Source: a virus. From it: 44,533 nucleotides of DNA. A program made the position numbers and the translations under genes. This document shows, piece by piece, positions 1-44,533 of this stretch (position 1 is its first letter; each line of letters opens with the position of its first letter). Where the stretch lies: the IMG/VR virus record IMGVR_UViG_3300050020_000071, positions 1-44,533 of that record; one strand, written 5' to 3'. The notes under the pieces are model-generated. The model did no database searches. It was given only the letters and a program-made list of their open reading frames with translations, and was not told the DNA's origin.

Positions 1-1
1 G

Positions 2-316
2 AACACCGGCTACTGGAACACCGGCGACAGGAACACCGGCGACAGGAACACCGGCTACTGGAACACCGGCGACAGGAACACCGGCGTCGGGAACACCGGC
101 GACTGGAACACCGGCGTCGGGAACACCGGCGACAGGAACACCGGCGACAGGAACACCGGCAACAGGAACACCGGCTACTGGAACACCGGCGACAGGAACA
201 CCGGCGACAGGAACACCGGCAACTGGAACACCGGCTACTGGAACACCGGCGACAGGAACACCGGCTACTGGAACACCGGCAACAGGAACACCGGCAACTG
301 GAACACCGGCGTCGGG
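2..316 (+). repeat. 15-bp tandem repeat, 21 units (left part)
   Basis: Twenty-one head-to-tail 15-bp units. Nine bases (AACACCGGC) are invariant, followed by two variable codons of form NNC and NGG. The pairs seen are TAC-TGG, GAC-AGG, GAC-TGG, GTC-GGG, AAC-AGG and AAC-TGG, so TAC always goes with TGG and GTC always with GGG. The array encodes NTG[YDVN][WRG]. It continues the array at 44276-44533. Confidence 0.97.
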
Positions 317-553
317 AATCAGGGTGATTATCATTCTGGCTCGTTAAATCACGGAGAAGCGCCTATTTATCTGTTCAACAAAAAAGTGTCGATTAATAGG
401 AATGATATTCCGTGGTCGCTCATAAACCAACTCGCTTATTTATTGACGGGAGACGAGGATATTGACCCTTCCCCATTTTTGGGCATACCCAACGCATCAG
501 TCAAAGCAATTAAGGCGCTGCACGAAGCGCACAAAAAAGCACGTAAGGCATGA
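2..553 (+). CDS. DUF7666/pentapeptide-repeat protein, C-terminal part (partial)
   Basis: C-terminal part of a protein whose N-terminus lies at the right end of the window (43973 onward). It opens with 21 in-frame NTGxx units of 15 bp, followed by three degenerate units (NQGDY, HSGSL, NHGEA). A non-repetitive tail of about 60 residues begins PIYLFNKK and ends KKARKA before TGA at 551. A repeat block followed by a short tail with a 'FNK' motif is known from phage pentapeptide-repeat proteins. Joining the two window ends directly shifts the frame; merging the shared GAAC (4 bp) restores a perfect repeat. The true repeat number across the join is therefore unknown, with at least 38 units visible. 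Function unknown; possibly a beta-solenoid binding surface. Confidence 0.8.
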   Translation, partial: NTGYWNTGDRNTGDRNTGYWNTGDRNTGVGNTGDWNTGVGNTGDRNTGDRNTGNRNTGYWNTGDRNTGDRNTGNWNTGYWNTGDRNTGYWNTGNRNTGNWNTGVGNQGDYHSGSLNHGEAPIYLFNKKVSINRNDIPWSLINQLAYLLTGDEDIDPSPFLGIPNASVKAIKALHEAHKKARKA

Positions 554-566
554 GAGAGGGGGCTTT

Positions 567-686
567 ATGGAAATACCAATCATCATAGGCGGCGGCATTG
601 TTCTGTACATTATTATCCGCGTGTTGGCTAAGAGACTTCCAGACCCGTTTTCCATCGATGACAGGATCAGCAGGGGGCCAAAGTGA
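567..686 (+). CDS. Small single-pass membrane protein (39 aa)
   Basis: ATG at 567 follows a purine-rich Shine-Dalgarno (gagaggggg) just after the stop of the repeat protein. The product begins MEIPIIIGGGIVLYIIIRVL, one hydrophobic helix at about residues 3-18, followed by a short polar tail with several charged residues. Its TGA overlaps the GTG start of the next gene, so the two are probably translationally coupled. A longer reading from 462 would overlap the repeat gene and has no ribosome site. No family recognised; small membrane proteins are common in phage early operons. Confidence 0.6.
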   Translation: MEIPIIIGGGIVLYIIIRVLAKRLPDPFSIDDRISRGPK

Positions 687-967
687 TTAAATTCAGAACT
701 AGTGGCGGTGAAATAAAACAGGTCGAAGTGACAAAAGAAACCGCTAAGTTTGTGACGGTGGTTTATGAAGATTTATGGCGCGTCGGTACTGATAAAACTT
801 ACGAAAGGCGCGAAGCAAAGGTATCTGACTATTATTGCTATTTCGATAAATGGGAGCTTGCACACGAACACTTATTGAAGAAAGCTCAAGATAAGTGTGC
901 GGGACTACGTAATCAACTTGAACGCGCCAACGGTGAACTTGGCAACATAAAGGGCATGAAGCCATGA
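683..967 (+). CDS. Hypothetical early protein (94 aa)
   Basis: GTG start at 683 overlaps the upstream stop (GTGA). The product is polar, with a mixed N-terminal half that is probably beta-rich (IKFRTSGGEIKQVEV...) and a C-terminal helix from about residue 55 (WELAHEHLLKKAQDK...LRNQLERANGEL) with coiled-coil character. The ATGA overlap with the next gene at 964 places it in the early operon. Family not recognised. Confidence 0.6.
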   Translation: MIKFRTSGGEIKQVEVTKETAKFVTVVYEDLWRVGTDKTYERREAKVSDYYCYFDKWELAHEHLLKKAQDKCAGLRNQLERANGELGNIKGMKP

Positions 968-1146
968 GTACATGCATCCACTACACCCCATCCCATCCTG
1001 ATTGGTTGCAGAAGTGTGCCGAGTACAAGGACATCACCCTGATTCATTCCGGCAGCCACCAATCCAACACACTCACTGCATATCAGGATAAGTACGGAGC
1101 AGGGAGTAGAAATGAGAGTGCAAACAAGATAAGGGGGACTAAATGA
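964..1146 (+). CDS. Hypothetical small protein (60 aa)
   Basis: ATG at 964 overlaps the preceding TGA, and the stop at 1144-1146 overlaps the next ATG at 1143, giving two tight ATGA couplings that support a real gene. The product is polar with no membrane segment. It starts MSTCIHYTPSHPDW and has scattered His and Cys residues but no clear metal motif. Function unknown. Confidence 0.5.
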   Translation: MSTCIHYTPSHPDWLQKCAEYKDITLIHSGSHQSNTLTAYQDKYGAGSRNESANKIRGTK

Positions 1147-1328
1147 AACAGGCGTTATTGTGGATAGTCTTTTCAATATGTATGAGTTTTGTTACTAGTT
1201 ACGTTAGTAGGTTTGAGGGTATGTGGTATTATGTCCCAACGGCTTTCTGGTCAACTATGATATCGATCGCTGCGGGTATCGCTGGATTAGCTCTCTGTAT
1301 ACACGTCTTAGTGGAAAGGTATTCATGA
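1143..1328 (+). CDS. Small two-pass membrane protein (61 aa)
   Basis: ATGA-coupled to the upstream gene. Two hydrophobic segments are visible, at about residues 5-20 (LLWIVFSICMSFVTSYV) and 37-56 (FWSTMISIAAGIAGLALCIH), separated by a short loop containing FEGMWYYVP. The length and hairpin-like topology could suit a holin or superinfection-exclusion protein, but its place in the early operon argues against a lysis role. Function not assigned. Confidence 0.6.
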   Translation: MKQALLWIVFSICMSFVTSYVSRFEGMWYYVPTAFWSTMISIAAGIAGLALCIHVLVERYS

Positions 1329-1329
1329 T

Positions 1330-1689
1330 ATGGCCCCTCCAAAGAAAGCGCCAAGACTCTGCCCTGTTTGCGAATCATCACTACTCTACTACCAGAAGAG
1401 ATTTTGCAGTAAGGTATGTTACGGCAAGTTTACCCGAGGTGAGCATTATGTTGAACGTGCCAGGCCGTCAGATATCAAGTTTAAACCTGTCCACCGTGTT
1501 ACCGATAGGATGCAAGAGAAAATCAACTTCGGAATAGATAACCTTGATAACTTGAAATTTGAGCAGCGGATATTAAAGCCCGGCCACCCTGATTTTGAAT
1601 CTGTCTGCAAGGAATGCACTTACATTGGCAATACTAAAAAGACTCAGAGGGTAATTGGGATACTGGACGGGATAGATGGAATTCAGTGA
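1330..1689 (+). CDS. Zinc-finger hypothetical protein (119 aa)
   Basis: The N-terminus has a Cys4-type knuckle, CPVC at residues 11-14 and CSKVC at about 26-30, typical of small treble-clef or HNH-related zinc-binding modules. A second pair, CKEC, lies near residue 93. The gene begins two bases after the preceding stop. It may bind nucleic acid, but no HNH catalytic His-Asn is visible, so nuclease activity is not claimed. It sits directly upstream of the helicase/methyltransferase pair. Confidence 0.6.
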   Translation: MAPPKKAPRLCPVCESSLLYYQKRFCSKVCYGKFTRGEHYVERARPSDIKFKPVHRVTDRMQEKINFGIDNLDNLKFEQRILKPGHPDFESVCKECTYIGNTKKTQRVIGILDGIDGIQ

Positions 1690-1704
1690 AATGGAGAGAT
1701 AATA

Positions 1705-3069
1705 ATGGATTATGAGGATTTCATATATACCAAGCAACAGTTAGGCAATATGCACGGATTCAAACCTATGTTTATGCCTGATTGCCTGTTTGACTTCCAG
1801 CGAGAGTTAGTGGACTATTCTGTAAATCAAGGACGGTCTGCCATCTTTGCAGATTGTGGAATGGGTAAGACCTTAATGGAGTTAGTATGGGCTGAAAACG
1901 TAGCCCAACACACAGGTAAAAACGTGTTGATACTTACGCCCCTGGCCGTGACTTCCCAAATGGTTCAAGAGGGCAACAAGTTTGGAATTGAGGCTACTCG
2001 TTCGCATCACGGTGAGGTGGGTAGGATAACGGTATGCAATTATGAACGGTTGCACCTTTTGAACCCTGTTGACTTTGCCGGGGTTGTCTGCGATGAAAGT
2101 TCTATCCTCAAAAACTTCAAAGGGAAAACCCGCCTTGACATCACTATCTTCATGCGTAAAATCAAGTATCGACTGTTGGCCACTGCGACACCGTCCCCTA
2201 ACGATTTCCCCGAGCTTGGAACGTCCAGCGAGGTTCTAGGGTACATGGGACATATGGACATGCTCAACAAGTTTTTCAAGAACGACCTTAACAATAGTTC
2301 AACCGGCAGAATAGGTGGGGAGGTTATCAAGTGGCGGCTGAAAGGCCATGCTAGATTAGCTTTCTGGCGGTGGGTTGCTTCATGGTCAAGGGCTATCCGC
2401 AAGCCTTCTGATATGGGGTACGCTGATGGTGATTTTCTCCTGCCTGCTTTGACAGAGATTGAACACACCGTAGAGGCTAAGACCTTGGCTGAGGGCATGT
2501 TGTTTGCCCTTCCTGCTGTTGGTATGCGGGAACAACGAGAAGAACGGAGGCGGTCAATTCAGGAACGCTGCGAGAAAGCCGCAAGCCTTGTGAATGATAC
2601 TGGGGATTTTGCTATCGTATGGTGTCACATGAACGACGAAGGGGATCTCCTGCAAAAGCTGATACCGGACGCCATACAGGTAAGCGGCAAAGACGATGAC
2701 GAAAAGAAAGAAACCAAGTTAATGTCTTTCGCCAACGGTCAGACAAGGGTACTAATCACAAAGCCTGTGATCGGGGCATGGGGATTGAACCTCCAACACT
2801 GCAACCACATGACCTCTTTTCCTTCTCATTCGTTTGAACAGTATTATCAGGCAATCCGAAGATGCTGGAGGTTTGGACAGAAACGACCTGTCAAAGTGGA
2901 TGTTATCACCACAGAAGGGGAACACAGGGTTTTAGCTAACCTTCAACGCAAGGCGAAACAAGCGGATGAAATGTTCGACAGTCTCATTGCTGAAATGAAC
3001 AACGTACTAAAAATTGACAATAAAAAACATTTCAATAATGTTCTGGAGGTTCCAAGATGGCTAATGTAA
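1705..3069 (+). CDS. SNF2/DEAD-box superfamily 2 helicase (454 aa)
   Basis: Superfamily 2 helicase/translocase. Walker A is DCGMGKT at residues 50-56. Motif II reads DESS (about 130-133) in place of DEAH/DEAD. Motif III is TATPSPND (about 160-167). The C-terminal RecA lobe holds a motif VI-like QAIRRCWRFGQ, the arginine-rich Q..R..R.GQ signature of SNF2-type enzymes. At 454 aa it is a minimal two-lobe form with no obvious nuclease or accessory domain. Its 3' end overlaps the next gene, a DNA methyltransferase, by 13 bp. Phages often carry this kind of helicase next to a methylase; a role in DNA remodelling or replication is inferred. Confidence 0.85.
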   Translation: MDYEDFIYTKQQLGNMHGFKPMFMPDCLFDFQRELVDYSVNQGRSAIFADCGMGKTLMELVWAENVAQHTGKNVLILTPLAVTSQMVQEGNKFGIEATRSHHGEVGRITVCNYERLHLLNPVDFAGVVCDESSILKNFKGKTRLDITIFMRKIKYRLLATATPSPNDFPELGTSSEVLGYMGHMDMLNKFFKNDLNNSSTGRIGGEVIKWRLKGHARLAFWRWVASWSRAIRKPSDMGYADGDFLLPALTEIEHTVEAKTLAEGMLFALPAVGMREQREERRRSIQERCEKAASLVNDTGDFAIVWCHMNDEGDLLQKLIPDAIQVSGKDDDEKKETKLMSFANGQTRVLITKPVIGAWGLNLQHCNHMTSFPSHSFEQYYQAIRRCWRFGQKRPVKVDVITTEGEHRVLANLQRKAKQADEMFDSLIAEMNNVLKIDNKKHFNNVLEVPRWLM

Positions 3070-4052
3070 TTGAACAAACCACCACAGACAAGTATATGCT
3101 CGTGAACGGAGATTGTGTATCTGGTATGCAGGGATTGCCGGATAAGTCAGTACACTTCTCAATCTATTCACCGCCTTTTTGCGGTTTGTATCAGTATTCC
3201 AGCCACGAGCAAGACCTTTCAAACTGCGACAGCTACGAACAGTTTTTCGAGCATTACGAGTTTGTTGTCAAAGAGATTGCAAGAATCACCCTCCCGGGCC
3301 GGTTGACGGCTGTTCATTGCATGGACACCCCGAACAGCAACTGCGGCAGGGACAGCTATAACGACTTCCCCGGTGATATTATTAAACTTCATCAAAAACA
3401 CGGACTGGAGTACATAGGCCGTCATGGGATATGGAAAGAACCCCTCGCAGTACGCCTCAGAACGATGCAGAAGAACCTTGCACACCAAACCCTAACCCTT
3501 GACTCCACTCTTTGCGGCGTGGCCTCTATGGACTACCTACTGCTTTTCAGAAACAAGGGTGACAATCCTATCCCCGTAACCCATCCTGTAGGACTTTTGA
3601 ACTACATCGGCGAAAGGGTAATGCCTGCTGACATTCAATGCTTCAAGGGCCACGAAGGAAAGCAGACAGAAAACCGTTTCTCTCATTGGATATGGAGACA
3701 ATATGCCTCTTCGTTTTGGGATGATATACGGATTGCTAGGGTGTTGCCTTATAGAGAGGCTCGTGATTCCGAAGATGAGAAACACGTACATCCCCTCCAG
3801 CTTGACGTTATCGAAAGGGCTATCACGTTAAGAACAAACCCCGGCGAAGTCGTATTGACTCCTTTTATGGGGGTAGGGTCGGAAGTTTACGGGGCTGTGT
3901 CACTAGGAAGAAAGGGAATTGGTTTTGAACTGAAAGAATCTTACTATCGGCAGGCGGTTAAAAATGTTAGCTTTGCCGAAGTTGAAGAACACGAACAAGG
4001 GAATCTTTTATCGTTAATGGAATCTGCCACAGCCGAAACCTTTGAATTATGA
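3057..4052 (+). CDS. DNA N4/N6 methyltransferase (331 aa)
   Basis: AdoMet-dependent amino-methyltransferase of the beta-type motif order: catalytic motif IV comes first and the AdoMet-binding motif I comes last. Motif IV is SPPF (within SIYSPPF, about residue 36-42), the form seen in many N4-cytosine or N6-adenine enzymes. Near the C-terminus, TPFMGVGSEVYGA and GIGFELKESYY give the FxGxG loop and the acidic residue for AdoMet. Start chosen at 3057 because GGAGG lies 8 bases upstream. It overlaps the helicase and, by ATGA, NinG. No endonuclease partner is visible, so self-protection of phage DNA or regulation is more likely than restriction. Confidence 0.88.
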   Translation: MANVIEQTTTDKYMLVNGDCVSGMQGLPDKSVHFSIYSPPFCGLYQYSSHEQDLSNCDSYEQFFEHYEFVVKEIARITLPGRLTAVHCMDTPNSNCGRDSYNDFPGDIIKLHQKHGLEYIGRHGIWKEPLAVRLRTMQKNLAHQTLTLDSTLCGVASMDYLLLFRNKGDNPIPVTHPVGLLNYIGERVMPADIQCFKGHEGKQTENRFSHWIWRQYASSFWDDIRIARVLPYREARDSEDEKHVHPLQLDVIERAITLRTNPGEVVLTPFMGVGSEVYGAVSLGRKGIGFELKESYYRQAVKNVSFAEVEEHEQGNLLSLMESATAETFEL

Positions 4053-4636
4053 GACTAACCCGCTGCCGTATAAAAAGTGAAGGGTGCGAAGGTGAATACA
4101 AAAAGTGGTCTATCAGCCAACGTACCTGTTCTAATCCTGCTTGTGCCATTGAGTTAATGCAGCGAGAGAAGGCCAAAAAAGCCAGAAAGCAGACTGCGGC
4201 GGATAAGGTAAAAATCAGGACACGCCAGAAATGGGTGTCATTAGCCCAAGCTGCTTTCAATGCCTACATCCGATATCGAGACAAAGACCTGCCATGTATC
4301 TGTTGCGGGGAGTGGCCGAAAGTAATGGGTAAGTATGGCGGTGATTTCGACGCGGGGCATTTCCTAACTGTAGGGGCATATCCTGAATTGCGCTTCACTG
4401 AAAATAACTGCCATAAACAATTGAAGTCATGCAACGCTGGGTCAGGTAAATTCTCCCATAAAGGTAAAACCGTCTCAGAGGGCTACAGAGAGCGTTTGAT
4501 TGAAAAGATAGGCATTGATGCCGTAGAAGAACTTGAAGGCTCCCACAAGGCAGCCAAGTGGACTATAGATGATTTAAAAGCGATTATCACAGAATACAAA
4601 TTGAAATTGAGGCAACTCAAAACACAGGAGGCGTAA
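4049..4636 (+). CDS. ninG: NinG-like recombination nuclease (195 aa)
   Basis: Matches the lambda NinG/Rap family in layout. An N-terminal Cys cluster (C6, C12, CSNPAC) is followed by a Lys-rich helix and the core RTRQKWVSLAQAAFNAYIR. A CICCGEW zinc pair and a DAGHFL...NNCHKQ...CN segment form the His-metal finger. NinG/Rap resolves branched recombination intermediates. The usual NinG length is about 200 aa, so the gene looks intact. It is coupled to the methyltransferase by ATGA and followed after 1 bp by the MazG-like gene. A NinB and an annealing protein lie in the opposite arm at 41.0-42.3 kb, completing a recombination set. Confidence 0.88.
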   Translation: MRLTRCRIKSEGCEGEYKKWSISQRTCSNPACAIELMQREKAKKARKQTAADKVKIRTRQKWVSLAQAAFNAYIRYRDKDLPCICCGEWPKVMGKYGGDFDAGHFLTVGAYPELRFTENNCHKQLKSCNAGSGKFSHKGKTVSEGYRERLIEKIGIDAVEELEGSHKAAKWTIDDLKAIITEYKLKLRQLKTQEA

Positions 4637-4637
4637 C

Positions 4638-4949
4638 ATGGAATTTGCCGAATTTTTGCTACATTATGAACAGTTCGACCGGGAATTTTGCCCCAATGCC
4701 GATTTGGATGATGTAGAATGCAAATGCTTAGAAGAAATGGAAGAGCTGGCGGAAGTTATTGCTTATGAAAAGCCACTTGAAATGCGTATCGAAGAATGCC
4801 TGGACGTGATGAATATGACGATCAAGCTGCTCACTCGTTACGGGGTGAAAGATCCGCTTGGCGCTGGTGTGTTGAAGCTTGAATTGACCGCCGAGAAATA
4901 TCGAGAAAGGGACGGCAATGGTAAAACCACCAACGGGACAGGACTGTAA
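4638..4949 (+). CDS. MazG-like nucleotide pyrophosphohydrolase (103 aa)
   Basis: Short all-alpha NTP-pyrophosphatase-like protein. The metal-binding motifs are EEMEELAE (about residues 33-40) and a second acidic set, EECLDV (about 56-61), matching the ExxEE...ExxD pattern of MazG/dUTPase-like enzymes. Such phage enzymes hydrolyse NTPs or dNTPs and may lower alarmone or unusual-nucleotide levels; the substrate here is inferred. RBS cacaggaggcgtaac precedes the ATG at 4638. The last 32 bp overlap the next gene. Confidence 0.7.
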   Translation: MEFAEFLLHYEQFDREFCPNADLDDVECKCLEEMEELAEVIAYEKPLEMRIEECLDVMNMTIKLLTRYGVKDPLGAGVLKLELTAEKYRERDGNGKTTNGTGL

Positions 4950-5163
4950 TCATTGTGGCACTTGTTGCAAATCTTCTTTATGTGAACCGGCTGAACTTTT
5001 GTTTGAAAATGAACAGTGCGTTTCTGCCCCATGTCCATGTATTATCAACCATAACGGTCAGGTTTTTTGCGGTCTAATGGTAGCTGAATCATTCCTACCA
5101 AAAGATAAAAGATTGATAACTAATGGATTGGGCGCTGGGGTTGGTTGCACTATGGAGGACTAA
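4918..5163 (+). CDS. YkgJ-type Cys-cluster protein (81 aa)
   Basis: Small protein with CNHCGTCCKSSLC near the N-terminus (from about residue 10), then CVSAPCPC, a further Cys and GVGC near the end. This CxxCGxCC...C pattern is that of the YkgJ family, predicted zinc/iron-chelating proteins. The ATG at 4918 lies inside the MazG-like gene in another frame; the long overlap is unusual, and a GTG start at 4921 is possible. Function inferred only as metal binding. Confidence 0.65.
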   Translation: MVKPPTGQDCNHCGTCCKSSLCEPAELLFENEQCVSAPCPCIINHNGQVFCGLMVAESFLPKDKRLITNGLGAGVGCTMED

Positions 5164-5166
5164 AAA

Positions 5167-5307
5167 ATGAGTACTATTTCCATCGTTACCAAAGCCATTT
5201 ACAACCAGATGGACAGCGGCCTCGTGACCACCATTCCAACCAACCGGCAGCAGCGCAGAGCGCAGAAAAAGATTGAAGAAAGAGATTGCAAAACTTATAG
5301 AATTTGA
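5167..5307 (+). CDS. Hypothetical small basic protein (46 aa)
   Basis: ATG at 5167, three bases after the previous stop, with TGA at 5305-5307. The product begins MSTISIVTKAIYNQMD, ends with a basic, Gln-rich stretch (NRQQRRAQKKIEERD) and then CKTYRI. The basic tail suggests nucleic-acid or protein binding. It is the last gene before a 154-bp gap containing a terminator-like hairpin. No family recognised. Confidence 0.45.
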   Translation: MSTISIVTKAIYNQMDSGLVTTIPTNRQQRRAQKKIEERDCKTYRI

Positions 5308-5403
5308 GGCGCGGTAAAAAAGTTATTGCATTGGGCCGCAAGCTCTGATATTGATTTAGCACAACTTAATATTTCCCTAGTGGCAGCTAGACACCGTATA
5401 ACC

Positions 5404-5443
5404 AATCCGTTTAGAACCCTGCCAGGTTCTAGCCGGATTTTTT
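5404..5443 (+). terminator. Rho-independent terminator/attenuator in the early operon
   Basis: Two-part stem: AATCCG (5404-5409) pairs with CGGATT (5434-5439), and AGAACC (5413-5418) pairs with GGTTCT (5425-5430). The loop is CTGCCA and a six-T run covers 5438-5443. It lies in the 5308-5461 gap, upstream of the ribbon-helix-helix and replication genes, so it probably acts as an attenuator or antitermination point. GTATAAC sits just 5' of it, as at the attC-like sites. Within the gap a weak promoter is possible (TTGCAT, 17 bp, TATTGA, about 5324-5352); nothing else is seen. Confidence 0.7.
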
Positions 5444-5461
5444 GTTTTAAAAGGGGATGAT

Positions 5462-5641
5462 ATGTTTGGAGTGGGTAAACAGCACCGGCCACCGATGAAG
5501 TTCGTTGTAAGTTACCGCCTTGATGATGAAACCACGCAAGCACTGATGCAACGCTGTATTGATTCAGGTTACAAACCCGAGCAGATAGCTAGGTATGCCT
5601 TGAAGCGTTACCTTGCAGAAATTAGCTATAAAGAAGCATAG
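5462..5641 (+). CDS. Ribbon-helix-helix-like protein (59 aa)
   Basis: ATG at 5462 is preceded by AAAAGGGG. The product has a short basic N-terminus, one strand-like segment (KFVVSYRLDDET) and two helices (TQALMQRCIDSG and KPEQIARYALKRYLAE). This is the size and order of an Arc/MetJ or CopG-type DNA-binding domain. TAG at 5639-5641 lies 3 bp before the GTG of the replication gene, so it may regulate or assist replication. Fold assignment is by pattern only. Confidence 0.55.
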   Translation: MFGVGKQHRPPMKFVVSYRLDDETTQALMQRCIDSGYKPEQIARYALKRYLAEISYKEA

Positions 5642-5644
5642 CGG

Positions 5645-6337
5645 GTGCGGTGGTTCAAACATATAACGGACTCGCATGAGGACGAAAAATTAGCCCAGGT
5701 CATTAGTAAGCATGGCCTTGAAGGTTATGGTTTCTGGTGGTTGCTCCTTGAGATAATAGGCAAGCAGACAGGGAAGGATGATGATAAATGTTCTGTCACT
5801 TATCCAATGACCGTTTGGTTAAGAATATCAGGGTTTTATCATCACAAAAAGTTCAGAGATTTAGTGGTGACTTTGCACGATCTTTCTTTAATCTATGCAC
5901 AATGTCCCTCTAATGTACCTTTAATCTACGAACTATCTATCAATAATGTACTGACAATCTCTATACCTAACTTGTTGAAATACCGCGACGAATACTCTAA
6001 AAAATCCAGACAAACTTCCGACAGTGTCCGGACTAAGATAGAGATAGAGAAACAGAAAAAGAAAGTCTTTGTACCGCCTACGGCTGAAATGGTCAAAACC
6101 TATATGGAAGAAATAGGCTATAAAGGCGACCCTCAAAGCTTTGTTGATTCTAACACTGCTAAAGGGTGGGTAATCGGAAAACTCAAAACCCCAGCGAAAG
6201 ATTGGAAAGCAATGGTCAGAACATGGCATGGTAACGATAAGAAAAAGAACATCGATACACCGGCCTTGATAATTGATCGTGATGCCTATACCCCAGACCC
6301 AAAACTAAAAGCAAGGCTGGCACAATATGCAAACTGA
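5645..6337 (+). CDS. DUF4373-type replication initiation protein (230 aa)
   Basis: GTG start at 5645. The N-terminus (RWFKHITDSHEDEKLAQVISKHG, then YGFWWLLLEIIG) matches the DUF4373 / phage replisome-organiser winged-helix domain, with its diagnostic GLEGYGFWW segment. A charged linker (about residues 128-140) leads to a C-terminal part with GWVIGKLKTPAKDWKAMVRTW, like the DnaD/DnaT-type tails that recruit helicase. It overlaps dnaB by 11 bp. Role inferred: origin recognition and loading of the phage DnaB helicase. Confidence 0.8.
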   Translation: MRWFKHITDSHEDEKLAQVISKHGLEGYGFWWLLLEIIGKQTGKDDDKCSVTYPMTVWLRISGFYHHKKFRDLVVTLHDLSLIYAQCPSNVPLIYELSINNVLTISIPNLLKYRDEYSKKSRQTSDSVRTKIEIEKQKKKVFVPPTAEMVKTYMEEIGYKGDPQSFVDSNTAKGWVIGKLKTPAKDWKAMVRTWHGNDKKKNIDTPALIIDRDAYTPDPKLKARLAQYAN

Positions 6338-7670
6338 CAGACATATCCCGCCACAGAGCCTTGAAAGTGAAATGGGTGTACTCGGCAGCATACTCGTTAA
6401 CCACGATGCAATCGATGTTGCTTTAGGTATCATTTCACAAGACGATTTTTACAGAGAAGCTCACCGGAAGATATTTCAAGGACTGATGCACCTCACTGGG
6501 AAAAACGAGCCTTGTGATTTGATAACTATGCAGGGGTATTTTAAGCGGGTGGGAGAGCTTGAGGAGATAGGGGGCGCGGCGTACCTAGCAACTTTGATTG
6601 ATTACGTCCCTTCGGCTTGCAGCATCGCTTATTACAGCCGGGAGGTTGCAGAAAAAGCATTGGAACGCCGGTTGCTCCAAAACGCCAAAGAGGTTGAGTT
6701 GATGATCTACGGCGGCAGCACGTCCAGTGAAGTTATTGAAAAACTGGAATCTGACATAGCCCAGACCGTAACGAAAGGAGGAAGCGACCCCGTAGCCGCG
6801 CCTCAGTTAATTACAGAATCAGCGAGACGGCTGAAAAGCCGGTACAACAACAAAGGGAAACTACATGGCCTTTCTTGGGGTATTGATGCACTAGACAAAG
6901 CGACAAACGGGATGCACCGTGGAGAATTGATAGTGGTAGCCGGTCGCCCGTCAATGGGTAAATCCGCCTTTGCCGGCAACGTAATAAGATCGGTATGCGT
7001 AGCTAATCTCCACAGTATGCTTTTTTCCCTTGAAATGTCTCGGAATGATATTACGGACAGGTTTATTGCAGATCGTGGAAACATCAAGCTGCACCACTTA
7101 CGCAACGGACAATTAACAGACCATGAATGGCGAAACCATAGCGTAACCTGCGACGAGATTATGGGCTGGAAGCTGTTGATTGATGATACCCCTGGGGTTA
7201 CCCTTCACGATATAAGGTCGAAGGCTAAACGGCAGAAACGGGCTGGCCTTGACTTGTTGGTTGTCGATTATCTCCAGCTCATTTCAGTACCATCGAAAGA
7301 AAGCCGTGTGCAGACGATGGGGGAAATATCCAGAGGATTAAAGAAACTTGCCAGAGAACTGGACGTGCCTGTTATTCTCTTGTCTCAACTCAATAGATCG
7401 GTAGACGGTAGGCCCGACAAGCGGCCCCTCATGTCAGACCTCAGAGATTCAGGAGAGATCGAGCAGGATGCAGACGTTATTCTCTTCCCCTACCGGCCTT
7501 CCTCTTACTGCCAGAAATGCCGGGACAGGGTTGACACGGATGAGCATAACCTATGGGAGCATCAAGCAAAATCAGAAATCATCATCGAAAAACAGAGGAA
7601 CGGGGAGCGCAATATCTCAATTCCTACTGTATGGCTAGGGGCATTTCAGCGGTTCGAGGGGGTAAGTTAA
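6327..7670 (+). CDS. dnaB: Replicative DnaB-like helicase (447 aa)
   Basis: Full-length hexameric helicase. The N-terminal DnaB domain starts PPQSLESEMGVLGSIL. The RecA domain has Walker A GRPSMGKSAF near residue 205-215, Walker B LLVVDYLQLIS near 310, and the loop LLSQLNRSVDGRP...SDLRDSGEIEQDAD. An unusual CQKC insert (about residue 393) precedes the conserved QRNG segment. It unwinds the fork and presumably recruits host primase and polymerase, since neither is encoded here. Overlaps the initiator gene upstream. Confidence 0.95.
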   Translation: MQTDRHIPPQSLESEMGVLGSILVNHDAIDVALGIISQDDFYREAHRKIFQGLMHLTGKNEPCDLITMQGYFKRVGELEEIGGAAYLATLIDYVPSACSIAYYSREVAEKALERRLLQNAKEVELMIYGGSTSSEVIEKLESDIAQTVTKGGSDPVAAPQLITESARRLKSRYNNKGKLHGLSWGIDALDKATNGMHRGELIVVAGRPSMGKSAFAGNVIRSVCVANLHSMLFSLEMSRNDITDRFIADRGNIKLHHLRNGQLTDHEWRNHSVTCDEIMGWKLLIDDTPGVTLHDIRSKAKRQKRAGLDLLVVDYLQLISVPSKESRVQTMGEISRGLKKLARELDVPVILLSQLNRSVDGRPDKRPLMSDLRDSGEIEQDADVILFPYRPSSYCQKCRDRVDTDEHNLWEHQAKSEIIIEKQRNGERNISIPTVWLGAFQRFEGVS

Positions 7671-7762
7671 TGACTAACCATCCCTGGGGGGGAGTTACCG
7701 CTTGGAGGGGAACTTTTATGAGTGATCAAATTTACGAGTACGGCCAACAAGGAAATGGCTGA
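7670..7762 (+). CDS. Possible small protein (30 aa)
   Basis: ATG at 7670 overlaps the dnaB stop (TAATG). An internal ATG at 7718 has a better ribosome site (GGAGGGG). The product (MTNHPWGGVTAW... ending YGQQGNG) matches no family I recognise. The tight coupling is the only support. Confidence 0.3.
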   Translation: MTNHPWGGVTAWRGTFMSDQIYEYGQQGNG

Positions 7763-7776
7763 GAAGGAGCCGAAAA

Positions 7777-7935
7777 ATGAAACTGTCTCAGTGTGATTGC
7801 CTTGAATGGCAAGAGGGTATTAAGCAGATTGATTCTGCCCAAACGATGGCATACATCCACGGCGCGAGATACACTGGAAAGCCGTTCAAGTTTTGTCCGT
7901 GGTGTGGGAAAGAACGGCACGAGGTTGCAGAGTAA
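7777..7935 (+). CDS. Small zinc-ribbon protein (52 aa)
   Basis: ATG at 7777 follows AAGGAG. The product begins MKLSQCDCLEWQ and ends with FCPWCGKERH, so a CxC pair and a CxxC pair form a one-zinc ribbon, as in many tiny phage proteins. Its TAA is followed at once by TATAAC and a GC-rich inverted repeat. The 86-aa gene at 8112 has the same plan (CDC...CPFC), so the two may be distant paralogs. Confidence 0.6.
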   Translation: MKLSQCDCLEWQEGIKQIDSAQTMAYIHGARYTGKPFKFCPWCGKERHEVAE

Positions 7936-7993
7936 TATAACGGGGCGGCGGATGAGCAGCTGTCCCGCGCAGCGGGGTGTCTGTCTCTATCCG

Positions 7994-8027
7994 TTGGTTC
8001 GACGCCCCGGAGGGGCGGACAAACCAA
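7994..8027. repeat. Hairpin, related to the one at 8442-8472
   Basis: TTGGTT (7994-7999) pairs with AACCAA (8022-8027) and GCCCC (8004-8008) with GGGGC (8012-8016), around a GGA loop with a mismatched interior. Flanking bases and core (CCGTTGGTT...GCCCCGGAGGGGC) resemble the second hairpin at 8442, suggesting duplication. Confidence 0.75.
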
Positions 8028-8111
8028 TGTAAAGCAGTGTGTCAGGGGTCGATTCAGACCTGCGCCGCCTGTGAATCAGATTGCTGGCCGAAGGCCATAA
8101 GGGGGTTGACG

Positions 8112-8372
8112 ATGTGTGACTGTATGAAAGAAATTGGAAAGGGTGATGGAGAGCAGCTTCAAAAGTGGCTGAAGGAAAAGCATAAGGCTACATTGAAAAG
8201 TTCCGACTTCCGAGAAATCACTTTTCCGATGGTCAGAAGTGCTGAGGGGAAAGTGACTATGAAAATGGTCAGCTATTCTACTCTGCGAGTTGAAACGAAT
8301 GAGAAGAAAAGGCCGATAGATGTCCCTATTTTGCACGCTTACTGCCCCTTCTGCGGTGTGAAGTACGATTGA
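8112..8372 (+). CDS. Zinc-ribbon hypothetical protein (86 aa)
   Basis: ATG at 8112 was chosen over an upstream in-frame ATG at 7977, because 7977 would read through the inverted-repeat region and has no ribosome site, while 8112 follows GGGGG. The product begins MCDCMKEIGKGDGEQLQKWL and ends YCPFCGVKYD, giving a Cys pair at each end, probably one zinc site. The middle is polar and probably beta-rich. The whole gene lies inside the 24-bp inverted repeats and appears to be inserted cargo. Confidence 0.65.
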   Translation: MCDCMKEIGKGDGEQLQKWLKEKHKATLKSSDFREITFPMVRSAEGKVTMKMVSYSTLRVETNEKKRPIDVPILHAYCPFCGVKYD

Positions 8373-8441
8373 TTTAATTTTGTCGGCGGCAAGCCGTGGC
8401 GCGGGTTTGAATCGGCCTTCATCAGCTGCTCATCCGCCGCC

Positions 8442-8472
8442 CCGTTCGTTGCCCCGCAGGGGCGACGAACGG
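8442..8472. repeat. Strong 14-bp-stem hairpin
   Basis: Bases 8442-8455 (CCGTTCGTTGCCCC) pair with 8459-8472 through one G-T wobble, around a GCA loop. No T-run follows, so it is not a typical terminator. It overlaps the right 24-bp inverted repeat. Confidence 0.85.
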
Positions 8473-8521
8473 CTTAAGTACAGCAGCGGGCTTCATCGCC
8501 TGCTGCTACGTTTTGTTATAT
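8464..8521. repeat. attC-like imperfect palindrome
   Basis: Read on the minus strand, the layout is TATAACAA, a stem containing GCAGCAGGC, loop GATGAA, stem GCCCGCTGCT, then a spacer and GCCGTT. The ten-base stem is 8482-8491 with 8498-8507 (one wobble). It is clearly related to the site at 40957-41015. This order (R box, spacer, L box, loop, L box, spacer, R box) is that of integron attC sites. It lies between the 86-aa and 128-aa genes. Confidence 0.55.
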
Positions 8522-8536
8522 TTCGTGGGAGGATTT

Positions 8537-8923
8537 ATGAGTGTCCAATTTGAAAAGTGGTGCGAAAACAATAAAGAAATATGCGGGGCTACAGTCAACT
8601 ACCGTTGGATTAAGGCGGCTTTTCTGGCTGGTTGCGAAGCTGGCAGCGAAGAAGAGGCTGAACGATGGAGCGAAGGGCTCAATTTTCTCCATACCGAGTA
8701 CGGCGCCGACTGCTCCGGTTGCGATAGTGGCGACCCGCTGGATTGCGTAGAGGTCGAAATTGGACAGGCTATCGAAACAACAACAATGAGCGCGGTCAGG
8801 GATTGCTACCAGATAGCATCATCACATGAGTTCGGGCCTGATGCCGCAAAGACAATCCGGGAAACATTCGGGTTAGAAATAAAACATCAAGCTCACCGGC
8901 CCGCCCGGTGCAGCGTAAGTTAA
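8537..8923 (+). CDS. Hypothetical protein (128 aa)
   Basis: Start at 8537 chosen because GTGGGAGGA precedes it; an earlier in-frame ATG at 8513 overlaps the palindrome. The product begins MSVQFEKWCENNKEICGATV, continues with YRWIKAAFLAGCEAGSEEEAERW and has a CSGCDSGDPLDC cluster near residue 61. The opening WI.AAF.AG pattern is typical of small, poorly characterised phage proteins. Function unknown. Confidence 0.55.
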   Translation: MSVQFEKWCENNKEICGATVNYRWIKAAFLAGCEAGSEEEAERWSEGLNFLHTEYGADCSGCDSGDPLDCVEVEIGQAIETTTMSAVRDCYQIASSHEFGPDAAKTIRETFGLEIKHQAHRPARCSVS

Positions 8924-8934
8924 AGGAAGACACA

Positions 8935-9033
8935 GTGACAGACGACGAGAACGAACCTTACTGCCTCCAATGTGGGGCAGCGAGAAACCCAGCATGTTGT
9001 TGTCGCAACCGAAGTTCTTGGCACCAGTCATAG
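8935..9033 (+). CDS. Possible Cys-rich micro-protein (32 aa)
   Basis: GTG at 8935 follows AAAGGAAG. The product begins VTDDENEPYCLQCGAARNPA and continues CCCRN, with CxxCG near residue 10 and three adjacent Cys. It overlaps, in antisense, the remnant gene ending near 8957, so only one of the two is likely to be functional. Low confidence. Confidence 0.3.
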   Translation: MTDDENEPYCLQCGAARNPACCCRNRSSWHQS

Positions 9034-9097
9034 CGATAAACTTCCTACCGCCGAGCTGCTGCAGGATGATGTTTGCCACCTCTTTATTTGTTGCCAT
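8957..9097 (-). pseudogene. Truncated conserved phage protein (N-terminal half only)
   Basis: The leftward frame begins MATNKEVANIILQQLGG, then KFIAMTGAKNF and LGFSLP, matching the start of a widespread phage family of about 90-100 aa ('LQ.LGG.KFIAMTGAKN'). The family normally continues with a segment resembling VRITL.PSDTY and a longer C-terminus. Here similarity stops near 8957 and the frame runs on as unrelated residues to 8873. The break is where the rightward early arm meets the leftward cluster. It may be a pseudogene or a shortened, still expressed protein. Confidence 0.6.
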
Positions 9098-9108
9098 GGT
9101 ACCCTCCC

Positions 9109-9264
9109 CTATTCCGCCAGCATGTAAAAGTAACTATCACATACCGGGCAGTGCATTTTGGAATACGATTTGCCAGCGCTCTTCACGAACGCGACGAAGA
9201 CAGTCTTGAACCAGCTCTTTTCTTTGCAATCAGGACAGTCATGACCAGCAGATGCGAGTTTCAT
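9109..9264 (-). CDS. Zinc-ribbon protein with MKLASAG N-terminus (51 aa)
   Basis: Start at 9264 (MKLASAGHDCPDC) rather than the longer frame from 9345, which overlaps the next gene. Two CxxC pairs, CPDC (about residues 10-13) and CPVC (about 41-44), enclose a KSWFKTVFVAFVKSAGKSYSK segment, a classical zinc-ribbon spacing. The N-terminal MKLASAG recurs in the 60-aa gene at 10277. Probably a small host-interaction protein. Confidence 0.6.
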   Translation of the reverse strand: MKLASAGHDCPDCKEKSWFKTVFVAFVKSAGKSYSKMHCPVCDSYFYMLAE

Positions 9265-9265
9265 G

Positions 9266-9382
9266 TTAGTCCTCACTTTCGGCAGCCAGCTTGCTGTCAT
9301 AGGCATTGAAGGAAAGCCGGGCCGGTGATACAAAACCCGGAGCATAGACGCGACGACGAAGACCAGCGTTAGACGCTTTCAT
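9266..9382 (-). CDS. Small basic protein (38 aa)
   Basis: Start at 9382, six bases after GGAGGTG. The product begins MKASNAGLRRRVYAPGFVSP, basic and Pro/Arg-containing at first, and ends acidic (LAAESED). It is the first gene behind leader copy A (9383-9463) and lies 1 bp upstream of the 51-aa gene, suggesting one transcript. No family recognised. Confidence 0.55.
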   Translation of the reverse strand: MKASNAGLRRRVYAPGFVSPARLSFNAYDSKLAAESED

Positions 9383-9463
9383 GATGACACCTCCCAAAAT
9401 GAAATAGCCGGTGAAGGTCTTCCCCCGGCATATAGATAAGGAACACGTTGAAAAGTGATGCAC
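9383..9463 (-). promoter_or_regulatory. Conserved leader, copy A (promoter plus 5' hairpin plus SD)
   Basis: Read on the minus strand: GTGCATCA, about 19 bases, TATCTA (-10-like), a GC-rich hairpin (GCCGG...CCGGC), then GGCTAT and GGAGGTGTC before the start codon. The same elements in the same order and spacing occur at 11048-11130. It begins exactly at the stop codon of the HD-domain gene. Confidence 0.75.
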
Positions 9464-9912
9464 TAGAAGGGAATGCCGAAGTAATCCAGCGCTCGACGGT
9501 AACGATGCACGCGGGACAAGTCTTCATGGGAAGGATTCGCAATACGTGACAGGTCGCTGTTGTGCAGCAGGTCGTGGATCTTGACGGCACGGGCCAGCGG
9601 GTTCTTGTCAACACGGACAATGTATTCAGCCAGGTACAACTCACGGAGCGGCCCTACTCTGCGGCTGATCGCGTCCAGGGCGTTGCCGATCTCTTCACCA
9701 AACTCGTCGAAGATTTCAGCCATTACCATCGCCTTGACTTCTTCCGGGCTATCTTCGATCACGTCATGCAGCCAGCCCAGGATACGTTCTGCATCGTTAC
9801 GGCCTTTTGCGGCCACGGCGGCGGGGTGCATGATGTATGCAACGCCCGCCTTATCCAGTTTTCCGCCATGCACCTTCAGGGCGATCATGACGGCTTTGTC
9901 TATCAGGTTCAT
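9463..9912 (-). CDS. SpoT/MESH1-like HD-domain hydrolase (149 aa)
   Basis: Small HD-superfamily protein of the RelA/SpoT hydrolase branch. Motifs in order are KVHGGKLDKAGVAYIMHP (about residues 13-30), the metal pair in WLHDVIED (HD at 49-50, ED at 53-54) and KIHDLLHNSD (about 110-119), as in MESH1 and SpoT, which remove the 3'-pyrophosphate of (p)ppGpp. At about 150 aa it is a stand-alone hydrolase with no synthetase domain. Alarmone clearance during infection is inferred. It precedes leader A. Confidence 0.85.
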   Translation of the reverse strand: MNLIDKAVMIALKVHGGKLDKAGVAYIMHPAAVAAKGRNDAERILGWLHDVIEDSPEEVKAMVMAEIFDEFGEEIGNALDAISRRVGPLRELYLAEYIVRVDKNPLARAVKIHDLLHNSDLSRIANPSHEDLSRVHRYRRALDYFGIPF

Positions 9913-9924
9913 AACAGTTCCTTT

Positions 9925-10260
9925 CTAACTGGCGTAGTAAGACAGCTTGTTCATCATCTCACGAAGGGCCGAAGAGGACTCTTCCTTGACGCGCTTGGCG
10001 CTGATGACAGACGACTCAAGGGCTCCCAGCTCCATCTTCTTTTCGGCGATCCGTTCTTCCAGGGACTTGAGGCTCTTGCGGTTCTCGACGATATCGTTTT
10101 CCAGCATGCGGATCGATCCGGCCAGGTCCGGGAAAATGTCGCTGCGCATCTGGGATTCAACAAACGGCAGCAGGGCCAGCAGGGCTCCCCCCAGGTAGGA
10201 ATCGTTACCGAGCTTCTTGGCGGCGGCGGACAGGATGGCAAGTTCTTCGACTTTGTTCAT
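9925..10260 (-). CDS. Coiled-coil hypothetical protein (111 aa)
   Basis: The N-terminal third is a hydrophobic helix pair (AILSAAAKKLG...LGGALLALLPFVESQ). From about residue 50 there is a long heptad-patterned coiled coil (MLENDIVENRKSLKSLEERI...KKMELGALES). Soluble, probably oligomeric. It lies 12 bp upstream of the HD hydrolase gene in the same leftward operon. No family recognised. Confidence 0.65.
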   Translation of the reverse strand: MNKVEELAILSAAAKKLGNDSYLGGALLALLPFVESQMRSDIFPDLAGSIRMLENDIVENRKSLKSLEERIAEKKMELGALESSVISAKRVKEESSSALREMMNKLSYYAS

Positions 10261-10276
10261 GACGATCTCCTTTATA

Positions 10277-10459
10277 TCAGATTTTGTTCTCGAATATCCA
10301 ACGTGACTTTTTGACAGAGACCGAGAAGCTATCCATAAACTTCCCGGTCACGGGATTGTGAATTCTGTTGTCGGCGGTAACGATGTAATTCGTGGAAAAG
10401 AAATACTTATTGATCATCGCTTCAATACCGGCCTTGTTACCGGCGCTGGCGAGCTTCAT
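10277..10459 (-). CDS. Small conserved phage protein (60 aa)
   Basis: Starts MKLASAGNKAGIEAMINKYF and ends FENKI. The middle (YIVTADNRIHNPVTGKFMD) looks like a short beta unit followed by a basic segment. I recall similar short proteins starting MK.AS..NKA.IE.MIN in other podoviruses, function unknown. It overlaps the upstream 100-aa gene by 4 bp. Confidence 0.6.
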   Translation of the reverse strand: MKLASAGNKAGIEAMINKYFFSTNYIVTADNRIHNPVTGKFMDSFSVSVKKSRWIFENKI

Positions 10460-10758
10460 GACTTGACTCCTTTCCAGATATCGTAGCCGGGATCAGCAGC
10501 GCGGCGGACAAACGGCAGGAAGTCGAACAGGCCGTCATAGGCATCGTTCCAGCGACCAGAAGCGCCTGGCAGGCAATCGCTCGTCGACATGGGCATCTTT
10601 CCGTTATCCAGGACAAACAGCCAACCGGCATACCGCAGTTCATCGTGGGGGACGTTCATATCGCAGGCGCTCTTTCTGAAGTACATGCGAAGGCTACCAA
10701 CCTCGCGGCCAACCTTCACCGGGAAGTCTTTGAAATCGTAACTTGATTTGCGGGCCAT
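10456..10758 (-). CDS. Hypothetical protein (100 aa)
   Basis: Starts MARKSSYDFKDFPVKVGREV, preceded by AAAGGAGTC. Soluble, aromatic-rich, with no clear catalytic motif. ATGA overlap with the downstream gene indicates co-translation in the leftward cluster. Function unknown. Confidence 0.6.
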   Translation of the reverse strand: MARKSSYDFKDFPVKVGREVGSLRMYFRKSACDMNVPHDELRYAGWLFVLDNGKMPMSTSDCLPGASGRWNDAYDGLFDFLPFVRRAADPGYDIWKGVKS

Positions 10759-10771
10759 GATTGACTCCTTT

Positions 10772-11047
10772 CTAAAACATGCGGGATCTCATTTCGAGGG
10801 GTTCCAGCCACTTCTTTCCTTTCGCGGAAAGAACGTAGTAACGATAGTTGCCAACCAGGCGGCCCTTCACGAGATGACCGCGTTTCACCAGGGCATCGTG
10901 GATCACGTTGCAGGCACCGAAGTAACCAACTTCCAAAATTGCTTTCCACTCTTCGCCGATACCAGCGCCGACATATTTACGCAGGTAGGCATTCAGGATA
11001 CGAACGGGGGGAACTTCTTCAGGCCGGTGGAAATAGAGTTTACTCAT
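10772..11047 (-). CDS. Winged-helix-like hypothetical protein (91 aa)
   Basis: Start at 11047 (MSKLYFHRPEEVPP) chosen because GGAGGTGTCC lies just upstream; the longer frame from 11119 would cover the leader. The central part (GYFGACNVIHDALVKRGHLVKGRLVGNYRYYVLSAKGKKWL) looks like the helix-turn-helix plus wing ending of a small winged-helix protein. It is the first gene after leader copy B, so it may regulate this leftward cluster (inference). Confidence 0.55.
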   Translation of the reverse strand: MSKLYFHRPEEVPPVRILNAYLRKYVGAGIGEEWKAILEVGYFGACNVIHDALVKRGHLVKGRLVGNYRYYVLSAKGKKWLEPLEMRSRMF

Positions 11048-11130
11048 AAGGACACCTCCAAAGCAGGATAGCCGGGGGAAGAGATCTCCCCCCGACAAGT
11101 AGATAAGGATGACGCCCAAATATGATGCAC
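11048..11130 (-). promoter_or_regulatory. Conserved leader, copy B (promoter plus 5' hairpin plus SD)
   Basis: Second copy of the element at 9383-9463. Minus strand: GTGCATCA, spacer, TCCTTATCTA, hairpin GTCGGGGG...CCCCCGGC, GGCTATCC, then GGAGGTGTCC. The hairpin bases differ from copy A but still pair, including a G-T wobble. It starts 8 bp after the stop of the 62-aa gene. Confidence 0.75.
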
Positions 11131-11138
11131 GGGGATCG

Positions 11139-11327
11139 TTACAGGCACTTGCAGAAATATTCCTTACCCTGGCAAGTGAAGTAGAGGTTTTCGTTCGACC
11201 AGTCTAGTTCATTTTCATTATCTGAGAGCACTAAATGCTGGGGGGCGTGTTTTTGCGTCCACTCGGGATGTTTTATCCCCTCGCAAAGCCCCTCCTGCAA
11301 ACTTTTCACTGCTTTAAGAAAATTCAT
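11139..11327 (-). CDS. Hypothetical protein (62 aa)
   Basis: Begins MNFLKAVKSLQEGLCEGIKH and ends YFCKCL. The middle is acidic and Asn-rich (SDNENELDWSNENLY). Overlaps the upstream membrane-protein gene by 4 bp. No family recognised. Confidence 0.5.
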   Translation of the reverse strand: MNFLKAVKSLQEGLCEGIKHPEWTQKHAPQHLVLSDNENELDWSNENLYFTCQGKEYFCKCL

Positions 11328-11581
11328 TTCACTCCCCCGCTTTTAATTTTGGCTACGAAAATATCAACCCCATGCCGGTAATTCGCCATTACTCGTTTAT
11401 TGATATCCTCCTTCTCACTTTGTGACATAGGAATGCCCCTGTGCAGCCCGTCAAGCCTCGAAAGTGAGTGAGCCAATAGGAAGCATAGGATAATTAACGC
11501 AAACGTCGCTACGGCCATAAATTTGATTGAGCGGGGCTTGTTCCATCCCCGCCGCCGAAGTGCGATACCGTGGTACATCAT
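11324..11581 (-). CDS. Single-pass membrane protein (85 aa)
   Basis: A basic N-terminus (residues 1-19) precedes one transmembrane helix at about 20-40 (IKFMAVATFALIILCFLLAHSL); a polar, charged tail follows, probably periplasmic by the positive-inside rule reversed, so orientation is uncertain. AAAGGAG precedes the ATG pair at 11581/11578. ATGA overlap with the downstream gene. Confidence 0.6.
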   Translation of the reverse strand: MMYHGIALRRRGWNKPRSIKFMAVATFALIILCFLLAHSLSRLDGLHRGIPMSQSEKEDINKRVMANYRHGVDIFVAKIKSGGVK

Positions 11582-11591
11582 AGTGGCTCCT

Positions 11592-12005
11592 TTATTTTAG
11601 ATATTGCCTGACAATGAGAGATTGAGCAGCCCTCGCAGCAGCCCTCGCAGCAGCCCTTTCTGCCTCTGTTGCCTTGCCATCGGCAAAGAGCCGGGCTATC
11701 CTTATGGCCTCATGAGGCCGTTTATCGGTAGCGTTATATTTCTCATAAATCCACAACACAGATTCGGCACAATCACAGGCGATGTAACGGGCTATTCTGT
11801 CCCGTTCTGGATGGTCTACGGCCCTCAACGACCACAGGCAATCATCAACCCCGTTGCTTTCGAGTATGGTCAACAGGTTGATGGGGGTATTTTTGCCGTA
11901 CTTTGTGATACCACCCAAATAAGCGTCCAGTTTTTTGTAACCGGACTCGTAGGCTGATGAGGTTTTAAGTTGTGCAAATGTTGTTGTTAATTCTACTTTT
12001 TTCAT
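11592..12005 (-). CDS. Conserved phage protein with Ala-rich tail (137 aa)
   Basis: Resembles a widespread phage/prophage family, sometimes called a putative immunity protein. The core is KKLDAYLGGITKYGKNTPINLLTILESNGVDDCLWSLRA, then RIARYIACDCAESVLWIYEK, ending in an Ala/Arg-rich helical tail (AARAAARAAQS). In relatives the tail is often a longer run of AAxAA units, so this copy is short. The tail DNA contains three near-identical 12-bp units. Biochemical function unknown. Confidence 0.65.
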   Translation of the reverse strand: MKKVELTTTFAQLKTSSAYESGYKKLDAYLGGITKYGKNTPINLLTILESNGVDDCLWSLRAVDHPERDRIARYIACDCAESVLWIYEKYNATDKRPHEAIRIARLFADGKATEAERAAARAAARAAQSLIVRQYLK

Positions 12006-12041
12006 TGCAAAACCTCCATGTTTTTGTTATAATTCAGTAAC

Positions 12042-12257
12042 TTATTTCTCGTCGGTCTTTGATAATTCAGCATCAGATGGAATCTCCACCTCTGGAGACA
12101 AAACAGCAGAATCAGAGAAATCAACATCATCATGGCAGATATTCGTGGGCTTGCTACAGTCCTCACGATCAGCCAGATTACACAGAAAATCATCCTGGCT
12201 GGTATCATCTTGTACAGCAAGTGTGCAGAGTAGGGCGATCAGGATAAGGTATTTCAT
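12042..12257 (-). CDS. Putative secreted acidic protein (71 aa)
   Basis: Starts MKYLILIALLCTLAVQDD, a Lys followed by a short hydrophobic core resembling a Sec signal peptide, with no clear cleavage motif. The rest is very acidic, with Cys at about residues 25, 34 and 41. Coupled to the upstream gene by ATGA. Possibly a periplasmic or exported host-interaction protein; low certainty. Confidence 0.5.
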   Translation of the reverse strand: MKYLILIALLCTLAVQDDTSQDDFLCNLADREDCSKPTNICHDDVDFSDSAVLSPEVEIPSDAELSKTDEK

Positions 12258-12442
12258 GGCGTCACTCCGAATTCAAGCTGGACATACCGCAGCCATATTT
12301 CATTAGCAGCATACTGCCGGAGGGATGGCGGATAGTGGTTGTAGACTACCATGCAAATTTCCGTGTTGAGGCCCCTCGATGAGCCGATACGGAACCACTG
12401 CCGGATCATATCTGCCCAATAGTCAAACAAAGGCTGTCTCAT
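12254..12442 (-). CDS. Hypothetical protein (62 aa)
   Basis: Starts MRQPLFDYWADMIRQWFRIG. Aromatic-rich and helical, with YNHYPPSLRQYAANEIWLRY in the middle. ATGA overlap on both sides. No family recognised. Confidence 0.5.
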   Translation of the reverse strand: MRQPLFDYWADMIRQWFRIGSSRGLNTEICMVVYNHYPPSLRQYAANEIWLRYVQLEFGVTP

Positions 12443-12585
12443 TTTGCCACTCCTTCCTTGAGCTTGTCGTAAGCGGCATCCTTTACAAACGCCGCAAGGC
12501 TCATACCCCTCTTCTTGGATGCTGCTTTGAGGTCAAAATGCAGATCAACAGGTACGCGCAGGGTGATTACAACAGGTTTACTCAT
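12439..12585 (-). CDS. CopG/Arc-type ribbon-helix-helix regulator (48 aa)
   Basis: Leftward ATG at 12585 preceded by AAAGGAG. The product has a strand VVITLRVPVDLH, then helix DLKAASKKRG, MSLAAF and a second helix VKDAAYDKLKEG, the order and length of a ribbon-helix-helix DNA-binding protein. It is the first gene after the leftward promoter at 12626-12654, so it probably autoregulates this cluster or the divergent late promoter (inference). Confidence 0.75.
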   Translation of the reverse strand: MSKPVVITLRVPVDLHFDLKAASKKRGMSLAAFVKDAAYDKLKEGVAK

Positions 12586-12625
12586 AATTATCTCCTTTCG
12601 ATGGTTTCATAATAGCTACAGTTAG

Positions 12626-12654
12626 ATAGTAATGCGACTGCAAAGAGTTGTCAA
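12626..12654 (-). promoter_or_regulatory. Sigma70-type promoter of the leftward cluster
   Basis: On the minus strand, TTGACA (12654-12649), a 17-bp spacer, then TACTAT (12631-12626): a consensus -35 with a near-consensus -10 at ideal spacing, 41 bp from the RHH start codon. Confidence 0.85.
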
Positions 12655-12667
12655 TAGATTATTTTCA

Positions 12668-12696
12668 TTGCATCAAAAATAATTATGCCTTAATAT
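12668..12696 (+). promoter_or_regulatory. Sigma70-type promoter of the late operon
   Basis: TTGCAT (12668-12673), 17-bp spacer, TAATAT (12691-12696), 31 bp upstream of the terminase small subunit start. Divergent from the leftward promoter; the two -35 boxes are only 13 bp apart. Confidence 0.7.
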
Positions 12697-12727
12697 TACG
12701 GGCATCTAAGTCTCACAGAGAGGCAGT

Positions 12728-13309
12728 ATGAAAGAACCCGCAAAGACAAAAACAGCCAAAGAGACGTTGTTAGAGCCGCTCACGGATAAAGAGGAGTGGC
12801 TTTGTCGTGAGTTTGTTTGCGATGAGAATCAAGTGCGTTGTTATATGCGGGTGTACCCAGGTAGCTCTTATGATGTAGCCCGGACAACATCGTCAAAGGT
12901 TTTTGCAAAAGGTAACATTCGTCAAAGAATTGACGCTCTTAGGGTGGAGAGGAACAAACGGCTTGAGATAAACGCCGATAAAGTTCTTGAGGGATTGGCT
13001 AAACTGGCATTCTCTGACTCACGGAACCTGTTTGACAGTGACGGCAGGCTCAAGCCAATACACGAGCTAGACCCTGATGACGCGGCTGTTATCGGCGGTA
13101 TTGAAACGTTCCACAAGGTTGTCGGAGAAGGAGACGATGGCATAGCCGTAATTACCAAGATTAAGATTGCAGACCGTGGGCAGAACCTAGAGCGGCTTGG
13201 CCGACACCTCAAACTGTTCTCCGATGTCGTTGTCCATGAGGTTTCCGACTCAATGGCCGAACTGATGAAGTCTGCAAGAGAACGCTCTAACCTCCAAAAC
13301 ACCCCATAG
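12728..13309 (+). CDS. terS: Terminase small subunit (193 aa)
   Basis: Follows the terminase_2 small-subunit plan: PLTDKEEWLCREFVCDEN, then an N-terminal helix-turn-helix region with MRVYPGSS and FAKGNIRQRIDALR, then a helical oligomerisation part. It recognises the packaging site and feeds DNA to the large subunit. First gene of the late operon, 6 bp before terL. The rest of the call rests on position and motif pattern. Confidence 0.82.
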   Translation: MKEPAKTKTAKETLLEPLTDKEEWLCREFVCDENQVRCYMRVYPGSSYDVARTTSSKVFAKGNIRQRIDALRVERNKRLEINADKVLEGLAKLAFSDSRNLFDSDGRLKPIHELDPDDAAVIGGIETFHKVVGEGDDGIAVITKIKIADRGQNLERLGRHLKLFSDVVVHEVSDSMAELMKSARERSNLQNTP

Positions 13310-13315
13310 CTGACT

Positions 13316-14797
13316 ATGGCCCCTCGCTTGAAAACCTCTCCTAGGGTAAATTTGGAAGCCGAATTAATCAATGACATGGCTAAAATGAGCAAAGACCCGT
13401 ATAAATGGGTTTTGTACTCTTTTGCGTGGGGCAGCGGTGATCTGTTAAACGAGACAGGCCCCGACGATTGGCAGACGGAAGTTTTACAATGCGTCCGTGA
13501 TGGCCTGCTGACTCTCGACCAGGCAATACAGATTGCGATAGCCTCAGGGCATGATATCGGGAAAACCGCCCTTCTATGCTGGCTGATACTCTGGGGGCTG
13601 TCAACGTTCGAAAATACTCGTATCATCGTCACAGCCAACACCGAGACCCAGCTTAAAACAAAGACCTGGCCTGAATTAAAGAAGTGGCATCGCCAGTGTA
13701 TATGTTCTCACTGGTTCAAATATAACGCTACCAGCCTACACGCGATTGAAGACAGCCACAAAGAGACATGGCGAGCCGACATGATACCGTGGAGTGAACA
13801 TAACTCCGAGGCGTTTGCGGGGCTCCACAATAAAGGTAAGCGTATCATTCTCGTGTTTGACGAGGCCTCCGCAATTCCAGATATCATATGGGAGGTGTCC
13901 GAGGGCGCCCTTGTCGATGCTGACACTGAAATAATCTGGCTGGCGTTCGGCAACCCTACTCAGAATGCAGGCCGGTTCAAGGAGTGTTTTGGCAGGTTCA
14001 AACATCGCTGGATTACAAAGCAGATTGACAGTCGTAGCGCCAAGATCAGCAACAAAGCCAAAATTGACGAGTGGATTGCTGACTACGGGATTGACAGTGA
14101 TTTTGTTAAAGTCCGTGTCCGGGGCATGTTCCCTAATATGTCCGCCAAACAATTCTACTCCGTGGCAGATGTTGACGCGGCGTTTCAAAGAGAACTAAGA
14201 CCAGACCAGTTTAATTTTGCCCCCATCATCATCACCGTAGATCCAGCATGGGAAGGCAACGATATGCTGGAGATCGGCAAGCGGCAAGGGCTGACATTCA
14301 AAATACTCCGTACCATCCCCAAGAACGATAACGATATTGAGATTGCCGGGATAATAGCCCAGATAGAGGACGACAACAAAGCCGACGCTGTGTTCATAGA
14401 TGCTGGTTACGGCACAGGTATTGTATCTGCTGGACGGACATGGGGCAGGTCGTGGCAACTCGTATGGTTTGGCGGCGAGTCTACAGACCCAGGCTTTCTT
14501 AACAAACGCGCTCAGATGGCTAACGATGGCAAAAAGTGGCTCAAGGATGGCGGCAGTATCGGTAATGACGCTGAATTGTATCAAGATATCCTCTGCCCTG
14601 AGACTGTCCCTCGCACTGATGGCAAAGTTCAACTAGAGGACAAGAAGCTCATCAAGAAGCGGCTGGGGCGTTCACCGGGCAAGTTTGACGCATGGATATT
14701 GTCGTTTGCGTTTCCTGTGTACAAGAAGCTGCCTGACAACAGTCCGCTGATGGGTAACGAGAGTCAAGTCCAGCGGGACTACAACCCATACCAATAA
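13316..14797 (+). CDS. terL: Terminase large subunit (493 aa)
   Basis: ATPase-nuclease that packages DNA. The Walker A-like motif is GHDIGKTALL (about residues 80-89), and Walker B is IILVFDEASAI (about 178-188). The RNase H-like nuclease half has IITVDPAWEGND (about 305-316) and DAVFIDAGYGTG (about 360-371). The start has only a weak ribosome site and may rely on coupling to terS. Length is normal for the family. Confidence 0.93.
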   Translation: MAPRLKTSPRVNLEAELINDMAKMSKDPYKWVLYSFAWGSGDLLNETGPDDWQTEVLQCVRDGLLTLDQAIQIAIASGHDIGKTALLCWLILWGLSTFENTRIIVTANTETQLKTKTWPELKKWHRQCICSHWFKYNATSLHAIEDSHKETWRADMIPWSEHNSEAFAGLHNKGKRIILVFDEASAIPDIIWEVSEGALVDADTEIIWLAFGNPTQNAGRFKECFGRFKHRWITKQIDSRSAKISNKAKIDEWIADYGIDSDFVKVRVRGMFPNMSAKQFYSVADVDAAFQRELRPDQFNFAPIIITVDPAWEGNDMLEIGKRQGLTFKILRTIPKNDNDIEIAGIIAQIEDDNKADAVFIDAGYGTGIVSAGRTWGRSWQLVWFGGESTDPGFLNKRAQMANDGKKWLKDGGSIGNDAELYQDILCPETVPRTDGKVQLEDKKLIKKRLGRSPGKFDAWILSFAFPVYKKLPDNSPLMGNESQVQRDYNPYQ

Positions 14798-14800
14798 TAA

Positions 14801-14847
14801 ATATTGACAGCGGCTAACAAAGATGATATGTCAAGTGTCAATATAAT
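14801..14847. promoter_or_regulatory. 9-bp inverted repeat / possible internal promoter before the portal block
   Basis: ATATTGACA (14801-14809) is the reverse complement of TGTCAATAT (14836-14844). TTGACA at 14804 followed by 17 bp and TATGTC gives a weak promoter, and TATAAT lies at 14842-14847. It looks like an operator around an internal late promoter; not demonstrable from sequence alone. Confidence 0.4.
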
Positions 14848-14864
14848 GTCACTAGGAGCCAATT

Positions 14865-15059
14865 ATGTGTTTCGGTGGTGGCGGAAGTTCAGCACCAATG
14901 CCTGCACCAGCACCCCAGCAGGCACAAGGCAACGTAGTGGCAGCTCAACAGGCGGCTATGCAGCGGCAGAGGGCGGCGGCGAGTAACACCGACCTGACCC
15001 ACGGTGGCGGCATTGCGGGGATGCAGAAGTTGCAAAGTAAGAGTTTGCTAGGGGCTTAA
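14865..15059 (+). CDS. Small Gly/Ala/Gln-rich protein (64 aa)
   Basis: ATG at 14865 preceded by TAGGAGCC. Begins MCFGGGGSSAPMPAPAPQQA, followed by a Gln/Ala-rich helix and QSKSLLGA. Short 'MCFGGG' proteins next to the portal are typical of T7/BPP-1-like podoviruses; their role is unknown. The alternative frame from 14804 is a shadow. Confidence 0.75.
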   Translation: MCFGGGGSSAPMPAPAPQQAQGNVVAAQQAAMQRQRAAASNTDLTHGGGIAGMQKLQSKSLLGA

Positions 15060-15076
15060 CCGTAGTTACCTCAGTG

Positions 15077-15093
15077 CCCGCACAAGCGGGGGG
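15077..15093 (+). promoter_or_regulatory. RBS-sequestering hairpin before the portal gene
   Basis: CCCGC (15077-15081) pairs with GCGGG (15086-15090) around ACAA. The 3' arm is part of the GGGGGGA Shine-Dalgarno for the portal start at 15097, so folding would hide the ribosome site. Confidence 0.5.
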
Positions 15094-15096
15094 ATA

Positions 15097-16800
15097 ATGG
15101 TAGACGAAACGCATCAAGACAAGTCTGAGAACTGGAAACTGCGTGAGCACTTCCAACAGCGTTACACGTCGATGGAGAACGAACGCGCCTCCTTTCTTCC
15201 CGTCTGGCAGGATGTTTCTGACCACGTAAGACCTAACTCCGTCCGTATCACCTCCACAACAAAGTACTTCAAGGGCACTCGCAACGATACCCAGATAATC
15301 GATCCAACTGCTACACTAGCGTCCCGTACTCTTCGCAGCGGCCTTATGGCTGGACTCACCTCTCCGGCGCGTCCGTGGTTCAAGCTGGCAACTCCCGACC
15401 CTCACCTAAACGAGCACGGCTCTGCTAAGGGCTGGCTGTACGAAGTTGAATCCATCCTCCGCGACATATTCACCAAATCAAACCTGTATCAAGTCCTGCC
15501 GATGATCTACGGCGATCAAGGGGATTTTGGTACTGCCTGCATGTCCTGTCTGGAAGACGAAAAGACCATTGTAAGGTTTCACCACTTCATGCCCGGTCAA
15601 TTCCTAATTGCTATGGATCAGCACAACCGCTGTGATTCAATGTATCGGCTGTATCCGATGACCGTCAGACAGTTGGTGCAACGGTTCGGCATGGACAACG
15701 TGAGCCCTACTGTCAGAACTATGTGGGACTCTCAGCAGTACGAATCAGAGATCCAGGTGTGCCACGCTATCGAACCGAACGACTCCCGCGACAAGTTCTC
15801 AATCCATCAGATGAACAAGCCTGTCCGTTCCGTATGGTTTGAGTGGGGCGAAGATTGGGGCAGGATCCTCCAGAAGTCCGGTTTTGACGAATTCCCCATT
15901 TTTGCGCCTCGCTGGGATCTCTATGACGAGTCCGCGTATGGTACGGCATGTCCAGGCATAGACTCTTTAGGCTCTAATCGGGCGTTGCAACTAGCCGACA
16001 AGCGCGAGACTCAAGCTGTAGACCATTATGTTAGACCCCATTATCTCATTGATTCCTCACTGCGTAATACGTTCAGGGGTATGCTGCCCGGTGGAGAAAC
16101 CTACATCGACAATCTAGCCGCCACCTCTCATGCCGGAGCGCGGCCCGTTCGTGAAGTCAACCCCTCTATAAAAGAGATTGACATAAAGATTCAACGTTAC
16201 CAGCAGTTCATCAAACGCTGCTACTTCGAAGATATGATGTCGATGCTGTCACAGTCTGACAACCCCGACATGACTGCGCGTGAGGTGGAAGAGCGCCACA
16301 GCGAGAAGGTGCTGATACTTGGCCCGGTAATGGAACGAGACAACGATGAATTGTTTGATCCTCTCATCGAGAGGACGTTTGGTATAGCAATGCGCCGTGG
16401 TCTTATCCCCCCACCGCCTGAATCACTCCAAGGGCAGACGTTGAAGATTGAGTACACGTCTATTCTGGCACAGGCTCAGAAGCTGCTTGGCACTGCCAAC
16501 ATCGAAAAGGTATCCGAGTTTATCGGCTCGCTTGCCGGTCTTGACCCGAAGGTGCTGGACAAGTTTGATACCGATGAAGCCGTAGATACTTACGCTGATA
16601 TGCATGGCATCAACCCCAACATCATCAGGAACAAGGATCAAGTCACCTCACTGCGTGAAGCCAGGGCCAAGAAGGAACAGGCCGCACAGATGGCGGCAAT
16701 GGCGAAACCTGCAAAGGATATGGCACAAGCTGGCAAGGCAATTGGAGAGACTGACCAGAACAATCTAGGGGATATGGTTAAAGGTATGACTGGGCAATGA
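15097..16800 (+). CDS. Portal / head-tail connector protein (567 aa)
   Basis: Matches the T7-type head-to-tail joining protein (gp8 family). The N-terminal part has ERASFLPVWQDVSDHVRP, then IIDPTATLASRTLRSGLMAGLTSPARPWF, the strongly conserved 'AGL.SP..PWF' signature. The C-terminus is Ala/Gln-rich and flexible. It forms the dodecameric ring through which DNA enters and leaves. Length is typical, and its stop overlaps the Bbp19-like gene (ATGA). Confidence 0.93.
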   Translation: MVDETHQDKSENWKLREHFQQRYTSMENERASFLPVWQDVSDHVRPNSVRITSTTKYFKGTRNDTQIIDPTATLASRTLRSGLMAGLTSPARPWFKLATPDPHLNEHGSAKGWLYEVESILRDIFTKSNLYQVLPMIYGDQGDFGTACMSCLEDEKTIVRFHHFMPGQFLIAMDQHNRCDSMYRLYPMTVRQLVQRFGMDNVSPTVRTMWDSQQYESEIQVCHAIEPNDSRDKFSIHQMNKPVRSVWFEWGEDWGRILQKSGFDEFPIFAPRWDLYDESAYGTACPGIDSLGSNRALQLADKRETQAVDHYVRPHYLIDSSLRNTFRGMLPGGETYIDNLAATSHAGARPVREVNPSIKEIDIKIQRYQQFIKRCYFEDMMSMLSQSDNPDMTAREVEERHSEKVLILGPVMERDNDELFDPLIERTFGIAMRRGLIPPPPESLQGQTLKIEYTSILAQAQKLLGTANIEKVSEFIGSLAGLDPKVLDKFDTDEAVDTYADMHGINPNIIRNKDQVTSLREARAKKEQAAQMAAMAKPAKDMAQAGKAIGETDQNNLGDMVKGMTGQ

Positions 16801-17099
16801 GCACTGCCGAATTCATAGCCAAGCGCGACGAAGACGACTTACGGTCTATCTTGAAAACAATATACGGCAAGCGGTTTATATCCCGCCTGCTGATTTCGAC
16901 AGGAGTCAACCGTACCGGAGTGGACTTCGATAACGCCAACCTTACTTATTTCAACGCAGGAATGAGGTCTATCGGAAACGCCTTAATGAACGAAGTAATC
17001 CGAATCAACCCCGAAGCATACAACGACATGCGAAAGATGGACAAGGAGGACGAAGATGCAAGAAGAACAGAACGAGAACAGTCAGACGACAACGACTGA
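16797..17099 (+). CDS. Bbp19-like structural protein (100 aa)
   Basis: The core FISRLLISTGVNRTGVDFDNANLTYFNAGMRSIGNALMNEVIRI followed by PEAYNDM fits the Bbp19 family of BPP-1-like phages ('L...G....F....(T)FNAG.R..G..L...I....PEAY'). Located, as expected, between portal and scaffold. It ends with an acidic tail that overlaps the scaffold gene by 44 bp in another frame. Virion role not established. Confidence 0.75.
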   Translation: MSTAEFIAKRDEDDLRSILKTIYGKRFISRLLISTGVNRTGVDFDNANLTYFNAGMRSIGNALMNEVIRINPEAYNDMRKMDKEDEDARRTEREQSDDND

Positions 17100-17778
17100 C
17101 ACCACGATCACGGATGGTACTACTCAGGCTACGGATACAACTGCCGCAGCCGATGATCTGACTGCCCTGTTCTCTCCAGAAGAGGTTACAGCAAAGAAAG
17201 AATCTGTCACTGACTCAAAAGCCGAAGAGGCTCGCAGAGCGTCACTCACGGACGAACAGCGTACCGCAGAGGATGCAACCAAGGCCGCAGAAGCAAAGGC
17301 TAATGAAGTGCCGGAAGAGTACGCGGCATTCACCGCCCCCGAAGGCTTGGAACCTGAACAGACCTTCCTTGATATCGCCCTTCCTGAATTCAAGGAGTTG
17401 GGCCTGACTCAAGCCAAGGCGCAACAGTTGGTAGATATGTTCAGCACCAAACTAGGCCCTGCTATCATCAAGAAACAGCAGGACGCCTGGGCGGCAGAGG
17501 TTGACGGCTGGAAAGCAGCAGCAACAAAAGACCCTGAAATCGGCGGCGCGAAGTTTGACAAGTCTGTAGAGGACGCTTTACGGGCTGTGAATACCGTCAA
17601 CCCCGCGCTCAAGCCGGTGTTCGATCTTTACGGGCTGGGTAATCATCCTGAGTTTATCAGGGCTTTTGCCAAGATAGCACCGTTGCTGACTGAGGACACT
17701 ATAGACAGAATCAAGGGCAATACAACAGAGCAGAAGACACTGGCAGAGCGTATGTTCCCCGGCCTGCCTAAATCGTGA
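17056..17778 (+). CDS. Scaffolding / capsid-assembly protein (240 aa)
   Basis: Start at 17056 has AAGGAGG upstream. The N-terminus is a long disordered Thr/Asp/Ala-rich stretch (about residues 1-85). It is followed by the domain EYAAFTAPEGLEPEQTFLD, ELGLTQAKAQQLVDMFS and AWAAEVDGWKAA, typical of podovirus scaffolds preceding the capsid gene. The C-terminus (TLAERMFPGLPKS) may bind the capsid. Removed during DNA packaging, by family knowledge. Confidence 0.8.
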   Translation: MQEEQNENSQTTTTDTTITDGTTQATDTTAAADDLTALFSPEEVTAKKESVTDSKAEEARRASLTDEQRTAEDATKAAEAKANEVPEEYAAFTAPEGLEPEQTFLDIALPEFKELGLTQAKAQQLVDMFSTKLGPAIIKKQQDAWAAEVDGWKAAATKDPEIGGAKFDKSVEDALRAVNTVNPALKPVFDLYGLGNHPEFIRAFAKIAPLLTEDTIDRIKGNTTEQKTLAERMFPGLPKS

Positions 17779-17785
17779 GGGAAAT

Positions 17786-18157
17786 ATGAAAACATTTATC
17801 GTCTCACTCATCCTGTTAGCCGCTGTAACCGCCTATGCCGTCCCGTATATTAACCAAGGGGTTTACGCAGATGGCGCACTAGGAGCGAGTCCTGACCCGC
17901 TACAGACTATCCTGATAACGGACAGCTACAGCCATACCAAGACGGTTACAAATCAAATCTGGTATGACCTCGTTTTCCAAGGATCTGGGACATGCTACAT
18001 CCGGCTGATGAATACCAACGTTAAGGCCTCTTATGTCCAAGAGTCTCTTGTTGCCGGTATGGTTCATAGTTACCTTCTTTCCGGCAGCGTAAAGTACATT
18101 AACTATTCCAGTTGTGCTGGCACAGCCAGTGCGACAAGCGTTTTACATCTACAGTAA
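17786..18157 (+). CDS. Secreted protein, paralog 1 (123 aa)
   Basis: The N-terminus MKTFIVSLILLAAVTAYAVP is a typical Sec signal peptide with a Y-A cleavage site near residue 18. The mature part is probably all-beta, with two Cys (GTCYIRLM and SSCAG). It aligns with the next gene over 'GT.C.(I/V)RLM.T..K..YVQ', so the two arose by duplication. An exported protein between scaffold and capsid genes is unexpected; it could be a decoration protein or an envelope-targeted factor. No family recognised. Confidence 0.65.
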   Translation: MKTFIVSLILLAAVTAYAVPYINQGVYADGALGASPDPLQTILITDSYSHTKTVTNQIWYDLVFQGSGTCYIRLMNTNVKASYVQESLVAGMVHSYLLSGSVKYINYSSCAGTASATSVLHLQ

Positions 18158-18170
18158 GAAAGGAGCAGAT

Positions 18171-18539
18171 ATGAAATACCTTTTGACTATCATCGCAGTA
18201 CTGGCAATGGCGACCTCGGCTCTTGCTACAGGTTTGTCCACTGAACCGTTCCCCATTATTTCCCCGGCTAAGATTCAGGTGTTCGCGCCGGACGGCACCA
18301 CAGCCACAACCCTGACCGTAAACAGCGTTACCGTCAATCTGTCCAACTACATTATGTTTGCAGTGGAAAGCGGCAGCGGCACAACCTGTAACGTGAGGCT
18401 TATGCCGACCTCGGCAAAGGGCGCTTATGTCCAAACTGTGCTGAGAGTAGCAGGTACGCTGTTCATCAGGGCTAAGAACTCGGCTACCCCTTTTGCGAAC
18501 TTCTCAGGGTGTACAGCCGGATCGTACTCACTCCAGTAA
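18171..18539 (+). CDS. Secreted protein, paralog 2 (122 aa)
   Basis: Start at 18171 (MKYLLTIIAVLAMATSALAT), chosen for AAAGGAG 6 bases upstream and an intact signal peptide with an ALA cleavage motif near residue 19. The mature domain shares TCNVRLMPTSAKGAYVQ with paralog 1 and has the same pair of Cys (TTCNV and SGCTA). Its role is as unclear as that of its paralog. Confidence 0.65.
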   Translation: MKYLLTIIAVLAMATSALATGLSTEPFPIISPAKIQVFAPDGTTATTLTVNSVTVNLSNYIMFAVESGSGTTCNVRLMPTSAKGAYVQTVLRVAGTLFIRAKNSATPFANFSGCTAGSYSLQ

Positions 18540-18583
18540 CCAACTTTCTTGCGGGATAACAACCCGCCCAAAGGAGATACACA

Positions 18584-19714
18584 ATGATTCGTAAACTGCT
18601 TGCTTTCTTGTCTGGTTGCCTGAATATCAAGGCAATCATCCGCCTGCCTCTTACCGTCTTCATGGGAGCTATCGACGGAACCGGAGCATACCCCAACATG
18701 ATCGATGTAATATCGACGCTGGACCCCCAAGGCAATACCGCCCCAATCGTAGAGCTTTTGCAGCAGAAAAACCCCATCCTGTTGGACATGCCGTTCGTTG
18801 AAGGCAATACCAACCTCGGCCATCAGGTTAATGTCCGTACCGGCCTTCCAGCTGCTACATGGACTTCATGGTATCAGGGCGTTCCCGCTACCAAGTCCAC
18901 CTATGCACGAGTCATGGAAGCCTGCGCAATGCTCGAACAGCGTACCGAGATCGACAAACGCGCCGCCGACTTCAACGGTAACTCGGCAACCTTCCGGCTG
19001 AAAGAAATGCTGGGTTCAATCGAAGCACTGAATCAGGCGCTTTCAACCGCCCTGTTCTACGGTGATTCAACTGTCAACCCGCAGCAGTTCAACGGCTTGA
19101 CCCCGCGCTTTAACTCCCTGTCTGCCGGTAACGGTGGTAACATCATCGATGCCAAAGGCACCGGAAGTAACCTTACCTCCATCTGGTTTATCGGCTGGTC
19201 GGGTATGACCATCCACGGTATCTTCCCCAAGGGTCAGAAAGGCGGATTGCAGCGTGAAGATCTTGGCGTCTTTGATGCCTTCGACGCTTCCCGTAACCGC
19301 TTCCGCGCTGTTGGCGACCTGTTGCAGTGGAACGTTGGCCTTGCTGTTGAGGACTGGCGCTATGTAGTTCGTATCGCCAACATCGACGTGAATGCACTCA
19401 AGACCGGCCAGGGTGCCGCCGATCTCATTGCCCTGATGCTGACCGCCCTGCATCTACCGCCCGAAGTAGGCGAAGTACGTAGCGGTCTTTCCCCTTCGAC
19501 CGCCAACGGTGCAGCACCGACCTTGATGATGCCGAACCCGGTCTTTTACTGCACACGTAAAGTTGCCGCAATCCTCGACCTCCAGACTCAGGTGAAATCA
19601 AACTTCACCCTGAAATCCGGTTCTGATGTCTACGGTCGCCCGGTTACTTCCTGCCGTGGAGTCCCTATCCGGTCGTGTGATGCCTTGATCGAAACCGAAA
19701 CTCAGGTTGTCTAA
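18584..19714 (+). CDS. Major capsid protein (376 aa)
   Basis: HK97-fold capsid protein of the T7/BPP-1-like group. Recognisable segments are VISTLDPQGNTAPIVELL, NPILLDMPFVEGN, HQVNVRTGLPAATW, QRTEIDKRAADFNGN and ALFYGDS. ATG at 18584 has AAAGGAG at good distance, giving an unusual 26-residue basic-hydrophobic leader (MIRKLLAFLSGCLN...) before the usual start region at MGAIDG (18662), which itself has no ribosome site. The extension may be removed or may be a real variation. Confidence 0.92.
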   Translation: MIRKLLAFLSGCLNIKAIIRLPLTVFMGAIDGTGAYPNMIDVISTLDPQGNTAPIVELLQQKNPILLDMPFVEGNTNLGHQVNVRTGLPAATWTSWYQGVPATKSTYARVMEACAMLEQRTEIDKRAADFNGNSATFRLKEMLGSIEALNQALSTALFYGDSTVNPQQFNGLTPRFNSLSAGNGGNIIDAKGTGSNLTSIWFIGWSGMTIHGIFPKGQKGGLQREDLGVFDAFDASRNRFRAVGDLLQWNVGLAVEDWRYVVRIANIDVNALKTGQGAADLIALMLTALHLPPEVGEVRSGLSPSTANGAAPTLMMPNPVFYCTRKVAAILDLQTQVKSNFTLKSGSDVYGRPVTSCRGVPIRSCDALIETETQVV

Positions 19715-19741
19715 CTAATAACTTACGAAAGGAGTTACCCC

Positions 19742-20215
19742 ATGATTTTAGATTCTCAGCTCATTTTTGCATGGCAGCAGGCCATTACAGCCTCGGCTGC
19801 TTCCGTTGCTAGCACCGCTGTTCAGCCCAACGCGCAGGGAATTATTGACCTCACGCTCGCCCGTAATATCGGAGTAGGCACTGACAAATTGTATTTGATC
19901 ATCCTGTGTACTACTGCAATGACCGACGGCGGCAGCGACTCTACTGTTACGGTTACACTACGTACCAGTGCCACAGCGGCCTCTAGTGCGCTGACCAACT
20001 CCATCAACACTATTTCAACCTTCACGGTATTCCCGGCGCTAACCAAAGCAGGAATATCAATGATCCAGACTCTTGACCCGGCGGCTTACCTTCAATATCT
20101 GGATGTGTACTTTACCGTAGCAAACGGCAACCTAACGACCGGCAGCTTCTCGGCCTTCATCGTAACCAACGCCGACCTCCAGACTTACTACGCTGAGGGT
20201 TTCAACCCGAACTGA
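19742..20215 (+). CDS. Bbp16-like capsid-associated protein (157 aa)
   Basis: Begins MILDSQLIFAWQQAITASAA, followed by the beta-rich domain IGVGTDKLYLIILCTTAM, TVTVTLRTS and YLQYLDVYFTVANG. This matches the Bbp16 family directly downstream of the capsid gene in BPP-1-like phages, a cementing or stabilising protein. GGAGTTACCCC precedes the ATG. Confidence 0.8.
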   Translation: MILDSQLIFAWQQAITASAASVASTAVQPNAQGIIDLTLARNIGVGTDKLYLIILCTTAMTDGGSDSTVTVTLRTSATAASSALTNSINTISTFTVFPALTKAGISMIQTLDPAAYLQYLDVYFTVANGNLTTGSFSAFIVTNADLQTYYAEGFNPN

Positions 20216-20232
20216 TTTTCCGATGTTCAACC

Positions 20233-20254
20233 AGGGGGGCTAGCAATAGCCCCT
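20233..20254 (+). terminator. Hairpin between head and tail gene blocks
   Basis: AGGGG-GGCTA (20233-20242) pairs with TAGCCCCT (20247-20254) around GCAA, with one bulged G. No T-run follows, so it is probably a partial terminator or an mRNA 3'-end stabiliser setting high capsid and lower tail expression (inference). Confidence 0.5.
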
Positions 20255-20277
20255 CTCACTAAACACCGGAGGTTATC

Positions 20278-20532
20278 ATGGGTCAATTCAGAGCAAGATT
20301 TAATGGTCATCTACCAGATATCGGCTTAGTATCAAAAGGTGATATTGTAGAATACAACGGCATCCACCGCGCATGGCTAGAACCCGTAAAGGGTAAAGTC
20401 GTAGAACAGGAAGAACTTGACCGAAAGGGAATCATTGCTAAGCTGAAAGAAATGAACGTGCCTTTTTTCAAGGGCGCCAAGACGGAAGAACTTGACGCCC
20501 TGCTGGTTACTCATAAAGGGATGCTACCGTGA
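20278..20532 (+). CDS. HeH/LEM-domain-like head protein (84 aa)
   Basis: The C-terminal half IIAKLKEMNVPFFKGAKTEELDALL has the helix-extended-helix pattern of HeH/LEM modules found in phage head proteins. The N-terminal half is a short beta unit (MGQFRARFNGHLPD...). Its stop overlaps the GTG of the tail tubular A gene. Exact role unknown, probably a head or neck accessory. Confidence 0.6.
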   Translation: MGQFRARFNGHLPDIGLVSKGDIVEYNGIHRAWLEPVKGKVVEQEELDRKGIIAKLKEMNVPFFKGAKTEELDALLVTHKGMLP

Positions 20533-21218
20533 ATACCGTTAATCAGGTAGGCATATACAACATGGCTCTGGCCTCTTGTGGCGTCTCTCGCTTCATTCAG
20601 TCTCTGGATGATACATCGGTGCAGGCTCAGACTTGTAACGTCTTCTGGGAGTCCGTGAGAGATCAATGCTTATCAGATATGCCATGGGGCTTTGCAACCC
20701 GCTTTTCAACTCTTCAGTTAATATCGAACGTGACGCCGGGATGGTGCTTTACTTATGGATCACCCGCTGACTGCTTAGCGGCAAGGGAGATTATCAGAAA
20801 CCTTGCGCTGCCCGATTCTGATTTGGTTGCTCTTGGTTTCGTAGGTGCGACCAACGTCAACGGACTGACCGGAGTAAACGCCGACCTGTTGAGCCAGTTA
20901 AGAGCTTATCAAGTTCCCTTCCAGACTGTAGAGAACGAAGAAGGCGGGGGCTTGGCTATCGCAACCAACGAGCCTAATGCCACGCTGATGTATACCGCAA
21001 GAGTCACAGCCTATACCTTGTGGACTCCTGCTTTCGTCAACTGCGTAACCCTTCTACTGGCCTCCAAGATCGTCGGGCCGTTGGCTAATAATCCTGAGTA
21101 CGCCGCAGAACTCGGCAAAGCTTATGAAGTGGCCTTACTCAAAGCTGGTGCATCTTCGATGAACGAGCAGAAAGAGCGACCGGAACCTGATAGCGAATTT
21201 GTCATAACAAGGGGCTAA
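20529..21218 (+). CDS. Tail tubular protein A-like (229 aa)
   Basis: GTG start at 20529 (overlap GTGA). Typical gp11-like opening: VGIYNMALASCGVSRFIQSLDD then VQAQTCNVFWESVRDQCLSDMPWGFAT, the 'A...C...Y...RD..L...PW.FA' signature. Forms the dodecameric adaptor under the portal. Length slightly above T7 gp11 (196 aa). Confidence 0.9.
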   Translation: MNTVNQVGIYNMALASCGVSRFIQSLDDTSVQAQTCNVFWESVRDQCLSDMPWGFATRFSTLQLISNVTPGWCFTYGSPADCLAAREIIRNLALPDSDLVALGFVGATNVNGLTGVNADLLSQLRAYQVPFQTVENEEGGGLAIATNEPNATLMYTARVTAYTLWTPAFVNCVTLLLASKIVGPLANNPEYAAELGKAYEVALLKAGASSMNEQKERPEPDSEFVITRG

Positions 21219-21220
21219 CT

Positions 21221-23893
21221 TTGACTCAGGGAATAGTCCAGAGCGCGTTTACTCAGGGAGAGATTGCCCCGGCCCTCTATGGTAGAGTAGACTTTGAAGG
21301 TTACTACAAAGGACTCAAGACCTGTAGAAACATGATAGTTTCAAAGTATGGTGGAGTAGATAACCGCCCTGGTACTCAGTTTATTTCCGAAGTTAATGAT
21401 TCAACCCACCTCGCAAGGCTTATACCTTTTCAGTACAATAACCAGCAGACCTATGTTTTAGAGCTTGGTCACAAGACCATGCGGATTATTGCAAATGGCA
21501 TGTTAATAACCGGAGCCTCGGCATATAGTATAACATCCGCATCAATTTCATTAGTTGACTCCTTTTATGTCGCCACTTTCACTGTGATCAGCCATCCGTT
21601 CACTACTGGTAATTTCGTTTCGTTTACAGGTGTTGCTCCTGAATTAAGTTCAAATACTCTTTGGAACGTAACTGTTGTAGATGTTAATACAATCCAGATA
21701 ACTAACACCCCCTCAACTCTGACATGGACAGGTGGAGGTGTGGTACAAAAACCAAATAATAACATCTTGGTAGTGACAACTCCGTGGAAAGATACTGACC
21801 TTAACCAACTAAAATTCACTCAATCAGCCGATGTTATAACGGTTTGTCATCCCTTATATCCAACACAGCAGATAGAACGCATAGGTGCAACAACGTGGTT
21901 AGTAACCCCATTTCTGAACGTCAACGGGCCTTTCCAAGATATCAACGTCAATAAAGGGATAACCGTCTATGCTTCCAATGTGTCTGGTGCTGGGGTAACT
22001 GTAACCGCTTCGGGCAACCTATTCACGGCTGATATGGTGGGACTTGAATTCTATATACAGCAATCACCAGACGACACAACCCCAGCTTGGGAAGTGGATA
22101 AAGTTACGACCATCAATGATATCGTGGTCTTTGGTAATAACTTCTACCAAGCTGCGACCAATGAGACAACCGGCACAGTAGGGCCAACCGTTACAGAAGG
22201 ATCACAGCGCGACGGCAACCCTGGCGTTCTTTGGAACTATCTCCATTCTGGTTTTGGGATAGTCAAAATAACCGGCTTTACCGATGCCCAACACGTTACA
22301 ACCACGGTGATTTCAAGACTCCCTGATTTGGTAGTCAACGCAACTACCTTGGTGAATGTAACAAACGTTGTAACCGGCGATTCAATGACCTCCCAGCCGG
22401 TACAGGTTACAACTCAATTCCCTAACACGTTCGCCACAAACGACCAACTCAACCTGTCTGGTATATTGGGAGCGATTGAGGCTAACGGAACTTTCGTTAT
22501 TACGGTCATAGATAGCCAGAACTTTTATCTTAATGGCTTATTTACTTCAACAGCGTATATCTCAGGTGGCACAGCTTCTAAGACTTCCGTTGCCATTCCT
22601 TCTTATCTATGGGCGCTTGCTGCGTGGGGATCTTCGCAAGTATATCCCGGAACAACGGCTTATTTTCAAGACCGTCAATTATTTGGCGGTACAAACGGAC
22701 AGCCCTCTAATATCTGGTTAAGCACCACAGGGGGGTTTGCTGACTTCTCCGTAGGCAACCCCGTACTTGATTCGGACGCAATAACCTATAAAGTCCTTTC
22801 TAATCAGGTCAATACAATCAAGCACATGATGGAACTCACCTACCTGCTGATATTTACATCAGGCGGTATCTACATGGTTCAGGGCGGGGCGACTGGAAGT
22901 GGAGTCATAACCCCTTCGACTATCACGCTGAACTTCCAAGGTGCCAACCCTGTCAGTGATGTTGCGCCGCTGAGAATCAATAATTACGCCTTATTCATCC
23001 AACAGAAAGGTACTCAAGTAAGGACGCTGGGTTTTTCGTTCGCTGAAAACGCCTTTATAGGTCAAGATGTTACCACTATGAGCAATCATTTATTCCAGTT
23101 CTGGACGCTCAACGCCTGGGCATATCAGGAAATCCCTTACGCCTGCGTCTGGACTGTCAGGAGTGACGGTGCCCTTTTGGGGCTTACGTTCAACCCTGAA
23201 CAGCAGATAACCGGCTGGCATCGACACGACACCCAGGGTAAGTTTGAATCAGTCTGTTGCATTACAGAAGGAAGCACAGATGTTGTATATTTTATCGTCA
23301 ACCGGACTCTGAACGGGCAAACTGTCAGATGTATTGAACGCATGGCCCCCCGGCAGTTCCAAGACGTGAGAGATCAGTATTTCGTTGACTGCGGGTTAAC
23401 CTATGACGGCAGGCTGACTAATACCTTTGCTACGGTCTTCTCAGGGCTTGACCATCTTAACAGTGAGATAGTTTCAATCCTCGCTGATGGGATGGTCTTA
23501 CCGCAACAGGTTGTGTCTGGAGGTTCAGTAACCATCGACACCCCTGCCCTTGTCGTTCACGTCGGGCTGCCTTACATATCCGACTTTGAAACTCTGGATA
23601 TAGCTTCTCAACGTGCCGACGTTAGAGACAAGAAAAAGGCTGTCAATGCAGTATCGCTGATCGTGGACAAGTCCAGCGGCTTCATGGTAGGCCCAGACGT
23701 TAATGCTCTTGTACCCGTTACCCAGAGGTCAACAGAGAACTACGGCGCACCGACTGATTTGATTACAGGACTTCTGGATGAAAATATCCCCTGCGGATGG
23801 GACAAGAAAGGGCGTATATTTGTAAGACAATCCAACCCGCTGGCGCTGTCTATTCTGGCGGTAATACCTCAAGTCGAAGTAGGTGGAAATTGA
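21221..23893 (+). CDS. Tail tubular protein B / nozzle (890 aa)
   Basis: TTG start at 21221, 2 bp after the previous stop. The opening IVQSAFTQGEIAPALYGRVDFEGYYKGLKTCRN and GVDNRPGTQFISEV is the gp12-type nozzle signature ('G..Q..(S)F..GE.SP.L.GR.D...Y..G...(L).N'). Later parts are beta-rich, as expected for the nozzle propeller. Ends with an overlap (TTGA) into the gp13-like gene. Confidence 0.92.
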   Translation: MTQGIVQSAFTQGEIAPALYGRVDFEGYYKGLKTCRNMIVSKYGGVDNRPGTQFISEVNDSTHLARLIPFQYNNQQTYVLELGHKTMRIIANGMLITGASAYSITSASISLVDSFYVATFTVISHPFTTGNFVSFTGVAPELSSNTLWNVTVVDVNTIQITNTPSTLTWTGGGVVQKPNNNILVVTTPWKDTDLNQLKFTQSADVITVCHPLYPTQQIERIGATTWLVTPFLNVNGPFQDINVNKGITVYASNVSGAGVTVTASGNLFTADMVGLEFYIQQSPDDTTPAWEVDKVTTINDIVVFGNNFYQAATNETTGTVGPTVTEGSQRDGNPGVLWNYLHSGFGIVKITGFTDAQHVTTTVISRLPDLVVNATTLVNVTNVVTGDSMTSQPVQVTTQFPNTFATNDQLNLSGILGAIEANGTFVITVIDSQNFYLNGLFTSTAYISGGTASKTSVAIPSYLWALAAWGSSQVYPGTTAYFQDRQLFGGTNGQPSNIWLSTTGGFADFSVGNPVLDSDAITYKVLSNQVNTIKHMMELTYLLIFTSGGIYMVQGGATGSGVITPSTITLNFQGANPVSDVAPLRINNYALFIQQKGTQVRTLGFSFAENAFIGQDVTTMSNHLFQFWTLNAWAYQEIPYACVWTVRSDGALLGLTFNPEQQITGWHRHDTQGKFESVCCITEGSTDVVYFIVNRTLNGQTVRCIERMAPRQFQDVRDQYFVDCGLTYDGRLTNTFATVFSGLDHLNSEIVSILADGMVLPQQVVSGGSVTIDTPALVVHVGLPYISDFETLDIASQRADVRDKKKAVNAVSLIVDKSSGFMVGPDVNALVPVTQRSTENYGAPTDLITGLLDENIPCGWDKKGRIFVRQSNPLALSILAVIPQVEVGGN

Positions 23894-24351
23894 AAGCTGA
23901 GCTCATCCCCGCCAAACATGAGCATATAGCGCACATTGCGGCAAACGTCCGGGATGCAGACAGGCGGGAACTGTACGACTATATGTTACTGTCGCCAAAA
24001 GAAGCACTTGAAAGGTCGTTTGCCTCTTCAGGGTTGGTATGGACGTGGCTGATTGATGATGTGCCAGTGGTAATGTTTGGAGTTGTCCCCGCGTCTTTTC
24101 TTTCTAACACCGGGTTTCCGTGGATGATATCTACCGTGGAGGTTGAGAATCACCAACTTACTTTCTTAAGAAGATGTAAACCCGTTGTCAAAAAAATGAC
24201 GCTATGCTATTCAAGACTAGAGAATTGTGTCGCAGTATACAACGTAAAGGCGATTCAATGGTTGGCCTGGCTGGGGTTTCAATTTGGAGAGACGGAACCG
24301 ATGGGAATGTTCAAAGTTCCTTTTATCAAGTTTTACATGGAGACGAAGTGA
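23890..24351 (+). CDS. Internal virion protein A-like, GNAT-type fold (153 aa)
   Basis: TTG at 23890 overlaps the nozzle stop and follows AGGTGG; an ATG further upstream (23797) would need a long overlap. The product KAELIPAKHEHIAHIAANVRDADRRELYDYMLLSPKEALERSF matches the T7 gp13/DUF2833 family, proteins with an acetyltransferase-like fold needed for core or tail assembly. Catalysis is not assumed. GTGA overlap with the ATP-grasp gene. Confidence 0.75.
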   Translation: MKAELIPAKHEHIAHIAANVRDADRRELYDYMLLSPKEALERSFASSGLVWTWLIDDVPVVMFGVVPASFLSNTGFPWMISTVEVENHQLTFLRRCKPVVKKMTLCYSRLENCVAVYNVKAIQWLAWLGFQFGETEPMGMFKVPFIKFYMETK

Positions 24352-25655
24352 ACGAATCAGCCAAACAGACAATATCTGACCTTTCGAAGCAAAACATACT
24401 TATTCAGGACTATGGCTACTTCATGGAACTGGCAAAGGCTATGGGCGGCAAGGATGGATTTGCTAACGTCATATACGGCACTCACTGGAGATCATACAAC
24501 CCTACCCCTGACAAGGCCCACATGGGTTATTGCGTCGAGGGGATAACACACACAGAGAACGTGCAGGACTTCGAAGACATGGCAGACGTGATAGCCTTCT
24601 TCGATGTTGGGGATGGTTCGGCACAACGAAGATTGCGCCGCCAGGGAAAGAAAGTCTTTGGTGCTGGTGAGTCTGAGATTATCGAAATGGACAGGCTGAG
24701 ATTCAAGGAGATATTGACACAGGCCGGACTCCCGCAACCCCCCTATAAAGCACTGTACGGTATTGACGAACTAAGAAAGCACCTTCAAGCCCACGATGAT
24801 CTATGGGTTAAGATTGACTCCAAGTGGCGCGGTATCAAGGAAACTTGGTATCACGAGGATTGGGATTCTTCCGAAACGACCATTGATGAACTGGCACATA
24901 ATCTCGGATGTTTCCGTAAAGAGTTCAAGTTCATTGTTGAACAGTGCTGGCCTGGAATCGAAACCGGCTGCGACTTGTTTGTATCTGGTGGTAAGTACCT
25001 ACCTATCGGAACTTACGGATTCGAGGAAAAGAACGAGGGATATATTTGCAAGGCTGTAAACATTGCCGACATGCCGAAAGCAATCAAAAAGATCAACGAT
25101 GGTATGGCACTATTCTATGAGGCTTGGGATACCTGCGGGATGGTGTCTACAGAAGCGCGGATATTATGTGAAGCTCTTTATGGTTTCAAGGTAGGTGAAT
25201 CCTATTTCCTTGATGCAACCCAACGGGCAGGGAGCCCACCGGCTGAAATAATATCCGCGCTGTATACCAACCTTCCTCATATTATCAAGGCTTGCGCTAA
25301 CGGGGAGATGATAACCCCTACACCACGAGCCAAGTACGCAGCACAGGTCATCCTCAAAAGCGGAATGGCTATGAGTGAGAGCACTCCGGTATCAGTAGAT
25401 AAGGGTTTCGAGGATAGAGTGAAGTTCAGGCGGCAGTGTGTGATCGACGGGCAGACCTTTATTATTCCGATGGATGGCGATGAAATAATCGGCGCTGCCG
25501 TTGGATGGGGTAATACAAGGGAGGCCGCACAGGATATGGCGATTGAAGCCGCCGACCGCGTGAAGTGCCGCGAGCTTTATTATAACGCCAACGTGTTTGA
25601 GGATATCGCAGAAACGATTGAAACGGGTGAATCTTTAGGATTGGGCAAGTTTTGA
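24348..25655 (+). CDS. ATP-grasp ligase-like protein (435 aa)
   Basis: GTG start at 24348 (overlap GTGA). Layout like PurD/ATP-grasp ligases: VFGAGESEIIEMDRLRFKEILTQAGLPQPPYK (about residues 100-135; 'K..L...G.P.P.Y'), then DLWVKIDSKWRGIKET with ATP-binding lysines, FIVEQCWPGIETGCDLFV (the glutamate-rich strand) and a C-terminal ARILCEALYGFKVGESYF segment. Such enzymes make an amide or peptide-like bond through an acyl-phosphate. The place between tail and ejection genes suggests virion modification or an ejected enzyme; the substrate is unknown. Confidence 0.75.
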   Translation: MNESAKQTISDLSKQNILIQDYGYFMELAKAMGGKDGFANVIYGTHWRSYNPTPDKAHMGYCVEGITHTENVQDFEDMADVIAFFDVGDGSAQRRLRRQGKKVFGAGESEIIEMDRLRFKEILTQAGLPQPPYKALYGIDELRKHLQAHDDLWVKIDSKWRGIKETWYHEDWDSSETTIDELAHNLGCFRKEFKFIVEQCWPGIETGCDLFVSGGKYLPIGTYGFEEKNEGYICKAVNIADMPKAIKKINDGMALFYEAWDTCGMVSTEARILCEALYGFKVGESYFLDATQRAGSPPAEIISALYTNLPHIIKACANGEMITPTPRAKYAAQVILKSGMAMSESTPVSVDKGFEDRVKFRRQCVIDGQTFIIPMDGDEIIGAAVGWGNTREAAQDMAIEAADRVKCRELYYNANVFEDIAETIETGESLGLGKF

Positions 25656-25860
25656 TTTCACCTATCCATTTTTGAGAGAGTAGCCGATGAGTTGAGGCGA
25701 AAGGTTTTTAAGTTTGGTCTTTGAAGTTTGCAATGTAGAACGCGATCACCGTCAAGAGGCATTACACAAAAACAACTTTTTGCTTGTCAAGACGGCATGA
25801 ATATTTATTTAGTATACGAATCGTGTTACGAAAATAATAATCGTGTTACTGGGGTTATGA
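25656..25860 (+). promoter_or_regulatory. Intergenic regulatory region with 11-bp direct repeats
   Basis: The only long gap in the structural block (205 bp). It holds two copies of AATCGTGTTAC at 25819-25829 and 25839-25849, exactly 20 bp apart, ending 11 bp before the next ATG. Upstream, TTGTCA (about 25786) with an AT-rich TATTTA 16 bp later could be a promoter. There is no Shine-Dalgarno; the second repeat and GGGG precede the start. Confidence 0.5.
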
Positions 25861-26283
25861 ATGGCATTTAAAACAGGCGTAACGGAAGCTATAAGAAAAA
25901 GGAACGCCAAAGAGTTCAAGCGCGTGGAAATGCGCATCATCCCTAAAGGCGTAATGCGGGACTCATACGCCAACAGCCTCGGTGATTACTGGGTAGACGA
26001 GCATGATATATTGCAAATTCGTGCCGTGGAAATGCCGGACTTGATGTTTTCCCACTACATACTTCTTCATGAATACATGGAGGCTGTCCGTTGTTACAAA
26101 GAAGGTATCAGCCTTGAATCAATCGAAAAATGGGACGCAGACCACACAGACCATGACGACCCCGTCAGCTTGAGGGGGGCGCCATATCACAAACAACATG
26201 AGCAGTCCCTTACCCTTGAACGTATCGCCTGTATGCAGGACGGCTATGAATGGGACGTTTACGACAGCACGGAGCCGGTATGA
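25861..26283 (+). CDS. Predicted metal-binding HExxE protein (140 aa)
   Basis: Contains ILLHEYMEAV (about residues 75-84), DADHTDHDDP (about 97-106) and APYHKQHEQSLTLERI. The pattern 'LHE..E...C..G(I/V)...(A)...D.....DDP..PYH..H......E' is one I recognise from unannotated phage proteins, probably a metal-dependent hydrolase fold. ATGA-coupled to the cupin gene. Enzymatic role inferred from residues only. Confidence 0.6.
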   Translation: MAFKTGVTEAIRKRNAKEFKRVEMRIIPKGVMRDSYANSLGDYWVDEHDILQIRAVEMPDLMFSHYILLHEYMEAVRCYKEGISLESIEKWDADHTDHDDPVSLRGAPYHKQHEQSLTLERIACMQDGYEWDVYDSTEPV

Positions 26284-26732
26284 ACGAACTAGAGACAAGA
26301 GACATTAACTTTAGAAACAGCATCACCGCTGCTGTTGAGTATATGTCTACGTCTCCAGACCAGATACAAATCCACGTAGAGCCTGTTCATAGGTTCGCTG
26401 ATGGCTTGTACTCCCGCGAGTTCACTATGCCTGCCGGTTCTAATTGGGTTAGTAGAGTCCACAAGCGCGAGAACTTTGCTTTCATCATTAAAGGCTCGTG
26501 TACAGTTGTTTCCGAGAATGGTGCTATTTATTACGAAGCGCCGCAGATGCTTAAAACTCTAGCCGGTACGCAGCGATTCTTGAAGATCCACGAAGAGTGT
26601 ACTTGGGTTACAGTTCACGCCAAACCGGAAGAATTAGGCGAGGACATTGACAGGATAGAGGACTACTTTGCCTGTTTTACAATGGCTGAATACGATCAAC
26701 ACCTGATAGCAGAACAGGGGAAACTCTTATGA
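26280..26732 (+). CDS. Cupin-fold protein (150 aa)
   Basis: Start at 26280 overlaps the upstream stop (ATGA). The core VHRFADGLYSREFTMPAGSNWVSRVHKRENFAFIIKGSCTVVSENG reads as the first cupin motif region ('G...(S)R......G....(H)...(E)...(I)..G'), and the second motif region is MLKTLAGTQRFLKIHEECTWVTVH. A single metal site could use His and Glu here. Located between a HExxE protein and the gp14-like ejection protein. Confidence 0.65.
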   Translation: MNELETRDINFRNSITAAVEYMSTSPDQIQIHVEPVHRFADGLYSREFTMPAGSNWVSRVHKRENFAFIIKGSCTVVSENGAIYYEAPQMLKTLAGTQRFLKIHEECTWVTVHAKPEELGEDIDRIEDYFACFTMAEYDQHLIAEQGKLL

Positions 26733-27238
26733 GCTTTGCATGGATGGGTACTATTTCCACTGCAACGTGGATTGCTGTAGGAACTTCGGTTGCCGCAACA
26801 GCCGTATCGGCAACGGTTTCTTATGAACAAGGGCAGGCACAGAAAGCCACAGCCGACCAGAACGCCAAGAACCAGCGCCAAGCCGCAATAAGCCAGGAGA
26901 ACGTAGGGGCGCAGCAGGCCGCTGATAAAAAGTTGCAGGCGCGAAAGATTGCGGCTGCTGGAGTTGCGGCAGCTGGTGCTGGTGGCATCGACCCCTCCAC
27001 AGGGACACCATTAACTCTTTCAGGGCAGACAACAGAGTTCGGAGAACTTGACAGCCTCAGAATAATAAACAACGCCTCACGCACTGCATGGGGATATCAG
27101 GCACAAGCTGGGATTGACGAGATGCAGGGCGAACAGGCTAAGACGGCAGGAAATATGAACGCCGGGGCTACCCTACTTGGTGGCGCTTCAAGTGCGTACT
27201 TTGGATATCAGAAATCACAGGGCGGGAAACTAGGATGA
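26729..27238 (+). CDS. Internal virion protein B-like (ejection protein, 169 aa)
   Basis: Small Ala/Gln-rich protein with a hydrophobic N-terminal segment (TATWIAVGTSVAATAVSATV), a Gln/Lys-rich helix and a Gly-rich C-terminus. This matches the T7 gp14-like ejection protein in size, composition and position before gp15- and gp16-like genes. It would insert into the outer membrane after ejection (family knowledge). Confidence 0.75.
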   Translation: MSFAWMGTISTATWIAVGTSVAATAVSATVSYEQGQAQKATADQNAKNQRQAAISQENVGAQQAADKKLQARKIAAAGVAAAGAGGIDPSTGTPLTLSGQTTEFGELDSLRIINNASRTAWGYQAQAGIDEMQGEQAKTAGNMNAGATLLGGASSAYFGYQKSQGGKLG

Positions 27239-29109
27239 ACATCCCAACTCTTTCAGAATCATCCGTACAGACAACCGCAATCGGTGCCCCCCGGCAATCG
27301 CTGAACAACCCGGCTATTGATGCGCTAGGGAATGTCGGTAAGACTTTACAGGGTGTCAGTGCGGATGTTTACGACTTCAAAGCACAAGCCGACAAGACCA
27401 AAACTAAGGGGTACGTTGCCAACTACAACACAGGTGTTGTTGACCTGATGAACGGAGATTTAAAAGCAACCGGCGATCCCAGTAATTCTGATTACAAGAT
27501 AGAAAGCGGATTCCTCAGAACTGAGGGCGATAGCGCAATGCATGCCGTCCCTCAAGGTATGGAGGCGCTAAAGAAGTTCCGGCAGAAATACATCGATGGG
27601 ATTGAAGACAACAATCAAAAGATGATGTTCTCCCAAGCTACGGCAGGGGATGAAGCTGCCTACAATCTTGACCTTCAAAGGCATCAATTCAAACAGAGCA
27701 AAGTACTTGAAGAGAAAAACCACGTTGCCCTTGTTAATAGTTACCAGAATCAGGCAGGGTTACATTATCAAGACATGAATCCAGGTGGTCAGTTTGAAAA
27801 GGATATCGAGAAGATAGAGACCGCCACGCACGACTTCTTAAAGGGTAAAATATCGCCCGTGATAATGATTGACGGTAAGGCACAGGCCAACCCTACTTAT
27901 TCAGACGCCGTGAGGGAAGCCACAGCCCCAGCTTACAAGGACGCTATTGAAAAGCTGGCACTGTCAGACCCGATGGAAGCCAAGAAACAGTTGGATGCGC
28001 TGGACGCTGGCGGCAAGATCAACCTCAACATATCGGCGCGTTTGCACCACGAACTGCAACCGGCATTGGACGCTTACGAAGTTAAATCAGTAGTTGAAGG
28101 GGTTTCCGACCTCTTCCCCAAAGACGTTAATGATCCCTTTGACAGGGTTAAAATAAACAAAGCCATCGAAGCAATGAACCTCAAACCCAAAACAGAAGAC
28201 CTTGCCAAAGCCGAAGTAAAGCGCCGTGAGGCCGATTGGGAAGACTCTAAAAAGAAATACTATGCTTCAAACGCTGGCGCGGTCTATATGGATTATGCGC
28301 GGGGTTATTGGGACAAACAGCAGGAAGCCCCTGTTAATGAAATCAGAGCGTCAAAGGAATTTAGGAACCTTACCAAGGAAGAACAGGAAAAGGTACTTGA
28401 TAAAGTAGACACCGAGAACAGGGCTATACGGGCTGATAAGCATAAACAACTCACCGAAAGCAGAACAGCCGCCAACGAAGAACGCCGTCTACGTAACGAA
28501 GAGAAGCGGAACGCGAAAGACGACCAGCGAGAAATTGACAAAGCCAGAAAAGAAAGATGGGATACCGCTTTCAACGATTACTATAACAACCCCGAAAAGC
28601 TAGCCCAGATGAGCAAGGAAGAGTTTGCCGGAGTTGAGGGACAAGTAAGCCACGCTGATTATAAAAAGCTGTCTGATATACGAAAGAAGACGACCACGCC
28701 CCAGGCGCTTCACCATGCAACAATTCAGTCAGATACCCTCAAGGGAATCTTTGCTCACGCTGGTATTACCGACCCCGACGAAATCAAAAAGTTGAGCGTC
28801 ACAGCCAAGAAGTTTGTCGAACAGGAGCAAGTACGAAAAGGCGGCACGCTGTCTGCTAAAGAGACACAGGACGCAATCATACAGGGCATTCAATGGGAAG
28901 CTATCAACACCACTCAAGCTTCTGTTGCTGGGTTCAAATACGGCGGTAAAGGTGAAGCCAAAAGGCGGATGGATATTAAGGACAAGAGCTCCATCATTCC
29001 CGACTTTGATAATATTGTTTCCAAACTGGAAGAAAAACGAGGCCGGACTTTCTCAGATAGCCAACGCAAGAGACTCGCAGAAGAACTAATAAATGAGGCT
29101 AATAAATAA
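27235..29109 (+). CDS. Internal virion protein C-like (ejection protein, 624 aa)
   Basis: Mostly helical, charged protein. The opening (MNIPTLSESSVQTTAIGAPR then LNNPAIDALGNVGKTLQGV) and long coiled-coil segments (about residues 400-440, NEERRLRNEEKRNAKDDQRE) suit a T7 gp15-like component of the inner core. ATGA-coupled on both sides to other ejection genes. No enzymatic motif seen. Confidence 0.7.
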   Translation: MNIPTLSESSVQTTAIGAPRQSLNNPAIDALGNVGKTLQGVSADVYDFKAQADKTKTKGYVANYNTGVVDLMNGDLKATGDPSNSDYKIESGFLRTEGDSAMHAVPQGMEALKKFRQKYIDGIEDNNQKMMFSQATAGDEAAYNLDLQRHQFKQSKVLEEKNHVALVNSYQNQAGLHYQDMNPGGQFEKDIEKIETATHDFLKGKISPVIMIDGKAQANPTYSDAVREATAPAYKDAIEKLALSDPMEAKKQLDALDAGGKINLNISARLHHELQPALDAYEVKSVVEGVSDLFPKDVNDPFDRVKINKAIEAMNLKPKTEDLAKAEVKRREADWEDSKKKYYASNAGAVYMDYARGYWDKQQEAPVNEIRASKEFRNLTKEEQEKVLDKVDTENRAIRADKHKQLTESRTAANEERRLRNEEKRNAKDDQREIDKARKERWDTAFNDYYNNPEKLAQMSKEEFAGVEGQVSHADYKKLSDIRKKTTTPQALHHATIQSDTLKGIFAHAGITDPDEIKKLSVTAKKFVEQEQVRKGGTLSAKETQDAIIQGIQWEAINTTQASVAGFKYGGKGEAKRRMDIKDKSSIIPDFDNIVSKLEEKRGRTFSDSQRKRLAEELINEANK

Positions 29110-32100
29110 TGGCTTTCGACACGCTGTTACAGGATTTTGATAAAGAAGATGCCGCTAGTGAAAAGTCATCACTATCGAGATCCGCTATTATCACTCATAA
29201 CGTAAATCCTGTTCAGCACTCCGAGAACGTCAAGAAGGCCGGTAAACTTGGGTTGCCCCCATCTTTTGCAACTCCCGCCGCTGGCCCTGTCAACAATGAA
29301 GATATGCACGGGCTGATTGAAGAGTTCCAAAACCTGACTGGCGCGGTCAGAAAACACATGATGAAACCTGACTTCGCTAAAGTCGCTCATGACGACCATC
29401 CAACACTTACTAAGATAGAAAAGGCTCTAACTGGATTTTCAGAGGGCAGGTTTTCCGATGTAATGGGAACAGTAGGCAGTATGGCAGTGACTCCGTTTAG
29501 AATGATACCGGAGGGATTCAGGGCTATAGGTGCGGCAGCTGGTACTCTATCCGCTGGCGGTGGAGTTGATAAAGCCTTGCAATCTGGGGTTGAATCTTTG
29601 TCCCAAGATGAAACGGGTTACAAACCCCATACCCCCGCTGGCAAAAAAGTAGAGGAAAAAGTAGGCAAGGTCTTTAACTTTCTGTTCACCGACATACCGG
29701 AATTTTTGACAGAAGGGGCCATAAATACTCAAGACTACCCAGCAATTGCAGCTATGTCCACCACGGCTTTGCAGATGATACCGTTTGCCACTACCGGGGC
29801 TGAACTGGTGGCACGTTCGCACATGGGCCGGGCTAAGATACAGAACGTAGTAGATACAGTTAAAGAATCAAAACTACCAAGCAGATCACCGGAAGACTTT
29901 AAAGCCTTTGCAAAAGATGCCGCGAAAGACACCCCTCCGGTTGTAATGCCTGCTGATAAGTTTGATGCAATGTTGGCTAGTAAGGGTTTGAAACCAGAGG
30001 ACGTACTAGAAGACCCTACCCATTACTACGAAGCCAAGAGCCAAGGCAAGGGGATTGAAATACCCGCTTCTGATATAGCTGGCATGGCTGAACACATAGA
30101 CCCTGCCAATATTCAAGATATGACTCTTGACCGTAGACAGGACACTGCAACCCGCAAGAGCCTTTCCGATATGTCGCCGGAAGAACTGAAAGCCGAACTC
30201 ATGACCTCCCATGTATCAGGCATCCCCAACAGACGCGCGTATGAGACCGGAGAACGTCAACCCTTCACCGCTGCTATCGACGCCGACTCCCTCAAATGGA
30301 TCAACGATAATATGGGGCATAATACCGGCAATAAACTGCTCAAGACCATCGGGCAGGCAATCAAATCCGAAACGGACAAGGGGTATCATTTCTCCGGTGA
30401 TGAGTTTGTTATTGAGGGGGCCAGTAAAGAAGAAGTATCCGCCATAATGGACAGGGTGCAAGAACGGTTGAAGGGTGAAGAGTTATCATTCACCGCGCCT
30501 GATGGCACAAAATACAACAAGAAAGGGATTGATATAACCTACGGAATATCCGAGTCGCTTGTTGGCGCCGATGAGCTTCTACGGTCGAATAAGAAGGCGA
30601 GAGAGGCCACAGGAGAACGGGTAGGAAGAGGTGAACCGGCCAAAGGGGTTACGATTGAGAAACCAGCAGAATCTATCCGCCCTGCCGTCAAGACGGATGA
30701 AGGTATCAAGACCGGCGCTGATGGCGAACGTCACACGGATATTGTCAAGGATGCTCCCGAAGCTCAAAGAGGTTTCTTGACTCCTGATGGTAAATTCATC
30801 AAACGCCCCGCTGCTTCCAAATGGTTAGAAAAGAACCGCCCTGACTTGTTCGATAAGTTGCCGGAAGATCAAAAGGCTAAACTGCACAGTGAGGGACTTT
30901 GGGCCACTCAAGGGGTAGCTACTCCGGGTTCAAGCCCGCAACAAGTAACTCTACTCCATGCCGGAATAAATCCCCTTGACGGTGTGAAAGCCGCAATGCA
31001 GATAGCTGGCGAGATCCGAGACACAAAGACCGGCAAGGCTGTTGAAAAGCTAATGACACCTGGCCTTGATTCTGCTCACGGTATTGTTAAGGGTATTCAA
31101 TCGCTGGTACTCCCCACAGCCAAGAGTCCTGAACATCTGGCCGCTGGTGAATTGCTGGGGGCTAAACTTGGTAAGATGCACCGCAATCAGGAATCTATTG
31201 CCGCCGACCTTCGCGCCGAATCCCTGACCTTTGAGAAGATGGGCGTGAGAAACGGCAAGATAGACCTCACCCAAAACCCCGGCGTAAAGTTCATGTCTGA
31301 TATGTCCCAAGGCCGCATGATGGAGCCGAAACTTGAACGCATAGCCAAGAAGTTACGGGCACAAGAAGAAGATATGTTGAACCAACTGGAAGCCGCTGAT
31401 GCTCCCCTTTCTCAAGTCCGTGAAAACTACTTCCCCGGCATGTGGACAAATGAATCAAGGAAGGCGTTTAATCAAGCCATAGGCGGGGCTATTGAACGGG
31501 GAACGGGGGAAGGCAAGCCCCTAGCCGAATGGAGCGCAGAGGACAAGGCTTATGTGTGGGAGAGAACCAAAGACCTTCTAGCCGGTGGCAAGGGCAGTGA
31601 GAAAGACGGATTGCAATATCTCACTCGTACCCCGTTCAAGGGCAAGGAGTCTTTCCGCAAGGGTAAGGTATTTGACGACATAATGACCGCAGTCGAGTTT
31701 GGCCTTGAACCTATCAGCAACAATCCCGTTGACTTGTGGAAGTTGAAGATGGGGGAAATGGGGCGCTCTATTATGGCTAACGATGCCCTGAAAGATTGGA
31801 GAGCCAGTGGTGATGAAAAGTTCCTTCGCGTAGGCGAGCAAGTGCCGGAAGGATGGAAAAAAGTAGATGATAAATACGGTACAGTTTACGGGCCGCGTGA
31901 TATGGCTGGGGAAGATGTCTACATCGGACAGCCTATTTTAGGGCACAGAATCGTCAAAGAACCAGTAGCTGACGTTCTCAATAACTATCTTTCTTCATCC
32001 ATGTACAATAACAAGTATTTTGGCACTCTTTACAAGGGCTACATGGGAGCTGCTAACGCCCTGAATCAATCACAGCTTGGGGTAGGTTCGTTCTTCCATG

Positions 32101-33710
32101 TTGGCTTTACAGAATCCGAAGTTGTTATTTCAGGTGGGGCTAACCTCCTGAAAGACGTGTACGGTGTTTTGAACGGGACTAGAACCATATCGCAAGCCAC
32201 AAAGACCGCCGTAAGAATGCCGCAGGAGTTTGTCAGAACACCAATAGAGGGCGATGCTATTTTAAAGGAATGGCGAAACCCTGGCAGTTCCATGAATCCC
32301 AAAATACAACAAGTAGCCAAGGCCGCTGAATTAGCAGGCGGTGGGTTCAAGATGGAACAAGGATTGAGAACTGAGCAGACCGGCAAGCTCATTCAGGATT
32401 GGTACAGCGAACACAGAGTCAGAGCGGCTATGCGTTCCCCTATCGCCGCTATTGAACTGATGGCTAAACCGATAATGGATTATCTCGTGCCCCGGCAGAA
32501 GGCAGGAGTATTCGGGCACTTGGCAGAAAGAATCATCGAACAGAATCCCGGCAAGTCGCTTGAACAACTTACCCCCGAATTCCGGCAGGCCTGGAATAGA
32601 GTTGATGCAAGGTTGGGACAGGTCAGGTATGACCGGCTGTTTATGAACAATTCCGCTAAGAATGCCGTACAAGGCTTAATACGCGCCCCCGGCTGGTCAG
32701 GTGGTACGATTGCGGAAATTGGAGGGTCACTCAAAGACTCAGCGAAGTTTATGAAAGAGTGGCAAGAAACCGGAAAACTACCCGCCGAACTCCCAGACCG
32801 GATAGCCTACACGATGAGCCTCATGGTAACCGTAACGGCTGTAAATGGTATGCTCACCTATGCCTTCACAGGAGACAAGCCCAACGGGACTGATTGGTGG
32901 GCATTCAGGACAGGCGGAACGGATGAATACGGCAGGCCGGAAAGGTTTGTTCTTCCGACTTATCAAAAGGATATTTACGCCTACATGCAAGACCCCGGCA
33001 AAACCCTACTAGCCAAGACTCACCCTATTATCTCCATCATGGGCGATGTAATCAAAAACAAGGATTACTACGGCGTAACCATCGCCAACGAAGATGATAG
33101 CCAGATTGGTAAAGCTATTGAGCGGGGAACGTATGTATTGAAACAGTTTGAACCGTTCTGGATGCGTGGTGCAGGCAAGGAGGCCGAAAGAGGCGGCGGG
33201 GTAATGCAGACCTTGAAGGATTCCCCCCAGAAGCTTCTAGCTCCTCAAATCGGTATTATGCCTGCTACGTCTGAATACACAAAAACCACGGCAGAAAAGA
33301 CGCTGACTAAGTATATCGGCCAACAGATACCCGAAGGCGGCAGGACTCAAGAGGCCGCAGACATAAGCAAAGCCCGGAGAGAACTTGTAAGGGCTATCAG
33401 GAACGGCGGGAGTATTGACGACCTTCCTGAAAAGCTACAGGAAAAAGCAGACAAGATGACAGACCGGCAGATTAAGAACATCGAGAAGGAAGCCGAACTA
33501 ACGCCCTTACAGGCTAGTTTTACCCACCTTACAGATCCCACGGTTGAAAAATCAATCAAGGTGTGGGCGAAAATGACCGACGATGAACGCGATCAAGTGA
33601 GAGATATTTACGAAACCAGAATCAATAAATTTATACTCGCACAAGATCTTGACGGTGATGAACTGGATAAGTTAAACCAACGAATAGACAAAGCTGAGGA
33701 GCGCAAATGA
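29109..33710 (+). CDS. Giant ejection/polyvalent protein with GGDEF-like domain (1533 aa)
   Basis: The largest gene, in the gp16 (internal virion protein D) position. Residues about 365-510 form a GGDEF-like nucleotidyl-cyclase domain: SGIPNRRAYE, AAIDADSLKWINDNMGH, NTGNKLLKTIG and FSGDEFVIEG (about 428). The usual GHxxGD is GHNTGN, so one acidic residue is missing. Flanking segments (for example KSQGKGIEIPASDIAGMAEH) resemble large-polyvalent-protein associated domains carried on ejected phage proteins. The C-terminal part is helical with several hydrophobic stretches (about 980-1020, 1230-1260). No N-terminal transglycosylase was recognised. Confidence 0.8.
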   Translation: MAFDTLLQDFDKEDAASEKSSLSRSAIITHNVNPVQHSENVKKAGKLGLPPSFATPAAGPVNNEDMHGLIEEFQNLTGAVRKHMMKPDFAKVAHDDHPTLTKIEKALTGFSEGRFSDVMGTVGSMAVTPFRMIPEGFRAIGAAAGTLSAGGGVDKALQSGVESLSQDETGYKPHTPAGKKVEEKVGKVFNFLFTDIPEFLTEGAINTQDYPAIAAMSTTALQMIPFATTGAELVARSHMGRAKIQNVVDTVKESKLPSRSPEDFKAFAKDAAKDTPPVVMPADKFDAMLASKGLKPEDVLEDPTHYYEAKSQGKGIEIPASDIAGMAEHIDPANIQDMTLDRRQDTATRKSLSDMSPEELKAELMTSHVSGIPNRRAYETGERQPFTAAIDADSLKWINDNMGHNTGNKLLKTIGQAIKSETDKGYHFSGDEFVIEGASKEEVSAIMDRVQERLKGEELSFTAPDGTKYNKKGIDITYGISESLVGADELLRSNKKAREATGERVGRGEPAKGVTIEKPAESIRPAVKTDEGIKTGADGERHTDIVKDAPEAQRGFLTPDGKFIKRPAASKWLEKNRPDLFDKLPEDQKAKLHSEGLWATQGVATPGSSPQQVTLLHAGINPLDGVKAAMQIAGEIRDTKTGKAVEKLMTPGLDSAHGIVKGIQSLVLPTAKSPEHLAAGELLGAKLGKMHRNQESIAADLRAESLTFEKMGVRNGKIDLTQNPGVKFMSDMSQGRMMEPKLERIAKKLRAQEEDMLNQLEAADAPLSQVRENYFPGMWTNESRKAFNQAIGGAIERGTGEGKPLAEWSAEDKAYVWERTKDLLAGGKGSEKDGLQYLTRTPFKGKESFRKGKVFDDIMTAVEFGLEPISNNPVDLWKLKMGEMGRSIMANDALKDWRASGDEKFLRVGEQVPEGWKKVDDKYGTVYGPRDMAGEDVYIGQPILGHRIVKEPVADVLNNYLSSSMYNNKYFGTLYKGYMGAANALNQSQLGVGSFFHVGFTESEVVISGGANLLKDVYGVLNGTRTISQATKTAVRMPQEFVRTPIEGDAILKEWRNPGSSMNPKIQQVAKAAELAGGGFKMEQGLRTEQTGKLIQDWYSEHRVRAAMRSPIAAIELMAKPIMDYLVPRQKAGVFGHLAERIIEQNPGKSLEQLTPEFRQAWNRVDARLGQVRYDRLFMNNSAKNAVQGLIRAPGWSGGTIAEIGGSLKDSAKFMKEWQETGKLPAELPDRIAYTMSLMVTVTAVNGMLTYAFTGDKPNGTDWWAFRTGGTDEYGRPERFVLPTYQKDIYAYMQDPGKTLLAKTHPIISIMGDVIKNKDYYGVTIANEDDSQIGKAIERGTYVLKQFEPFWMRGAGKEAERGGGVMQTLKDSPQKLLAPQIGIMPATSEYTKTTAEKTLTKYIGQQIPEGGRTQEAADISKARRELVRAIRNGGSIDDLPEKLQEKADKMTDRQIKNIEKEAELTPLQASFTHLTDPTVEKSIKVWAKMTDDERDQVRDIYETRINKFILAQDLDGDELDKLNQRIDKAEERK

Positions 33711-34837
33711 AAAGGTTAGCACTCATACTCTGCATGATAAGTACCTCAGTATGGGCGGTAAACTCTGGGGTTGTTTCTCCCACCGCCCCGGCTTTGCCAT
33801 TTACGCTTGATGGTTCTGGAAACCTGACACTCGGAACAGGGACTACTCTAAACGGGTACAGCTACCTAACGAGTCAGCCGACATTTCCCAGCTCGACACC
33901 TGGATGGATTCGGTTTGCAAATAACATCGCCTTACCGTATCCGGTCGTTGCTTCAACCTATATGGCGTGGGGCGGTGGAACAATCAACGGCACTCCGGCG
34001 TCAACCGGCTGTCCAGCTAGTACCAATACGTTTGCCAACGGCGCCGTTTTTGAAGTCGATACAGATAGCAAGATGTACGCTGCTGTTTACCAGGGGAATA
34101 CGAGAACCGCCGTCCAGGACTTGTCTGTTGCGACCGGCAACAAGTTTCAGCCTGTTGATAACCTTACTCATAATTACGAAGTCTGGTACAGGCCGACTAA
34201 AATCTACTGGTACATTGATTCAGCATTGGTAGCAACCAGCTCATACGGTCAATCAGCCCTAGCCGTCGATACGATCCCATCGGTTTATCTGGTTGTTCAA
34301 GGGGCAACGACCACAGCAACTCTTTCAAGTAATGCCGTATCGGTTTCGGATTCGGCAAAGAACAACGTCCAGATATCAGACGGTAAGTTTCCGTGGAGGA
34401 AGACAACAGTAACAGCGGCAAGCACAGCGGCTGCAACAACAGATTTAGGGCAGGTTGTTTCGATATCTCCCAACGGCGGCAATCCCTGCCAGAATCCAAC
34501 GGCTATATTGCAATCAATCGCCGGAACCACGTCAGGAACGGCATCAGTTCAACTCATAGCCCTGTCTGGAACCACAAAAATATATGTCTGTTCTGCCACC
34601 ATCGTGAGCGCCGTTTCTACCACCCTGCCGACTTTCCGACTCACTTACGGGACAGGATCAGCTTGTGATACGGGTACAGGTTCTATTATCCCTGCCTTTG
34701 CTACGGCAACAACTGCGGGGACTCTGTACCAATTTGCAACACCTGTTGGAGTGACTCCGGCAGGGAATGCCTTATGTTATATTGACGGTGGAACTTTACC
34801 TGTTCAGAACTATTCTATATCTTATGTCCATCAGTGA
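33707..34837 (+). CDS. Secreted beta-rich protein (376 aa)
   Basis: A Sec signal peptide MKRLALILCMISTSVWAVN has a WA cleavage site near residue 17. The mature protein is Ser/Thr/Ala-rich and beta-like, with segments typical of lectin-like or fibre domains (NYEVWYRPTKIYWYIDSALVAT). It sits between the ejection genes and the spike. It may be an accessory fibre or an exported adhesin-like factor; family not recognised. ATGA overlap with the ejection gene. Confidence 0.6.
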   Translation: MKRLALILCMISTSVWAVNSGVVSPTAPALPFTLDGSGNLTLGTGTTLNGYSYLTSQPTFPSSTPGWIRFANNIALPYPVVASTYMAWGGGTINGTPASTGCPASTNTFANGAVFEVDTDSKMYAAVYQGNTRTAVQDLSVATGNKFQPVDNLTHNYEVWYRPTKIYWYIDSALVATSSYGQSALAVDTIPSVYLVVQGATTTATLSSNAVSVSDSAKNNVQISDGKFPWRKTTVTAASTAAATTDLGQVVSISPNGGNPCQNPTAILQSIAGTTSGTASVQLIALSGTTKIYVCSATIVSAVSTTLPTFRLTYGTGSACDTGTGSIIPAFATATTAGTLYQFATPVGVTPAGNALCYIDGGTLPVQNYSISYVHQ

Positions 34838-34847
34838 AGGAGCTAAC

Positions 34848-35135
34848 ATGCCTGAGAACGAAACGCCTACTAGCCATGTAAACTCGCGAGAAAACGACCC
34901 CCCTGGTTTCGTATTTGACCATGTTGGAAAGCTACAGTATTTATCCGATAAGGTTAAGCAACATGATACTGAATTAATTAACAACAAAACAACGATGGTC
35001 GATATGATAAAATCCCTCGCTGCTATTAACGCAAACATATCGGCGGTAAAGTGGGCAGTTATAGGGTGTGCCGTTATGCTGGTTGTAAATCAGTTCGGGT
35101 TTATCAGCACTATCAAAATGTGGTTACTCAGATAA
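34848..35135 (+). CDS. XhlA-like coiled-coil membrane protein (95 aa)
   Basis: Start at 34848 preceded by GAAGGAG. Polar N-terminus, then a coiled coil (KVKQHDTELINNKTTMVDMIK) and one C-terminal transmembrane helix (AVKWAVIGCAVMLVVNQFGF), the plan of haemolysin XhlA, which assists holins. Alternatively a tail-spike chaperone anchor. A lysis role is supported by the endolysin 1.8 kb downstream. Confidence 0.6.
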   Translation: MPENETPTSHVNSRENDPPGFVFDHVGKLQYLSDKVKQHDTELINNKTTMVDMIKSLAAINANISAVKWAVIGCAVMLVVNQFGFISTIKMWLLR

Positions 35136-35150
35136 CGAAAAGGGGAATTT

Positions 35151-36971
35151 ATGACCGTACCTAATTTATCGAATTCAGTTTCATTCATCGGGACAGGTTC
35201 TACGGGGCCGTTTACCTTTGCGTTTCCGTTCTTTGACAACAGTGAGATTGTCTCAACTGTTACCGACTTATCGGGAAATGTGACGACCGCCCTTGTATCG
35301 GGACTGACAGGGGCGGGTACGAACACAGGAGGTACGCTGACTCTGGTAAATGCTCTGGCAACAGGATACACACTGACCATAACCCGCATAGTACCCATTG
35401 CACAAACGGTGCAACTGCCAGACGGGGGGCCGTTCTTCGCCGCCACAATCGAGAAAATGTTTGACATGGTTGTAATGATGATTCAGCAGATATGGGCCGT
35501 CTTGTCTCCACTCCCGGCTCTAATCGCATTGAATGCCTTTAATGTGCTAGGCCAGTTTATTAAAACCTCTGTATCGGCCTCGTCATTCGGAACTGACATA
35601 TCAGCAGCTATTACGGCATTAGGTTCAAACAGTGCAACTCTGGTTGTAGACTCTCCAATAACAGTAAACAACAATGCTACTGTCCCGGCTAATGTTTCGG
35701 TGGTTGTGCAGAAACCCGGATACTTAACGGTGGCATCCGGTAAAACTCTGACCATCAACGGGCCTTTCTCTGCTGGTCTGTATCAGGTATTTGCGGGAAG
35801 TGGTACGGTACCGGGGTTAAATGAGGCGCGGCCTGAGTGGTACGGGGTCACAGGTACAGCAGATGAAGTAGCAATCAATAAAGCTTCTTTAGCGGCAAAA
35901 GTTATTAATTATGTACCAGGCAAAACGTACAACACAACCGCAGCGATTAAAATTTACACCAACCAAATTCACAATTTTGATGGTTGTATATTAAATTCTA
36001 CGTCAACTGGTAATGTAATTGAATCAGGAGCTGGTACTAACACATGGATAAAAAACCCTACGTTAAACAAGCCAATTATTACATCCGCCACTGCTATAGC
36101 AGGCATTAGCCTGTCTAAGATGACGAGTGCGATAGTCAATCAGCCGGATATAAATATGTCAACTGTTGGCGGCATTGGGATTCACTTTCTGCATGGCTCA
36201 AACCAACAGGAATATTGTTATTTCAATACCGTCAATAACTGTAAAATAGCTGGCGAAAATCTTCGTGCTTCTCTTGTATTTGATGGGACTGTTGGTATAT
36301 CTGGTGCAAACGTCAACTATGTCAATGGAGGTAATCTATATTCGCCTGCGGTGGGTATAGAAGTAAACCATTCCAGTAGCGGGAATGTTATCACAGGTAC
36401 TGATATGGAAATAGGAACCACTAGTGGGTCTATTGGAGTAAAAATAAGAGGATCTGAACTAAACACATTCAACTCCATCCATGTAGAGGGGTATGAAAAA
36501 TCAGTAGATTCGGACGTTACCGGTGGCGGTAACACATTCATCAACCTTACCGGTACAACACCGGTATTCAACGATTTAGGGGGCAACTCTTTTTCGGGTA
36601 TAAATAGCCTTGGCAATATGACCACATCTATTAATGGTCCCAATACCGTATCTCAGTACTCACCACTTACTCTTTGGAGTCCTACAACCATGCAACTAGC
36701 CTTTTATAAACTTGGTGGTGGGTCGAAAAATTGGGGGCTTGTTACAACCACTGGAGATTTTTCTATCCGGCAGTCTACCGCTAATGGTGGTGATCCAGTA
36801 GACGATGGGAATATATGGTTTAAGATAGATTCTTCTGGGAAGCTTTTTATCTTACCTGCAACTACAACATCAGCCCCTGTAGCGGGTGGAGCAGGAGCGT
36901 TGCCTGCCACTCCAGCTGGCTATATGACAATCAATGTAAACGGGACGAATAGGCAGATTCCGTACTACTAA
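35151..36971 (+). CDS. Tail spike / fibre with beta-helix domain (606 aa)
   Basis: The N-terminus (LSNSVSFIGTGSTGPFTFAFPFFDNSEIV...GYTLTITRIVPIAQTVQL) matches the virion-attachment domain of T7-like tail fibres. A short helical link precedes 'RPEWYGVTGT', a common entry to a right-handed beta-helix, where Asn- and Gly-rich turns repeat to about residue 480. The C-terminus ends with a small trimerising domain (INVNGTNRQIPYY). Likely binds, and perhaps cleaves, surface polysaccharide. Confidence 0.85.
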   Translation: MTVPNLSNSVSFIGTGSTGPFTFAFPFFDNSEIVSTVTDLSGNVTTALVSGLTGAGTNTGGTLTLVNALATGYTLTITRIVPIAQTVQLPDGGPFFAATIEKMFDMVVMMIQQIWAVLSPLPALIALNAFNVLGQFIKTSVSASSFGTDISAAITALGSNSATLVVDSPITVNNNATVPANVSVVVQKPGYLTVASGKTLTINGPFSAGLYQVFAGSGTVPGLNEARPEWYGVTGTADEVAINKASLAAKVINYVPGKTYNTTAAIKIYTNQIHNFDGCILNSTSTGNVIESGAGTNTWIKNPTLNKPIITSATAIAGISLSKMTSAIVNQPDINMSTVGGIGIHFLHGSNQQEYCYFNTVNNCKIAGENLRASLVFDGTVGISGANVNYVNGGNLYSPAVGIEVNHSSSGNVITGTDMEIGTTSGSIGVKIRGSELNTFNSIHVEGYEKSVDSDVTGGGNTFINLTGTTPVFNDLGGNSFSGINSLGNMTTSINGPNTVSQYSPLTLWSPTTMQLAFYKLGGGSKNWGLVTTTGDFSIRQSTANGGDPVDDGNIWFKIDSSGKLFILPATTTSAPVAGGAGALPATPAGYMTINVNGTNRQIPYY

Positions 36972-36982
36972 GGAGGTGACAC

Positions 36983-37552
36983 ATGACGCTACTCGAACAA
37001 TGCACTGAGGTCGTAAAGCTGAATGAAATAGGCGACGCCGACCCGTACCGCTTCGACGATCCGGACGGTTTGAGGTCAGGCAAATCCGGCTGGTCGTTCG
37101 GCCCCTGCCAGTTCGACATTGCGAATAACAGCGCCGCGTCTCTCTGTCTGAAAGATTGTGAGTTTACTGACGAAGAGATTGCCGGGCTGAAAGCTCAGAC
37201 CATACCGGACATGGCGCCAATGAACGCCAAGCTGGCCGCACATGCTGATGTAATAGAGAGGTACAGTGAAGCACAGTTGAAGTACTGCGTTGACGGCGCA
37301 ACGGAATTCATTAATAAATACCGTGTCCCGTTCGTTGACACTGCTGCTATCCTTGCAATAGCCGACACTGTGAATCAATACGGCAGCGTCGGAGGTGGTT
37401 CAGCGTCCTACCTGTTGGCGCTTGGTCGCCCTGTATCAGCCAAGGACGTGCTTGCAATGAAGCTGACATGGAAGTATGCTAAGGCTAGCAAACACAACTA
37501 CGATGACACCATAAGGCGCTACAACAATCTAATTAAGGTGGTGACAGCATGA
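36983..37552 (+). CDS. Endolysin, lysozyme/transglycosylase-like (189 aa)
   Basis: Begins MTLLEQCTEVVKLNEIGDAD, with SGKSGWSFGPCQFDIANNSAAS at about residues 32-53. This resembles the 'GxSFGxCQFDxANN' motif of phage muramidase-like enzymes, with a nearby Glu as catalytic candidate. No signal peptide, so export would need a holin. AGGAGG precedes the ATG. Confidence 0.75.
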   Translation: MTLLEQCTEVVKLNEIGDADPYRFDDPDGLRSGKSGWSFGPCQFDIANNSAASLCLKDCEFTDEEIAGLKAQTIPDMAPMNAKLAAHADVIERYSEAQLKYCVDGATEFINKYRVPFVDTAAILAIADTVNQYGSVGGGSASYLLALGRPVSAKDVLAMKLTWKYAKASKHNYDDTIRRYNNLIKVVTA

Positions 37553-38811
37553 AGAAAATAATATTAGCACTGATGTTTTTGACAATCCCCTGCACTGCCT
37601 TTGCTGCTGGCCCGTGGTTTTTCGGTGGTAGCAGCGGGCGTAGCTACACTCCGGCAATCCCTGGCGCGATAGGGCAAACAACCCCGGCAGCAGCCAACTT
37701 CACCCTGCTAGGTGTCGGCCCTACTTTGTTCACCCCGCTTTCCATCCTGCACCTGAAAGAGTCCTCTAATGCGTCTCCCAGAGGACTCATTATCGAAAAT
37801 GACTTTGCTGGTACTAACGGGCCGCGCCAGGCATTCTACAAGTCGCGCACCGGTGCTACGATAGTGAATGGAGATTCACTCGGATATCTTTCGTATAATC
37901 CTCACGATGGGACAAACTATCTTGAGACTGCATCTATCAAAGCCATTTCAAATGGCACAGTGGCAACAGGTTCGATTCCTACAGACTTGACATTTAATAC
38001 AGGGGCTACTTCCGCCGCAGAATGGATGCGGATTAGTTCTGCTGGTATTGTTTCCGGCCCTAGCTTTTCTTTTCCAGGAGCGACATTTGCCAACACTCTG
38101 AACGTAGGCAAGGACTCCAGCGCCGTCACTGACTTGCTGATTAACCCGACTACCAAGACCAGTGGCAATTTAATAGATGCACAGGTAGGCGGGTCAAGTA
38201 AGTTTTCAGTGAACTATGCGGGGGTTGGTGTCTTTGCATCTACTTTGCAGGTAACGGGTAACTTATCCTTAGCGAGTGGTTCTCAAATGATCGGAAACGT
38301 AGGTGCCGCTACAGCCGGAAACAGTATAAATTTAGACTCCGGGGTTACCAAAACGAACACATCAGGGCAGAACAACATAGTTAGAATAACCAGCACTATT
38401 AACCAACCATCAGGGACAGGCAGCAACACTGCGCTAAATATAGCCGTAACTGAAACACAACTAGGCTCAGGTACTCAGAAACTCACCTCTATGCAGGCAG
38501 GCGCTGCGGGAACTACCGAAATGTTTGCCGTAACCAACAAGGGGTTTGTATTCGGTTCTCTAGGGGCGAACGTAGCCTCAGGGACTACTATTACGCCTAC
38601 CGGTGCAATATTTCACGTTACTGGAGTAACAGCAGTTGTTACGATCAACATCCCTTACACTGGATGGAACGGGCAGATAACTATCATCCCTGACGGCATT
38701 TTCGCCACTACAACAGCGGGGAACATAGCACTGGTATCAACATCAGTTGTAAATAAAGCACTTATCATGACTTATGATTCTAATACAGCAAAATGGTATC
38801 CATCATACTGA
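37549..38811 (+). CDS. Secreted fibre-like protein (420 aa)
   Basis: Sec signal peptide MKKIILALMFLTIPCTAFAAG with an AFA cleavage motif. The mature region starts with FFGGSSGRSYTPAIPGAIGQ, then the repeating, beta-rich Ser/Thr/Gly segments common in tail fibres ('...GLIIENDFAG...'). The C-terminus is YTGWNGQITIIPDGIF...ALIMTYDSNTAKWYPSY, typical of phage fibre tips. The combination of fibre body and export signal is odd. ATGA overlap with the endolysin gene. Confidence 0.65.
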   Translation: MKKIILALMFLTIPCTAFAAGPWFFGGSSGRSYTPAIPGAIGQTTPAAANFTLLGVGPTLFTPLSILHLKESSNASPRGLIIENDFAGTNGPRQAFYKSRTGATIVNGDSLGYLSYNPHDGTNYLETASIKAISNGTVATGSIPTDLTFNTGATSAAEWMRISSAGIVSGPSFSFPGATFANTLNVGKDSSAVTDLLINPTTKTSGNLIDAQVGGSSKFSVNYAGVGVFASTLQVTGNLSLASGSQMIGNVGAATAGNSINLDSGVTKTNTSGQNNIVRITSTINQPSGTGSNTALNIAVTETQLGSGTQKLTSMQAGAAGTTEMFAVTNKGFVFGSLGANVASGTTITPTGAIFHVTGVTAVVTINIPYTGWNGQITIIPDGIFATTTAGNIALVSTSVVNKALIMTYDSNTAKWYPSY

Positions 38812-38821
38812 GGAGGCATGA

Positions 38822-38881
38822 ATGTGTAAACAGCATGATTTCTGTATAATATGCACTGAACAGTGCGAGAAAGGAGAATGA
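38822..38881 (+). CDS. Cys-rich micro-protein (19 aa)
   Basis: ATG at 38822 preceded by GAGGAGGC, product MCKQHDFCIICTEQCEKGE, with four Cys (C2, C8, C11, C15), enough for one zinc. Ends overlapping the next start. Too short for certainty, but the ribosome site is strong. Confidence 0.4.
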   Translation: MCKQHDFCIICTEQCEKGE

Positions 38882-38883
38882 TG

Positions 38884-39288
38884 ATGCAGGGATTCCGCGA
38901 TTCAAAAGGGCTTACAGTAACCGGTTTCGTCGTCTATACTGAGGACGGGCATAATGTCAGCCTGTACGATGATTACTTGTATGAGTGCAAGAATGGCTGT
39001 ATCATCCCGCTTCCGAAAGGCACGACCTCAGACGGACTCTCATATCCGCAAGCAACTTGGAACGTCACGCCACCATTCGGCAAAGGCTGGATGGCAGGGG
39101 TTACACACGATGAAGGATACCGCAGCGGCCTTCCAAAAGATTTCATGGATGAAGTTTTATTGGAGATACTTGATTTCATGGGGGTGCCGGAACACCTTGC
39201 ACGAATCACTTATGAGGGCGTCGAACACTTCGGGCAGTCGTCATACAATGAAGATTTAGCAATTTGGAAAGCAAAATACGGATACTGA
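38884..39288 (+). CDS. DUF1353-like protein (134 aa)
   Basis: Three adjacent ATGs occur at 38878, 38881 and 38884; the last has the best distance to AAAGGAG. The product has the DUF1353-type order: a beta start, PLPKGTTSDGLSYPQATWNVTPPFG, and then GVTHDEGYRSGLPKDFMDEVLLEILDFMGV. Phage members cluster with lysis genes; biochemical role unknown. Confidence 0.7.
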   Translation: MQGFRDSKGLTVTGFVVYTEDGHNVSLYDDYLYECKNGCIIPLPKGTTSDGLSYPQATWNVTPPFGKGWMAGVTHDEGYRSGLPKDFMDEVLLEILDFMGVPEHLARITYEGVEHFGQSSYNEDLAIWKAKYGY

Positions 39289-39301
39289 AAGGGGATATGA
39301 A

Positions 39302-39604
39302 ATGCAAATCGACACTTCATGGCTAATAGAACATTGGCAGACGATTGTAATTGTGATACTGTTGGTAAGGGAGTTTCTTAATAACTTATTGACGAACTGC
39401 CCGTTCCTGAAGGCTAACAAATCGTATGAATTGTTGCAAGGTATCTTCAACGCCCTGGCCGCCACAGTGACAAAATCATCCTCGAAGAAAGAAACAACGT
39501 CCACCGAAACAATCAACACACCATCAACAACCATTAAAACGGAGGAAACGACAAATGAGAAAATACCTGATCCTGCTGCCCCTGATAGTCCTGTCACTGT
39601 GTAG
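39302..39604 (+). CDS. Single-TM lysis-module protein, holin/i-spanin candidate (100 aa)
   Basis: N-terminal transmembrane helix WQTIVIVILLVREFLNNLL (about residues 12-30), then a polar helix and a disordered Thr/Ser/Glu tail. The downstream lipoprotein gene starts 50 bp before its end, a nested overlap seen in inner/outer spanin pairs. The topology would also fit a small holin. Confidence 0.55.
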   Translation: MQIDTSWLIEHWQTIVIVILLVREFLNNLLTNCPFLKANKSYELLQGIFNALAATVTKSSSKKETTSTETINTPSTTIKTEETTNEKIPDPAAPDSPVTV

Positions 39605-39968
39605 TTGTGCCGGAACGCTATCCACTCCAACCACTGCGACTTCTGCCGTTGTATCTGCACAGGACGCCGCTGAAAAATCCCTGTATGCTGTCGGGGTTGC
39701 CTTGCAGGCCGCGCCAGGAGTAATGGACGCACTATACAAAGCCGGTAAACTGTCAAAAGATGATTTCAATTCTGCCGTGCCTATTTACAATAGAGCATTA
39801 GCAAGCTATCAAGTCGCGGTATCAGCCCTGAAAGCCGCTGTAACGGCAGGTCAAGACCCGACACAGGCTACGGGTTACGTCTCGGCATTAAACACGTTCC
39901 TGGCGGATAAAGGAACCATTGACAACCTGCTGACGGCTTTTGGTAGTAAGCCAGTTGGCACAAACTGA
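39555..39968 (+). CDS. Lipoprotein, o-spanin candidate (137 aa)
   Basis: Signal peptide MRKYLILLPLIVLSLCSCAG with a lipobox (LCSC) near residue 15-18, so exported and lipidated. The mature part is helical and Ala-rich, with no Pro-rich stretch typical of classical Rz1, so an unusual o-spanin or a superinfection-exclusion lipoprotein remains possible. Start nested in the preceding gene. Confidence 0.6.
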   Translation: MRKYLILLPLIVLSLCSCAGTLSTPTTATSAVVSAQDAAEKSLYAVGVALQAAPGVMDALYKAGKLSKDDFNSAVPIYNRALASYQVAVSALKAAVTAGQDPTQATGYVSALNTFLADKGTIDNLLTAFGSKPVGTN

Positions 39969-39980
39969 AAAGGAGATATT

Positions 39981-40157
39981 ATGGATCCCGCAAGCGTATT
40001 AGCAATCGTCCAATTGTTTACTGTTTTGGAACCCGTAGCAGTTCAGGGTATCCAGAGCGCCATCACCATGTTCCAGTCAAGCGCCCTACCCGAAGATCAG
40101 AAAATGAAGATGCTCACCGACTTGGCGGCAGGGTTGAAACCGATGCAATTAATATAA
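39981..40157 (+). CDS. Small hydrophobic protein, last gene of late operon (58 aa)
   Basis: ATG at 39981 with AAAGGAG upstream. Product MDPASVLAIVQLFTVLEPVA then VQGIQSAITMFQSSALPED, amphipathic helices with modest hydrophobicity. Last gene before the strong terminator. No family recognised; possibly a lysis accessory. Confidence 0.5.
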   Translation: MDPASVLAIVQLFTVLEPVAVQGIQSAITMFQSSALPEDQKMKMLTDLAAGLKPMQLI

Positions 40158-40190
40158 TCAGTTTAAACCGGTATCCTCCTGCCGGTCTTT

Positions 40191-40229
40191 GCCGCCTTTC
40201 GGACACCTCCCCGATTGGCGGCTTTTTTT
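40191..40229 (+). terminator. Rho-independent terminator of the late operon
   Basis: GCCGCC (40191-40196) pairs with GGCGGC (40217-40222), followed by seven T (40223-40229). A second small stem (ACCGG/CCGGT, 40167-40171 with 40182-40186) precedes it. It separates the rightward late operon from the leftward right arm. Confidence 0.9.
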
Positions 40230-40240
40230 GCCCTGAAATC

Positions 40241-40289
40241 ATAAAACCAGCGGATACACCGTATAAAACGGTGATCCTTGGTGTTATAC
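40241..40289 (-). repeat. attC-like imperfect palindrome overlapping a stop codon
   Basis: Minus strand: GTATAAC, ACCA/TGGT, AGGAT/ATCC and CACCG/CGGTG stems with unpaired bases, loop TTTTATA, then GGTTTTAT. The TAA of the 210-aa gene (40284) lies in the TATAAC box. The stem is 40257-40261 with 40269-40273, then outer pairs. No T-run on the minus strand, so not a standard terminator. Confidence 0.5.
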
Positions 40290-40916
40290 ATCTTCGCAAT
40301 CATCTTCATCCTTGAATGCCGCGATAAAATCATCAGCACTCGGCAGCGCAGAAAGCTGAAAAGTTTCCCAATGCTTCACCGCGTAATAGCAGTAGTCATC
40401 AAACTTCGCTCTTTCATTTATCGGAGATTCCACGAACCGCTCCCCGGCTGGAACTGGTGCCTTGTTGAATCCCTTGTAAACCTCGAACGTGCCTTTATCC
40501 AGATCCACAACATAGGCGTATTCGCACGACAGAGAATCACCTGCAAAGTCAATGTTGTTTCTCAGCAGAATTTCTGCATCTTCTGAATTGGCGACGGCCT
40601 CCAGGATCTTTCCGCCCAGATCACGGTGAACATAAGTCTGAAACCACCTTTTCTGCTCCGGTGTCCGGTTGTCAGGGTCACTCGACCACTCCGGGCAGTT
40701 CTTGTCATACTCCGCCAAAAAATCTTTGTCCCGGCCCTCGCCATCCAGGAAGCGAACCCGCTGCAAAGCAGATTTCAGCTTTTCAATGTTGCCGTCACCA
40801 GACAGAAATTCAAGTATCGTTTTCCCCTGTCCTTCGGGGTAGCCGTCCCATTGACCGTATTGAGCAACCTTGTATTCTCCGTTCATAATCACCGCTGTTA
40901 GATTTCGTGTTCCCAT
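40284..40916 (-). CDS. Conserved hypothetical protein (210 aa)
   Basis: Begins MGTRNLTAVIMNGEYKVAQY, then GQWDGYPEGQGKTILEFLS, an opening I recognise in proteins of phages, plasmids and accessory DNA but of unknown role. The C-terminal half has EYAYVVDLDKGTFEVYKGF. AGGGAGG precedes the ATG. Its stop TAA is inside an attC-like TATAAC box and a second attC-like palindrome lies 41 bp upstream of the start, so the gene is flanked on both sides. Confidence 0.65.
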   Translation of the reverse strand: MGTRNLTAVIMNGEYKVAQYGQWDGYPEGQGKTILEFLSGDGNIEKLKSALQRVRFLDGEGRDKDFLAEYDKNCPEWSSDPDNRTPEQKRWFQTYVHRDLGGKILEAVANSEDAEILLRNNIDFAGDSLSCEYAYVVDLDKGTFEVYKGFNKAPVPAGERFVESPINERAKFDDYCYYAVKHWETFQLSALPSADDFIAAFKDEDDCEDV

Positions 40917-40956
40917 TTGTTCCTCCCTTTTATTTTAACGTGGTAAGTGCTTCGAT

Positions 40957-41015
40957 GTATAACAACGCCTCGCAGCGGGCGATAAGGCCCGCCGCTGAAG
41001 GCGCAGCCGTTATTT
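40957..41015. repeat. attC-like imperfect palindrome (best example)
   Basis: Plus strand: GTATAAC-AA-CGCC...CAGC-GGGC, loop GATAAG, GCCC...GCTG...GGCG-CAGC-CGTTATTT. Pairs: ATAAC/GTTAT (40959-40963 with 41009-41013), CGCC/GGCG, CAGC/GCTG and GGGC/GCCC, with bulged bases between. This is the R''-L''-loop-L'-R' order of integron attC sites, including the frequent TATAACAA and CGTTAT ends. Confidence 0.65.
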
Positions 41016-41036
41016 CCCCATAGCCTCATGCCACAA

Positions 41037-41510
41037 TCAACTGTTTTCTTCTGGGAAAGGCAATCTGATAGCCAAGCTCGCGGCGTCATGTTCGATTAAT
41101 GTCATTAGTTCTGACATTTGTTTGCTACTTGCCACGGTTATCGAAGTGAGCGCGACAATCCTTTTTCTTAGAGCTAGGGCTTCTTGCTTCATGCCTTTGG
41201 TATACACGTTACGAAGGGCTTGTATCATCTCTGCATAATCTTCATCGTCCCGTTCATAGATATTTACCAGAAACCTGTCTTTGTAACGCTCGTGCATTTC
41301 TTCTTTGGACTCTCCAAGCGAACCCCCTATTATCCCCATCCAAACAAAATACAAGGCTCGTTGTTCGGCTGATATGTCTTTCTTGTGCTCTTGGATTAAG
41401 AGATCATGGCAAGGGTCTAATGGGAGCGATTGCAAGATTACAATCGCCCTTTTCCTGACCTCTTCTGAAATTAGGGTTAGGCGCTGTTTCAAAACGGGCA
41501 TACCTGGCAC
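41037..41510 (-). CDS. ninB: NinB-like recombination protein (157 aa)
   Basis: NinB/Orf-type protein that binds single-stranded DNA and SSB and aids recombination. Supporting segments: KDISAEQRALYFVWMGIIGG ('S.eQN..(L/Y).W'), and near the end TSITVASSKQMSELMTLIEHDAASLAIRL ('S...M...(I)...(A).LGI'). Starts inside the 3' end of the annealing-protein gene (22-bp overlap), so the two are probably translated together. Start could also be 41501. Confidence 0.75.
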   Translation of the reverse strand: MPGMPVLKQRLTLISEEVRKRAIVILQSLPLDPCHDLLIQEHKKDISAEQRALYFVWMGIIGGSLGESKEEMHERYKDRFLVNIYERDDEDYAEMIQALRNVYTKGMKQEALALRKRIVALTSITVASSKQMSELMTLIEHDAASLAIRLPFPEENS

Positions 41511-42328
41511 TTACCGTCAATCATCACCTTGCCACAATCAGCGCAAACATCAGGCATTTCCGCCGCTGATTCTGCCGAAACCATCTTCCTGACCGCCGTG
41601 AGCGTCTTACCTGCCCATACCGCGCTAACTGTTGCGATACGATCAAGACCGAACTCGTATTCCGTGCCGTCCTTCTCGTAATGGGTAATCCTCTTTAACA
41701 CGGTATCCATCTTTACAGTATCACCCATGCAGTAGGCCGCAAGCTCGTTGTGAAGGTCTTGGTTGACTTTGGGCATAGGTGTGTCAGGGTTTGGGGTGTC
41801 GGAGGCTTTACCGGCTTGTTTTGGAGGTGCGCCGGTCTCTTCTTTCGTTTCGGTCTCTTCGGCAACATGCAGGTCGCCTTTGTGCCAGAGGTCAAGAGCT
41901 GCTCCAAATCTCATAGCGGCATTTCTAAGCGCATCGCCGATAACCTCTTTTTCCCGGCTCCCTATTTCTTTGAAGCTGGATGCAGGGGCGTGGCCGTATC
42001 CCAATCTGGTGTGTCCGCAAACAGTAAGCCGTATCCACAGTCCCCCAGACGTATCAAAGGCGGGTAATCCGTCATGCAAGGCCAACGGCTCCCAATTCCA
42101 CAGCGGGTCAGTATCTAAAAGCCTGTCTGTTAAGGCCGCATGCCCCACGTAATCCAGGTGGATTATTTTAGGATGGTGCCAGCCTCCGCACTCTTTGCAA
42201 TTTACCTTCTCGTTTGCAGGGCATTCGTTCTGTGCTTTTGTCCCTTTGGGTAGTTTATTTACCAGATTAGCAGGGAACGGCACCCGCATTTTCTCTAGTC
42301 CTTCAAGCGGTTTTGATTCGGTTGTCAT
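41489..42328 (-). CDS. Rad52/Erf-like single-strand annealing protein (279 aa)
   Basis: Core VGHAALTDRLLDTDPLWNWEPLA, GLWIRLTVCGHTRLGYG and EKEVIGDALRNAAMRFGAALDLWHKGDL, the pattern of phage Rad52-like annealing proteins (hA...DrLl...W.W, G...r.g.G, DALr.AAmrFG..ldLW). A CKECGGWHHP element lies at the front and the C-terminus carries a zinc ribbon (CADC...CQVCPF). It anneals complementary strands for recombination-dependent replication, with NinB directly downstream. Confidence 0.8.
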   Translation of the reverse strand: MTTESKPLEGLEKMRVPFPANLVNKLPKGTKAQNECPANEKVNCKECGGWHHPKIIHLDYVGHAALTDRLLDTDPLWNWEPLALHDGLPAFDTSGGLWIRLTVCGHTRLGYGHAPASSFKEIGSREKEVIGDALRNAAMRFGAALDLWHKGDLHVAEETETKEETGAPPKQAGKASDTPNPDTPMPKVNQDLHNELAAYCMGDTVKMDTVLKRITHYEKDGTEYEFGLDRIATVSAVWAGKTLTAVRKMVSAESAAEMPDVCADCGKVMIDGKCQVCPF

Positions 42329-42498
42329 TCTTCACTCCTCCCCTTTGGCTTATCATTCCACATTCCCCGCCGTTCATGCTGGTAAACCTCTTCATCCTGC
42401 TCTCCTGCGGTGATTTCAGCAAGCGCCTCTGCAAGTTCTTCGTCGGTTACGGCGTTCATGTACCGGTCAAAATCAGTTGTCATTTGGTATAGATTCAT
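42325..42498 (-). CDS. Gp157-like short protein (57 aa)
   Basis: Start at 42498 chosen for GGAGGATAT upstream; the longer frame from 42558 would cover a palindrome. Begins MNLYQMTTDFDRYMNAVTDE and EELAEALAEITAGEQDEE, like the first part of siphovirus Gp157-type proteins ('LY.LT..y..L......dEE......L..I.gE.eeK'), but much shorter than the usual 150+ aa. ATGA overlap with the annealing gene. Truncation or independent short form. Confidence 0.45.
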   Translation of the reverse strand: MNLYQMTTDFDRYMNAVTDEELAEALAEITAGEQDEEVYQHERRGMWNDKPKGRSEE

Positions 42499-42520
42499 AT
42501 ATCCTCCTATCGTGATAGTT

Positions 42521-42556
42521 TTGTAAGCGTCGCCCGAAAAGGCGCTTTTGTTATAC
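42521..42556 (-). repeat. Short palindrome with TATAAC box (weak attC-like site)
   Basis: AAGCG (42525-42529) pairs with CGCTT (42543-42547), CC/GG inside, loop CGAAAA. On the minus strand it starts with GTATAAC, which contains the stop of the 71-aa gene. Same position and box as the other sites but with a shorter stem and no clear right-hand box. Confidence 0.35.
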
Positions 42557-42766
42557 AACGGTATCAGCGGAATATTTAGTCCCCATCGGCCTGTAATCTT
42601 CGTTAGCCGTTTTGCCGCACTTCTTACATGGCATCCGTGGGATCACATTTCGATGGAAATTATCATCGTCGTATCCATATCCCTTTTCTTCTGTATTGCA
42701 ATGTTCGCAAACATAAATTGCCGTAAAATCCCGTCTACTCTGTTCTGTAATTTCCTTTATTTTCAT
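42551..42766 (-). CDS. Zinc-ribbon protein (71 aa)
   Basis: CEHC (about residues 20-23) and CKKC (about 47-50), with YVCEHCNTEEKGYGYDD between strand-like segments, a standard one-zinc ribbon. Ends KYSADTVV with TAA in a TATAAC box. ATGA overlap with the 84-aa gene upstream. Function unknown. Confidence 0.6.
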   Translation of the reverse strand: MKIKEITEQSRRDFTAIYVCEHCNTEEKGYGYDDDNFHRNVIPRMPCKKCGKTANEDYRPMGTKYSADTVV

Positions 42767-43017
42767 ACTGCCCCCTTTTTGTACTCTTTGATCGCCCCGT
42801 AGGTCATGTAACCGCGTTCAAGCATCCTGTCAATGGTCTTAGTAGCCTCGTCACTGTCGGCAGCGCAGATGGGCGTATTTGCAATCCCTCCTATTATCAT
42901 CTTGCTACATCTAGGACATTTGAAAGAATCGCAGGAATACAGCCACCCATCCAATATTAAGAGCTCGCCGGTTTTGTGAGTCTTGAAGCGGGAACCACAA
43001 GTGCAAATGGTTGTCAT
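42763..43017 (-). CDS. Cys-rich hypothetical protein (84 aa)
   Basis: CTC at the N-terminus (residues 5-7), YSCDSFKCPRCSKMI (about residues 28-42) and a later Cys: a probable zinc-binding head followed by a helix (SDEATKTIDRMLERGYMTYG). ATGA overlaps on both sides. No family recognised. Confidence 0.55.
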   Translation of the reverse strand: MTTICTCGSRFKTHKTGELLILDGWLYSCDSFKCPRCSKMIIGGIANTPICAADSDEATKTIDRMLERGYMTYGAIKEYKKGAV

Positions 43018-43373
43018 GGCGTCACCTTATTGCAGCCTGCCACACCAACGCAATCGACAGGGGCAGAGTCGCAGCCCTCGCAAGGTTCGTAGGCTTTGAT
43101 TGTTTTAATCATCTGATCGCAAGCACAATTACACTCCTCGTTTTGCGGTCCGTCTTCACATTTTATTCCCTCAATAATTTCAACTACTTTTTCTACTGAG
43201 ATTTTTGACATGGCTTCCTCCCTTTCTGATTTAATAAGCTGCTGGCAAGCCTTGCAAACACAATGATACGCATGATTGTTGCTTTTAAACTCTGGATGGT
43301 CGGGCGGTTCGTAGCCGGTATCTTGATAGTCTGGATGCTCTGATATTGGGCAAAGGTCACGATGGTTTTTCAT
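43014..43373 (-). CDS. Cys-rich hypothetical protein (119 aa)
   Basis: Contains HCVCKACQQL (about residues 37-46), CNCACDQM (about 82-89) and CEGCDSAPVDC, three Cys clusters suggesting two or more metal sites. A helix (SEREEAMSKISVEKVVEIIEG) separates them. An internal ATG near residue 55 has GGAGG upstream and could start a shorter product. Function unknown. Confidence 0.5.
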   Translation of the reverse strand: MKNHRDLCPISEHPDYQDTGYEPPDHPEFKSNNHAYHCVCKACQQLIKSEREEAMSKISVEKVVEIIEGIKCEDGPQNEECNCACDQMIKTIKAYEPCEGCDSAPVDCVGVAGCNKVTP

Positions 43374-43588
43374 GGCTTTGCGGGTGGGTCAGGTAGTGGC
43401 ATCCAGTGGGTAATATAGCCGTCCTCATAATCACCAAATTGGTGCCACGTCCCAACTGTATTGCCCATAGCAAAATTAGCCACGATAACTTCATTTAATT
43501 TAGTACGAACTATTACATCAATAGAATCGTATTTTTTTACATCTTCCTGCCTCAGCGGCAATCTATCATAAACACTTATCCATTCCAT
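43370..43588 (-). CDS. DUF551 protein (72 aa)
   Basis: Start at 43588 (MEWISVYDRLPL), preceded by AAAGGAG. DUF551 plan: WISVYDRLP at the front, VIVRTKLNEVIVANF and GTWHQFGDYEDG in the middle, and ITHWMPLPDPP at the end ('W.PLPEPP'). Common in phage accessory regions, function unknown. Confidence 0.85.
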   Translation of the reverse strand: MEWISVYDRLPLRQEDVKKYDSIDVIVRTKLNEVIVANFAMGNTVGTWHQFGDYEDGYITHWMPLPDPPAKP

Positions 43589-43602
43589 ACATACTCCTTT
43601 CC

Positions 43603-43645
43603 AACTCACGCGACACGGGACAAGCCCGTGAACTTACTGTTATAC
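43603..43645 (-). repeat. attC-like hairpin overlapping a stop codon
   Basis: CACGGG (43614-43619) pairs with CCCGTG (43625-43630) around ACAAG; outer AAC (43603-43605) matches GTT (43639-43641). On the minus strand it opens with TATAAC, holding the TAA of the HTH gene, and closes with GTTGGAA, close to the integron GTTRRRY box. No T-run. Confidence 0.45.
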
Positions 43646-43822
43646 AAGATCATCCAGCTTCATCCCCAGACCCTTAGCAATACGCTTGCAGGTTCCAAGG
43701 GAAGCGCCCTTTTTTCTCATGGCGTTTTCGATAGACCTGACCGACATAATAGCTTTGTCTGCCAGTTCCACGGTGCTGACCTGCCTGTCTTCCATATTTT
43801 CTTTCAACCTCGTTAGAACCAT
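43640..43822 (-). CDS. Cro/CI-type HTH regulator (60 aa)
   Basis: XRE-family DNA-binding domain with no other domain. Helix 2-3 region VSTVELADKAIMSVRSIENAMRKKG, then CKRIAKGLGMKLDDLV, the usual ending of a single-domain Cro-like protein. It faces the promoter region shared with the repeat-protein gene and probably represses from the dyad at 43883-43902. Confidence 0.85.
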   Translation of the reverse strand: MVLTRLKENMEDRQVSTVELADKAIMSVRSIENAMRKKGASLGTCKRIAKGLGMKLDDLV

Positions 43823-43845
43823 GTCGCCCTCCTTGTGGTAAGATG

Positions 43846-43936
43846 ATTATAAGATAGCACGTTGGTAAACAGTGTCAACCTTTTTCTGCAACAATTCAGA
43901 AATAAGTGTTGACAGGGTTTCTGATTGTGATATTGT
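43846..43936. promoter_or_regulatory. Divergent promoters with central operator dyad
   Basis: Rightward promoter: TTGACA (43909-43914), 16 bp, TATTGT (43931-43936). Leftward: TTGACA on the minus strand (43878-43873) with TATCTT or TATAAT 16-21 bp further. A dyad TTTCTG-8-CAGAAA (43883-43902) is centred midway between the two -35 boxes. Controls the HTH gene and the repeat-protein/early operon. Confidence 0.75.
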
Positions 43937-43972
43937 GAAATCTAACAGCACGGCAATCCAAAAGGAGGTTTT

Positions 43973-44533
43973 ATGAGATCGCAACAGGAATTACTATCCG
44001 GGCCGGTAGAGGGATACAAAATCGTAAATGCGGATATGACATGCCGTGATTATCAATTTGAGGTCGGCAAGCGCCATAAACTCCCGAATACCGATGCACT
44101 CAAATTGTGCGAAAACGGGTTTCATTTCTGCCAATATCCGTCTGGGCCGTGGGCATATTATCAAGAAGGCAGAATTTTCAAAGTAAGAGCCTATGGTGTT
44201 CTGGTTCAGAAACTAGAGCCGGGTGCTGATTATAAACTCGTTTGTGAAGAAATAGAACTGTATGAAGAGATAAAAAACACCGGCAACTGGAACACCGGCT
44301 ACTGGAACACCGGCAACTGGAACACCGGTGACAGGAACACCGGCGTCGGGAACACCGGCAACTGGAACACCGGCAACAGGAACACCGGCGACAGGAACAC
44401 CGGCAACTGGAACACCGGCGACAGGAACACCGGCGACAGGAACACCGGCAACAGGAACACCGGCGACAGGAACACCGGCAACAGGAACACCGGCGACAGG
44501 AACACCGGCAACTGGAACACCGGCGACAGGAAC
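43973..44533 (+). CDS. DUF7666/pentapeptide-repeat protein, N-terminal part (partial)
   Basis: ATG at 43973 with AAAGGAGG upstream and a strong promoter. Residues 1-101 form the DUF7666-type domain: GYKIVNADMTCRDYQFEVGK, then LCENGFHFCQYP and YYQEGRIFKVRAYG ('g.ka....(C).g..y..G......l..C..GfHfc..'). From residue 102 the NTGxx repeats begin, 17 units to the window end, and the gene continues at position 2. The full protein would be about 370 aa or more. First gene of the rightward early operon. Function unknown. Confidence 0.85.
   Translation, partial: MRSQQELLSGPVEGYKIVNADMTCRDYQFEVGKRHKLPNTDALKLCENGFHFCQYPSGPWAYYQEGRIFKVRAYGVLVQKLEPGADYKLVCEEIELYEEIKNTGNWNTGYWNTGNWNTGDRNTGVGNTGNWNTGNRNTGDRNTGNWNTGDRNTGDRNTGNRNTGDRNTGNRNTGDRNTGNWNTGDRN
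44276..44533 (+). repeat. 15-bp tandem repeat, 17 units (right part)
   Basis: Seventeen units plus a final AAC of the same 15-bp repeat as at 2-316. Variable codon pairs in order: NW, YW, NW, DR, VG, NW, NR, DR, NW, DR, DR, NR, DR, NR, DR, NW, DR. One unit has GGT in place of GGC; otherwise the first nine bases are invariant. Confidence 0.97.

Follow-up and report, generated by a model that had tools for sequence, protein, structure and literature searches.

The prevailing view of integrons is that they are platforms with which bacteria capture genes and which phages carry off from time to time. Integrons and CALINs have already been described in phages, virulent ones included, and IntI1 proved able to recombine five of the six phage attC sites that were tested (Qi et al. 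2023, PMC9892861). The loci described here resemble those phages in having attC arrays with small genes in both temperate and virulent members, in carrying methyltransferase cassettes, and in mostly lacking IntI. The complete integrons of that study were, however, fragments of class 1 or host integrons, whereas our integrases fall into phage IntI clades; its "typical" arrays hold cassettes that all point in one direction, as in bacteria, whereas ours run antiparallel to attC with the stop codon in R'; and the cassette pool reported here, unlike that of PMC9892861, spans phage types. Phage-borne integrons are known, and the antiparallel phage layout is the new point.

The sedentary chromosomal integrons of Geobacterales share with the phage loci the IntI family, a related attC sequence, and the probable host group. 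They differ in that most of their ORFs run parallel to attC and stop in R'', their integrases belong mostly to other clades, and the type of attC that we call C-type was seen, among 57 genomes, only within a prophage. In the reverse integrons of Treponema denticola, the ORFs are also parallel to attC (PMC7691350, PMC6557892), and these systems are like the phage loci in that intI and the cassette genes have the same direction; their cassettes, however, lie downstream of intI with the stop in R'', whereas those of the phages lie upstream of intI, pointing to it, with the stop codon inside R'. Class 1 aadA-type attC sites are almost the same as C-type phage sites at their ends, with TAACAA(TT/AA)CGT on the left and ACTCAAGC(C)GTTA on the right, and the C-type phage right arm (TACTCAAGCCGTTATA) is almost identical to its class 1 aadA counterpart (AACTCAAGCGTTAGA); the two differ in stem and loop sequence, in one extra C before R', and in gene orientation.

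The window, the whole stretch of DNA analysed here, is a 44,533-base IMG/VR virus record. Its genes include those for terminase, a head-tail adaptor, DnaB, NinG, NinB/Orf, and single-strand annealing, and one of its large structural proteins is about 44% like the epsilon15-like podovirus counterpart; judged by this predicted gene set, the window phage is an epsilon15-like podovirus. A megablast search with 25 kb of the window found no match among annotated phages, Rfam and tRNA scans of the window found nothing, and the window has no integron integrase, so it is not a complete integron. Both record ends (window 1-439 and 44171-44533) have a 15-base repeat in common, an array that would encode NTGNW/NTGDR-like repeats in one frame and fills both ends, which suggests a circular or permuted genome cut within the array.

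The preliminary description had reported an integron attC-like palindrome at 40957-41015, and its ends, spacers, and bulged stem are all as described. Read on the plus strand, where it is flanked by two minus-strand genes, the site (40958-41015) is TATAAC-AACGCC...GGCGCAGC-CGTTATTT; ATAAC of its TATAAC box pairs with GTTAT of its GTTATTT box, and the 7-mers deviate somewhat from strict RYYYAAC/GTTRRRY. The attC reading gains from an independent covariance model, R1, built exclusively from 20 bacterial attC sites, which we took from plasmid integrons (class 1 and others) and from phage-carried integrons of Vibrio and Shewanella. Searched with filters off, the window gave 40958-41015 on the plus strand as its best match (19.7 bits, with a moderate and rough E value of 0.014); the runner-up reached 10.1 bits at an E value of 4. 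Our own scorer, which combines R-box weight matrices with stem energy and was trained partly on phage sites, 40958-41015 among them, gave the site 38.1; in 605 kb of dinucleotide-shuffled sequence it found one match of at least 24 and none of at least 26. Some scorer matches within long coding genes (for example, L189 19464-19583 and window 22421-22502) are probably due to chance and were rejected. The bottom strand of the site folds better than the top strand, as that of an attC should (-17.8 versus -14.1 kcal/mol; z -2.8 versus -1.6), and the exact positions of its extrahelical bases are not clear-cut. Overall, the case for 40958-41015 being an attC is strong.

Sites of this kind flank small accessory genes and are common to several phages, as the preliminary description had envisaged. 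An internal 26-mer of the window site, GCAGCRGGCGATRARGCCCGCYGCTG, is present in 11 further viral contigs, nearly always between TAACAA...CCGTTA ends as in the window, and a 53-nt core of 40958-41015 is found exactly in viral contig L173 and in the podovirus contig of the Geobacter MAG (G001:C222). There, the attC at 7993-8050 is identical to that of the window at 57 of 58 positions, and the two phages have no further nucleotide similarity. G001:C222 encodes portal, major head, terminase, and internal virion proteins together with an integron integrase, and holds 14 attC sites by our scorer. Runs of at least two attC sites were found in G001, G003, G004, G006, G008, G009, G010, G011, G012, G018, and G019. 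G030, which is related to the Geobacter MAG, contains a Mu-like prophage (G030:C32; MuA, MuB, repressor, endolysin, and terminase small subunit) with IntI and six attC sites, one of them C-type; this is the one genome among 57 Geobacterales in which the C-type pattern occurs. The host range of the pool is read from such relatives, and many of its phages probably live on Geobacterales.

Some cassettes have apparently moved between these phages. Identity between G004 (37650 onward) and G006 (6433 onward) begins at CGTTATGCC and runs through a near-identical attC to GCGTTAT, where it ends, and the neighbors differ. A cassette with limits of the same kind (CG|TTAT) and different neighbors is common to G009 and G010, and G006 and G017 share one cassette edge only. 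The evidence for swapping thus comprises two complete pairs plus a half pair, that is, two cassettes common to otherwise dissimilar phages with identity bounded by CG|TTAT at both ends, which is what integrase-mediated cassette exchange would predict. Pfam and PHROGs name few cassette proteins; the recognizable ones are mostly DNA methyltransferases (C5, N6/N4, and MT-A70), as in L223 6467-7976, L257 3346-4771, and L303 9488-10105.

The cassettes of these phages are laid out as the mirror image of the usual plan, in which, although this is not strictly defining, the ORF is parallel to attC and stops in or near R''. The longest ORF is antiparallel to attC in 47 of 51 intervals between neighboring phage sites. 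When we counted antiparallel ORFs of at least 50 aa that end exactly at the TAA complementary to the TTA of R', 43 of 65 phage sites had such a stop, where a random TAA would be expected at 11%, while parallel ORFs ended in R'' at 7 of 64. The Mu-like prophage has the stop in R' at all six of its sites. Among Geobacterales chromosomal integrons, the stop lies in R' at 1 of 19 sites and in R'' of a parallel ORF at 11 of 23; for class 1, Vibrio, and Shewanella integrons, the figures are 0 of 17 and 9 of 17. With sites called by R1 only, phage and viral-IntI loci gave 18 of 24 antiparallel and 2 of 25 parallel stops, and host or bacterial loci 0 of 13 and 7 of 14. Related loci enter these counts repeatedly, so they are not independent trials. 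Bulges lie mostly on the left arm (51 phage sites versus 5; 8 versus 0 in the bacterial control), so that the phage attC set has the extrahelical bases of the L'' arm, and the R'' end points toward intI in loci where intI adjoins the array. By these counts, the mirror-image layout is well supported, given the orientation call on which it depends. More distant viral IntI loci (L184-L220) have longer attC sites and the same layout as other phages, with attC upstream of intI on the opposite strand and ORFs toward intI. In the open-access literature searched (most subscription papers and all preprints being outside this scope), we came across no publication that describes antiparallel cassettes alongside phage IntI lineages.

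Full-length IntI passed the curated TIGR02249 cutoff in all six phage loci scanned, that of G001 with 316 bits against 265. Full IntI together with attC sites occurs in the podovirus with 14 attC, in the Mu-like prophage, and in several IMG/VR phages; the integrase gene lies beside the array, as in a complete integron, in G001, G017, G018, and G019, and beside a single site in G005. Our scorer found no attC in G020, which has IntI, or in L226 (Virus Rctr41k), which has an IntI-like recombinase. A tree of 67 IntI rows, in which long branches leave the deeper placements unsure, joins G001, L180-L183, and the Mu-like prophage in one clade (100/97) and 19 other viral IntI in a separate one (100/99), with two large host groups apart from both. 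One sequence first taken as a host IntI, L281, was found to lie within the Mu-like prophage and was discarded as such. The IntI of another Geobacterales genome, L282 (G054), groups with that of phage L189 and could be prophage-borne. Between the attC arrays of L241 (8830-9021; G009:C1:28630-28821) lies an integron integrase fragment with an internal stop, apparently a decaying phage intI. There is good support for a pool of phage cassettes that has integrases of its own.

Features of the window read as attC sites, cassettes, or cassette remnants
Feature	Position	Strand	Remarks
Second attC	8464..8520	-	R' degenerate, GTTCGTC
Cassette ORF	8537..8923	+	128 aa; antiparallel to attC 8464-8520
Decayed attC	8879..8924	-	R'' TTTAAC, R' GTTTTAT; recognized from the L272 alignment
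Weak, partly decayed attC	40242..40289	+	R'' AAAAC, bulged A in left arm, R' GTTATAC; other edge of the cassette
Predicted complete cassette	40284..41009	+	726 bp: TTA (stop), ORF on minus strand, attC
Cassette ORF	40284..40916	-	210 aa, phrog_30528; antiparallel to attC; many viral homologues
attC site	40958..41015	+	R'' TATAAC, R' GTTATTT; top strand read on plus
R'-like TATAAC	42550..42555	-	Holds TAA stop of ORF 42551-42766; sequence only, weak
R'-like TATAAC	43639..43644	-	Holds TAA stop of ORF 43640-43822; same basis, weak

On sequence grounds, both cassettes of the window fit the mirror-image phage plan, and the genes next to both sites run against the site read from TATAAC to GTT. The attC at 40958-41015 stands behind the start of the 210-aa ORF, whose TAA stop is the reverse complement of the TTA in an R' box at 40283-40289. 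The site that would hold this box scores 21.8, a value at which a few matches per 605 kb of shuffled sequence are expected, so that it is weak by score alone; it is placed relative to the ORF stop as the phage rule predicts, and a slightly longer region (40225-40300) folds on the minus strand with a z of -3.46. The 726-bp cassette is deduced from the two G|TT cut points of these sites, that of the strong attC being predicted between 41009 and 41010. Beyond it lies the NinB gene, the stop of which is not in R'; the TATAAC at 42550-42555 is possibly a remnant of a third cassette edge, and that at 43639-43644 possibly a cassette remnant.

The second copy that had been proposed at 8464-8521 is present as a related palindrome, read on the minus strand from 8520 to 8464 as TATAACAAAACGTAGCAGCAGGCGATGAAGCCCGCTGCTGTACTTAAGCCGTTCGTC and flanked by two plus-strand genes, but its R' is damaged, with GTTCGTC in place of the expected GTTRRRY, and an R1 search of the window up to an E value of 10 did not match it. 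The ORF beside it is homologous to attC-adjacent cassette genes of L272 and G012, and the last 13 residues of its product are translated attC: the L272 homologue ends at the equivalent point in R' (...GLEI*), while the window protein continues through the old attC as KHQAHRPARCSVS, the loss of TTA from the R' of 8879-8924 having removed the stop codon so that the ORF reads through the site. The same protein seems to be a mosaic, with a G012-like middle and an L272-like end. Palindromes at 7936-8010 and 8385-8452 fold well and yet have no attC score; they hold a perfect 24-nt inverted repeat (7939-7962 and 8423-8446) that begins at the AAC of a TATAAC, and they may be mosaic or decayed attC sites. 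For the window cassettes we found homologues beside attC sites and no exchange pair like those of G004/G006 and G009/G010, and comparison with the nearest relative, G013, revealed no empty site for them. With a single strong site, a broken R' in the second, and decay at the two remaining edges, the cassettes of the window itself may have lost their mobility.

Our results lead us to conclude, with a probability of roughly 85%, that the palindrome is an attC and that the window phage holds at least two cassettes from a pool shared among phages, many of them probably living on Geobacterales. Were the palindromes instead REP or MITE elements or transcription terminators unrelated to integrons, their being short, conserved, palindromic, and intergenic would be explained, and so would the unusual constancy of the 26-mer core among phages. 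We find this scarcely credible, given the match to an independent attC model, the IntI genes that adjoin arrays, the cassette junctions at G|TT, and the lack of any Rfam match. Host genomes, moreover, are without copies except in phage contigs: rather than being scattered in chromosomes, as the preliminary description had considered for such repeats, the 24-base core pattern had a single match in about 85,000 species genomes, in a 58-kb phage contig of a Geobacter MAG. A subtler objection is that R'' and R' have been assigned the wrong way round, so that attC and gene orientation agree, cleavage falls at the TATAACGGC end, and a canonical layout remains in which only the consensus differs. Sites of this kind are nearly symmetric, and in gene orientation the stop would fall in R'', as in ordinary integrons. 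This is nevertheless quite unlikely, as our orientation is backed by the strand choice of the bacteria-trained model, which takes the antiparallel strand throughout, by the bulges, which occupy the canonical arm, and by the R'' end, which faces intI in IntI-bearing phages as in known integrons; a host site (L294 9173-9232) closely similar to L223 6404-6456 also has parallel ORFs.

The cassettes might, alternatively, be ordinary bacterial ones taken from a host chromosomal integron as a CALIN, with no phage-specific system involved. Virulent phages are on record as carrying CALINs whose sites IntI1 can use (PMC9892861), and Geobacterales have many integrases (above the cutoff in 30 of 57 genomes) and related attC sequence (L294). 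We nonetheless consider such an origin improbable: host arrays are mostly parallel with the stop in R'' and phage arrays are the reverse, the only C-type attC among the Geobacterales genomes sits in the Mu-like prophage, and phage IntI are mostly in separate clades. The earlier proposal that this phage carries integron cassettes therefore stands, while the partner in exchange, at first thought to be a host integron, is better sought mainly in a phage pool, since related phages have IntI lineages of their own and their cassettes mirror those of hosts. Exchange with a host integron, with the host supplying the integrase to the IntI-less window phage, is possible.

With a pool shared among phages as the preferred reading, we propose that cassettes would move as folded bottom-strand attC sites recombined at G|TT by an integron integrase that some members of the pool encode. 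Lacking IntI, the window phage would have to borrow the enzyme, presumably from a co-resident phage or the host. Pool ORFs lie antiparallel to attC, so that the genes face the phage integrase gene and the stop codon is supplied by the first bases of the cassette, the TTA of R'. Phage transcripts, rather than an integron Pc promoter, probably provide for expression of the cassettes, and methyltransferase cassettes would fit a role in counter-defense. On balance, we think it probable that tailed phages have an integron network of their own, with phage-lineage integrases and a mirror-image pool, several DNA methyltransferases included, that is swapped across phage types and uses the R' box as a stop for expression within phage operons.

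If this is true, phages use cassette recombination as their own route for swapping accessory, and perhaps anti-restriction, genes, a meaning that rests on the phage IntI clades, on a pool exchanged across phage types, and on an orientation opposite to that of bacterial integrons. The mirror-image layout bears on where cassettes come from, and would offer a simple test of whether a given cassette originates from a phage or a host integron.
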